Source: SAR202 cluster bacterium Casp-Chloro-G2 (GTDB taxonomy: Bacteria > Chloroflexota > Dehalococcoidia > Lucifugimonadales > UBA3495). From it: DNA of 50,598 nt. Each line of letters opens with the position of its first letter. The stretch's first letter is position 1. The notes below the pieces were generated by a model. It was given only the letters and a program-made list of their open reading frames with translations. It was not told the origin of the DNA and searched no databases. Positions 1-50,598 of the stretch are shown piece after piece. The translations under genes and the position numbers were made by a program. The stretch is taken from assembly GCA_002816575.1 (NCBI GenBank), contig MUCI01000056.1, positions 1-50,598 on the forward strand. The letters run 5' to 3'.

Positions 1-22
1 CCGGGACCTACCGGTCAGCGAG

Positions 23-58
23 AAAGAAGGCCGCCGCGATCTTACGGCGGCCTTCTTT
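23..58. terminator. Rho-independent terminator, probably bidirectional
   Basis: A 14-bp perfect stem (arms 23-36 and 45-58) with an 8-nt loop ends in a T-run on the plus strand. It would stop a plus-strand gene lying left of the window. On the minus strand it lies just beyond the SDR gene that ends at 81, so it can serve both. Confidence 0.8.
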
Positions 59-80
59 TTATCAAGCCGGCGCGGGTGAC

Positions 81-848
81 CTAGATCATCCGGGAGCCGC
101 CGTCGACCACTAGAGTCTGTCCAGTCATGAAATCGCTGTCCGGCGAGAGCAGGAAAACCACCGACCCGACCAGGTCGGCGGGCGTCTGGTCCCGCTTGAT
201 CGACCGGGCGCCCAGCCGCCGAGGGTTATTCGCTAAGAATTCCCGGGTCGGCTCATCCGTGCTCATAGTGAACCCGGGCGCGATGGCGTTGACGTTGATG
301 TTGTGACTGCCCAATTCCCGGGCCAGCGACCTGGTGAGTCCGATCAGGCCCGCTTTGGAGGTGACGTAATGGGCTGCAAAGTTGCCGCCGTAGTAGATGG
401 TGCTGGAAGAGATATTGACGATCTTGCCGGCCCGTTCCAACTTCATGAAAGGCACTACCGACCGGCAGCAGAGAAAGGCCCCGCGCAGGTTCACCGACAT
501 CATCCGGTCCCATTCGTCCAAAGGGATCTGCTCAAAGGCCACCCGGGCCATAACCTGGGGCCGTTGATAGAAGGCCGCGTTGTTTACCAAGCCGTCGACC
601 CGGCCAAAACGGTCCACCGTACCCCGGACCAACCTCTCGACGTCCGACACCTCTGAGACGTCGGTCCGGATCGAGACCACTTGCTTACCGCCAGCCACCA
701 TTGACGCGGCCAATGCTTGCCCGGCGGGTTCGTCCACGTCCGCGATAATCACCTGGGCCCCTTCTTCAGCCAGGGATTCGACATAGGTACGCCCGATCCC
801 ATTGGCGCCGCCGGTCACGATGATGACCTTGCCCGTTAGCCGGTCCAT
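81..848 (-). CDS. SDR family NAD(P)-dependent oxidoreductase
   Basis: This 255-residue classical short-chain dehydrogenase/reductase is expected to be a cytosolic NAD(P)-linked alcohol/ketone oxidoreductase of unknown substrate. The N-terminus shows the Rossmann glycine motif TGGANGIG, followed by NNAA, the catalytic Ser in NISSS, and the YxxxK pair in HYVTSK; the C-terminus has the usual MTGQTLVVDGG. The open frame runs further upstream to 956, but the ATG at 848 follows a GGGGAG ribosome binding site and starts at the normal SDR N-terminus (MDRLTGK), so I chose it. It is a single gene, divergent from the FrnE-like gene. SDR family assignment is firm; substrate cannot be told. Confidence 0.93.
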   Translation of the reverse strand: MDRLTGKVIIVTGGANGIGRTYVESLAEEGAQVIIADVDEPAGQALAASMVAGGKQVVSIRTDVSEVSDVERLVRGTVDRFGRVDGLVNNAAFYQRPQVMARVAFEQIPLDEWDRMMSVNLRGAFLCCRSVVPFMKLERAGKIVNISSSTIYYGGNFAAHYVTSKAGLIGLTRSLARELGSHNINVNAIAPGFTMSTDEPTREFLANNPRRLGARSIKRDQTPADLVGSVVFLLSPDSDFMTGQTLVVDGGSRMI

Positions 849-1195
849 AACTTTGCTCCCCTGCCAGGTGATTTTCGGGTGATTTATTACGGGTGATTTG
901 ATAAGGAATGCTCCCGCCTCGCCCGTTGACCGGGCGGGTCCTTGATATTGAAACACCCAAAAGTTGTTATGACCGACATGATTCGGAAGGATGGTCCCAG
1001 CTTTTGGTCTGGGTTAATGCCAGAATCCTGCCCATTATAGCAACCGATTGAATCGTAAACGCAGGTGTATCCGGCGATAGCAAGAAAGTTTATGTGAATA
1101 CGGTCCGGTGCCGGGCTGGTCAAATCCGCAGAGATGCGTGCTACACTAACCCGCATTAAGCTGGGCAACATCATTTGGCTCCGTAGAGGTGCCCC
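849..1195. other. Divergent intergenic region (347 nt)
   Basis: This lies between the minus-strand SDR start and the plus-strand FrnE-like start. The only signal I support is the plus-strand promoter at 1117-1147. An open frame on the minus strand here (887-1174) has no recognisable protein character or ribosome binding site and is not annotated. Confidence 0.5.
1117..1147 (+). promoter_or_regulatory. Candidate extended -10 promoter of the FrnE-like gene
   Basis: TGCTACACT (1139-1147) is an extended -10 element, with a weak -35 (TGGTCA, 1117-1122). Transcription would start about 40 nt before the ATG at 1196. A working promoter plus a good ribosome binding site argue that the gene behind it is not a dead fragment. 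Confidence 0.4.
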
Positions 1196-1805
1196 ATGAC
1201 CACAACATCGGCTGTCAGCGTCACCGTTTGGTACGACTACACTTGACCCTACTGTTACGTCGGCCTGGGTAGGCTCGACATGTTGGCCAAGGAGTTGTCA
1301 TTCCAGGTTGAGCGGAAGCCGTACCTGTTGCGGTCCGAACGCCCCCCCGGAGGGCGAACCTCGCCGCCTGTTTGACGGAGAAACGGAAACCGACCTGAAC
1401 CCCGAGATGCAGGAGAGAGCTAGAGGCGTGAGTTTGACCATGCGCCGCCCGCGGTGGTCGCCCAACACCCTGCGCGCCCACGAGGCCACGGCGTACGCCA
1501 AGGAACAGGGGAAGGACGACCGCTTCCACCATCTTGCCGCCGCGGCCTACTGGGAAAATGGGGCCGATATCAATGACTTGAACGTACTGAAGGGCGTCGT
1601 CGAGGCCGCTGGCATGGACTGGCCGGACCTGGCCCCACGCATCGAATCCGGCCAGTACCGTGATGCGGTCATTCGCGATTACGAAGCGGCCAAGGAGTTG
1701 GGAGTGAGCGGCACCCCCACCTACTTGATCGGCGGCGAACTCCACCGGGGCGACGTTAGCATCGACGAATTGCGCGGCGCGATAAGCGCAGCCTCCTCTG
1801 ATTAA
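1196..1805 (+). CDS. FrnE-like DsbA-family oxidoreductase; UGA at first active-site Cys (candidate selenoprotein), plus one frameshift
   Basis: This is a DsbA/FrnE-type thioredoxin-fold protein of about 200 residues with no signal peptide. It starts at ATG 1196 behind AGAGGTG. The N-terminus reads VTVWYDYT, then TGA (1244-1246, codon 17), then PYCYVGLGRLD. Family members have Cys there, giving CPYC, so the motif here is U/stop-P-Y-C. The C-terminal part keeps the cis-Pro loop SGTPTYLIGG. The frame also shifts by one near 1331-1348. Removing T1334, or one C from the C7 run at 1342-1348, restores a continuous family-like protein (LLR then PPEGEPRRLFDG), so a homopolymer sequencing error is possible. 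A hairpin fitting the bacterial SECIS model follows the UGA. The alternative is a pseudogene with two lesions. Family assignment is secure; decoding of the UGA is inference. Confidence 0.75.
1259..1279 (+). promoter_or_regulatory. Candidate SECIS hairpin in the FrnE-like gene
   Basis: GTCG (1259-1262) pairs with CGAC (1276-1279). GCCT (1263-1266) pairs with AGGC (1271-1274), leaving T1275 bulged and a GGGT apical loop. The loop begins 20 nt after the UGA and opens with G. The bacterial SECIS model, as I recall it, asks for a loop 16-37 nt downstream with a G in its first two positions. The element is inside the coding sequence, as in bacteria. GC-rich coding DNA forms such hairpins by chance, so this alone is weak. 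Confidence 0.5.
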
Positions 1806-1838
1806 CCCAGCCAGGGCCGGGCTTGGACGATATTGCTC

Positions 1839-3015
1839 GTGACTCTTGATTCCACGGTGCTCGTCATTGGGGCGGGTATCTTCGGGCTGACCGCGGCGTT
1901 GGAGCTGCGGCAGCGGGGCCATCAGGTGACAGTGGCCGACCCTGGACCGGTGCCCCACCCTTTGGCGGCGTCCAATGATATTAGCCGCATGGTTCGCATG
2001 GACTACGGCGCCGACGGCCTCTATTCTTCGCTGGGCGCGGAGGCCATCGAGGGCTGGCGCCGCTGGAATGCCCAATGGGGCCGGGAGCTTTACCACGAAG
2101 ACGGCTTCCTGCTGATGACCAGCGTGCCCATGGTCCCCGGTGAGTTCGAGCAGGACTCTTTCAGCCTGCTTACCGGCCGGGGCTTCCCCTTGGAGCGCCT
2201 GCCTGCCGGCGGTTTGGCGCAAAGGCATCCCCACTGGAACTCCGAGCGCTACATCGACGGTTATTTCAACCCCAGGGCCGGTTGGGCCGAAGCCGGTGAG
2301 GTCGTCGCCAGCCTGGCCAAGGACGCCGCCAGCGCTGGGGTGTCTATCGTCACCGGATTCCAAGCCGTAAGGCTGCTGCAAGAGGGCGGCCGGGTTACAG
2401 GGGCAGTATCTTCGGACAATGCCGAACTCCGGTCCGACCAGGTGGTGGTTGCGGCCGGGGTGTGGACCACCGCATTGCTGCCCGAACTGGCAGACCGCAT
2501 GTGGCCGGTGGGACAACCGGTCTTCTACTTCAAGCCGCCAAACGCCAACAGCTACCGGGCGCCGTCATTGTCCACCCTGGGGCGCGGACATCCCCCGCAG
2601 CGGCTGGTACGGCTTTCCAGCCAACGCAGACGGCGTGATCAAGATGGCCAATCACGGGCCGGGCAGGCGGGTCAAGGCTGATGCACAGAGGGTGATAATC
2701 GCCTCGGAAGAAGCCTACTGCCGGGCTTTCCTGGCCGAGTCACTGCCACTGCTGGCTTCTCTTCCCATGCACGGCAGCAAGCTGTGCCTCTACTGCGACA
2801 CCTGGGACGGCGACTTCTGGATCGGCCGTGATCCGGAGCGGCAGGGCCTGGTGGTGGCGACCGGGGGCAGTGGGCACGCCTTCAAGTTCGCCCCGGTGCT
2901 GGGCGGGCTGGCCGCCGATGCGCTGGAAGGGGTGGAGAACGATTACAGCCAGCGGTTCGCTTGGCGTCCCCTCGGCCAGATCAAGAGCGAGGCTATCCGC
3001 TACGACGGCGGATAG
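1839..3015 (+). pseudogene. FAD-dependent amine oxidase (sarcosine oxidase/DAAO-like), frameshifted
   Basis: This is a single flavoprotein of about 390 residues split over two frames. The first part (to about 2570) has the FAD-binding VLVIGAGIFGLTAALEL and family features such as DISRMVRMDYG. The second part (about 2580-3015) has WGADIPRSGWYGFP and KMANHG. It then has LCLYCDTWDGDFWIG and GGSGHAFKFAP, matching monomeric sarcosine oxidase, where the Cys of the LCLY region carries the covalent FAD. One extra C in ACCC (about 2575-2577) explains the break, so it may be a sequencing error or a recent pseudogene. Expected product: oxidation of a secondary or N-methyl amino acid with H2O2 release; substrate unknown. 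The start is GTG 1839 or TTG 1833; neither has a convincing ribosome binding site. Confidence 0.75.
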
Positions 3016-3044
3016 GTCTTCGGCCCCGGATTGGGCGGACTTTT

Positions 3045-4124
3045 CTATTTTAGAGCGGCGGCTGGAAGTTCCTGGAGCCGGGGATTAACCTCTTTGGCAA
3101 AGAGCCGCATGCTCTTCTCAACCTCATCGTAGGGCATCCCGCCGAAGCTGAAAGCCGCCAGGAATGAGTCGGCGCCGGTCCTTGCCCGCGTGTCCATGAT
3201 CTTCTGGTAACACTGCTCCGGCGTGCCCCATACCTGTAGGTCAAGGAAGAAGTCCTTCACGTCCTGGTCGCCGTACTGGTCGATCTTCTCGGTGAACTTC
3301 CCGTAGTATTCGTAGCCCTTGGTCGTCTTCAGATGGTCGCTGTGGAATTCGTAATGGTCCATTATCGATTCCCAGTATTCCCCGACGTACTCCGTGGCCA
3401 TCGCCCGCGCCACGTCTTCGTCCTCGTGACAGAAGGTGAAGCCGACAACGATAGGCGGCGGGGCCGGTGAGCCGTTGACCTCTTGGAATATCTCCCGGTA
3501 CGACTTCAACTCTGACTCTACTTCGCTCCAGGGCTTCTGGGGGATGATCAGCATGCCCAGCCCCAACTGGGCCAAGGCCAAAGAGGACTCGGGAGACACG
3601 GCGGCGGCGTAGGTCCGGCCCCGGAAACTCTTGAACGGCTTGGGGCGGATGTCCACCCTGGACTGCTTGATGAACTCCCCGTCCAGTTCCGCCACGCCTT
3701 CATCCAAGGCCTGGACCAACATCTTGGCGCCTTCCGCGAACCTGGTGCGTGATTCGGCCATGTTTACGTTGAAGCCTTCGAACTCCACGCGGCCCAAGCC
3801 GCGGCCCACGCCGACCACCGCCCGGCCTCCGCTGAGATGGTCCAAAACCGAGAATTGCTCGGCGATCCTCACCGGGTTGTGCCACGGCAGCACGACCACC
3901 ATGCTGCCAAGCTGGACCTTTTCCGTGCGCCCGGCCATGTAAGAAAGGAACTGCAGAACGTCGGGGCACATGGTGTAGTCGGTGAAGTGGTGCTCCACTC
4001 CCCAGATGGACTGGAACCCCAGGGGCTCCGCCAGGTCGGCCAGGCGCAGCTCGTTCTGGTAGACCTCCAGGTCGGTGCGGGACCGGAGGCGGTTCTGGAA
4101 GAAGATCGACGATCCGACGTGCAT
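3045..4124 (-). CDS. LLM-class flavin-dependent oxidoreductase
   Basis: This 359-residue luciferase-like monooxygenase (TIM barrel, FMNH2- or F420-dependent family) is probably cytosolic. Family marks include the N-terminal SIWGVEHHF, VVVLPWHNPVRIAEQ, and the phosphate-binding region GGRAVVGVGRGLG. The ATG at 4124 has GGAG seven bases upstream. It converges on the amine-oxidase-like gene with a 29-nt gap. Such enzymes are numerous in SAR202-type Chloroflexota, where oxidation of recalcitrant organics has been proposed. The substrate cannot be inferred here. Confidence 0.92.
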   Translation of the reverse strand: MHVGSSIFFQNRLRSRTDLEVYQNELRLADLAEPLGFQSIWGVEHHFTDYTMCPDVLQFLSYMAGRTEKVQLGSMVVVLPWHNPVRIAEQFSVLDHLSGGRAVVGVGRGLGRVEFEGFNVNMAESRTRFAEGAKMLVQALDEGVAELDGEFIKQSRVDIRPKPFKSFRGRTYAAAVSPESSLALAQLGLGMLIIPQKPWSEVESELKSYREIFQEVNGSPAPPPIVVGFTFCHEDEDVARAMATEYVGEYWESIMDHYEFHSDHLKTTKGYEYYGKFTEKIDQYGDQDVKDFFLDLQVWGTPEQCYQKIMDTRARTGADSFLAAFSFGGMPYDEVEKSMRLFAKEVNPRLQELPAAALK

Positions 4125-4225
4125 CAGGTGACTCCAGCGGCCATTACGGAATGGGGGCGAATTGCCATCGTGAGTTGCGACTCAGTCTACAGTTCCGGGT
4201 CTTGGTCCGTCCACCGATAAAAAAA

Positions 4226-4246
4226 CGGCAGGGTACTGCCCTGCCG
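4226..4246 (-). terminator. Terminator of the GlcG/HbpS-like gene
   Basis: An 8-bp stem (CGGCAGGG against CCCTGCCG, loop TACTG) is followed on the minus strand by a T-run (plus-strand A-run 4219-4225). It lies 37 nt past the stop at 4283. Confidence 0.85.
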
Positions 4247-4282
4247 CTTCTACGTTTGACCTATCGTCCGTGTGCCTGGAAT

Positions 4283-4699
4283 CTAAGCGCTTTCGGAGAA
4301 ACCGCCGGCGACGATGCCTGCCCGGCTGCAATCCTCGTCTTCTTGAGCGGTGCCGCCGCTGCCACCGACAGCGCCGACGAGCTCGCCGTTCTTAAAGACC
4401 GGCAGCGCGCCCTGGCCGGGAATCATGTGGCCGCCCTCCATGGCCATGAACGCCCGGAAGATGGGGGCCTGGGAGTTTTCGGTCAGCTTGCCGCTGGCGG
4501 TCCCAAAACTGGCCGCCGCCACCGCCTTGCCACGGGACACGGCTGGGGTGCGCCAGGGGGCCCCGTCCATCTTGAACATGGTGATCAGGTCACCCCGCGG
4601 GTCGACCACCGAGATGCTCATCTTAACCCCTAACTCTATGACCTTGGCCTTGGCCCCGGCCAAAATAGCTTCGGCTTCCGCAAGTGTCAATGTAGCCAA
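4283..4699 (-). CDS. GlcG/HbpS-type heme-binding-like protein
   Basis: This 138-residue protein of the GlcG/HbpS (DUF336) fold shows ISVVDPRGDLITMFKMDGA, RGKAVAAASF, GQGALPVF and VGAVGGSGGTAQEDEDCSRAG. Members bind heme or corrinoid-like ligands or are accessory proteins of glycolate and diol metabolism; the role here is unknown. The frame is open to 4780, but a TTG at 4699 lies six bases after a perfect GGAGGT and begins the conserved domain (LATLTLAEAEAIL), so I take TTG as the start. It has its own terminator and seems monocistronic. Confidence 0.88.
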   Translation of the reverse strand: MATLTLAEAEAILAGAKAKVIELGVKMSISVVDPRGDLITMFKMDGAPWRTPAVSRGKAVAAASFGTASGKLTENSQAPIFRAFMAMEGGHMIPGQGALPVFKNGELVGAVGGSGGTAQEDEDCSRAGIVAGGFSESA

Positions 4700-4821
4700 A
4701 ATGCCACCTCCATAAATTGGGCTCTCTTGGAATCGCGTGTTCCGGGAGTCACGCGTATAGGCGCGACCACCGGGCAACATTGTAGGTGACAGGTAGGTTT
4801 GGGGAAAGAGGGGTAACTAAA

Positions 4822-4856
4822 AACGGGGAGGTTTTGTCATTCGAAGCCTCCCCGTT
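4822..4856 (-). terminator. Terminator of the cohesin/dockerin operon
   Basis: A 10-bp stem (AACGGGGAGG against CCTCCCCGTT, arms 4822-4831 and 4847-4856) has a T-rich tail in the minus direction. It lies just after the membrane cohesin gene that ends at 4898. Confidence 0.8.
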
Positions 4857-4897
4857 GCGCCATGGGTCAGATCAGGTTTAATGAATCGGCCAGCTGC

Positions 4898-5548
4898 CTA
4901 CTGGAATGTCACGATTGGCGACAGCGGGGCCAGGTCACCACCGTTGAATTGCCCTGGAGTGGTCTTGGTGAGGATATCCACCAGAGTGCTTGCGTTGAAG
5001 GCGGAGATGCTTTCTAAACCCAGGGGCATGGTGCCGGCAGCGCCCTCCCGCAGTTTGAACCTGACCACGGCCACGGGACCGCTTCCGGTCATGCCGTCCA
5101 CGTCGATTATCCCGGCCCAGAGGCGGCCCGGTCCCGGCGAACTGGAGTCGATGAGGGCCTTTCCGGCCAGCGTTCCCCGCTCCAATTGGGCGAATTCCAA
5201 CTTGGCCGGGTCAAATGTCAGTATGAACTCCAAACTACCCACATTGCTGGCCCGGGTGGCCAGGATGGGCACGGAGATCATCTTGGGGGTCGCGACCACC
5301 ACTGGATCAGGCGCCGCCGTGGCCGTGGGAGCTGCCCTTGGGGTTGCCGTTGGCTTGCCGACCGCCGCCGGTGTGGGGGTCGAAGACCCGCCCACCCGGT
5401 CCGGGCCGCCGTCGCTGCCGCCACCTCCGCCGAGAACTCCCACGGCGAACAGGAGGCCGATCAACAGCCCTACTCCGGCGATCGACCCAACCACCCATTT
5501 CCAACTGGAGGCTAATCCAATGAACGCAACTTCCAACAACCAGCGCAT
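4898..5548 (-). CDS. Membrane-anchored cohesin-domain protein
   Basis: In this 216-residue protein residues about 18-40 form one transmembrane helix (WVVGSIAGVGLLIGLLFAVG). A Gly-rich stretch and a TP/AP-rich linker (TPTPAAVGKPTATPRAAPT) follow. The C-terminal 120 residues look like a cohesin fold: ISVPILATRASNVGSLEF, FDPAKLEFAQLERGTLAG and VVRFKLREG. It should sit on the outer face of the membrane and present the cohesin outward. The ATG at 5548 has GGGGAG upstream. The gene lies 55 nt downstream of the large PPC/cohesin/dockerin gene in the same direction and shares its terminator, so this cohesin may be the anchor for the neighbour's dockerin. Cohesin assignment is by pattern and moderately sure. 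Confidence 0.8.
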   Translation of the reverse strand: MRWLLEVAFIGLASSWKWVVGSIAGVGLLIGLLFAVGVLGGGGGSDGGPDRVGGSSTPTPAAVGKPTATPRAAPTATAAPDPVVVATPKMISVPILATRASNVGSLEFILTFDPAKLEFAQLERGTLAGKALIDSSSPGPGRLWAGIIDVDGMTGSGPVAVVRFKLREGAAGTMPLGLESISAFNASTLVDILTKTTPGQFNGGDLAPLSPIVTFQ

Positions 5549-5603
5549 CTGCTGCTCCCCTAACTCGGCCGAGCCATGTTTGAGATTATCCGGGCATCTT
5601 TTA

Positions 5604-8480
5604 TCATAATGGGCGCGCCATGTTTAAGATTATCCGCGCATCTTCAACAGTAACTTTGCCGTCATCGTTGACGTCTAGCGATAGGTCTGGCGTCAATAGG
5701 TTGGACGCCATCTTCAGGGCCATCAGAGCGTCCATCGCGGTGATCAGGCTGTCCCCTCCGCCGTCGCCCTGTATCTTGGTGCCCACCTTGAAGTCGGCGC
5801 CAACCAACTCCACCGCCAACGGGCCGCTGGCAGAGTGGTTCACCAAGGCATCGGACAGTGTTATCGGGCTGACAGCCCCCTCGGAGCCAATGACCTGGAA
5901 TTGCACCACGGCGGCCGTCCCTCCAGGTCCGTCGCCCTGGGTTAGGGCAAAGCCGAACCTGACCTGTCCCCGGGTATCTGTGTCGTAGCTGAATGAGTTT
6001 GGATTCATCCTGGACCCACGTTCCACCGCGACCACCCTCAGAGAATCGGGGTCGTAATTCATGGTGAATCCCATGCTGGTGATTCCTTCGGCCTGGTTCA
6101 ACTCCACCGGCACCCGCACGATGCTGCCGGTGGGCGACACCCGAGATTTGAGGACCAAGGCTGTGCCGCTTGGGGTGACGACCTTGGGCTGAGGTTCCGT
6201 GGCGGGCGGCTCGGGAGTCGGTTTCGTGACCTTGGGAGCAACCGGCCTGGCATCGCTCTCACGGTTCACAGTTATGTGATAGGTCCCCACGGCTTTGGCC
6301 ACCCTGCCGGAGGCTGAGACGGCCAGGGTGTACCAACCGGTCGCCGGGGCCTTCCATTCCAGGGATTGGTCCAGCCCGAAGTTGGAGGTGCTGAACCCGG
6401 CGGCCTGGTTCTCCACCGAGAACCGCACGCCTTCAGCGGTGCCCAAGGTTACGTCTACGGTGTACTTAGTTCCCGCATCGGCAGGGAAACGGAAGTAGTC
6501 ATAGTCGTTGGCCGGGCTGATGGCCCCGGCGATGGCGTTGCCAAAGCCGATGCGCGTGCCCTCCTCGGGCAGATCACTGTGCCGGTCTTGCAGCGTGGTG
6601 TCGGGCGTGATCTTGAGCGAGTAGGTGCCGGTGGGTTCCGCCGCCTTCGGCGAGGCTGAAACCTTTACGAAGTAGGTCGCCGAGTTTGAGGCGGTCCAGC
6701 GGACGATATTACTCTCCCCAAAATTTCTGGCGCCGGCTTCCGGGATGCCGTCCAGGTTGGTTACTTCCAGTGAGACCGAAGTTGCTGATCCGTAGGTCAG
6801 GTCAAATTCGTATTCCACGCCCCGCTCGGCGGGGAAGGAGAAGTAATCCAGGTCGGATTTAGGACTGATAGCCCCTTGGTAGATGGTGCCGAAGCTGACC
6901 GGGGTGCCGCTTGCGGCTGTGTCCAGATGCCGGTCTTCCAGGCTGGTGTTCGCCGTAACCGTCAACGAATAGGTGCCGATGCCCTGGGATGCCTGCGGGG
7001 AATAAGACACCACCACATAGAATGTTCCCGTGCTAGCCGCGGTCCAACCCAAGGCGGTGCCCAACCCGTTGGTGCTGCTCAATGTGTCACCGGCGGCGTT
7101 CTCGATCGAGATGACAGCGCCGTTGGCGGTGATCAGGTCCATGCTCACCGAATAGTTGACTCCCCGTTCCGTTGGGAAGGAGAAATAGTCGCGGTCGGTC
7201 TCCGGGCTGATGGCGCCCTGATTGGCGCTGCCAAAGCTGATGGCCGAAGCCAGGGCCGGAATCTCGCCGTGATGGTCCTGCAGCGTGGTGTCGCTGCTCA
7301 GGTTCAGCGAGTAGGTGCCAATAACATTCGGGACCTGAGGCGAGGCCGAAACTACTGCCAGATAGCTGCCGCTGGCCGGCGCAAGCCACTCCAGGCTGGT
7401 CCCCACGCCACCGTTGGAGGCCAGGCTGATCTCGTCGGTGTTAAGGATGGTCAATTCGACGCCGTCTGCGCTGCCCAGCGACACGTCGAGCATATACTTC
7501 ACGCCGCGCAGGGCCGGGAACGAGAAGTAGTCCCGGTCGTCGGCGGGGCTGATGGACCCCTGGTGGGCATTGCCGAAGCTGATCACCGTTGCTCCGGCGA
7601 TGGTCTGGGAATGCTGGTCCATGAGGTTAGTTTCGGCGTTCAGCTTGATCGCGTAGGTGCCGTTGGAGTCCCGCACCCGGCTGGTGCCGGTAACCGAGAT
7701 GTAATAGGTATTGTCGCTGGGAGCGATCCAATCCAGGGTGTTGCCGATGCCGTCGCTGGTCTTTTCCAAGCCGTCGAAGGGAGACCGGATGGCAATCTCG
7801 ACGCCCTCTGAGGTGCCCAGATCAACCTCCACGTTGTACCTCACGCCGCGCCGTGCCTGAAACGAGAAGTAATCGTAGTCGTCGCCGCCGTCCACGGTGT
7901 TGGCCAGCTTGGGCTGGTTGCTCCAAGGGCTGATGGCTCCTTGGTAGATGTTGCCCGGCGATATCTGGGTGGCCCCGTTCCGGCCTTCGGAATGGCGGTC
8001 AATGAAACGCGTGTCCTCAAATCCGCTTAGTGTGTAATCACCGAGGTAGAAGGAGTCGTCGAAGTTGTTGATGGTGCCCGACACTTCTACGTAATAGGTG
8101 TCGGTGGTGCGGGCGGTCCAATTTACGGTCTTCCGGCCGCCTTCGATGCTCAAGTCCTGACCCGGAGACCCGCCGTTGCCTCGGGCTAGAGAATTAATGA
8201 TGGCGATATTGGCGGCCACCACCGTGGTCTCGTCCAAAACAAAGGTATATTGGACACCGCGCTGGGCCTGGAAGGAGAAATAGTCAACGTCGAAGAGGAT
8301 GTCAGATGGGTCGATTACCCCGGCGACGGCGCCAGCGCCGATCTTGATGCTGGTTGAAGTGAACCGGTAATCGCCGTGGTCGTCGTCGGCGTAGGCAGGG
8401 TATTGGCTGGAGAAGAAAGCCGCCACAATGATCGTTAGCAGCACCAGCGTCATCGTCAGCAGATGTGTTGATTTACGCAT
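5604..8480 (-). CDS. Secreted six-repeat PPC-domain protein with C-terminal cohesin and dockerin
   Basis: This 958-residue protein has a signal peptide (MRKSTHLLTM, hydrophobic core, AYA cleavage site before DDDHGD). Six PPC-like beta-sandwich modules follow, each about 115 residues, marked by DYFSF(P/Q)AxRGVxY, a GTYSL-type strand and DxxLQDRHS connectors. Next come a PT-rich linker, a cohesin-like domain (about 772-904, VPVELNQAEGITSMGFTMNYDP) and a type I dockerin (905-958). The dockerin has one degenerate calcium loop (GDGGGDSLITAMD) and one perfect loop (DVNDDGKVTVED). No catalytic domain is visible, so it is likely a structural, adhesive or scaffold protein. I chose ATG 8480 over the frame start at 8504 because it begins the signal peptide and has a GGAG-type site upstream. 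It forms an operon with the membrane cohesin gene. Confidence 0.88.
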   Translation of the reverse strand: MRKSTHLLTMTLVLLTIIVAAFFSSQYPAYADDDHGDYRFTSTSIKIGAGAVAGVIDPSDILFDVDYFSFQAQRGVQYTFVLDETTVVAANIAIINSLARGNGGSPGQDLSIEGGRKTVNWTARTTDTYYVEVSGTINNFDDSFYLGDYTLSGFEDTRFIDRHSEGRNGATQISPGNIYQGAISPWSNQPKLANTVDGGDDYDYFSFQARRGVRYNVEVDLGTSEGVEIAIRSPFDGLEKTSDGIGNTLDWIAPSDNTYYISVTGTSRVRDSNGTYAIKLNAETNLMDQHSQTIAGATVISFGNAHQGSISPADDRDYFSFPALRGVKYMLDVSLGSADGVELTILNTDEISLASNGGVGTSLEWLAPASGSYLAVVSASPQVPNVIGTYSLNLSSDTTLQDHHGEIPALASAISFGSANQGAISPETDRDYFSFPTERGVNYSVSMDLITANGAVISIENAAGDTLSSTNGLGTALGWTAASTGTFYVVVSYSPQASQGIGTYSLTVTANTSLEDRHLDTAASGTPVSFGTIYQGAISPKSDLDYFSFPAERGVEYEFDLTYGSATSVSLEVTNLDGIPEAGARNFGESNIVRWTASNSATYFVKVSASPKAAEPTGTYSLKITPDTTLQDRHSDLPEEGTRIGFGNAIAGAISPANDYDYFRFPADAGTKYTVDVTLGTAEGVRFSVENQAAGFSTSNFGLDQSLEWKAPATGWYTLAVSASGRVAKAVGTYHITVNRESDARPVAPKVTKPTPEPPATEPQPKVVTPSGTALVLKSRVSPTGSIVRVPVELNQAEGITSMGFTMNYDPDSLRVVAVERGSRMNPNSFSYDTDTRGQVRFGFALTQGDGPGGTAAVVQFQVIGSEGAVSPITLSDALVNHSASGPLAVELVGADFKVGTKIQGDGGGDSLITAMDALMALKMASNLLTPDLSLDVNDDGKVTVEDARIILNMARPL
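6270..8400 (-). repeat. Six tandem PPC modules
   Basis: The DYFSF-type motif recurs near 6490, 6840, 7190, 7520, 7865 and 8275, a period of about 330-350 nt (about 410 between the last two). The copies are diverged in DNA but clear in protein, so this is old domain duplication rather than fresh DNA repeat. Confidence 0.85.
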
Positions 8481-8636
8481 ACCCCTACTCCCTTCCTCCG
8501 CCACCTCGCGCTCACCACGGGGGCTGCTCCACGGTCATCTTTGGACACGCGGGACCGAATGAGCGGGCGTCCGCACACTCCCGCAGACGCGGTCAGGAGA
8601 GCAGACGTTCCGCTGTTAGCATTGAAATTTGGTTGC

Positions 8637-8666
8637 ATTTTAAGATTAATATTAAATTATAGTCAA
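8637..8666 (-). promoter_or_regulatory. Candidate sigma70 promoter of the PPC/cohesin operon
   Basis: On the minus strand TTGACT (plus 8661-8666) and TAAAAT (plus 8637-8642) are separated by 18 nt, in the only clearly AT-rich patch of this region. It predicts a 5' leader of about 150 nt before ATG 8480. Confidence 0.5.
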
Positions 8667-8764
8667 TTGAATACGACACCAGATAACACGATAATCACGC
8701 GCCACCACAAGAATGGCGAAGGATGATTGGAAGGTATTGGCGTCTGGCGGCGGGGGTGAACCGG

Positions 8765-10285
8765 TCAGGGCGCGTAGATGTCCGTTTGGGGGTAAAAAGC
8801 GTACCAGCCGAACCAGTATGCCTCCCGGCTGGGCAGCCGGTCCAAGGACCGGGCGGCGCCGTCCAGGCTGACCAGAGCGTCGTCCTCAGCCCGCCATTCC
8901 ACGCCATCCTCGTCGGTCACAACCATCATCCGGCCCGGCCCGGTCCGGGCCGGAGTGAACACATGGTTACCCCGGCCGTAGGCCCTAACCCCGCCGCCGG
9001 ACCCAGGCGATAGGACGACCACGTTCTGGCCGCCCAATTCGTCGTTGAGCGCGGTTGGCGAGGCGAATACCGACAGTGGGTACGCCCTGGCTTCATCGCC
9101 GACAACGAGGCCAAAAACCGGTTCTTTGGTTTCCAACTCGGCGCTGCGCAGCGGGACCGGGAACATGGTCGTTGTCTGGTTGCGGTAGGCGAAGTAAGCG
9201 GAGTCGTTCTGGGACTCGGGGGAATAACTTTCTGCCGGATACCTGCCGGTTTCCGCGTTCAAGACGGTGGTGTCCGGGTGTTCCGCCACCCAGTCGGCCC
9301 AAAACGTGAGGGTCATGGGCAGCACCTCCAGTTCCAAGCCGCTGCCGACCAGCGGGCCAACCGCGGGCACGCCCCGAAATTGCTGCCACAGCGTCTCCGT
9401 CTTGCGGTCGTACATCAGTTTGTTGCTGCGGTAGAGGAAGCCGGAGGTGCCGAACTCCACCCTTTCGCCGTTGATCTCCGTGGAATACACGATTCCAGAG
9501 CCGCAGAGGGTTCAATAAGCCAGGGCGAAGGGCACGCCTCCCAGGATGTCGTTGGCCATCTCGTGACGGTTCAAGATGCGTAGTGGATAGGCCCGGTGCT
9601 CGCCGTTGATGGACACTCCGAAGACCCGGTCGCCCGGGAGCAGGTAATCGGCGTCTTCCGCAGAGACCACGGGTGGGTCGCTCAGGTCGGGGATGCCGTC
9701 CTTGGCCACACCTCCCCAAACGATCTCTTCCAGCCGGATATCCGATCTCACGCCGTCATAGATGAAGCCGCCCAGACCGGGGTCCACGATGGCGTATAAC
9801 CGGCCCTTCCATCCGGCGAACCCCGGCGGCGGCCGTACCTGAGGGTTGTTGCCCAGCCACTCGACCCACCACTGCCACTCATTCTGCTCTGGCGGGAAGA
9901 CCATCACGTCTTCCGGCGGCACGTTGTCTTTGAGCCGGGACAGGAAGGAGGTCATGTTGATGATGGCTTCATCGTCGTTCTGAAAGCGGAGGAACTCCAG
10001 CAGCACCGGGATGTAGGTCTGGTTCCCGGAATAAGCCATCTTGCGGGCGACCTTGGCCAGGGGCAGCTCCAGGGAGGCCAGCATCAACCCGGTAGGGTCG
10101 TCGGGCAGTCCGGTCAGGTCCACCTCTCCGGGCATCGGCTCGATGGGTATCACGGCCCCGGGCCCGGATGTGGCCGGGACGGGCGTGCCGCCTCCGCCCG
10201 GCGAACAGGCCGCCACCAAAAGCGCCGCAGCCGTCGCCGCCAGCCAGACTGGCCGCCGATGTTTTGGCTTATGAGACAACCGCAA
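8765..10285 (-). CDS. DUF3179 lipoprotein with in-frame UGA at the CxxC motif (candidate selenoprotein)
   Basis: This is one uninterrupted frame of 506 codons except for a single TGA (plus 9512-9514, codon 258). Upstream the frame reads DRVFGVSINGEHRAYPLRIL, then HEMANDILGGVPFALAY. The UGA comes next, then TLCGSGIVYSTEINGERVEF. DUF3179 proteins have Cys at this point (YCxLCG), so the motif is U/stop-T-L-C. No frameshift is needed, and the protein after the UGA is a perfect DUF3179 C-terminal half (FGTSGFLYRSNKLMYD, DEARAYPLSVF). The start is TTG 10285 after AGAGAGG. The N-terminus is a lipoprotein signal (AALLVAAC), so it should be tethered outside the membrane. DUF3179 has no established function that I know of. 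A SECIS-like hairpin follows the UGA. Alternatives are a nonsense pseudogene or a sequencing error. Confidence 0.85.
9476..9500 (-). promoter_or_regulatory. Candidate SECIS hairpin in the DUF3179 gene
   Basis: After the UGA on the minus strand, UGGAAU pairs perfectly with AUUCCA (6 bp) around a CGUGU loop. A 3-bp outer stem CUC/GAG and a 2-nt bulge lie below. The loop begins 20 nt after the UGA, the same distance as in the FrnE-like gene, and has G in its second position. This fits the bacterial SECIS geometry. Confidence 0.6.
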
Positions 10286-10413
10286 TGGGCCGGACCTCTC
10301 TAAGCGTTCAGCTTTGGGACTGCACCGGGAGGATACGAGTCGTGACGCCGGGCGCCCGATACGTTTGTTCGATGCATGGGGCGGTGAAAGGATGCGCCTG
10401 GTCGGGGGCGGTA

Positions 10414-11592
10414 CTACTGGGACTCGCGGAATAACTCGCGGCCGATGAGCATGCGGCGTATCTCGCTGGTGCCGGCGCCGATCTCGTACAGTTTGGCGTC
10501 CCGCAACAGGCGGCCGGTGGGCGACTCGTTGACGTAGCCGATGCCGCCCAGGGTTTGCACGGCTTGCAGGGCGGTCTGCGTGGCCTGTTCGGCACTGAAG
10601 AGCAGGCAACCGGCGGCGTCTTTGCGGCTGCTCTCGCCCCGGTCGGCAGCCCGGGCCACGGCGTAGACGTAGGACTGGCACGCGGAGATGGCGGTGTACA
10701 TATCGGCCAACTTGGCCTGGACCAACTGGAACTCTCCGATGGGCTGGCCGAATTGTTCGCGTTGGTGGACGTAGGGCAAAACCGCGTCCAAACATGATTG
10801 CATGATGCCCAGTGGGCCGCCGGCCAGCACCAGCCGCTCGAAGTCCAGGCCGCTCATCAGCACCCGGACACCGTGGTCAACCTCGCCCAGCACGTTCTCC
10901 TCGGGCACCTCGCAGTCCTGAAAGACCAACTCGGACGTGCTTGAGCCGCGCATCCCGAGCTTGTTCAGCTTGGGCGACGCCCGGAACCCGGCAAACGCCT
11001 TCTCGACGAGAAAGGCGGTTATGCCGTGGGAGCCGGCCTGGGGGTTGGTCTTGCCGTAGACCACCAGAGTGTCGGCTTCGGGTCCGTTGGTGATCCACAT
11101 CTTGCTGCCGTTCAGAACGTAGCGGCCGCCCTTCTTCTCGGCGCGGAGGGCCATGCTGATCACGTCGGAGCCGGCCTCAGCCTCGCTCATCGCCAGCGCG
11201 CCGACATGCTCCCCGGATATCAACTTGGGCAGATAACGCCGTTTCTGGCCGTCGTTGCCGTTGCGGAAGATCTGGTTGACGCACAGGTTGGAGTGGGCGC
11301 CGTAGCTCAGGCCCACGCTGGCCGACCCGCGGGAAATCTCCTCCATGGCGATGGTGTGGGCCAGATAGCCAAGGCCCGCGCCGCCGTACTCCTCGGAGAC
11401 GGTGATGCCCAAAAGCCCCAACTCGCCCAGCTTGGGCCACAGGTCCCGGGGAAATTGGTCGGTCTGGTCGATCTCCGCGGCTCTGGGTGCGATCTCCTGA
11501 AAGGAGAAACTTCGCACCGTATCCCGGATGATGTCGATGGTCTCACCCAGCGAGTGGTCCAAAGCGCTGTACAGCGGCCGTCGGGATGTCAT
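10414..11592 (-). CDS. Acyl-CoA dehydrogenase, isovaleryl-CoA dehydrogenase type
   Basis: This 392-residue acyl-CoA dehydrogenase forms a C2-C3 double bond in an acyl-CoA and passes electrons to ETF. It shows [31 protein letters not shown] and the C-terminal [33 protein letters not shown] region. Glu252 in [12 protein letters not shown] sits where isovaleryl-CoA dehydrogenases keep their catalytic base, which suggests a branched short-chain acyl-CoA. It lies 26 nt after the PaaK-like ligase gene in the same direction, within an acyl-CoA cluster. The ATG at 11592 has GGAG upstream. Exact substrate is inferred. Confidence 0.94.
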
Positions 11593-11618
11593 GGGCTCGT
11601 CTCCCTGAGGGCGGGGTT

Positions 11619-13019
11619 TTACGGCGTGCGCCGGTCGATTATACGGCGGGCCTTGAACTGGGTGCGTTCGAACTCGCCGGCCGGTTTCAACTCAACCGCC
11701 ACGCTGACACCGATGGCCCGGCGCAGCTCTCCGGTGAACCGTTCCCGGAGCGGCGCCAACGCCGCAGGATCGAATTCTTGGCCGGCGAACGCGTTGCCCA
11801 GGACCTCGGCTTGGACGGTGAGGCGGTCCATCTGGCCCGGTTCCCGCTCCAATACCAGCCGGAACTCGCCGCCGAACTCGTCCATACCCCGGAGTATGTC
11901 TTCGATGCGCGAGGGAAAAACGTTCTGCCCCCGGACGATGATCATGTCGTCCACCCGCCCGTAGATGCCCGACACCAGGGTGGGATAGGTGCGGCCGCAG
12001 GGGCAGTCCACCATGTCCCAGCGGGCGATGTCCCCCGACCAGTAGCGGATCATGGGCTGGGAGGTGCGTTCGGTGTGCGAGTAGATGGGCACGCCTTCCT
12101 CTCCCATCGGCAGCACCAGCTTGGACTGAGGGTCGACCAACTCGGTGTAGACGATGTCTTGCCACAGATGCATACCGCCTGCCAGGTGGCGGCAGCCCGA
12201 ATTGCTCATCCAGGGCGTCATCTCGGCCATGCTGCCCTGGTCCACGACGTAGCAGCCGAAGGTCTCCTCGATCAGACGGCGGGTGGCTGGGACGCTGGCC
12301 CCCGGCTCCCCGGAGAAGAACATGAACCTAAAGGCGAAGTCCTCTTTGGGGTCCAGCCCCATCTGGCGGGCGGTCTCGGCCAGGTAGAGGGCGTAGGAGG
12401 GCGTGGCGTAGAGCACGGATGGCTTCACCATCGCCGACCACTCGACCGCGCGCTCGGTCTGTCCCGGAGCGCCGCTGCCGAAGGGGAAACAGGCTGCTCC
12501 CAGCCGTTCCGCGCCGACCAACGCGCCCCAACTGCCAACGTAAAGGCTGAAGACAGCGGCCACCATGACCGTGTCGTTGGCACGCAAACCCGCGCCCCAG
12601 AGGATGCGGGCATGGGCCTCCGCGATGCGGTCCCAGTCGTCCTTGCCCACGCCAAACACGGTGGGGCGGCCGGTGGTGCCCGATGTGCCGTGCACCCGGA
12701 AGATATCTTCCGGCGGGATGCAGAGGAACCGGCCGTAGGGCGGGTGGTCCACCTGTTCCTGGCGGATGTTCTCTTTGGTCAGGATGGGCAGTTGGGCGAA
12801 CTCTTCCAGGCTGGCCAGGTTGGCCGGGTCCACGGGCGCGTCCCGGTAGAACTCCTGGTAGAAGCCCGAATTTTGGAAGGCGTAACGCACCTGGGCTTGC
12901 AGCTTGGCCAATATGTGCCGGTCCCGCTCGCCGGGCGGCATGGTCTCCAGGTCGGGCGACCAGTATTCCTGGTCCGGGCTGGGGTGGTAGCTGTCAGGGT
13001 ATTTGGGGGGCCATTCCAT
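11619..13019 (-). CDS. PaaK-like phenylacetate-CoA ligase family protein
   Basis: This 466-residue adenylate-forming enzyme of the phenylacetate-CoA ligase clade would activate a carboxylic acid to its CoA thioester using ATP. Visible motifs are the AMP-binding [25 protein letters not shown], the Cys-containing CPCGRTYP and [25 protein letters not shown] near the hinge; the typical C-terminal PaaK domain follows. It sits between the B12-binding mutase subunit (66 nt upstream) and the acyl-CoA dehydrogenase (26 nt downstream), so it probably feeds acids into this pathway. The acid is unknown; aryl or branched acids are possible. Confidence 0.9.
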
Positions 13020-13085
13020 AGGTGCAGTCTCTTGCCCAGGGATGGGTAGCCAAGCCTGGTTTTCTAGTCTTGTTGGGGTACGGGG

Positions 13086-13514
13086 TTATGCCTGTGGCGC
13101 GGACCGGCCCCGGCTCACCTGTTGGATGATGAAATCGGTCATGCTGGTGGTATAGCTGCCAACCGGGAAGACTCCTTGAACGCCCATCTTTTCCAACGGT
13201 TCCACGTCGTCTTCCGGGATGGTGCCGCCGACCATCAGCAGAACGTCGCCGGCGATGCCTCTTTCTTTGAGGGCGTTGATCAGCCGGGGTATCAGACGCA
13301 TGTGCGCCCCGGAGAGGATGCTGATGCCCACGACGTCCACGTCTTCTTGCAGGGCGGTCTGGGCTACCTGGTCCGGCGTGACCCGCATGCCCATGTAGAC
13401 CACCTCCATCCCGGCGTCCCGCATGGCCCTGGCGATGACCTTGATGCCCCGGTCATGTCCGTCCAAGCCCAACTTGGCCAAGAGGACTTTTATGTTGGCG
13501 GTCTGAGAGACCAA
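13086..13514 (-). CDS. Cobalamin-binding small subunit of an acyl-CoA mutase
   Basis: This 142-residue protein is the C-terminal B12-binding domain of methylmalonyl-CoA mutase as a separate subunit. It has [10 protein letters not shown] (His20 is the expected lower axial cobalt ligand), SILSGAH and VGGTIPEDD. The start is TTG 13514, only 3 nt after the stop of the upstream YgiT-like gene, so translation is likely coupled. Together with the large subunit at 13772-15391 it should make the active coenzyme B12-dependent mutase. Split mutases of this kind are known for methylmalonyl-, isobutyryl- and hydroxyisobutyryl-CoA; which one applies is not decided here. Confidence 0.93.
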
Positions 13515-13517
13515 GGC

Positions 13518-13769
13518 TCAGGCAGCTTCCCGGTCAGAGTAGGAGACGATAGAGACCTCGGTCTGAAGGGCTTTCAGCCGGGTCAGCAGAGTTGTGAGTT
13601 GATCGGTGACCTTGCCGGACACAAATGGTTCATGGCAGCTACGGCAACTCTCGGCCGGAACATCTTTAACCACGACCACCGTGCCTTCGAAAACGAAGGG
13701 CACTGCGGAAACGCCGTCTTTCAGCCGTCCACCGCACAATAGGCAGGTTTTAAGATCTTCTGATACCAA
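13518..13769 (-). CDS. YgiT-type CxxC zinc-finger small protein
   Basis: This 83-residue protein has two CxxC pairs (TCLLCGGRL and SCRSCHEPF), as in YgiT/MqsA N-terminal zinc domains. It lacks the helix-turn-helix half of MqsA, and no toxin gene is adjacent. The start is TTG 13769, 2 nt after the mutase large-subunit stop; a purine-rich AGGGGTG lies about ten bases upstream. It lies inside the mutase operon, between large and B12 subunits, so it may be a mutase accessory or regulatory factor rather than an antitoxin. That role is inference. Confidence 0.8.
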   Translation of the reverse strand: MVSEDLKTCLLCGGRLKDGVSAVPFVFEGTVVVVKDVPAESCRSCHEPFVSGKVTDQLTTLLTRLKALQTEVSIVSYSDREAA

Positions 13770-13771
13770 GT

Positions 13772-15391
13772 CTAAAACACCCCTGGGTCCACGTACTCGC
13801 CGTAGACTTCGCGCAAAGTATCGAGGATCTCGCCCTCGGTGGCCAGGGCGGTAACCGCCTCCAGCACCGGCGGCATCAGGTTCTTGTCGTCGTGGGCGGA
13901 CTGCTTCAACGAAGCGAGGGCAGACTTAACGTCGGCGGCGCTGCGACCCCCCTTGGTCTCGGCCAGCCGGCCCTTCTGCCATTCCTCTTCTTCTGGGTCG
14001 AACTGGAACAGTTCCAGTTTCTGTTGGTTCTCCGATCGGTACTGGTTCAGGCCCACGACTACCTGAGCGCCGCTCTCGATTCTGAGTTGGTATTCGTAGG
14101 CCGATCGGGCGATCTCCATCTCGATGTACCCGGTGTCGATGGCCTGGAGCATGCCGTCCTTGAGCGAGCCGTTGCCCATCTCTTTTATCTTGTTGATGTA
14201 GACCCAGGCCCCCTCCTCCATGTTGTCGGTCAGGCTTTCCACGAAATACGACCCGCCCAGGGGGTCCACCGTCCCGGCCACTCCCGACTCGTGGGCCAGG
14301 ATCAACTGAGTGGCCAGGGACATGCGCATGGCTTCCTCTGATGGGATGTCGAAGGCTTCATCGAAACCGCTGACGTGGAGCGATTGGGTGCCGCCCAAGA
14401 CCGCGGCCAACGCCTGCAAAGTGCCGCGGGCGATGTTGTTCTGCGGGTCCTGCCGCATCAGGGTGGAGCCAAGGGTCTGGGTGTGGAACCGCAGCCGCAT
14501 GGACTCGGGCTGTTGGGCCTGGTACCGGTGCTTCATGATGCGCGCCCACATGCGCCGCGCCGCCCGGTATTTGGCCACCTCTTCGAATACGTCGTTGTGG
14601 CAGCCGAAGAAGAACGACAGCCGGGGGGCGAAGCTGTCCACCGGCAGTCCCCGTTCCAAGGCCGATTCCACATAGGCCATGCCCTGGGCGATGGTGAAGG
14701 CCAACTCCTGCACGGCGTCGGATCCGCTCTCGCGGATGTGGTAGCCGGAGATGGAGATGGTGTACCAGTTGGGCACGTGGTTGGTGCAGAATTCCACGAT
14801 GTCGGTGGTCAGCTTCAGGGAAGGACCCGGCCCCAGAGCAAAGGTCTTTTGGCCGTGGAACTCTTTCAACGAGTCGTTCTGGACGGTGCCCCGAAGCGCG
14901 CCCCAGTCCACCCCCCGTTTCTGGGCCACTGACAGGAACATGCCCATCAGCACGATGGCGGGGTGGTTGATGGTCAGGGACACGCTGACTTTGTCCAATG
15001 GTATGTCCAAGAACAGGTCGTCAATGTCGCGGACCGAGTCGATTGCCACGCCCAGCCGCCCAACTTCTCCCTCGGCAAGTTCGTGGTCCGAGTCGTAGCC
15101 GGTCAGAGTGGGGTGGTCGAAGTCGGTGCTGATGCCGTTCTGGCCGTGTTCCAGCAGGAACCGGTAGCGTTCGTTGGTGGCCTGCGCCGTCCCGAAGCCG
15201 GCGATCTGACGCCGGGTCCACAGCCGCCCTTGGTACATGTTGGGATAGGGCCCGCGGGTGAATGGGAATTCGCCGGGCTGGCCCAGGTCGCGGGCGAAGT
15301 CGTTTCCGGCGATGTCGGCCGGCGTGTACACGGGCTTCACCTCCAGCCCCGACAGACTGCGGTTCGGTTGTACCTCTGATTGGTCGGCCAT
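13772..15391 (-). CDS. Methylmalonyl-CoA mutase family large subunit
   Basis: This 539-residue catalytic TIM-barrel subunit of a coenzyme B12-dependent acyl-CoA mutase lacks the fused B12 domain, which is encoded at 13086-13514. Conserved parts include FTRGPYPNMYQGRLWTRRQ, GYDSDHELAEGEVGRLGVAI, PLDKVSVSLTIN, WYTISISGYHIRE, LRFHTQTLGSTLMRQDPQNN and the GTVDPLGGSYFVE loop. An open extension to 15529 has no family similarity; ATG 15391 (MADQSEV) is the sensible start, though its ribosome binding site is weak. Carbon-skeleton rearrangement is certain by family; the specific acyl-CoA is not. Confidence 0.93.
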   Translation of the reverse strand: MADQSEVQPNRSLSGLEVKPVYTPADIAGNDFARDLGQPGEFPFTRGPYPNMYQGRLWTRRQIAGFGTAQATNERYRFLLEHGQNGISTDFDHPTLTGYDSDHELAEGEVGRLGVAIDSVRDIDDLFLDIPLDKVSVSLTINHPAIVLMGMFLSVAQKRGVDWGALRGTVQNDSLKEFHGQKTFALGPGPSLKLTTDIVEFCTNHVPNWYTISISGYHIRESGSDAVQELAFTIAQGMAYVESALERGLPVDSFAPRLSFFFGCHNDVFEEVAKYRAARRMWARIMKHRYQAQQPESMRLRFHTQTLGSTLMRQDPQNNIARGTLQALAAVLGGTQSLHVSGFDEAFDIPSEEAMRMSLATQLILAHESGVAGTVDPLGGSYFVESLTDNMEEGAWVYINKIKEMGNGSLKDGMLQAIDTGYIEMEIARSAYEYQLRIESGAQVVVGLNQYRSENQQKLELFQFDPEEEEWQKGRLAETKGGRSAADVKSALASLKQSAHDDKNLMPPVLEAVTALATEGEILDTLREVYGEYVDPGVF

Positions 15392-15458
15392 CGTATCTAT
15401 CCATTGCGCAGGGGTCCCGGTTGACGGAGACCCCTGCAGTGTTGCTCGATTGCTGGCT

Positions 15459-16337
15459 TTACCCGATGCGGACGTACTTGTCCACGCTCTTCCCGGCGCC
15501 CAGGGACAGGTACAGGTCGCCGTGGGCATCGACCCAAGAACCGTGGGCCGAGATGCACTCGAACCGCTCCAGCACCTTGCCGTCGCCGTCCAGCACGCTC
15601 ATCTGGGCCGGGTGGGTGTCGTCGGGCCGCTCGCTGGTGTAGAAGATGCCCTCGCTGTCTTGAGAGATGTCCAGGGGACGCTGCATGTCGGTCCACATGG
15701 TCACATACTCACCGTCGGGAGAGAACACCTGCACCCGGCTGTTCTCACGGTCGCAGAGATATATCTGCCCGTCCTGGCCCACGATCAGGCTGTGGGGCAG
15801 GTGGAACTGGTTGGGGCCGCCCTTGCCCGGCTCGCCCCAGGATGAGATCAGGTCGCCGGCCGCCGAGAACCGGTGGACTCGGGCGTTGCGGTAGCCGTCG
15901 GATATATAAAGGTCGCCGTTGGGGGCGGGGACCATCTCGGTCACGTAGTTGAACGGGCCTGCCGACCTGGGGCAAACATCGCCGGCCTTCTCGCAGCCGG
16001 TGTCCGAGTACTCGCCCTTGGTGCCGATGGACAGCATGGGTTTGCCGTCCAGGGTGGTCTTCATGGCGATGGAGCCTTCGCGGTCGGTGAGGTAGGCGAT
16101 ATCGTCCTGGATGAAGATGCCATGGGGGTCGTCGAACATCCCGTCACCCCAAGAACTCAGGAAGTTGCCCTCCCGGTCAAAGACCAACACCGGTGGGTTG
16201 GTGCGCTGGAAGACGTAGACCCGGTCCTGGGAGTCGGTGGCCACTGCGCTTGCGGTGCCCATCGCCTGGCCCGCGGGCATCTTTGCCCAGTTGGGGATGT
16301 ATTCATAGGTGTATTTGCCGCTTCCTACCTTGGCCAT
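15459..16337 (-). CDS. NHL-repeat beta-propeller protein
   Basis: This 292-residue protein of NHL/6-bladed propeller repeats resembles peptidylglycine alpha-amidating lyase-type propellers (DSQDRVYVFQRTNPPVLVFD, DDPHGIFI, FHLPHSLIVGQDGQIYLCDR). No signal peptide is seen, so it is probably cytosolic. ATG 16337 follows a strong AGGAGGG. It is the first gene of the minus-strand acyl-CoA cluster, 67 nt ahead of the mutase. In this setting a lactonase-like or structural role is possible; no catalytic residues can be asserted. Confidence 0.85.
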   Translation of the reverse strand: MAKVGSGKYTYEYIPNWAKMPAGQAMGTASAVATDSQDRVYVFQRTNPPVLVFDREGNFLSSWGDGMFDDPHGIFIQDDIAYLTDREGSIAMKTTLDGKPMLSIGTKGEYSDTGCEKAGDVCPRSAGPFNYVTEMVPAPNGDLYISDGYRNARVHRFSAAGDLISSWGEPGKGGPNQFHLPHSLIVGQDGQIYLCDRENSRVQVFSPDGEYVTMWTDMQRPLDISQDSEGIFYTSERPDDTHPAQMSVLDGDGKVLERFECISAHGSWVDAHGDLYLSLGAGKSVDKYVRIG

Positions 16338-16528
16338 GGTGGGTTCCCTCCTGCCAACGAAAATGAAATTTCTGTACCGCGGCTCCGGGCGGGCATGGGC
16401 GCACGCCTGGCAACCGTCACAATACTACCACAGGCAGGGCTGGCCCCAATACCGGGCGCTTGAATTTGTGCTGTCCGGCCACATAATCTAAACTGGCCGG
16501 AGGACTTGGCCAGTTGTTGGAGGTTTCC

Positions 16529-17380
16529 ATGCCCGGACTAGAAGGAAAAATAGCTTTGATCACCGGCGCCGGCGGCATGCGCGGCGTGGGCCGGGCCACG
16601 GTTATGAAACTGGCCGGGCAGGGGGCGGATATCGCCCTTTCCGACGTGCATCGGGAGGTATCTGACCTGCCGCCCGCTGAGGTCAGGAACGAATGGGGCG
16701 GCATCGACACCGTGTCCCAAGAGGTCCAAGCCCTGGGCCGGAGCGCTCTGCCGATCTACTGCGACCTTTCCGACCCCGACCAGATCGAGCGGATGGTGGA
16801 ACAGACCATCGCCAAGTTCGGCCGGATCGACATCCTGGTCAACAACGCCCGGGCCATCATCGGCAAGGACAAGGTGCCGGTAACCGAGCTGGACAAAGAG
16901 GTCTGGGACCACTTTCTGTCCATCAACACCACCGCCGTGTTTCTGGCCACCAAGTTCGTGGCCCGGCACATGATCGACGCGGGCAACGGCGGCCGCATCA
17001 TCAACATCGCTTCCAATGCCGGCAAGCAGGCCAGCGCCAATGGGGCCGCCTACTCGGCATCAAAGTTCGCCGTCATCGGGTTGACCCAAGCCACGGCCAT
17101 GGACCTGGCGCCCTATAACATCACCGCCAACTCGGTCTGCCCCGGCCCGATCAACACCGACCGCATGAGTTACTGGGAGCGGGACCAGGCTGCTGAAAGG
17201 GGCATCACACAGGAGGAATTCCGCAGTCAGATCGTGGAGAATTCCGGCCAAAACACCCCGCTTGGCCGCATCGCCGAAGCTCAAGACGTGGCCAACATGG
17301 TGGCCTTCCTGGCGGGCGAGGACGCCTCGTTCATCACCGGCCAGGCCTACAACGTGAACGGCGGCCAACTCTTCCATTAG
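16529..17380 (+). CDS. SDR family NAD(P)-dependent oxidoreductase
   Basis: This 283-residue classical SDR has the Rossmann motif TGAGGMRGVG (slightly expanded), LVNNARA, catalytic Ser in NIASNAG, YSASK, and the C-terminal FITGQAYNVNGG. ATG 16529 has GGAGG five bases upstream; the frame start at 16514 would place the ribosome binding site inside the gene. It is divergent from the NHL gene across 191 nt. Substrate unknown. An insertion after the second strand (VSDLPPAEVRNEWGGID) resembles hydroxyacyl- or sugar-type SDRs but is not diagnostic. Confidence 0.92.
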   Translation: MPGLEGKIALITGAGGMRGVGRATVMKLAGQGADIALSDVHREVSDLPPAEVRNEWGGIDTVSQEVQALGRSALPIYCDLSDPDQIERMVEQTIAKFGRIDILVNNARAIIGKDKVPVTELDKEVWDHFLSINTTAVFLATKFVARHMIDAGNGGRIINIASNAGKQASANGAAYSASKFAVIGLTQATAMDLAPYNITANSVCPGPINTDRMSYWERDQAAERGITQEEFRSQIVENSGQNTPLGRIAEAQDVANMVAFLAGEDASFITGQAYNVNGGQLFH

Positions 17381-17603
17381 GCCGGGTCATTATTACTAAC
17401 CGCGACTCCGAATCGATCGTTTCCAGCGCCAAGGCCTGCTGGGTCGAGGCCGCCGATGCCCGCAAGAGAGGCTCGGCCTGCATCGGCGCGGGTAAACCGT
17501 CAGCCTGATTCGATACAAGCGGTTGCTGAAACGCGACCAAAATTAAACTAATGGGATACCGGACCGTAACGGCCGCGGGACCCAAGAATACACTTAGGAG
17601 ACT

Positions 17604-18362
17604 ATGACACCAGAAAACAATAACGATCTTTTCATCGAGGAATACACCGCCGAGTTCGTCGGCCGCTGGGACGAGCTGATCGATTGGGACCGGCGCCGCC
17701 AGGCTGAGGGTGGGTTCTTCGAGCGGATACTCAAGGAGAACGGCGCGACGTCGGTACTGGACATCGCCTGCGGCACGGGCTATCACACGATTACGCTGCA
17801 ACTGAACGGCTTCGATGTCACCGGCTCTGACGGCTCCGCCAACATGGTCGCCAAGGCCAAGGAGAACGCCGAAATCTCCGGATTGCCGGGCCTACGCCTG
17901 CTCGAAGCTGAATGGACCTCCCTTTCGGCCACGTTCCCCGGCGAGAAGTTCGACGCCGTCGTCTGCCTGGGCAACGCCTTCACGCACCTGTTCGACGACG
18001 ACCAACGGCGGCTAGCTCTGAGCGAGATTCATGGCCTGCTGAACGAAGGTGGCGTGGCGGTGATCGACCACCGCAACTACGACACCATGCTGGACAAGGG
18101 CTTCTCCAGCAAGCACCAGTCCTACTACCTGGGCGAGACGGTGGACGTTAAGCCCGAGTCGGTCAGCGAGGAATTGGTCCGAATCCAATACTCCTACTCC
18201 GACGGGTCGGTGCACCACCTCACGTTGTGCCCCATCCGGCAGGAATACTTCAGCGGTCTGCTCCGCGAGACCGGTTTCCGCGACGTGGTCCGGTACGGAG
18301 ATTTTCAGGCTGATTACGGCTTGTACGAACCCGACTTCATCATACAGGTGGCGAAGAAGTAA
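17604..18362 (+). CDS. Class I SAM-dependent methyltransferase, glycine/sarcosine N-methyltransferase-like
   Basis: This 252-residue Rossmann methyltransferase has motif I VLDIACGTGYHT, DGSANMVAKAK and FDAVVCLGNAFTHLF. It also has VAVIDHRNYDTML; the DHRNYD signature is typical of glycine N-methyltransferase and bacterial glycine/sarcosine N-methyltransferases. The likely reaction is SAM-dependent N-methylation of glycine or a related amine. ATG 17604 follows AGGAG at a short spacing. It stands alone, with a strong terminator at 18496-18530. The substrate call is moderate; family and SAM binding are firm. Confidence 0.85.
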   Translation: MTPENNNDLFIEEYTAEFVGRWDELIDWDRRRQAEGGFFERILKENGATSVLDIACGTGYHTITLQLNGFDVTGSDGSANMVAKAKENAEISGLPGLRLLEAEWTSLSATFPGEKFDAVVCLGNAFTHLFDDDQRRLALSEIHGLLNEGGVAVIDHRNYDTMLDKGFSSKHQSYYLGETVDVKPESVSEELVRIQYSYSDGSVHHLTLCPIRQEYFSGLLRETGFRDVVRYGDFQADYGLYEPDFIIQVAKK

Positions 18363-18495
18363 CCGACGAAGCCAGAGTCACCTTCCGCACCATTAAAGTG
18401 GGAACCATCGCTCCCACGGACGGCGCCAGCATCGGCCCAGATGCCCGGGGACCAGGTCCGGCGCCGCCGACGGCTAGAACGGCCGGTTGAAACGA

Positions 18496-18530
18496 AACCA
18501 CCGGCCCTGGTTGTTACCGGGCCGGTGGTT
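18496..18530. terminator. Shared terminator between convergent genes
   Basis: A 12-bp perfect stem (AACCACCGGCCC against GGGCCGGTGGTT, 11-nt loop) lies between the methyltransferase gene (plus, ends 18362) and the E1 beta gene (minus, ends 18559). The minus-strand tail is T-rich (GGTTTCGTTTC). Confidence 0.7.
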
Positions 18531-18558
18531 CTGATGCCGATCATATTTGGCGCCGAGA

Positions 18559-19599
18559 CTACCGGTTCAACAGTTTCTTGACCGTTGTGATGACTCGCGT
18601 CTCGTTGGGCATGTACTCGTTCTCCATGGCCCGGCTGTAGGGCACCGGAGTGTGGGGCGCGGTCACCCGGGAAGGGGGTGCGTCCAGGTAATCGAACACT
18701 TCTTCCGCCACCCGCGAGCAGATCTCGGAGGCCATGCTGCAAACCGGGGTGTCCTCGTCCACGACGACCAACCGGTGGGTCCGTTGGACCGACGAGTTGA
18801 TGTGATCGTAATCGATGGGGGAGACGCTTAGCAGGTCAATCACTTCGCAGCTGATCCCCTCTTTGGCCAATTCCTCGGCGGCGGCGGTGGCGACCCAGGT
18901 CATCTTGGAGATGCCAACCAGGGTGACATCGCTTCCTTCCCTCACGGTCCGGGCTTTGCCGAGAGGCAGCACGTATGGTTCCTCAGGCACTGGGCCGGAG
19001 ATCCCGTACAGGCCCTTGTGCTCAAAGAAGACCACGGGGTCGTCATCGCGGATGCTTGCGGCCAGCAGGCCCTTGGCGGTGTAGGCGTCGGACGGCGCCA
19101 CGCCCTTTAGGCCGGGGATGTGGCTGAAGATGGAGTAGTAGGACTCGGAGTGCTGGGCCGCAGCCCCGAACCCGGCGCCGATGCGGGTCATCATGGTGAA
19201 CGGCACCTTGACCTGGCCGCCGAACATGTAGCGCATCTTGGCGGCGTTGTTGACCAACTGGTCCATGCACACACCGATAAAGTCGATGAACATCAACTCG
19301 GCCACGGCCCGCAGTCCCGTGGACGATGCGCCGATCGCCGCTCCAATGAACGCGGCTTCTGACAAAGGCGTGTCCAACACCCGTTCTTTGCCGAATTGCT
19401 GTATCAGGCCCACGGTTGTCCGGAATGGTCCGCCCCAAGCGTCTTCTACGCCTTGGTCCTGACGGCCCGCGCCACCGGCGATTTCCTCGCCCATGATGAT
19501 CACGTTCTCGTCGCGTTCCATCTCCTGGCGAAGGCATTCGTTGATGGCCTCACGGAACTGGATCTCCCTAGTCCCGGTTGTCTGCATCGTCGTGGTCAT
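18559..19599 (-). CDS. 2-oxoacid (pyruvate/acetoin-type) dehydrogenase E1 component, beta subunit
   Basis: This 346-residue transketolase-like E1 beta subunit has REAINECLRQEMERDENVIIMGEEIA, the activator-site DTPLSEAAFIGAAIG, FIDFIGVCMDQ and the C-terminal swivel with DEDTPVCSMASEI. With the alpha subunit it decarboxylates a 2-oxo acid (or cleaves acetoin) on thiamine diphosphate. ATG 19599 follows AGGAG. It is 79 nt downstream of the alpha gene. No E2 or E3 gene is present in the window, so the exact complex cannot be named. Confidence 0.93.
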   Translation of the reverse strand: MTTTMQTTGTREIQFREAINECLRQEMERDENVIIMGEEIAGGAGRQDQGVEDAWGGPFRTTVGLIQQFGKERVLDTPLSEAAFIGAAIGASSTGLRAVAELMFIDFIGVCMDQLVNNAAKMRYMFGGQVKVPFTMMTRIGAGFGAAAQHSESYYSIFSHIPGLKGVAPSDAYTAKGLLAASIRDDDPVVFFEHKGLYGISGPVPEEPYVLPLGKARTVREGSDVTLVGISKMTWVATAAAEELAKEGISCEVIDLLSVSPIDYDHINSSVQRTHRLVVVDEDTPVCSMASEICSRVAEEVFDYLDAPPSRVTAPHTPVPYSRAMENEYMPNETRVITTVKKLLNR

Positions 19600-19678
19600 C
19601 TTTGTCTCCTTGGCCGCCCGGGTCCGGGTATCTCCGAAGCTGGGCGTTGGTTGGTTGAGATGCTGGTGGCGCTGAGGG

Positions 19679-20686
19679 CTAGACCGCCATGTTTACGCCG
19701 CGTTTCATCATTTCCTTGGGGTAATCAACATACACGTCGTCATACAGTTCCACCGGCTGAGGCAGAGGGCTTGCGTCGGCGAACTTCACCGCCTCTTCCA
19801 TGAGGGCTTCGGCGTCCGCGTCCATCTGGTCCAGTTCTTCGGCCGTGATGTCGCCTTGGGGGATGATCGTGTTTCGGAAGTGCATCAAGGGGTCACGAGC
19901 GCGCCAGTGGTCCTCCTCTTCCTTGGAGCGGTAGGTTAGAGGATTGTCGAACACCGTGTGGCCGTAGTACCGGTAGGTGGCGCACTCGATCAAGCTCGGG
20001 CCGTCGCCTGCCCTGCTCCTGGCCACCGCTTGGGCCGTCGCGTCGTACACGGCGAAGACGTCCATGCCGTCCACGTGTATCCCGGGCATGTCGTATCCCG
20101 CTGCCCGGTCGGCCACGTGGGTGGTGGACACACCGTACTCGCTGGGAGTCGACATGGCGTAGCCGTTGTTCTCGCAGAGAAAGATTACCGGCAGCTTCCA
20201 GATCGAGGCCAAGTTCATGGACTCGTGAAGCACGCCCTGGCTGGATGCCCCGTCGCCGAAAAAGGCCACTGCCACCCGGTTAAGCTTCTTTACCTTGGAG
20301 GTCAAGGCCGCGCCCAGGGCCAAAGGTATGCTGGCTCCCACGACGCCGTTGGTGCCCAACATGCCCTTGCTCATGTCTGAGATGTGCATGGACCCGCCCT
20401 TGCCCTTGTTGGGGCCGGTGGAGCGGCCGAAGAGCTCGGCCATCATCAGCTTGGGGTCGACGCCCTTGGCGATGCAGTGGCCATGGCCACGGTGGGTGCT
20501 GCCGATATAGTCTTCGTTGGTGAGGTTGGCGCAGACTCCGGTGGCCACCGCCTCTTGCCCCGCGGAGGAATGGACCGAGGCCGACATGCCCCGCTGTCCC
20601 GTTTCCGGGATGCCCCGTTCCTCAAAATGGCGGATGGTCGTCATGGTTTTATAGAGATTGAGCAGACCAGCGCGGTCAAGATCCAT
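19679..20686 (-). CDS. 2-oxoacid (pyruvate/acetoin-type) dehydrogenase E1 component, alpha subunit
   Basis: This 335-residue thiamine-diphosphate-binding E1 alpha subunit shows the TPP motif from FFGDGASSQGVLHESMNLAS to CENNGYAMSTP, plus STHRGHGHCIAKG and the phosphorylation-loop-like YRYYGHTVFDNPLTYR. ATG 20686 follows a perfect AGGAGG; the longer open frame to 20749 lacks one. It belongs with the beta gene downstream, as the tail of a minus-strand cluster that includes sucCD. Confidence 0.93.
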   Translation of the reverse strand: MDLDRAGLLNLYKTMTTIRHFEERGIPETGQRGMSASVHSSAGQEAVATGVCANLTNEDYIGSTHRGHGHCIAKGVDPKLMMAELFGRSTGPNKGKGGSMHISDMSKGMLGTNGVVGASIPLALGAALTSKVKKLNRVAVAFFGDGASSQGVLHESMNLASIWKLPVIFLCENNGYAMSTPSEYGVSTTHVADRAAGYDMPGIHVDGMDVFAVYDATAQAVARSRAGDGPSLIECATYRYYGHTVFDNPLTYRSKEEEDHWRARDPLMHFRNTIIPQGDITAEELDQMDADAEALMEEAVKFADASPLPQPVELYDDVYVDYPKEMMKRGVNMAV

Positions 20687-20818
20687 GGTTCCTCCTATGC
20701 CGTGCCTGGAGATGCCTGGCAATCCGTGAGCGCCAAGTGGATTAGGCACAATACTAGCATGCCGCCGATGGTTGTCAATACGAACCAGGCATGGAGCAGA
20801 TGGAGGCGATGGAAGGGG

Positions 20819-21670
20819 TTATCCGGCGGCCCCAGTCACCGAAACTGCGTCGCCCTCGCCAGCTTCCAGCAGCAGCGCCGCGTTGCCGTTGGGCAGGGCA
20901 ATCTCCAGGTATCCGTGACTGCCCACCAGCGCTATCAGGCGTTCAGATCCGTGTCCCTTATCGCCCCGGGAAACTTCGTTAAAGGTGCCGCTGAGCCCGT
21001 TAATCGTCCGGCTTCTGATCCGCACCTCCACTTGTGCGCCTCTGGAGAAGTGTTCTGCTGGGATGTTGGTGATCAGGTTCCCGTAGGTGTCCCTGAAGAT
21101 GATCTCGCCTATGATCCGGCCGCCCTCCTTCGCCGGATATGGCATGGGCAGGAAGAAGAGACTGTCGATAACGTCGCCCAGGTCTTCAGGCGCAACGCCC
21201 AGGGAGAGGTGGGACGCTACCGGAGTGAACACGTCCCGGCCGTGGAAGGTCTGGCTAACCGGATGACGCCAGTACCTGGTGTCGGTGAGATGCACCGCGG
21301 TCAGCTCGGGTGGCAGTTTCACGAAGTTGGAAACCACTGGTGTGGAAGGCAGGTAGGCGGCCATCACCCCGCTGAGCAGGCCATTGTCGGGAGCCACGTA
21401 ACGGCCCCACGGCGTGGACAGCATCACTGGACGGCGTGGGGTGCCGACCCCGGGGTCGACGACCGCGACGTGGATGGCGTCTTGGGGGAAAAACCGGTTA
21501 TTGACACCCAGAACGAAGGAGCCATGGAGGATGTTCTGAGGCATGATCTGGTGGGTCAGGTCGATCATGCGAAGGTCCGGGTTGATGGCGAGCGCCACGC
21601 CCTTCATAACTCCGGCGTAGGCGTCGGATAAACCGAAGTCTGTGGTGAAGACCAGCAGTGGCGATGTCAT
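20819..21670 (-). CDS. SAM hydroxide adenosyltransferase (DUF62 / chlorinase-fluorinase fold)
   Basis: This 283-residue protein of the SAM hydrolase family has TTDFGLSDAYAGVMKG at the N-terminus, VVDPGVGTPRRPV, YVAPDNGLLS, RYWRHPVSQTFHGRDVFTP, and TYGNLITNIP in the C-terminal domain. Family members that keep the Asp-Arg-His set hydrolyse SAM to adenosine and methionine rather than halogenating it. It is 29 nt downstream of secG. Its start ATG 21670 has only a weak ribosome binding site, so it may depend on coupling. Confidence 0.9.
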   Translation of the reverse strand: MTSPLLVFTTDFGLSDAYAGVMKGVALAINPDLRMIDLTHQIMPQNILHGSFVLGVNNRFFPQDAIHVAVVDPGVGTPRRPVMLSTPWGRYVAPDNGLLSGVMAAYLPSTPVVSNFVKLPPELTAVHLTDTRYWRHPVSQTFHGRDVFTPVASHLSLGVAPEDLGDVIDSLFFLPMPYPAKEGGRIIGEIIFRDTYGNLITNIPAEHFSRGAQVEVRIRSRTINGLSGTFNEVSRGDKGHGSERLIALVGSHGYLEIALPNGNAALLLEAGEGDAVSVTGAAG

Positions 21671-21699
21671 GCCGGGATTCGGCGAGGGGCCGCTTCGGT

Positions 21700-21915
21700 C
21701 TAACCGACGCGGACGCTGATGATTGAGATTACTACGAAGGTCACCGCCAAGCCGACGGTGAACTGGAAGAGAGTCTTCTCCAGGCCGCGGCGCGTGCGGA
21801 TGGTTGAAGATGCCGAGCCGAAGAGCCCGCCGCCTCCCTCTTTGACCTGGGCCAGAATCACAACCACCAGCAATACGGACACCAGTAGTTGGATCACGTT
21901 CATGAAATCGCTCAT
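21700..21915 (-). CDS. secG: Preprotein translocase subunit SecG
   Basis: This 71-residue protein has two transmembrane helices (IQLLVSVLLVVVILAQV and FTVGLAVTFVVISIISV) separated by the SecG loop EGGGGLFGSASST. It associates with SecYE to help protein export. ATG 21915 has GAGG upstream. It lies 58 nt after gatB. Confidence 0.92.
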   Translation of the reverse strand: MSDFMNVIQLLVSVLLVVVILAQVKEGGGGLFGSASSTIRTRRGLEKTLFQFTVGLAVTFVVISIISVRVG

Positions 21916-21973
21916 GGGCTAACCTCGGCGGACCGCATCCGCCTGCTTAATAGTCCCCACCGGTCCGGGACTT

Positions 21974-23443
21974 TTATTTCCCCGCGTCTAAGGCCTCGAC
22001 CACCAGTTCGTTAACCAAGTCGGGCTTGGCCTGGCCTTTGGTGAGCTTCATCACCTGGCCCACCAGAAACTTGGCGGCGCTTTCCTTGCCGCTGTTGTAA
22101 TCGGCCACGGCCTGGGGGTTGGCTTGGATGGCTTGGCCAACCGCCGACTTGACCGCCGACGAATCGCTTATCTGAGTATAGCCCTTCTCCTGGATTATGT
22201 GTGAGGGAGAATCTCCGGAATCGAAGGATTCTTCCAGTACCGTCTTGGCCATGGACACGCTGACAGCGTCCTGGTCCACCAGGCTGATCAGCTCGGCCAG
22301 GTGCTCCGGGGATACCGGGGACTCGTTGATCTCAAGATTCTTTAGATTCAGCAACCTGGTCAGGTCGCCCAGTATCCAGTTGCTCACGTTCTTGGCGAAC
22401 CTGCCGCTCTCCGGCCCGCCAGATGACTTAAGGCTGTTGGTCTTCTCATAGAAATCGGCCATGGCCTTGGAGCCGGTCAGCAGCCGGGCATCGTACTCTG
22501 GCAGCCCGTATTGCTGGGTGAACCGGGTCAGCCGCTGGGCGGCTAATTCGGGGATCCGGGAACGGATCTCCTCGATCCAATCGCCTGCCACGACGAGGGG
22601 CGGCAGGTCGGGCTCGGGAAAGTAGCGGTAGTCGTGGGCCTCTTCCTTGCTGCGCTGGGAGTAAGTGACGCTGCGTTCCTCGGACCACCCGCGGGTCTCC
22701 TGGACCACCCGCTCGCCGGAGTCCAGGATCCTGCGCTGCCGCTCTTGTTCGTGGTTCAGGGCCATGAACACCGAGCGCAGGCTGTTCATGTTCTTGATCT
22801 CGGCCTTGGTGCCGTACGCTTCCTGGCCCACGGGCCGGAGGCTGATGTTGGCGTCGCAACGGAAGCTGCCGTCCTGGGCGTTGGCAGTGGAGACGCCCAG
22901 GTACTGGATGATTGAGTGCAGACTCGTCAGGTAGGCGCGGGCCTCCTCTGGAGTCCGCATGTCGGGATGGCTGACAACCTCCATGAGGGGCACACCAGAG
23001 CGGTTCACGTCCACCAGGCTGTGGGCGTCGGCTCCACCGTTCACGTGCTGGAGTTTGGAGACATCCTCCTCCAGGTGCACTCGCTCCACCCGCACTCTCC
23101 GGTCCTGGCCGTCGGCTGTGATATCCAGGTGGCCGTTCATGGCCAGGGGCATGTCGTACTGGGATATCTGATACCCCTTCATCAGGTCGGGGTAAGGGTA
23201 GTTCTTGCGGTCGAACTTGGTCAGGTTCGGAATATCACAGCCCAAGGCCAGTCCGGTCATGATGGTGAATTCGACGGCCTTCTTGTTGATCACGGGTAGT
23301 GCGCCGGGCAGCCCGAGGCATACCGGACAGACCCTGCTGTTGACCGGCGCGTTCTGATAGTCGGCCCGGCAAGAGCAGAACATCTTGCTCTGGGTCAGCA
23401 GTTGAACGTGGACCTCAAGTCCTATTACTGTTTCGTATTCCAT
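21974..23443 (-). CDS. gatB: Asp-tRNA(Asn)/Glu-tRNA(Gln) amidotransferase subunit B
   Basis: This 489-residue GatB contains YETVIGLEVHVQLLTQSKMFC and CPVCLGLPGALPVIN. It also has KFDRKNYPYPDLMKGYQISQ and a cradle domain (FRCDANISLRP). A YqeY-like C-terminal helical domain ends in VGQVMKLTKGQAKPDLVNELV. With GatA and GatC it amidates mischarged Glu-tRNA(Gln)/Asp-tRNA(Asn). gatA and gatC are not adjacent. Length is normal. Confidence 0.96.
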   Translation of the reverse strand: MEYETVIGLEVHVQLLTQSKMFCSCRADYQNAPVNSRVCPVCLGLPGALPVINKKAVEFTIMTGLALGCDIPNLTKFDRKNYPYPDLMKGYQISQYDMPLAMNGHLDITADGQDRRVRVERVHLEEDVSKLQHVNGGADAHSLVDVNRSGVPLMEVVSHPDMRTPEEARAYLTSLHSIIQYLGVSTANAQDGSFRCDANISLRPVGQEAYGTKAEIKNMNSLRSVFMALNHEQERQRRILDSGERVVQETRGWSEERSVTYSQRSKEEAHDYRYFPEPDLPPLVVAGDWIEEIRSRIPELAAQRLTRFTQQYGLPEYDARLLTGSKAMADFYEKTNSLKSSGGPESGRFAKNVSNWILGDLTRLLNLKNLEINESPVSPEHLAELISLVDQDAVSVSMAKTVLEESFDSGDSPSHIIQEKGYTQISDSSAVKSAVGQAIQANPQAVADYNSGKESAAKFLVGQVMKLTKGQAKPDLVNELVVEALDAGK

Positions 23444-23551
23444 GGCTTATCGGGATTATCGGGGGTTCGTTGGCGTGTCGAAATCAGGCGCGATGTGCGT
23501 CTGCGATCCAGTATATCAGGCGCATATTTTGGTAACAACGACGCCCGGCGG

Positions 23552-24445
23552 CTAGGAGCCTAGGCCGTTGCTCCGGAGCATCTCTTGCGCGGTGGTGCCG
23601 ATGTCGGCGGGGGTGGGGATGATCCAGGCGCCGGCGTCCTTGAGCGCGGCGATCTTGTACTCGGCGGTGGCGCTCACCCCGGTGATGATGGCTCCGGCGT
23701 GCCCCATACGCTTGCCGGACGGGGCGGAAGCACCCACCACCAGAGCGGCAATAGGCTTGCTGAAGTCAGATTTGATGAAGGCCGCGGCGTCTTGTTCCAT
23801 GGTCCCGCCGATCTCGCCGATCATGACCACGGCGTCGGTGCCGGGGTCGGCATCGAAGAGCGCCAGAACGTCGGCGAAATTGGTCCCGATGATCGGGTCG
23901 CCGCCGATGCCCACGCAGCTTGACTGGCCCAGCCCCAACGTCGTGAGCTGCCCCACGGCTTCGTAGGTTAGGGTGCCGCTGCGGGAGAGCACACCCACTC
24001 GGCCCGGCAGGTGGATGGCGCCGGGCATGATGCCTATCTTGCACTTGGCGCCAGGGTTGATCAGACCGGGGCAGTTGGGACCGATGAGCCGCGTTGGCCG
24101 GTCCCGTACATAACGGTAGACCTTGACCATGTCTTGCACCGGGATGCCCTCGGTGATGCAGGCGATCAAGGGTATGCCCGCGTCGGCGGACTCGGTGATC
24201 GCGTCGGGCGCGAATGGCGGCGGCACGAAGATCAGCGACATATTGGCTTGGGTCTGGGCCACGGCTTCCTCGACCGAGTCGAACACTGGAACAGTGTCCT
24301 CAAACATGGTCCCGCCCCGCCCAGGGGTCACTCCGGCAACCACGTTGGTCCCGTAGGCCATGCAGGCCCGAGCGTGAAAGCTGCCCTCCCGTCCGGTTAT
24401 GCCCTGCACCAATACCCGTGTGTTTTCGTCGACCAATACGCCCAT
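23552..24445 (-). CDS. sucD: Succinate-CoA ligase subunit alpha
   Basis: This 297-residue alpha subunit of succinyl-CoA synthetase has an N-terminal CoA-binding Rossmann domain ([31 protein letters not shown]) and [17 protein letters not shown]. The phosphohistidine loop is in [12 protein letters not shown]. It catalyses substrate-level phosphorylation in the TCA cycle. It starts 39 nt after sucC ends. Confidence 0.96.
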
Positions 24446-24484
24446 CAGGCTCTATCTCCAGCCCCAACCCGGCTCGATTCAGGA

Positions 24485-25642
24485 TTAAATATTCAGTTGC
24501 TTAATGGCGTCGGCGGCTTCGGTCAGCGTGTCGGCGAATACCACCGGCAGCCCCGAGGCGCCCAAGATCTCTTTGCCCTCGGCCACGTTGGTGCCCAGCA
24601 TCCTAACCACCAACGGGATGGTCGACCCGGTCTCCTTGTAGGCCAGCACGATGCCTTCGCCGGCGATGTCGCAGCGCAATATTCCGCCGAAGATGTTGAC
24701 CAGGACCCGCCGGACTTTCGCGTCGGAGAGAATGATCTTCACCGCGCTGGAGACTTTCTCTGGGGTGGCCCCACCGCCCACGTCCAGGAAGTTGGCGGGG
24801 GCCGCGCCGGCCGCGGTGGTCACGTCCAGGGTGGCCATTGCCAGGCCCGCCCCATTGACTAAGCACCCCACGTCGCCGTCCAGGTTTACATAAGCGATGT
24901 CCAGGTCGGCCGCCTGCGCTTCCAACGGGTCTTCCTGATTCACGTCCCGGTACACCATCAGGCCGGGGTGGCGGAACATGGCGTCGTCGTCCAGGTTGAT
25001 CTTGGCGTCCAGCGCCACGACCCGGTCGTCGCCGGTGACGATCAGCGGGTTGACCTCAACTAGGGAGCAGTCGTTCTCGACGAAGACCTGGTGCAGGGCG
25101 GTCAACACCTTGGCGGCGCTGCCGGCCACGGTGGGTCCCAGGCCCAACCGGCGCACCAACCGCCTGGTCTGAAAGGGCATCAGCCCAAGCAATGGGTCCA
25201 CCGGCTCGGTGTGGATGTCTTCGGGGTTATTGGCGGCGACCTCTTCAATGTCCATGCCGCCTTGAGTGCTGACCAGAAGGACGGGGCCCCGGTGGCCGCG
25301 GTCGATGGTCAATGCAACGTAGAGTTCATTCTTGATGTCGGCCAGTTCTTCGATGAGGAGCTTTTCCACCGGCGCTCCCTCGGGTCCCGTCTGCGGCGTG
25401 ACCAGGGTTGAAGCTAGCATGCTCCGGGCGGCCTCTTCGGCCTCCTCCGGGCTGCGGACCAGCTTCACCCCTCCCGATTTGCCCCGGCCGCCGGCGTGGA
25501 TCTGGGCTTTAACCACTGATCGGCCGCCCAGTTCTTGCGTCGCCGCCTTGGCCTCGGCCGGGGTGGTGGCGACTATGCCCCGAGGCACCGGAATGCCGTA
25601 GCGGGCGAATACTTCTTTAGCTTGAAATTCGTGAATGTTCAT
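24485..25642 (-). CDS. sucC: ADP-forming succinate-CoA ligase subunit beta
   Basis: This 385-residue ATP-grasp subunit begins MNIHEFQAKEVFARYGIPVPRG and includes KAQIHAGGRGKSGGVK, EVNPLIVTGDDRVVALDAKI, VNGAGLAMATLD and NIFGGILRCDIAGEGI. ATG 25642 follows AAGGA. It heads the minus-strand run sucC-sucD-gatB-secG-SAM hydrolase-E1 alpha-E1 beta. Confidence 0.96.
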   Translation of the reverse strand: MNIHEFQAKEVFARYGIPVPRGIVATTPAEAKAATQELGGRSVVKAQIHAGGRGKSGGVKLVRSPEEAEEAARSMLASTLVTPQTGPEGAPVEKLLIEELADIKNELYVALTIDRGHRGPVLLVSTQGGMDIEEVAANNPEDIHTEPVDPLLGLMPFQTRRLVRRLGLGPTVAGSAAKVLTALHQVFVENDCSLVEVNPLIVTGDDRVVALDAKINLDDDAMFRHPGLMVYRDVNQEDPLEAQAADLDIAYVNLDGDVGCLVNGAGLAMATLDVTTAAGAAPANFLDVGGGATPEKVSSAVKIILSDAKVRRVLVNIFGGILRCDIAGEGIVLAYKETGSTIPLVVRMLGTNVAEGKEILGASGLPVVFADTLTEAADAIKQLNI

Positions 25643-25933
25643 CGTCGTCCTTGGTGGCGCAGACCTTTAGGTTTTGGGATCCAGGCCGGGAAAACAGGCG
25701 GGTAAACCAAGCTGGTAAACCAAACGGTAACGGGCCGTGCGCCAGGCGTTCGTAAAATGTAGGCGATTTTGCTGCGCCCGTCAACGCGCTTGCGCCCGTG
25801 TCCGGTGGACAAACCGGGCGCGCCGTACCATAATCCCGCGCAAATCTCAGCGTGGGTAACTCTGGCGAACGGTGGCCGGAGTTTACCGGCAAGAGAGTAC
25901 CAACCAAAGGATCCAAGATATTTAGGAGGAGCC

Positions 25934-26788
25934 ATGGTCCGCTACAACAAGGTTATTGAGTTATTGGAGCAGGACAAGCCGGTATTCTGTTCCGGCCTGG
26001 TCTGGAACGGCAACCTGGATGACATGACTTTTGTGGGCGACGCCGACTACGACATGGTCATCGTTGAGATGGAACACCAAGGTTTCAGCTTCAACGATCT
26101 GCGGACCATGCTCCAGTTCCTGATGAACCGCAAGAAAGTGGTAGGGAGCGGCTCGCTGCAAGCTGACCCGGCGCCCTTCGTTAGGGTGCCGCCAAATTTC
26201 AGGGAGCGGAACCAGTGGGTGCTGAAGCAGGCTCTGGACGCCGGCGTTTACGGGTTGGTCCTGCCCCACCTGAACAATGTGGATGACGCCCAGGCAGCGG
26301 TGGTCGCCGCCCGCTACCCGCAGGTGCCCGGCGTGGCCGATTTCGAGCCGCAGGGCGAGCGCGGCTGGTGGTACCGCATCGCTCCCCGCTATTGGGGCCT
26401 GACTCCCGCTGAGTACTACGACGCCGCCGATCTTTGGCCGTTGGACCCGGAGGGCAACATGCTCTTGGTCGGCATCATTGAGGAGCCGGACGGAGTGAAG
26501 AATGTGCGGGACATCCTGCGTGAGGTCAAGGGTATCGGCGCCATCTGGGCCGGCCCCGGCGATATGTCGGTGGCCATGGGGCACAAGGGAAACGCGAATC
26601 ACCCCGACGTGCAGGCCAACCTGCTAACGATACTGGACGCCTGCAAGGAATTTGGGGTGCCCTGCGCCACCGGCTGCACTGCCGAAGAGGTGCCGATGCG
26701 CCTGGAACAGGGCTTCCGGATAATAATAACGTCCCCCGAAAAGACCACTAGGGGTCTGGACGAGGGACGTCGTATCTCCGGTCGTTAG
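25934..26788 (+). CDS. HpcH/HpaI aldolase / citrate lyase family protein
   Basis: This 284-residue TIM-barrel protein has family marks VIVEMEHQGFSF, PFVRVP, ALDAGVYGLVLPHLNN, GIIEEPDGVKNV and WAGPGDMSVAMGHKGN. Members are class II, metal-dependent aldolases that cleave or form 2-keto-3-deoxy or 4-hydroxy-2-oxo acids. An extra segment around residues 138-170 (RGWWYRIAPRYWGLTPAEYY) is longer than in HpcH and suggests a distinct subgroup. ATG 25934 follows AGGAGG; longer frames upstream lack such a site. It is divergent from sucC and convergent with hflC. Confidence 0.9.
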   Translation: MVRYNKVIELLEQDKPVFCSGLVWNGNLDDMTFVGDADYDMVIVEMEHQGFSFNDLRTMLQFLMNRKKVVGSGSLQADPAPFVRVPPNFRERNQWVLKQALDAGVYGLVLPHLNNVDDAQAAVVAARYPQVPGVADFEPQGERGWWYRIAPRYWGLTPAEYYDAADLWPLDPEGNMLLVGIIEEPDGVKNVRDILREVKGIGAIWAGPGDMSVAMGHKGNANHPDVQANLLTILDACKEFGVPCATGCTAEEVPMRLEQGFRIIITSPEKTTRGLDEGRRISGR

Positions 26789-26806
26789 GGTCGCTGGAAC
26801 CCTGGG

Positions 26807-27793
26807 CTATTTAGTGCCAGACGCGCCAGTTCCGGCGGTGTCACTGGAGCCCTGGCCGGGACTCTGCAAGAACTTGAAGATATCAGCCTCCGAGGACAGA
26901 ACGACCGTCGTCCGCTGGTTCAAGAACTTCTTGTAGGCTTCTAGGCTCCTCTGGAACGAGAAGAAGTCTGGGTCCTTGTTCAGAGACTCGGCCAGGATAG
27001 CGATGGCCTGGGCTTCACCGTCACCTCGTAGGCGGCTGGCGTCCCTGTCGGCCGCCGCTAGGATAACCTCAACCTCTCGGTCAGCCGCCGCCCGCCGGGT
27101 CCGGGCTTCTCTCTCACCCTCGGCACGCAACCGGCGGGATATCTTCTCCCGGTCTGACCGCATGCGCTCAAATATTCTTCCGGCCACTTCCTGTGGGAAA
27201 TCAGCCCGTTTGATTCGGATGTCGACCATCTCGACGCCGAATGGAGGGTTTTCCTTGGCCAGGTTAGCTTGGACCGCCGCGATCACTTCCTGTAGCAGTT
27301 CGGTCCGGGAGTTGGTGGCACGGACTCGGGTGTTGCCCTCGGCGTCCGTCACAGGATCACCCGACTTGTCCAATTCGACGATGCCGCCGATGATCTGTTC
27401 ACGGCTGCGTTCGGCAACCTTGGCGCGCAGGGATGAGTTGATCCTTTGGGCCAGCACCCGTCGCGCGTTTTCTTCGGTGTTCAGGGTCTGGAGGAACGCG
27501 CGTGGGTCGCTGATCCGGAACCGGCCGTAAACATCGATTTCCAAGATGTTGATGTCGCGGTCCAAGAACCGCTCGGTCGGAGCGTCGAGCCGCAGCAGCC
27601 GCTTGTCGTAGTTGGTGACTTTGTCCACACCGAACGGCGCCTTCCAAGAGAGGCCTGGGGTTGTGCGGACCGCCCGCACATCGCCGAAGCGGGTGACCAC
27701 CACCTGTTCGGTTTCATCCACCACATAGGCGCTGGTGGTTAAGGTTATTAGAGCCAGGATTACAATTACCCCGGATATTATCAGGTTCCTCAT
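26807..27793 (-). CDS. hflC: SPFH-domain protease modulator HflC
   Basis: This 328-residue protein has an N-terminal transmembrane helix (NLIISGVIVILALITLTTSAYVV), an SPFH/band-7 domain (TEQVVVTRFG, PGLSWKAPFGVDKV) and a long Ala/Arg/Glu-rich coiled coil. The C-terminal region is FFSFQRSLEAYKKFL. HflC pairs with HflK to cage and modulate FtsH. It lies 56 nt downstream of hflK, with ftsH nearby on the same strand. Confidence 0.92.
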   Translation of the reverse strand: MRNLIISGVIVILALITLTTSAYVVDETEQVVVTRFGDVRAVRTTPGLSWKAPFGVDKVTNYDKRLLRLDAPTERFLDRDINILEIDVYGRFRISDPRAFLQTLNTEENARRVLAQRINSSLRAKVAERSREQIIGGIVELDKSGDPVTDAEGNTRVRATNSRTELLQEVIAAVQANLAKENPPFGVEMVDIRIKRADFPQEVAGRIFERMRSDREKISRRLRAEGEREARTRRAAADREVEVILAAADRDASRLRGDGEAQAIAILAESLNKDPDFFSFQRSLEAYKKFLNQRTTVVLSSEADIFKFLQSPGQGSSDTAGTGASGTK

Positions 27794-27849
27794 GGAGACC
27801 CCTTTTATTCCTTAGTTAACGGTCAAGTAATGGCGGGTTGCCAGTCAGG

Positions 27850-29547
27850 TTACGGTGCGGTTGGTCCGACCGGGACCGGAACGATCGCGCCGTCGCTGCC
27901 AAGTATCAACACAGTCTCCGCGTCTGGGGAAACGATTATCTTATTGATGCTGGGCAGGATGTCTTCCATCGCCTCAAGGTAGAGCCTCTCTTGGGTCACG
28001 AGGCTGGTGGCCGGGACAGCCAAGTCTTCTCGGTTCATGTATTGCACGGTGAACAGGTCTCCCGCGGCCAGCGTCTCGCCGGTTTGAACGCTCAAGGTCA
28101 GGATGTTCGTTGACGGGTCGAACCCAGACACCGAGATGTCGACGCCACTGGTCTTTCCACCGTCCGGTCCGTCAATAACTTTAATGTCTGAGAAGGAGAT
28201 TCCGGTGGCCAGGTCGTTGTCACCGTCTGCGTTGTCCGCGTCCAAGGCCTTGTTGGTCAACCTAACGTTGAACGGTCCGGCGCCGGCGAACTGGGGTATC
28301 GCCAGATCCTCATTGCCCAGATAGGCGATGGAGAATCTCTCTCCGATGGTCAGGTTGCCGGATTGCGCGGCGAAAGCCGTTGAGAAGCCGCAGATTTGGG
28401 TGGCGTCTGTCGCCGCCACATCCCGGGCGGTGAAGGCGCATTGGGGCGCTCCAATCACGGTTACGCCGGCAACCAGGATGTCGAACCCGTCACCGTCTAT
28501 GTCAGGGGCCGAGATTATCGACACGTCGGAGAGCCCGATTCCCGTGGTCGGGTCGTTGTCGCCGTCGGCGTTATCCGAGTCTTGAAGCACGTTCTCCAGG
28601 GTTACGGAGCGGTCGTTGAATTGGCCCAAGATGGCCAGGAACCGGTCGGCTTCACCTTGGGCCCTCTCGATACGGGCCCTTTTGAAAGCCTCTGCCGGCT
28701 GAATGATCTGTTCGGCGCGGCCCCTGGCTTCGGGGATCACCTGGTTCTCGTAAGCCTGGGCTTGGTTGGTGGCTGTAACCTTGTCTTGGCGGGCCTGAAG
28801 CACATCGTTGAAGGCGGCCTGCACCTCAGCGGGAGCTTCCACTTTCTGCAGTTCCACGCTGACGATATTCAAGCCGGTGTCGTAGCTGTCGAGGATCTCC
28901 TGCAATTTCGACCGGGCGTCCACTTCCAGGTTGACGCGCTGCTCTGCCAGAACTTCGGCGAGAGATCTCTGGCCGACCACCAACCGCAGGGCCGCTTCAG
29001 TGGCATCTTTCAATGTCCGGCCGTCGGGTCGGCCAGCGGGAATGTTCCGCTGTGACCCGGCATCCTCACCGGGATCGGACACCCGGAACAGGTATTTGGC
29101 CAGGTCCTTGATGTCGTACTGGATCACCATCTGTACGTCGATGATGTTCAGGTCCCCGCTGATCATCTGGGCCTCGCCCGGCACGGGAGTGTCGGCCACG
29201 CCGTCGCCGCTGCGGAATCCAATTTCCAGGCGGCGGACCAAGTCGGTCTTCACGATATCTTTCTTGCCGATCGGCCCGGGCCACCACCAGTGCAGTCCGT
29301 TTTGGGTCACCGGTGTTTCCTGGGCGCTACCGAACAGGCGGAGCACCGCTTTCTCGCCGGGGCTGGTGGTGTAGATCCCAGTCGCCAGCCAGATCACTGC
29401 GATCAGGCCGACAACCAAAACCGCAGCCAGCCCGACTCCACCGCCTCCCAATCGTTGGGAGATTCGCCCGATGGAATCGCGCACATTTGTCATGATTTGT
29501 TCGAGATCTAATTCGGGCCTATTTGGTCCGCCGCCGGGTTGATACAT
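27850..29547 (-). CDS. hflK: SPFH-domain protease modulator HflK with a large insertion
   Basis: In this 565-residue protein residues about 36-58 are transmembrane and are followed by the SPFH domain (TTSPGEKAVLRLFG, GLHWWWPGPIGKK). The usual coiled coil is ARGRAEQIIQPAEAFKRARIERAQGEADRFLAIL in substance. The normal C-terminal segment VTQERLYLEAMEDILPSINKIIV starts only at about 517. Between them (about 310-514) sit roughly 200 extra residues with two related units. Each contains DNADGDND, then (P/L)xTGI(G/S)(L/F)SD, and ends in a Y(L/M)xxEDLA(I/V)P motif. In usual HflK only about 10 residues separate these parts. The reading frame is intact. Confidence 0.9.
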   Translation of the reverse strand: MYQPGGGPNRPELDLEQIMTNVRDSIGRISQRLGGGGVGLAAVLVVGLIAVIWLATGIYTTSPGEKAVLRLFGSAQETPVTQNGLHWWWPGPIGKKDIVKTDLVRRLEIGFRSGDGVADTPVPGEAQMISGDLNIIDVQMVIQYDIKDLAKYLFRVSDPGEDAGSQRNIPAGRPDGRTLKDATEAALRLVVGQRSLAEVLAEQRVNLEVDARSKLQEILDSYDTGLNIVSVELQKVEAPAEVQAAFNDVLQARQDKVTATNQAQAYENQVIPEARGRAEQIIQPAEAFKRARIERAQGEADRFLAILGQFNDRSVTLENVLQDSDNADGDNDPTTGIGLSDVSIISAPDIDGDGFDILVAGVTVIGAPQCAFTARDVAATDATQICGFSTAFAAQSGNLTIGERFSIAYLGNEDLAIPQFAGAGPFNVRLTNKALDADNADGDNDLATGISFSDIKVIDGPDGGKTSGVDISVSGFDPSTNILTLSVQTGETLAAGDLFTVQYMNREDLAVPATSLVTQERLYLEAMEDILPSINKIIVSPDAETVLILGSDGAIVPVPVGPTAP

Positions 29548-29921
29548 GTTCTTCTATTCCTTTATTCCTTTTGCCTACGCTGTTTTGCACGGCGCCGGGG
29601 AGTCCAATTTGGCTGGCGCCAGGTGATTCTTAAACGTATGTGACTTATTATCTGGTTGGCCTTGTAGATTCTAACATTTAGCTGGCCGCCAAACTACAGG
29701 ACAGTCCCTCAGTATGATGCACTACGTCGTCATTACGTTTTTCGGTTCGGTATGGACTGCGCCCGTCAGACCGAGAGAAATTTGCGCTGTAATCAGGCGT
29801 GGCCCAGCCTGCGCCGACCTCTCTGCCGGGGTATAATGTTGCGGCACGGAGACCCGGCAGGCTGGCGCCGGGCGAGGCCAAACGAAACCCGCCAAATCTA
29901 TCTCATCAAAGGACCAGGCAG
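29548..29921. other. Divergent intergenic region (374 nt)
   Basis: This lies between hflK (minus) and the small orphan at 29922 (plus). A TATAAT box is at 29832-29837. The minus-strand side before hflK is AT-richer (29625-29680) and probably holds its promoter, but I see no convincing -35/-10 pair. Confidence 0.45.
29832..29837 (+). promoter_or_regulatory. Candidate -10 box of the small orphan gene
   Basis: A perfect TATAAT lies 85 nt before ATG 29922; no good -35 is seen at 16-18 nt. Confidence 0.4.
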
Positions 29922-30185
29922 ATGACGACAACCGGTCTGGAAGTAATCCCCGGCAACGACATGACTCGGATCAAGGCTGTGTGCGAGCACCAGCGAGGCC
30001 TGATCTATGTGGTACCGGCAGAGCGAAGTTGGGTCTGCGACAGCGAGAGCATCCCCGCTCACGCTCTGGCTGGTTTCTTTCGAGAGTTGGGCGCCCTGGA
30101 AAACCCAGCGGTGGAGGGTCTGATGCAGCAATGGGGCATCTACTACCGGCAACTGCCCCAAGAGCAGCCTGACCAGGCAGGCTGA
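29922..30185 (+). CDS. Hypothetical small protein (87 aa)
   Basis: This is a soluble 87-residue protein with no family I recognise. It contains two Cys (AVCEHQ and SWVCDSES) and a short aromatic-rich C-terminus (QQWGIYYRQLP), with no signal peptide or membrane segment. Support for a real gene is the AAAGGA upstream of ATG 29922, a TATAAT promoter box and a strong terminator after it. It sits alone between the hflKC pair and ftsH, on the opposite strand. Confidence 0.65.
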   Translation: MTTTGLEVIPGNDMTRIKAVCEHQRGLIYVVPAERSWVCDSESIPAHALAGFFRELGALENPAVEGLMQQWGIYYRQLPQEQPDQAG

Positions 30186-30302
30186 GCCTGGACCAATGAC
30201 CTGTGGAAGGCGGGGTTGGGTCTGGACCTAATGGCCTCGCGAAAACTTAGACACCCTGCTCATTGGTTTTTGCCGCGCCACGTTTGGTAATACTCGATCT
30301 TG

Positions 30303-30346
30303 AAAATAAAAAGGGGCGGAATCTTAATCCCGCCCCTTTTATTTTT
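30303..30346. terminator. Strong bidirectional terminator
   Basis: GGGGCGG (30313-30319) pairs with CCGCCCC (30330-30336), extended by A-run against T-run on both sides (TTTTATTTTT). It serves the small orphan (plus) and ftsH (minus, ends 30376). Confidence 0.9.
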
Positions 30347-30375
30347 CTGCCTTGTCTGGCAATCGCCGCCGCGTG

Positions 30376-32619
30376 CTAACTTGGCTCGGCTTCGCCGGCG
30401 GCGGATGTCAGCGTTGGCGCCGGAGTGGGCGCGGAAGATTGTGACAGCGCCGGTGTTAGCGCCGGTCCCGCGTTAGCCGGGTCTGGGTTGGCGTTATGGG
30501 TGGGCGGCGTCTCCGGCGGCGTAGGCGGTGTTGCCGGCTCTCCGCCAAGGTCGTCATCGGCGTTGAACAGCCGGTTCATAGCCTCGCCCGATACCGTTTC
30601 GTACTCGATGAGGTATTCAGCCAATCTGATCAATTTCGGCTTGTGGGTAGTGATTACACGCACAGCCTGGTCATAGGCCTCGTTAATCAGTTCACTTACC
30701 GCGTGGTCGATCTCCCGGGTGATAGATTCGCCGTAGTCCTTCTCCTCACCCATATCCCGGCCTAGGAACACCATTTCCTGGACCTTGCCGAAAGTCCGGG
30801 GCGCTCCCAGTCCATCCAGGCTATGGGAAACCTTGACGGTGATAGTGACCGGCGGCAATCCCTTTTCGATCAGTCCGTCGCTAAACTCAGCCAGTTGGAA
30901 ATCATCTTCCTTGCGGGATCTGAATTGGGCCCCGTCAGTCATGGTGACCAAAAGGTCGTTGCCGTAGACTTCGATCTGGGCGATCTCCCCAACCCGCGCC
31001 TTTCGGAAGACATCGCTGATGGGCATCTCTTCGTAGGATTTGGCGCTGAACATGCCATAGCGCTTGACCATGCCCAGGGCCAGCTTGGTGGCTTGCTCTA
31101 GGTCGTTGCTGGCGCCGGTTGTAACTTCGTCGAAGATGATCTGCTCTGCGACCCGTCCGCCCATGGTGACCGCCATCCGGTCGGCGAACTGGTTCTTGGT
31201 CCACAGGTACCGGTCTTCCTCGGGAACCAAAGAGGTATGTCCGCCCATCTGCCCACGGGCGACGATGGATATCTTGTGCACCGGATCGGCGTGTTCCATG
31301 CCCCAGGCCACGAGAGCGTGCCCAGCTTCGTGGTAAGCAGTCATCTCTTTTTCTCTAGGGTTGATGACTCGGTTCTTGCGCTGTGGCCCGGCGATCACAC
31401 GGTCGACCGCCTCTTCAAAGTCTGCCATGAATATCTGTTTCTTGTTGCCGCGGGCTGCCATGATGGCCGCTTCATTGATCAGGTTGGAAAGCTCTGCTCC
31501 GCTGAACCCAGGCGTTTCCTTGGCCAGGGAGTCGAACGTAACTTCAGGGGCCAAGGGCTTGCCTGCGGCGTGGACCTTCAAGATAGCCTTGCGTCCTTCG
31601 ATGTCGGGCAGGTCCATGGTCACGCGCCGGTCGAAACGTCCTGGACGCAACAGGGCCGGGTCCAGGATGTCGGGCCGGTTGGTGGCGGCGATGACGATGA
31701 TGTTGGTATTGGTCTCGAAGCCGTCCATCTCGACCAATATCTGGTTCAGGGTCTGCTCCCGCTCGTCATGCCCGCCGCCAAGACCAGCGCCACGGTGACG
31801 GCCGACGGCGTCAATCTCATCAACGAACACGATACAAGGGGCGTTGCGTTTGGCCTGCTCGAACAGGTCGCGCACCCGGGCCGCGCCGACGCCGACAAAC
31901 ATCTCAACGAATTCGGATCCGCTGATGTGGAAGAAGGGCACGCCGGCTTCGCCGGCCACGGCCCTGGCCATCAATGTCTTACCGGTGCCGGGCGAGCCGA
32001 CCAGCAGCACGCCTTTGGGTATGCGTGCACCCAGGGCAAGGAACCGCTCCGGGAACTTGAGGAATTCGACAACTTCGGAGAGTTCCTCTTTGGCCTCTTC
32101 AACCCCTGCCACGTCGGCGAACGAAACCGTGGGACGGTTGAAGGGCATCATCTTGGCGCGGCTGCGGCCAAAGCTCATGGTCTGATTGTTGCCGCCCTGT
32201 GCCTGACGCATCATGAACAGAATCAGCCCGCCGAAGAAGATTAGAGGCAGGAAATTAAGCATGAGGCCGAAGAAACTGCTGAGGCCGCTCGAGCCTTTGA
32301 AGACCACCTGCACGCCAGACGGCGGGCCGATCTGCACTCCGCTCTGGACCAGCAGTCCTAGAACGTCGGTGTCGGGGCCGATCCGGCTGGTGAACCGGTC
32401 GGCGCCAGCGGTGTTGGTGCTTCTGGGGAATACTGTAAGCTTCCGGCCATCGATGACAATCTCGCGAATGTCGTTGTTCTTGGCCATGGCCACAACCGTG
32501 GTCAGAGGCTCTTCGCTGCGGGCACCGAAGCTGGGCAACAACGTGTAGAAAATCACAATCACCCCGATGATAATCATCAGGTACACGAAGCTGTTGCGAA
32601 GCCACCGGTTATTACCCAT
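30376..32619 (-). CDS. ftsH: ATP-dependent zinc metalloprotease FtsH with an inserted second FtsH_ext-like domain
   Basis: This 747-residue membrane AAA+ protease has TM1 (about 8-30), an extracytoplasmic domain (about 36-110) and TM2 (about 114-136). Walker A is GSPGTGKT (208-215), Walker B is VFVDEID (264-270) and the zinc motif is HEAGH (430-434); the third ligand Asp506 is in [10 protein letters not shown]. After MVKRYGMF (about 523) about 80 extra residues appear before [19 protein letters not shown] (about 603) resumes the normal sequence. The insert reads like the protein's own N-terminal extracytoplasmic domain: [34 protein letters not shown], and VTITVKVS. A Pro/Thr-rich tail of about 50 residues follows. 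I chose ATG 32619 over GTG 32625 for its spacing to AAGGGG. The hflKC pair lies nearby. Confidence 0.94.
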
Positions 32620-33078
32620 GTTCACCCCTTTTTCCTTTGTTTTAGACCTTAATTCCAGCCTACGACGCAGCCCGCAGACCCACCAACCTAATCTTATCGG
32701 AGTAGCACTGATAATGCAAAAACCTAATCCTATTCATACGAGTGAATCCCATGCCTAGATACCCCGGCGGCCACTGATTAACGATTCACCCCCGAGGCCC
32801 GGGACAGGTCGTGGTATCCAGGTCGTTCCATCAGGGTAGGCCCGTGCTTGAGGTTGTTTAAGATTAGATGTGCAGATGCGTGCAACTTATTATAGAATCT
32901 GTCTGCGGATGGGACATCCATAGCCTAGCGTCAGGAATCCACCTATCTGTCATACGCATCTGATTGGGATATGGATCGGGGTGAGGGCGGCTGGTCCGCA
33001 TCTAAGGACCCGGTCCGGATGTTGATGGGGACGGCTAAATTAGCCAAAATCAAGAATTAATAGCAAATGGAGGGAGTA
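32620..33078. other. Divergent intergenic region (459 nt)
   Basis: This lies between ftsH (minus) and the rhodanese (plus). It holds a candidate ftsH promoter at 32691-32719. An AT-rich ACTTATTATAGAAT patch near 32885-32899 may hold the rhodanese -10. I see no RNA gene or small ORF with a ribosome binding site. Confidence 0.45.
32691..32719 (-). promoter_or_regulatory. Candidate ftsH promoter
   Basis: On the minus strand TTGCAT (plus 32714-32719) and TAAGAT (plus 32691-32696) are exactly 17 nt apart, predicting a leader of about 65 nt. Confidence 0.4.
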
Positions 33079-33921
33079 ATGGCAGATTACGCACATCCCG
33101 AATCTCTGGTCAGCACCGATTGGGTAGCCGAACATGGCAATGACGCCAACGTCTCTTTGGTGGAGGTAGATGTAGATACATCTTCCTACGCCAGCGGCCA
33201 TATCGCGGGAGCGGTGGGTTGGAACTGGCAGTCGCAGTTGCAGCAGACGGTCCGCCGAGACCTGATTAGTAAAGAAGAATTGGAGAGTCTGCTCGGCGCG
33301 GCCGGTATCGACAACGGCACCACTGTCGTCCTCTACGGCGATAACAACAACTGGTTTGCCGCCTGGGCCTTTTGGCAACTGAAATATTACGGTCACGACG
33401 ACGTCAAACTGATGAACGGCGGCCGGGCCAAATGGGAGGCTGAGGGCAAACCGCTCACCACCGACGCTGTGAATCCCACCGCCAAGTCTTACCAGGCAAA
33501 GTCCCCCAACGAAGACATCCGGGCCTATCGCGACCAGATCCTGAGCAAGGTCGCCGCGGGCAATATCTCGCTGGTCGACGTGCGCGCTCCGGCCGAGTAC
33601 AGTGGCGAGCTTCTGGCCCCCGAGAACCTGCCCCAGGAGGGCGCCCAGCGGGGCGGCCACATCCCCAGCGCGGCGAACGTGCCTTGGGGCCAGGCGGTGG
33701 CCGAGGATGGCACGTTCAAGTCAGCCGATGACCTTCAGGCGCTGTATGGCGGCAAGGGCATCGACGGCAGCAAGGAGACCATCGCTTACTGCCGAATCGG
33801 CGAGCGTTCCTCCCACACTTGGTTCGTGCTGACCCAGCTCTTGGGCCATAGCAATGTCCGCAACTACGATGGCTCCTGGACCGAATGGGGCAGTATCGTA
33901 GGAGCGCCCATCGAGAAGTAA
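33079..33921 (+). CDS. Two-domain sulfurtransferase (rhodanese/MST family)
   Basis: This 280-residue tandem rhodanese has an N-terminal non-catalytic domain (SYASGHIAGAVGWNW, VVLYGDNNNWFAAWAFW) and a C-terminal catalytic domain with DVRAPAEYSGE. The active-site Cys238 is in YCRIGERSSHTW, a CRxGxRS loop of the thiosulfate sulfurtransferase class. It would move sulfane sulfur from thiosulfate or 3-mercaptopyruvate to an acceptor. ATG 33079 follows GGAGGGAG; the ATG at 33067 lies inside that site. It is monocistronic with a strong terminator. Confidence 0.94.
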   Translation: MADYAHPESLVSTDWVAEHGNDANVSLVEVDVDTSSYASGHIAGAVGWNWQSQLQQTVRRDLISKEELESLLGAAGIDNGTTVVLYGDNNNWFAAWAFWQLKYYGHDDVKLMNGGRAKWEAEGKPLTTDAVNPTAKSYQAKSPNEDIRAYRDQILSKVAAGNISLVDVRAPAEYSGELLAPENLPQEGAQRGGHIPSAANVPWGQAVAEDGTFKSADDLQALYGGKGIDGSKETIAYCRIGERSSHTWFVLTQLLGHSNVRNYDGSWTEWGSIVGAPIEK

Positions 33922-33957
33922 AGGCGAAAAAGGTTCTCGCGATAGCGTATTCGAGCT

Positions 33958-33987
33958 AAAAAGGGCTGCATCAACGCAGCCCTTTTT
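33958..33987. terminator. Bidirectional terminator
   Basis: A perfect 12-bp stem AAAAAGGGCTGC/GCAGCCCTTTTT with a 6-nt loop lies between the rhodanese (plus) and the HIT gene (minus). Confidence 0.9.
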
Positions 33988-34027
33988 GCTTGGCATTGGA
34001 ATCGGATGGCCAGGGGAAAGTATGCGG

Positions 34028-34465
34028 CTAGAGATTTCGGCGTATCTGATCGGCGGTTCCGATCAACTCTTCATCAGATTGACCGGTCTTTGGGAACTCG
34101 AACTCCCAGATGCTTAGCCTGGGATGAGGGTCGGTCGAATGGCGAACGATCAGGTGCCAATGGAGGTGAGGGGTGGCGTTGCCGAGGAGTGCATGATTCA
34201 ATTTCAGGCCGGGAAAGGTCTTCTCCAACGCGGTGGCGACGCGGGCGGCATCGTCCATGAACCGGCGCTGCAGCTCGCTGGTCAAGTGGTGCAGCTCCTT
34301 CACGTGGTCCCGAAAAACCAAGATGGTCGAACCACGGAAGAACTGCCAATCGCGGTTTAGGACAGCTGTGCAAACGTCCAGTTCGGCAATCTTGTTTGGG
34401 TACTGGCCCTCCCTTTCGGTGAATATCGCGTCCTGGCACATGGAACAATCGTTGTCGTTTGTCAT
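34028..34465 (-). CDS. HIT-family (histidine triad) protein
   Basis: This 145-residue nucleotide-binding hydrolase/transferase has the triad in HLHWHLIV (His100, His102, His104), preceded by LNHALLGNATP. The N-terminal CSMCQ resembles the zinc-binding start of many HIT proteins. It probably cleaves a nucleoside phosphoramidate or dinucleotide. ATG 34465 has GAGGTAG upstream. Confidence 0.9.
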   Translation of the reverse strand: MTNDNDCSMCQDAIFTEREGQYPNKIAELDVCTAVLNRDWQFFRGSTILVFRDHVKELHHLTSELQRRFMDDAARVATALEKTFPGLKLNHALLGNATPHLHWHLIVRHSTDPHPRLSIWEFEFPKTGQSDEELIGTADQIRRNL

Positions 34466-34701
34466 CGCTACCTCGCCGGCATCGACCGGGGAAAATCAGA
34501 GTGCGTCCCAATGGAATGTCGACGCTGCATGGACCGGCCGACGGGCATGACCGACCCCGCTGGGCCCGTCCGGCGCCTCCGGAACTTTTCACGCCACTAA
34601 TCATGATGCGGCCACCTGCGGCTCAAGCAAGCGGGTTTGGAAAATCCTGTCGACTATGGAAAGGATTGCCTTATGTTGCCCCATTGAGACGCCTGGCCGC
34701 G

Positions 34702-35238
34702 TCATATTTGAGGATACGACCCGTCCTCTAGGGGGCCGGACTCGACCCGGGCAGCGATCCAAGGCTCAATCTTTCGCCGGTACCAAGGCTCCCACAATGG
34801 CCTGAGGGGAAATGAGCTTGGCAGGTTCTTGTAGGAACGCTCCGGAGAGATACCTGGAGCGATCTTCTTGGCATCGAATCTGACCCATGCCCGGTATGTG
34901 ATGAAGTAACCGAGGGGAGACAGCCGGTTGTGGAAGTGGTCAGTCGCCACGTGACCCAGATGAGCCGCGACGGCAGCCAAGAATATGGGATGGTAATAGG
35001 AGAAGACCAGTAATAAAAGACCGATAATCGAGTATTCCCAGCCGTGGAATAGAACTAGGATCTGGTTTGGCTTCCGCCGTATCCACCACTGGTAATAATC
35101 TACAAGATGGTCGATATCCACCGCCACGCCCACTCCGACGGCAACCGCCCCTGCCAGTGGTGAACCGGTCCCGGCCCAAACGGACGCGCCAATGACCGTG
35201 GAGATGGCCGTATGGCCCAAAGGTCCCATGCGCCACAT
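34702..35238 (-). CDS. Putative membrane metal-dependent hydrolase-like protein (YdjM/DUF457-like)
   Basis: This 178-residue protein has several hydrophobic segments (TAISTVIGASVWAG, LAGAVAVGVGVAVDIDHLVD, IIGLLLLVFSYYHPIFLAAV). It also has spaced His/Asp residues (GHTAIS, DIDHLVDYY, FHGWEY, HLGHVATDHFHN) resembling the DUF457/YdjM group of membrane-bound putative metal hydrolases. The ribosome binding site of ATG 35238 is weak. No operon partner. The family call is tentative; a membrane protein with conserved metal-type ligands is what the sequence itself shows. Confidence 0.65.
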   Translation of the reverse strand: MWRMGPLGHTAISTVIGASVWAGTGSPLAGAVAVGVGVAVDIDHLVDYYQWWIRRKPNQILVLFHGWEYSIIGLLLLVFSYYHPIFLAAVAAHLGHVATDHFHNRLSPLGYFITYRAWVRFDAKKIAPGISPERSYKNLPSSFPLRPLWEPWYRRKIEPWIAARVESGPLEDGSYPQI

Positions 35239-35427
35239 GATACGCGAGGACCAGGACTGAGAACCAGCCTACGGAGACGCCGTAGCGCCGATATTCGGTT
35301 CGCGCCATTGCCCGGTCGTTATGTTGAAGGAATGGCCCCCGAGGGCTTATACGTCCGGTCCCGTTGGGCCATCACTTCGGCCCCATGGTGACTCTTGCGT
35401 ATCATGGGACCCGCTTAAACTCAACAT

Positions 35428-35712
35428 ATGAGTACATCGACGATTTTCTTTCCACATAACTCGGTCCCTTCGGTGGCGGTCCCTTCGGTAGTCCAAGCTG
35501 GGTTTTGGGAGCGGTTTCCCGCATACATCGGAGTATTTATCGGAGTCGTCATATCCGGCCTAGCCGTGGTGATGCTGCTGGGGTTCACCTTTCCGATTCT
35601 TGCGGCGCTCACCGTGGTCCAAAAGACCAAAAGGGCCGTGCTGACCATCGCCGAACAAGGCCGGGGTTTTCCGAGGCTTGGCGTTAATCATCTGCCGAAC
35701 CGGGCAAAATGA
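35428..35712 (+). CDS. Hypothetical small membrane protein (94 aa)
   Basis: The frame encodes one or two hydrophobic helices (YIGVFIGVVISGLAVVMLLGFTFPILAAL) and a basic C-terminus (QKTKRAVLTIAEQGRGFPRL). ATG 35428 has no clear ribosome binding site, and a shadow frame exists on the other strand. I keep it because the hydrophobic pattern is protein-like. It ends immediately before the palindromic element. Confidence 0.4.
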   Translation: MSTSTIFFPHNSVPSVAVPSVVQAGFWERFPAYIGVFIGVVISGLAVVMLLGFTFPILAALTVVQKTKRAVLTIAEQGRGFPRLGVNHLPNRAK

Positions 35713-35717
35713 TTCGC

Positions 35718-35993
35718 CATTAGTCATCCCGGAGTTTCATCGTGGGCAGCACGCTACCGGGCAGATGCCGTCATTCCGGCGAAGGTCGAAATAACAGTCG
35801 TGCCGAGCAACCACACTCGCTATCTGTCATTCTGATCCTTCCGCAGAAGGAGAAGAATCTCTTTGCTTGACTTCGAGGTTGCTACCGTTCCGCAGGGCCG
35901 GCAGTTGGTCTCCCATCAGCGACGAGATTCCTCTCTTCGCTCGGAATGACACAGGCGGCGGAATCCACCCACCAAACTCCGGGATGACTCATG
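35718..35993. repeat. MITE/REP-like nested palindromic element (276 bp)
   Basis: Terminal inverted repeats of 20 bp (35718-35737 against 35974-35993) match at 19 of 20, with a perfect 16-bp core AGTCATCCCGGAGTTT. Inside is a second inverted pair, TGTCATTCTGA (35825-35835) against TCGGAATGACA (35941-35951). A third is AGAATCTC (35854-35861) against GAGATTCC (35924-35931). The GTCATTC...GAATGAC pattern is of the REP/MITE kind found in intergenic DNA of many bacteria. No ORF or transposase is inside, and I see no clear target duplication. Confidence 0.75.
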
Positions 35994-36330
35994 TTTATTG
36001 CCACATACCTTAACGAGGATCGTTCAATCATATAAGGTCCAAAAGCAGCCTGCTGTCACTCGCTTCCGCTCCCCCTTTCTAACCGCCCCGGATAAACTCT
36101 CATGGGTAGCATGAGGGTGATTTTTCTCAGCTATTCTCCGCTATCCGACCGGGCTCATGGCGCGTCCAACAAACCTCAGACGCCCGCCGATATTCCCGTC
36201 AGCTTTCAGTGTTCGGCTCCTCTGATCAATCGGCTTGGCCCATGACCGTCCGTGTTGGTTCAGCGCTGTGAACCACCGAATCAGGTGAATTCCTGGTGGT
36301 CCCCGATCTCAAAGCGCGGTTCCGGCTTCC
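35994..36330 (+). other. Intergenic region upstream of amt1, no gene seen
   Basis: About 340 nt between the palindromic element and the operator. I see no ORF with a ribosome binding site, no tRNA and no terminator. It may be leftover from insertion of the mobile palindrome. Confidence 0.4.
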
Positions 36331-36406
36331 GTAACAAAGGATTAACAATCTGGAAACATTCGTGTAACAGTTACGAAACCGTCTGGAAATATACGGCGCT
36401 TAGACT
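36331..36406 (+). promoter_or_regulatory. GlnR-like operator array and promoter of amt1
   Basis: Six pentamers at an exact 11-bp period: GTAAC 36331, TTAAC 36342, GAAAC 36353, GTAAC 36364, GAAAC 36375, GAAAT 36386, each separated by 6 nt. This is the GTnAC-n6-GAAAC layout of actinobacterial GlnR boxes. TAGACT at 36401-36406 is a candidate -10 just downstream, the position expected if the regulator activates. The ammonium transporter gene follows. Confidence 0.65.
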
Positions 36407-36423
36407 ACCTTCCGAAACCTAGT

Positions 36424-36473
36424 GGGATTAGCCATTTGGGATTAGCCATTTGGGATTAGCCATTTGGGATTAG
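36424..36473 (+). repeat. 14-bp tandem repeat next to the amt1 ribosome binding site
   Basis: Three full copies of GGGATTAGCCATTT (36424, 36438, 36452) and a partial fourth run straight into AGGAGGAACC before ATG 36483. Copies are identical. Confidence 0.95.
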
Positions 36474-36482
36474 GAGGAACCA

Positions 36483-37850
36483 ATGTTAGTCGAGACAGCG
36501 CCTCTGTCCGGGGCCGGACAATCGAATGGGGCACGGTTGCTGCGACGGTCTCTGCCCTTCGTCATCGCCGGGTTGGTGGCCGTGTCGCTCATCGCGGCGT
36601 ACAACGTAGCATTTGCCCAGGACATCACTTCCGACGCGGATAAATTGGACCAGGAGGCCAACATCATCTGGATGTTGGGCGCGTTCTTGGTCTTCTTCAT
36701 GCAGGCGGGGTTCGCTTTCCTTGGCGCCGGTCTGATCCGGGCCAAGAACACCACCAACTACATGACCAAGAGCTTCATGGACTTCGCCATCGCGTCGTTG
36801 TCTTTCTGGGCCTTTGGTTTCGCGTTGATGTGGGGAACATCGGCCGCCGGAATTGCCGGCAACACCAACTATTTCCTGACCGACGCGGCTGACGGACAGA
36901 CATATGTCGACTTTGTTTTCCAGATGGTCTTTGCCGGGACCGCCGCCACCATCGTGGCTGGTGCGGTGGCCGAGCGGACAAAAACCCAAGCCTACCTGGC
37001 TTATAGCTTCATCATCGGCGCGATCATCTACCCGCTGTACGGCCACTGGGTCTGGGGCGGTGGCTGGTTGGGTTCCCTGAGCGAGATCGACCTTCCTGCG
37101 GCGGCCGACTACGCCGGTTCCGGTGTTGTGCACGCCGTGGGTGGCTTCGTCGCTCTGGCGGGCGCGGTTGTCGTGGGCCCACGGACCGGCAAGTTCAACG
37201 CTGACGGCACCTCCAATGTGATTTCAGGGCATAACGTGCCCTACGTGGTGATCGGAACGTTCATCCTGTTCTTCGGTTGGTTCGGGTTCAACATCAACAC
37301 CGGCGACTCCATCGGTCTGAACGCCATCAACACCCTGTTGGCCGGCGCAACCGGCGCGGTGGTCGCCCTGTACATCCAATTGATCCGGACCGGCAAGACC
37401 GACATCCTGATGGCCTGTAACGGCGCATTGGCCGGTCTGGTAGGCATCACCGCCCCGGTGGCGTTCGTGGAGCCGTGGTCCGCGGTGGTCATCGGCGCCA
37501 TAGCCGCGCCGATCATGATGGGCTCATTGATATTGATCGAACGGGTTCTCAAGATTGACGACCCGGTCGGCGCTATCTCCGTCCATGGGGTGACCGGACT
37601 ATGGGGCCTGTTGGCGGTGGGAATATTCGCCAACGGCAACAACGGTGTTGTCGGCCTCGTGGAAGGAGAGGTCAAGCAGCTCCTCTCCCAGTTGATCAGC
37701 ATGGGGGTGGTGTTGGCCTGGGGCCTGGTTACCGGCTTCGCCCTCTTCCTGCTGCTCAAATTCACCATGGGCGTCCGCGCCACTCCGGAAGAAGAGATGG
37801 AAGGGCTGGACATTGCAGAGCATTCTCTGCCCGCCTACGGCGACGACTAA
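36483..37850 (+). CDS. amt: Ammonium transporter (Amt family), copy 1
   Basis: This 455-residue protein has a signal-peptide-like N-terminus (FVIAGLVAVSLIAAYNVAFAQD) followed by 11 predicted transmembrane helices. Amt marks are FFMQAGFAFLGAGLIRAKN, YPLYGHWVWGGGWL, the conserved Asp and first pore His in ADYAGSGVVHAVGG, and the second pore His in GAISVHGVTGLWG. It conducts ammonium across the membrane. ATG 36483 follows AGGAGG supplied by the end of a tandem repeat. Terminator at 37885. No glnK lies beside it. It differs clearly from copy 2, so the pair is not a recent duplication. Confidence 0.94.
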   Translation: MLVETAPLSGAGQSNGARLLRRSLPFVIAGLVAVSLIAAYNVAFAQDITSDADKLDQEANIIWMLGAFLVFFMQAGFAFLGAGLIRAKNTTNYMTKSFMDFAIASLSFWAFGFALMWGTSAAGIAGNTNYFLTDAADGQTYVDFVFQMVFAGTAATIVAGAVAERTKTQAYLAYSFIIGAIIYPLYGHWVWGGGWLGSLSEIDLPAAADYAGSGVVHAVGGFVALAGAVVVGPRTGKFNADGTSNVISGHNVPYVVIGTFILFFGWFGFNINTGDSIGLNAINTLLAGATGAVVALYIQLIRTGKTDILMACNGALAGLVGITAPVAFVEPWSAVVIGAIAAPIMMGSLILIERVLKIDDPVGAISVHGVTGLWGLLAVGIFANGNNGVVGLVEGEVKQLLSQLISMGVVLAWGLVTGFALFLLLKFTMGVRATPEEEMEGLDIAEHSLPAYGDD

Positions 37851-37884
37851 CACTCAGGTTAGTCCAACAGCCTTGACCGGAGAT

Positions 37885-37920
37885 GCCGCTAGGGGGGTCC
37901 GTCGTTCCCCTAGCGGCTTT
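37885..37920 (+). terminator. Terminator of amt1
   Basis: An 11-bp perfect stem GCCGCTAGGGG/CCCCTAGCGGC is followed by a short T tail. Confidence 0.7.
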
Positions 37921-37978
37921 CCGGCGTCTTAAGCAGCGTGAAATCTAACATCGCGGTTGGCCGGATGTTTGGCCGGAT

Positions 37979-38043
37979 GTAACAAACATTTAACAACTTG
38001 GCAAATTTTCTGTAACAACTCGGACGCAAACTAGACCTAACAC
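37979..38043 (+). promoter_or_regulatory. GlnR-like operator array upstream of amt2
   Basis: Pentamers at an exact 11-bp period: GTAAC 37979, TTAAC 37990, GCAAA 38001, GTAAC 38012, GACGC 38023. The order matches the first four sites upstream of amt1, with two degenerate members. A TAGACC/TAACAC stretch (38032-38043) is a possible -10. It precedes the 27-residue ORF and amt2. Confidence 0.6.
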
Positions 38044-38062
38044 TAAATCGGAGGAAAGACCA

Positions 38063-38146
38063 ATGATTGCAATCGTTGCAGCAGGGGCATTTGTGGGGCT
38101 GTTCGGGATGTGGGTGGTTCTTCCTCGGATGTTCCTCCGCAAGTAA
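38063..38146 (+). CDS. Small membrane peptide (27 aa) ahead of amt2
   Basis: The ORF begins at ATG 38063, eight bases after a strong GGAGG, and encodes a single hydrophobic helix (IAIVAAGAFVGLFGMWVVLP) ending in basic RMFLRK and TAA. It is too short for standard ORF calling. It lies directly under the GlnR-like operator, 159 nt before amt2. It could be an Amt-associated small subunit or a leader peptide. No family recognised. Confidence 0.6.
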   Translation: MIAIVAAGAFVGLFGMWVVLPRMFLRK

Positions 38147-38227
38147 TTCCGGCACAGGTGATTCCTGAGTCATCGGCGCAGGCACGGGTCCGCCCTGGCG
38201 CCGGCGCACCAAACAATACGTCAGGCC

Positions 38228-38277
38228 AGACAATCCATGCTAGCCGCTCCGGCGATGGCCTGGATTGTTTATTGTCT
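38228..38277 (+). promoter_or_regulatory. Alternative hairpins in the amt2 leader
   Basis: ACAATCCA (38230-38237) can pair with TGGATTGT (38261-38268). The overlapping AGACAAT (38228-38234) can instead pair with ATTGTCT (38271-38277). The two folds exclude each other. They lie between the 27-residue ORF and the amt2 start; no T-run follows, so this is not a plain terminator. Confidence 0.35.
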
Positions 38278-38305
38278 AAAGAAAAACGACGGCGGTGAAA
38301 TAGGA

Positions 38306-39514
38306 ATGGATACGGGAGATACAGCTTGGATCCTGGCGGCCTCAGCGCTAGTGCTGCTGATGACGCCCGGAGTAGCATTTTTCTACGGTGGTCTGGTCCG
38401 TAAGAAGAACATCGTCTCAACCATCATGTACAGCTTCGTGAGCATGGGGCTGGTTGGGGTAGTATGGGTCCTCTGGGGCTACAGTTTGGCATTCGGCCCG
38501 GATGTGGGCGGGTTCATCGGAAACCTGGAGTGGTTCGGCCTGAAAGGTGTTTCGGCCGATGCCCCCGGCCCCTACTCAGACACGATTCCGCATCAGGCGT
38601 TCATGATCTTCCAGGCCATGTTCGCCATCATCACCCCGGCCTTGGTTACTGGCGCATTCGCCGAGCGCATGAAATTTGGCGCTCTCTGCATCTTCATCGT
38701 TCTATGGGTGACCCTCGTCTATGCTCCGCTGGCCCACTGGGTCTGGGGCGGCGGGTGGCTGGGCGACGTTGGCGCGCTGGACTTCGCCGGCGGCACGGTG
38801 GTCCACATCAGCGCTGGTGTTGGCGCTCTGGCCGCGGCCCTGATCATAGGCCGCAGGATCGGGTTCCTGGAACAGCCCATGGGACCGGCCAACGTGCCGA
38901 TGGTGGTTCTGGGCGCCGGCCTGCTGTGGTTCGGCTGGTTCGGCTTCAACGCCGGTAGCAGCCTATCAGCCGACGGTGTGGCAACCAACGCATTCGTGGT
39001 GACCAACACCGCCGCGGCCGCAGCCATGATGGCTTGGTTGATGATGTCGTGGCTGATCGACAAGAAACCCAGCGCGGTGGGCGCGGCTTCCGGAGCGGTG
39101 GCGGGCCTGGTGGCCATCACGCCTGCAGCCGGCTTCGTCGGTCCCATGCCGGCATTGGTCATCGGCTTTGGCGCGGGCGTATTCTGCTACAGCATGGTCA
39201 AGTTGCTGCTTCGCCTCAGGGTAGACGACGCGCTGGCGGTGTTTGGCGTCCACGGCATCGGTGGCGTTTGGGGTGCGCTGGCCACCGGTCTCTTCGTTGG
39301 GGTGGGCTACTCGGCGCTGGGTGACGGCGTCAGCCGTGGGGAGCAGGTCGTTGACCAGTTGATCGGCATCGGAGCGGCCGCCGGTTGGTCGTTCGTGGTG
39401 ACTGGGGCCATCATGTTGGCCTTGAAATACACCATCGGGATCAGCGCCGACGAGGAGAGTGAGGGCGCAGGCCTGGATATCTCCGAACACGGTGAGGCGG
39501 CCTACGAGCCTTAG
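38306..39514 (+). CDS. amt: Ammonium transporter (Amt family), copy 2
   Basis: This 402-residue Amt has no signal peptide and starts MDTGDTAWILAASALVLLMTPGVAFFYGGLVRKKN, as is typical. Pore residues are present: LDFAGGTVVHISAG (Asp and first His) and VFGVHGIGGVWG (second His); APLAHWVWGGGWLG is conserved. The frame extends upstream to 38237, but ATG 38306 begins the canonical sequence. It is followed by a strong terminator and then glutamine synthetase. Confidence 0.95.
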   Translation: MDTGDTAWILAASALVLLMTPGVAFFYGGLVRKKNIVSTIMYSFVSMGLVGVVWVLWGYSLAFGPDVGGFIGNLEWFGLKGVSADAPGPYSDTIPHQAFMIFQAMFAIITPALVTGAFAERMKFGALCIFIVLWVTLVYAPLAHWVWGGGWLGDVGALDFAGGTVVHISAGVGALAAALIIGRRIGFLEQPMGPANVPMVVLGAGLLWFGWFGFNAGSSLSADGVATNAFVVTNTAAAAAMMAWLMMSWLIDKKPSAVGAASGAVAGLVAITPAAGFVGPMPALVIGFGAGVFCYSMVKLLLRLRVDDALAVFGVHGIGGVWGALATGLFVGVGYSALGDGVSRGEQVVDQLIGIGAAAGWSFVVTGAIMLALKYTIGISADEESEGAGLDISEHGEAAYEP

Positions 39515-39544
39515 CCGCCCGCTGGTTTCCAAGGGGGACGTCGA

Positions 39545-39589
39545 ATGGGCAGTGTTGGCAAGACCGGTCAACACTGCCCATTATTTTTT
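39545..39589 (+). terminator. Terminator of amt2
   Basis: A 13-bp stem ATGGGCAGTGTTG/CAACACTGCCCAT is followed by TATTTTTT. Confidence 0.9.
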
Positions 39590-39716
39590 GAGGCGAGCGG
39601 CCGATCACGACGACGTGGCTGTGGTAAAGCCGGTATACTTAATCCCAGAAGGCGATCAGATTGCGGGGACGCCGGCGGTAGCCGTCGGCCCGACTATCGA
39701 AGGACTGGTCTATAGG

Positions 39717-41060
39717 ATGAGCATGGACTCAGAGCGGGCTGCGGAGCGAGACTTCGTGGTGCGCACCGCCCGGGAGAATGACGTTAAGTTCATTCGATTG
39801 TGGTTCACCGACATTCTGGGCCATCTGAAGGGATTCGCGATCACCGTGGAGGACCTGGAAGACGCCATCATGCATGGTGTGGGCTTCGACGGGGCCGCTA
39901 TCGAAGGCTTCGCCCGCATCGATGAAAGCGACATGCGCGCCTTTCCCGACCCGACAACGTTCACCATCCTCCCCTGGCGTCCTCGGCAGAATGCCGTGGC
40001 CCGGATGTTTTGCGACATACGCACCCCGGCCGGCGAATCGTTCATCGGCGACCCTCGCTACGCTCTGAAACGTAACCTGGAACGCCTGGCCCGAAGCGGG
40101 TACACCTACTACGTGGGTCCCGAATTGGAATTTTTCTATCTAAAGGATTCTGTATCGGCCGAGCCGCTGGACCAGCAGGGCTATTACGACCAGGTTTCCA
40201 GCCATCCGGCGGCGAACCTGCGCCGGGACACGGTCTTGAATCTGGCCGACATGGGGATACCGGTTAAGTACTCCCACCACGAGGGCGCCCCCAGCCAGCA
40301 CGAGATCGACCTGCAATACACCGATGCACTGACCATGGCCGACAACGTGATGACCGCCAAGCTGGTCATCAAAGAACTGGCCCAATTGCAGTCGGCCTAC
40401 GCCACGTTCATGCCCAAGCCGATCTCGGGGATGAACGGGTCTGGCATGCACATACACCAGTCGCTGTTCCAGGGTGACAAGAACACTTTCTTTGACCCCG
40501 ATGATGAACACCACCTGTCGCTGACGGGCAAACGGTTCATCGCCGGTCTGTTGCACCACGCCCCGGAGATCACCCTCGTAACCAACCAATGGGTCAACTC
40601 TTACAAACGCTTGGTTCCCGGGTTCGAGGCCCCGGCGTTCATATCTTGGGCCCACGTGAGCCGTTCCGACCTGGTCCGCGTCCCCGCCCACAAGCCCGGC
40701 TACGAGAGCTCCATGCGCGTTGAATACCGCGCTCCGGACCCGGCCTGCAATCCATATCTGGCATTCAGCGTAATGTTGGCGGCCGGCTTCAAGGGCATCG
40801 AGCAGGAATACCCGGTGCCGCCCGCGGTGGAAGGCAACGTGTTCGCAATGTCGGCGGAAGAGCGCGCGGCCAAGGGAATCAGATCCCTGCCCGGCAGTCT
40901 GGGCGAGGCGATCGCGTTGGCTGAAGGCAGTGAGTTGCTCAAGGAGGCGTTGGGCGAACATATCGTCCGCAGCGTCATCCAGAACAAGACCATGGAGTGG
41001 AACGAATACCGGGCCACCGTGACCGACTACGAGACATCGAGGTATCTGCCGATCCTCTAG
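39717..41060 (+). CDS. glnA: Glutamine synthetase (type I)
   Basis: This 447-residue GS makes glutamine from glutamate, ammonia and ATP. Marks are IRLWFTDILGHLKGFAI, GFDGAAIEGFARIDESDM, GPELEFFYL (metal ligands), KPISGMNGSGMHIHQSL, WVNSYKRLVPGFEAP and NPYLAFSVMLAAG. The short length fits GSI-alpha type. ATG 39717 or 39723 may be the start; AGGA precedes the second. The frame extends back to 39459 through the amt2 terminator, which is not credible. A TATACT at 39634 is a possible -10. It sits directly after amt2, so ammonium uptake and assimilation are adjacent. Confidence 0.93.
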   Translation: MSMDSERAAERDFVVRTARENDVKFIRLWFTDILGHLKGFAITVEDLEDAIMHGVGFDGAAIEGFARIDESDMRAFPDPTTFTILPWRPRQNAVARMFCDIRTPAGESFIGDPRYALKRNLERLARSGYTYYVGPELEFFYLKDSVSAEPLDQQGYYDQVSSHPAANLRRDTVLNLADMGIPVKYSHHEGAPSQHEIDLQYTDALTMADNVMTAKLVIKELAQLQSAYATFMPKPISGMNGSGMHIHQSLFQGDKNTFFDPDDEHHLSLTGKRFIAGLLHHAPEITLVTNQWVNSYKRLVPGFEAPAFISWAHVSRSDLVRVPAHKPGYESSMRVEYRAPDPACNPYLAFSVMLAAGFKGIEQEYPVPPAVEGNVFAMSAEERAAKGIRSLPGSLGEAIALAEGSELLKEALGEHIVRSVIQNKTMEWNEYRATVTDYETSRYLPIL

Positions 41061-41104
41061 CGGTTGTCACTCGGATGACCAGGCGGAACGTGGTTGGTCT
41101 TTGC

Positions 41105-43066
41105 TTACTTGGCCGGCGAGACCTCGAGGGTGTATCCGGCTTGTTCCCGGGTCTTTTCGGCCAGCAAACCCACGGCTACCACCAGCCGCTCACCGTCTTT
41201 TAGCGTGGGGAGTGCCAACACCCCGAAGTTGTCCGCATTCAGCGGCATCTGCCGCACCACGGGCGCATCCCCAATGGTAATCACCTGGACCTGGAAATTC
41301 TGACGCACCACGTTGTCGGTGAACTCAAACCCCGAGGCATTCCAACCTGTGTCTTCACCCGTGATTCCCGCTGCCTCGATGGTTAGGCCGCGGAAGCAGG
41401 CCCCGCTTCCGTTGATGGCATCGTCGGTTATATATTGCAGCCGCACCAAGATGTCTCGGCCCGCGTATGCGGTCAGGTCGATCGATTCCTCGACCCAACC
41501 ACCGCTGTGGCCGGTGTAGCCGGGGCCGAACCCGCTGCCGATGGGGTTCTCTTGTGAGGTCGCGCTGGTTTCAAATATCCGCCAGGTATGTCCGCCGTCC
41601 ACCGACACTTCGACGTAAGCGTAATCCCAGTCCTTTTCGATCTCGAACCAGACCTCGTACCGCAATGCGGCCTCTTCTCCGGCCGGCAGGCTGACCCGGC
41701 GGGCCAAAGTGGAATCGATGGAATCGCCCGAGTTGCTCCACCAACAGCCTGCGCCCACGTCGATGGGCAGCAATGGCGTTGTGGCCGGACCCTGAAAGGA
41801 CAGGGATGAGCCCTCGGGGACCAACTTTAATTCGGTATATTCCACCCCGTACTGCGACAACCGTGACTCAAACTGACCAGACCCGTCGATTTTTCTGGAT
41901 ATATCTGCCCCGGCGCTCATGTCGGCGTAGCCCAAGATGCCAGCTCCGTCGATAATGTTGGCGGCCGCCCACTCCCGGAACACATCATCGAACCGCGCAT
42001 CATAGCCGAGAGCGGCCAGGTAGCCGTTGATGCCCGCGATCCCGTCTTCCGGCTGGGCCAACAGGCGCTTGAGGCTGTCGCGGCCGCCGTAGTGCTCGGT
42101 CAAGAAGTGCATGAACAGAGACGCCGCGCCGTAGTTGCCGATGCTTCCGACGGACGAGAGCGGCCAGTGGACCAAAGACGTGGTTGGGTCACTTAGGTAT
42201 TGACCGACCGAGAAGCGGGAATCGAAGGCGATGCTGCTGGATAGCTCAGCCAGTCCCTCATTGACCCAGGTGTCCTCTGAGTTGTCGGCATTCCAGTGGA
42301 TCGCATGCTGAAGTTCATGGGCTAGGACCTGGTCGTAGTTCGCGGCGCCCGGCGGAACGCTAACCGCGTTGACGTAGATCATCTCGCGCTCGTTGCTTCT
42401 GGGCCTGACTGCGGCGGGATATTCGTCGGTGGAACTGAAATATCCGGCCACGCCCCTGATGCTCGCGTTCAGAATGTTTAGGTGAGGGTCATTGTCGATG
42501 CCTGGGCTCCATTCGGAGCCAAATACCTGGGTGACCGCCGGGTAGGTGTTTTCTTCAAACAGCGCCGCGGACCGTTCCAACCGCTCGCGGTCGATGTCCA
42601 GACCATATTCAACGTACCAATAGGCGCGAGGAGTGACTAGGACCAGCTCGAAATCGCTCTGATAGGCCCTGGGATTGGCCAGGTCCACCAGCCAAAATGT
42701 ATCGGTCCGCCCCGCCTCTAATGGGACGCCGGACCCAGATGGTGTCCTGGAGATGCTGCCGCTGCCGGGCACGAGTTCTTCGGTCAGCCGGAACAGGTCC
42801 CGGTCGGGGGCATCGCTGAATTGAAGAGCGGGGCCTGCCTCGGCCGGGGTTGACGGGACCGCCGGCTGCGGCCCTGATGTGGGCGAAACGGCAATAGTTG
42901 GGAGATTTTGGTCCGGTGTGTCGGTGGCAGGAGGAGAGGCGGTCTCGGTGAATCCGGCGCTTGGGGTCATGACGGTCGCAGCTTCACGGGACTGACCGGT
43001 ACAAGCGGCAAGGCCCGCGGCGGCGAGAAGGATGGCGATGCAGATCAGGTATCTGGTTTTCGGCAT
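41105..43066 (-). CDS. Secreted lipoprotein metalloprotease
   Basis: This 653-residue protein has a lipoprotein signal with Cys22 in GLAACTGQ and a Pro/Thr/Ser-rich linker to about residue 80. The zinc peptidase centre is HELQHAIHW (His250, Glu251, His254), followed by TWVNEGLAEL, whose Glu270 is a likely third ligand. The C-terminal half has beta-sandwich character with WDYAYVEVSVDGGHTW and ILVRLQYITDDAINGSGACFRG, as in immune-inhibitor-A/MAM-like domains. It should be anchored outside the membrane and degrade proteins. ATG 43066 begins the signal; TTG 43081 is an alternative. It converges on glnA. Confidence 0.85.
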   Translation of the reverse strand: MPKTRYLICIAILLAAAGLAACTGQSREAATVMTPSAGFTETASPPATDTPDQNLPTIAVSPTSGPQPAVPSTPAEAGPALQFSDAPDRDLFRLTEELVPGSGSISRTPSGSGVPLEAGRTDTFWLVDLANPRAYQSDFELVLVTPRAYWYVEYGLDIDRERLERSAALFEENTYPAVTQVFGSEWSPGIDNDPHLNILNASIRGVAGYFSSTDEYPAAVRPRSNEREMIYVNAVSVPPGAANYDQVLAHELQHAIHWNADNSEDTWVNEGLAELSSSIAFDSRFSVGQYLSDPTTSLVHWPLSSVGSIGNYGAASLFMHFLTEHYGGRDSLKRLLAQPEDGIAGINGYLAALGYDARFDDVFREWAAANIIDGAGILGYADMSAGADISRKIDGSGQFESRLSQYGVEYTELKLVPEGSSLSFQGPATTPLLPIDVGAGCWWSNSGDSIDSTLARRVSLPAGEEAALRYEVWFEIEKDWDYAYVEVSVDGGHTWRIFETSATSQENPIGSGFGPGYTGHSGGWVEESIDLTAYAGRDILVRLQYITDDAINGSGACFRGLTIEAAGITGEDTGWNASGFEFTDNVVRQNFQVQVITIGDAPVVRQMPLNADNFGVLALPTLKDGERLVVAVGLLAEKTREQAGYTLEVSPAK

Positions 43067-43112
43067 GCTCGGCAGGTGCAACGAAAATGGGTGAGTTAGC
43101 GGGCGTTGGGGA

Positions 43113-43682
43113 TTAATTTCCTATCACGTTAAAGCGGTTCATGGCGACGTCTATGTTCTCTTCCAACATGCATTGTACTGCGGCGGCCGCATCCTGGATC
43201 GCCTGGGCGATGAGCGGCTCTTCTTCTTTGGTGAACCGGCCCAGCACATGGGGTATGTTTTCGCCGGCCTGGCCCGGCTGGCCAACCCCGATTCGCAGAC
43301 GTGGAAATTCTTCTGATTGTACGGATGCGATGATGGATCGGATGCCGTTGTGCCCCGCGTGACTGCCGCCCGTGCGGAGCCTGATCCGGCCAACTGGCAA
43401 GGCCATTTCGTCGTAGACCACCAGTAGGTCTGAAGGGCGTCCGCCGAACCGGGCCAACAGATATTCGATCCCTTCACCGCTGTTGTTCATGAAGGTGCGT
43501 GGTTTCGCCAGCACCACATCGTGCCCGGCGATCCGCCCCTGGCCCAGGATGGCCTTTTCGCGCCGGTCGTTCAAGCGTATATCCGACTGTTTGGCGACCA
43601 GGTCAATGAACCGGAACCCCACGTTGTGCCGAGTCGAAGCGTAACGTGTGCCGGGATTGCCCAGGCCGACGATGAGGAGCAT
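43113..43682 (-). CDS. pth: Peptidyl-tRNA hydrolase
   Basis: This 189-residue Pth recycles peptidyl-tRNA. It contains IVGLGNPGTRYASTRHNVGF with the catalytic His, KPRTFMNNSGEG, VVYDEMALPVGRIRLRTGGSHAGHNGI and RLRIGVGQPG. ATG 43682 begins the conserved N-terminus, 2 nt after the stop of the upstream orphan. The open extension to 43787 overlaps that gene and is rejected. Confidence 0.95.
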   Translation of the reverse strand: MLLIVGLGNPGTRYASTRHNVGFRFIDLVAKQSDIRLNDRREKAILGQGRIAGHDVVLAKPRTFMNNSGEGIEYLLARFGGRPSDLLVVYDEMALPVGRIRLRTGGSHAGHNGIRSIIASVQSEEFPRLRIGVGQPGQAGENIPHVLGRFTKEEEPLIAQAIQDAAAAVQCMLEENIDVAMNRFNVIGN

Positions 43683-43684
43683 GT

Positions 43685-47784
<4,100 letters not shown>

Positions 47785-47811
47785 TTATAGTGAATTACCT
47801 GGCTGAGCACG

Positions 47812-47817
47812 ATTATA
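47812..47817 (-). promoter_or_regulatory. Candidate -10 box of the ligA operon
   Basis: A perfect TATAAT on the minus strand, within TATATTATAATC, about 43 nt before ATG 47769; the -35 is not clear. Confidence 0.45.
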
Positions 47818-47846
47818 ATATATTCCCACCGTAGGTTCTCTCTAGA

Positions 47847-47889
47847 GGCGTCATCCTTATGTGGACTCCGTCCAACTGAGGATGACGCC
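47847..47889. repeat. REP-like inverted repeat
   Basis: GGCGTCATCCT (47847-47857) and AGGATGACGCC (47879-47889) are perfect 11-bp arms around 21 nt. The GTCATCC/GGATGAC core matches the ends of the 35718-35993 element. It lies between divergent genes, so a terminator role is unlikely. Confidence 0.65.
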
Positions 47890-48121
47890 CCGTCCACACC
47901 GGAGATTCTTCCATAACCGCACACGTCGCGGCCTCGATCCGAGATCGGATGCTGAACGATCACGGTTTCGACGTAGATACCGGAGATTGCTTACCCACAG
48001 GGGAAACGAATCGATACTAATTTCGCGCTCTGGCATCACGAGACAAGTCAGAGATACCAAACTCCCGGGGACTGGATCGAGGTTATGATTCCTCCAATAG
48101 CGAAGATAACAAGGAGCCGGA

Positions 48122-49291
48122 ATGGAAGTCGCTAGCCGTATGTTGCATCTGGGCACCGACGGAGCTTTCGAGATGTTAGCCCAGGCTCAGGCACTAGAAT
48201 CCCAGGGTAAAGAGATCATCCATCTGGAGATTGGCGATCCCGACTTCCCAACTCCAAGGCACATCGTAGAGGCTGGCATGCAAGCGCTTCGCGACGGCAT
48301 GACCCATTACAGCGCGACGGCCGGAATGCCGGAATTGCGGGAGGCGATCGCGTTAAACAGCCGCGAAATCCGGGGGGGAGACACTGAACCGGGCAATGTG
48401 GTGGTGACGCCTGGGACCAAACCCTTGGTGCTATACCTGCTGCTTGCCCTGGCCGGACCCGGGGTTGAGATCATCTATCCAGACCCGGGAAACCCCGTAT
48501 ACGAGTCGCTGATTAGATTTGCCGGGGCCTCTCCAGTGCCGGTCCAACTCCTGGAGAAAAATGGCTACCATCCAGATCTTGATGCCTTAGCCGGATCGAT
48601 CACCGACAAAACTCGGGTCATGATTCTCAATTCCCCCGGTGATCCCTGCGGTTCAGTCCTGACCAAGCAAGAATCGGAAGCCATCGCAAGCCTGGTGCTG
48701 AAGCATCCTGAGCTGTACGTGTTGTCCGATGAGACTTACAAGGACACTCTCTACGCCGGGGAGCATCACAGCATCTCGTCCATACCAGGGATGCGGGAAC
48801 GGACGATCGTTCTAGACGGTTTCTCCAAGAATTACGCCATGGCTGGGTGGCGCTTGGGGTACGGGATACTACCGGAAGAACTGGTGGCCCCCGTGGTTAA
48901 ACTGGCTAACAACCACATCTCTTGCACGGCCACATTCACCCAACACGCAGGCGTGGCTGCGTTGGAGGGCCCTCAAGATTGCTTGCACGAAATGACCGCT
49001 GAATTCGCCAACCGGCGGCGGTTGATTGTGGATGGCTTAAAAAGCATCCCTGGCGTTGACTGCCCGGAGCCTGAAGGGGCGTTCTACGTCTTTCCAAGCG
49101 TCAAGAATACTGGGATGACCAGCACAGAATTCCAAAACCGAGCTTTGAATGAGGCCGGAGTCGCGCTGCTCTCGGGTGCGGGTTTCGGCGACTTGGGCGA
49201 GGGTTACGTTCGGCTTTCTTACGCGAACTCTCAGGAAAACATAATCAGGGCTATCGACCAGCTTGACCGGTTCGTGCGGTCGTCCACCTGA
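48122..49291 (+). CDS. Class I/II PLP-dependent aminotransferase
   Basis: This 389-residue fold-type I aminotransferase has LEIGDPDFPTPRHI, HYSATAGMPELREAIA, VTPGTKPLVLYLLLAL, LNSPGDPCGSVLT, SDETYKDTLYAG and the PLP lysine in LDGFSKNYAMAGWRLGY. It belongs to the AspC/LL-DAP aminotransferase group and transfers amino groups between an amino acid and 2-oxoglutarate; specificity not determined. ATG 48122 has AAGGAG upstream. Confidence 0.93.
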   Translation: MEVASRMLHLGTDGAFEMLAQAQALESQGKEIIHLEIGDPDFPTPRHIVEAGMQALRDGMTHYSATAGMPELREAIALNSREIRGGDTEPGNVVVTPGTKPLVLYLLLALAGPGVEIIYPDPGNPVYESLIRFAGASPVPVQLLEKNGYHPDLDALAGSITDKTRVMILNSPGDPCGSVLTKQESEAIASLVLKHPELYVLSDETYKDTLYAGEHHSISSIPGMRERTIVLDGFSKNYAMAGWRLGYGILPEELVAPVVKLANNHISCTATFTQHAGVAALEGPQDCLHEMTAEFANRRRLIVDGLKSIPGVDCPEPEGAFYVFPSVKNTGMTSTEFQNRALNEAGVALLSGAGFGDLGEGYVRLSYANSQENIIRAIDQLDRFVRSST

Positions 49292-49353
49292 GGCGGCATG
49301 TTTGATGGCCGGGTTTCCTTCGGACTGGGTCTGTAAGCTTTCCCTGTCGGTAT

Positions 49354-50061
49354 CTACCTGCCTCTAGAATTCAGGTAGTTCTCCGCTCGGTGTAGGTCGT
49401 CAAAGGAATCTATACCGATCCAGAATTTGTTGGATTTCACTCCCAATATCCGCGATCTGCGGGCCAGACCGGGGAAGGTATGCGTTTCATGGTCACCGAT
49501 CTCAGGGAAATCATCGGCGACCCTCCCTTCCATCACGTATAGACCCGCGTTAACCCAATAGGGCAAATGAGGGCTGTCTTCAAAGTCCAGGATCTGGTCT
49601 TGGTGATCCATCTGTATCACGCTATAGGGGCTAACAAATGGAACCACCATCATGGTCACCAGATGCGAAGGATTCTTTTTGGTCCGCTCGTCGTGACGCC
49701 GTAGCAACGTCATCAACGGTTCTTCGGTGATGGTGTCGCCATTGGTGACTACGATGGGAGCGGTCGCATCAGTTACGACGGATAGTCCTTTCTTGACGGC
49801 TCCTCCTCTGCCCAGAGGCGAATCTTCAACGCTGTAATGGGCTCGAATCCCAAATGCCTGGCCATCTTGAAAGTGGTCTCGAACCGATTGCCAGCGGTAT
49901 CCAACCAGGAATACCACCTCTGTAACTCCGCCGTCTCTGAGCCATTCCACCTGGTATTCCAGGACCGGACGGCCATTTAGAGGCGCCATCGGTTTCGGAA
50001 TATTGTCCGTAAGTGGGCGAAGCCGTTCGCCCCGCCCCCCCGCTAATATCAAACCAAACAA
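49354..50061 (-). CDS. Nucleotidyltransferase family protein (sugar-phosphate nucleotidyltransferase)
   Basis: This 235-residue single-domain NTP transferase has the signature LILAGGRGERLRPLTDNIPKPMAPLNGRPVLEYQ in substance, SPLGRGGAVKKGL, and the metal-binding Asp in VTNGDTI. It probably makes an NDP-sugar (RmlA/RfbF-like, short type without the left-handed helix domain). The start is TTG 50061, four bases after AGGTGA, and begins the nucleotide-binding strand; no ATG would keep the domain intact. It converges on the aminotransferase. Confidence 0.9.
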   Translation of the reverse strand: MFGLILAGGRGERLRPLTDNIPKPMAPLNGRPVLEYQVEWLRDGGVTEVVFLVGYRWQSVRDHFQDGQAFGIRAHYSVEDSPLGRGGAVKKGLSVVTDATAPIVVTNGDTITEEPLMTLLRRHDERTKKNPSHLVTMMVVPFVSPYSVIQMDHQDQILDFEDSPHLPYWVNAGLYVMEGRVADDFPEIGDHETHTFPGLARRSRILGVKSNKFWIGIDSFDDLHRAENYLNSRGR

Positions 50062-50304
50062 ATTTCACCTTGCTTCAACCGCATTGGGCGGACCACTTCG
50101 ATTGGCTCATCTGACATTACCCCGAAGTTAGTAACGTTGACCAGCGGACCTGTCCGGCAACCGCTGCAACGACCTCTTCCGGCGGTTTTCCGGCCCGGCA
50201 TCACTGAGTCCCCACTTCGACATCCCATTCTAGCGGAGGGCTTTACTCTCCAGCGATGCTGGTTCTGGGGTAGGCCGGAGCCGATTTTATAGCCACCGGT
50301 ATTC
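50062..50304 (-). other. Intergenic region, no gene seen
   Basis: This separates the nucleotidyltransferase start from the terminator of the TPR gene. An open frame on the minus strand (50049-50306) has no protein-like features and overlaps the start of the nucleotidyltransferase, so it is not called. Confidence 0.4.
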
Positions 50305-50341
50305 AAAAAGATAAGGCCAGCGGTCTGACCGCTGGCCTTAT
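50305..50341 (-). terminator. Terminator of the TPR gene
   Basis: A 14-bp perfect stem ATAAGGCCAGCGGT/ACCGCTGGCCTTAT with a CTG loop is followed in the minus direction by CTTTTT. Confidence 0.9.
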
Positions 50342-50393
50342 GAAACCTGTTGCCGTGTCTATTTACAGGCCGGGGGGGTCATCTGACTCTCGA

Positions 50394-50598
50394 TCAGTCG
50401 AAATGCGTGACCGCGTTCAGGGTGAAAAACCCCGCGTTACGGTAGTCCAGCGGAGGGGCCCGCAACCCGCTGATTGACTTGGCGGTCTCAAAGTCGGCCA
50501 ATGACTGTTCTTGTTTTCCAAGGACGTGGTACAGGACTCCCCGGTTCGTAAAGTACGTGGCGTTTCCCGGGTCTAGTCGGATCGCTGTATCGAAATCG
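50394..50598 (-). CDS. TPR-repeat protein, C-terminal fragment at the window edge
   Basis: The last 68 residues of a gene entering from the right. It contains one clear TPR unit (DFDTAIRLDPGNATYFTNRG, then VLYHVLGKQEQSLADFETA) and a short tail ending NAVTHFD before TGA at 50394-50396. The repeat pattern makes it a protein-protein interaction or scaffold protein. The N-terminus is outside the window. A terminator follows 53 nt after the stop. Confidence 0.8.
   Translation of the reverse strand, partial: DFDTAIRLDPGNATYFTNRGVLYHVLGKQEQSLADFETAKSISGLRAPPLDYRNAGFFTLNAVTHFD

Follow-up and report, generated by a model that had tools for sequence, protein, structure and literature searches.

A DUF3179 lipoprotein from a SAR202-type Chloroflexota genome with a probable selenocysteine in its UxxC motif and a predicted tandem Rieske-like fold

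Introduction

DUF3179 (pfam11376) is an established family of prokaryotic selenoproteins. It is tabulated as "DUF3179 domain-containing protein", with the motif UxxC/T, in two catalogues, whose tables list it without a function or a fold (PMC9312934, PMC13188914). PMC9312934 credits DUF3179 selenoproteins to Zhang & Gladyshev 2007, on an Olavius algarvensis symbiont, and PMC13188914 cites this paper too. In addition, public plasmid records label relatives "DUF3179 domain-containing (seleno)protein". In a partial literature search, no paper connecting selenoproteins with SAR202 or DUF3179 with Rieske proteins came up, nor any description of DUF3179 as an internally duplicated Rieske-like domain.

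Insertion of selenocysteine (Sec) at a bacterial UGA is directed by a hairpin, the SECIS, for which a bSECIS model has been published (PMC13188914). This model has a loop of 3–9 nt with a G within its first two positions and an upper stem of 4–16 bp. The distance from the UGA is 16–37 nt and the folding energy (MFE) is ≤ -7.5.

The gene described here lies in a stretch of 50,598 nucleotides from SAR202 cluster bacterium Casp-Chloro-G2, hereafter the window. The source is a metagenome-assembled genome (MAG; G000) of 1.9 Mb in 66 contigs, which is 75.6% complete. The initial annotation, made from the letters alone, had proposed a new selenoprotein family with Sec at the first Cys of a DUF3179 CxxC motif, adding that no report of DUF3179 selenoproteins was known. 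The position of the Sec is strongly supported by the results below. The novelty claim fails, because DUF3179 with UxxC/T is already present in the two published catalogues, and public annotation lists the family as well.

Results

The gene is on the minus strand and comprises the following features:

8765..10285, minus strand: DUF3179 lipoprotein gene of 506 codons, one of them an internal UGA taken as sense, and a TGA stop
10202..10285, minus strand: signal peptide with lipobox LVAAC, residues 1–28, assigned by eye from the translation
9512..9514, minus strand: in-frame TGA, U258, position 1 of U-T-L-C
9503..9505, minus strand: C261, second Cys of UxxC (Cys in 108/109 genes)

Translation of 8765–10285 gives a 506-residue frame with only one internal stop, the TGA at 9512–9514, and with no frameshift, just as had been described. 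The terminator of the gene, at 8765–8767, is also TGA. The putative start codon is a TTG at 10285, which has GAGAGG upstream and the lipobox LVAAC downstream. Around U258 the protein reads GGVPFALAY-U-TLCGSGIVYS. With the UGA taken as sense, its match to PF11376 spans the entire model (1–292 of 292; 253 bits against a gathering cut-off of 27; E 4e-75). With the TGA taken as Cys, 9230–9649 aligns with model positions 21–152, and 8768–9511, which lies 3' of the TGA, aligns with 66–292. Both the upstream and the downstream pieces are DUF3179, as first read. None of the NCBIfam models matches the lipoprotein.

The codon was then compared across a set of 60 genomes, made up of G000 and its relatives, 45 of which encode DUF3179. 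Many of the copies have exactly one TGA. In 109 genes the codon falls in one shared column, which is TGA in 69 and TGC/TGT in 40, so that the family does have Cys at exactly the UGA position, and the UGA/Cys alternation that the initial annotation proposed to look for is seen. The TGA genes form the motif groups UTLC (the window type), UPLC, UPIC and UIKC. The UTLC alignment, when used to scan public genomes, gave 80 loci, mostly Chloroflexota by title (Dehalococcoidia, SAR202) and from genomes that partly overlap the 60-genome set; the codons were 65 TGA and 17 Cys, with the Cys versions being CTLC, CVLC or CTMC. Three changes of the Sec/Cys label are needed on a tree of 107 domains, and the clade of the window gene is all Sec, including three genes from the same genus. 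An in-frame UGA that aligns with the Cys of homologues, between flanks conserved on both sides, is a criterion for bacterial selenoproteins, and it describes this column. U-T-L-C also has its Sec where the catalogued family has it, at position 1 of U-x-x-C/T.

The source sequence is a MAG assembled from reads, and an error in sequencing or assembly could in principle have turned a TGC/TGT into the TGA. However, the closest relatives in other genomes (L124 in G009, L123 in G006 and L146 in G007) share both the TGA and the hairpin described below, and the probability of such an error is negligible.

Other DUF3179 copies show further variation. In G045, a CVLC gene adjoins a UTLC Sec gene (the L111/L200 pair), and at L221 two Sec copies lie ~5 kb apart. 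Some copies from the same genus (G007:C48, G007:C53 and G003:C60) have an in-frame TAG and may be decaying or assembly errors. In L149 (G010:C14) the motif is UPLR, the second Cys is gone, the hairpin is weakened and the frame is split; this looks like a decaying Sec gene.

Selection was estimated separately on the two sides of the UGA. Against the closest relative (L124), dN/dS of the window gene is 0.14 before the UGA and 0.16 after it, and against L123 it is 0.19 and 0.20. Residues downstream of the UGA are invariant over 28 diverse copies. By these comparisons of coding sequence, purifying selection is as strong after the UGA as before it, without relaxation. The pattern that the initial annotation had named as evidence against Sec, with Cys in all relatives and relaxed selection past the UGA, is not what the family shows.

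Sec machinery is widespread in the set: selB is present in 52/60 genomes, selA above the cut-off in 51/60 and tRNA-Sec in 50/60. In the 75.6% complete G000, none of these three was found. Its selB matches are all below the cut-off, and the tRNA-Sec candidates examined overlap ordinary tRNAs (such as Ser, Leu, Gly, Tyr and Trp), the best being tRNA-Ser. Contig C7 of G000 starts ~1.2 kb beyond the position of selA in the relative G008, and selA is therefore probably in an assembly gap. Almost nothing was found in G000 of the 20 kb that surround selB in G008. The genome check suggested at the outset thus had a mixed outcome, since selD is present and itself has a Sec codon. This SelD gene (L259; G000:C22:23423-24343) reads ...HCAGUAAKLS... 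across its active site, and because the active-site codon is TGA, a second gene in G000 requires Sec. As selD is of the Sec type and a contig break lies beside selA, true loss of the machinery is unlikely. The missing genes were considered as a refutation of Sec decoding, and this was rejected given the incomplete MAG, the Sec-type selD and the contig break.

The missing machinery would also fit a nonsense mutation, with the gene being a recent pseudogene or encoding a truncated protein of 257 residues. Against this, the UGA column is shared by 69 genes of many genera, purifying selection is equal on both sides with invariant residues downstream, and SelD in the same genome likewise needs Sec read-through. 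A nonsense mutation is accordingly very improbable, and decoding as Sec is preferred.

Further support for Sec came from a hairpin just past the UGA:

9481..9497, minus strand: SECIS-like hairpin UGGAAU-CGUGU-AUUCCA, nt +15 to +31 past the UGA

In the DNA this is TGGAAT-CGTGT-ATTCCA, with an upper stem of 6 bp and a loop that begins after 20 nt from the UGA, and the region +4 to +42 has a folding energy of -8.7 kcal/mol. Recomputing the geometry gave the same perfect 6-bp stem, CGUGU loop and 20-nt distance as the initial annotation, which had also proposed a SECIS search. With a G at the second position of its 5-nt loop, a 6-bp stem, a 20-nt distance and -8.7 kcal/mol, the hairpin agrees with the bSECIS model in every respect. 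The energy limit of ≤ -7.5 is satisfied by 65/67 Sec genes and by 38/40 Cys genes, and because Cys genes satisfy it too, it was dropped as evidence. Compared with its own synonymous shuffles, the window gene alone gives a marginal p = 0.054, and the case for the hairpin therefore rests on the family of relatives.

Almost all TGA genes have their best hairpin starting at nt 14–16 past the UGA, with a G towards the 5' side of the loop; in a few UTLC exceptions, a different local hairpin scores slightly higher. TGA genes have 83% of cells paired in the dominant register (i + j = 46), as compared with ≤54% when the register is slid by ≤4 and with 39% in Cys genes. Pairing is maintained by compensatory changes: pair 15–31 is G-C, C-G or U-A, and pair 18–28 is A-U, C-G, G-U or U-A. 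The UPLC-N and UPIC genes use the neighbouring register 47, with six positions 100% paired. Synonymous shuffles gave p<0.05 for 38/67 TGA genes versus 1/40 Cys genes. A covarying hairpin in the Sec genes, with none at that place in the Cys genes, is a further selenoprotein criterion that describes this family. Codon use is constrained as well. In the UTLC clade, the five hairpin codons GGA ATC GTG TAT TCC are 93–100% invariant, and the top codon is used in 98.6% of cases under the hairpin versus 65% at other conserved residues.

The hairpin also bears on whether a suppressor or an altered code inserts a different amino acid, such as Cys or Trp, at the UGA. Insertion of Cys would yield a functional protein, given that Cys is the family's residue at this column. 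However, UGA serves as a stop here, since the DUF3179 gene itself ends in UGA (8765–8767), a hairpin with compensatory changes marks Sec insertion directed by a SECIS, and the Sec machinery is complete in the clade. Reading as another amino acid is thus hardly credible. Taken together, the conserved UGA column, the Sec/Cys alternation, the covarying hairpin, purifying selection, the machinery of the clade and the Sec-type SelD in the MAG argue that the UGA at 9512–9514 is decoded as Sec (probability roughly 0.93). The protein is then a member of the known DUF3179 selenoprotein family. During translation, the UGA would become Sec, with the hairpin that starts 15 nt past it acting as the bacterial SECIS that directs insertion via SelB, tRNA-Sec, SelA and SelD.

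The fold of the protein was approached by structure prediction, which together with profile comparison defines two domains:

9230..9649, minus strand: first Rieske-like domain, contains UxxC
8768..9155, minus strand: second, degenerate copy of the Rieske-like domain, without UxxC, limits approximate (hhalign and fold match)

AlphaFold2 models had a mean pLDDT of 90.6 for the mature chain and 90.5 for the first domain alone. Profile alignment of half 1 with half 2 (hhalign probability 99.8, E 1.6e-28) shows that DUF3179 is duplicated internally, and just the first copy contains UxxC. For the half 1 model, the leading Foldseek matches are Rieske proteins, at a probability of 1.00 but with E 0.016 at best and ~10% identity. 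In VIA, all 50 of the 50 matches listed for half 1 are Rieske proteins (Z 6.9–8.3) and half 2 (residues 369–464 of the whole-chain model) also matches Rieske proteins (Z up to 7.7), these being values for predicted models and near 8, a level where any single similarity could be due to chance. Foldseek with the whole chain gave no significant match, its Rieske matches having come from the single-domain model, and a sequence search for relatives of solved structure returned nothing with E below 0.4. A Rieske-like fold is nevertheless likely for the DUF3179 halves, because the match list is uniform and both halves agree.

The Rieske ligands C-x-H-x(15-17)-C-x-x-H are absent, as the domain alignment contains no conserved C-x-H or C-x-x-H. 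Its only invariant Cys are C46 and C49, which form the C/UxxC motif. Since the ligands are missing, DUF3179 is called Rieske-like in fold and not a Rieske protein. In VIA, model residues 15–117 align with 2qpz 2–96, and residues 27–114 with 4nb8 39–128; by these ranges U46 lies well before the cluster loops. A Rieske motif with exchanged ligands, N-x-H-x16-U-x-x-C, was considered and fits in spacing, but was rejected on this range-level placement of U46.

The product would be a membrane-anchored, extracytoplasmic lipoprotein, with a helical N-terminal part followed by two tandem Rieske-like beta domains. The Sec258/Cys261 pair of the first domain may be a selenol/thiol redox centre that forms a reversible selenenylsulfide and reduces or oxidises an extracytoplasmic substrate. 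Here, Sec in place of Cys would provide a better nucleophile or more resistance to over-oxidation. The U-T-L-C had been seen from the start as a redox-like pair; the Sec is strongly supported and the UxxC conserved, and the redox chemistry, for which the motif is the guide, is somewhat more likely than not.

Alternatively, Sec is real and UxxC binds a metal together with conserved His, Glu and Asp residues at -17, -16 and -12, with no selenenylsulfide cycling. Conservation of these positions is high (His -17 in 99/109 genes, Glu -16 in 103/109, Asp -12 in 108/109 and Cys +3 in 108/109), and the fold class carries metal clusters. However, His -17 is missing in 10/109 genes, none of the canonical Rieske ligands is present, and the aligned ranges place UxxC off the Rieske cluster loops. 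In addition, Sec in CxxC-type motifs is more commonly a redox nucleophile than a metal ligand. Metal binding is thus unlikely, if still a serious competitor to the redox role.

The genes downstream, at 5604–8504 and 4898–5548 on the minus strand, encode cohesin-domain proteins, one of which has a pre-peptidase C-terminal domain. L172, the closest relative, has the cohesin genes in the same order beside its DUF3179 gene. Synteny extends within the genus and partly to one further genome, not beyond. Assigning a function from the gene neighbours was dropped, as only near relatives share this neighbourhood.

Discussion

What is new is a clade-wide UTLC Sec subfamily in Dehalococcoidia/SAR202-type Chloroflexota, with a covarying SECIS set and a predicted tandem Rieske-like fold. 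Sec use in DUF3179 would be a stable, clade-wide trait of this large, mostly uncultured group, whose genomes encode several paralogous Sec subfamilies. Gene callers that apply the standard code split each such protein into two pieces. The predicted fold, in which two Rieske-like domains have lost their ligands and gained a UxxC, offers a structural lead to DUF3179 function. Tentatively, and with slightly less than even odds, DUF3179 proteins may be ex-Rieske, tandem-fold extracytoplasmic selenoenzymes that lost the Fe-S ligands and carry Sec/Cys-x-x-Cys elsewhere on the scaffold, with up to four Sec paralogues per Dehalococcoidia/SAR202-type Chloroflexota genome.

The closest described systems are the catalogued DUF3179 selenoproteins (UxxC/T; PMC9312934, PMC13188914), which have in common with the window protein the Pfam family, the U-x-x-C and a UGA in a prokaryotic gene. 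The window copy differs in belonging to the UTLC clade of Dehalococcoidia/SAR202-type Chloroflexota, and in having a lipoprotein signal and, at the N-terminus, an additional helical region. Cys-type DUF3179 proteins (CPLC, CTLC, CVLC), two of which are encoded in G000 itself (L015 and L016), share the domain and the conserved residues; unlike the window gene, they have a Cys codon at the UGA column and no hairpin where the SECIS would lie. Rieske-type ferredoxins, the Rieske domains of oxygenases and NirD (e.g. 2qpz, 3gce, 4nb8) resemble the predicted models of the DUF3179 halves, whereas DUF3179 has no cluster ligands and is duplicated in tandem, with UxxC in the first copy.
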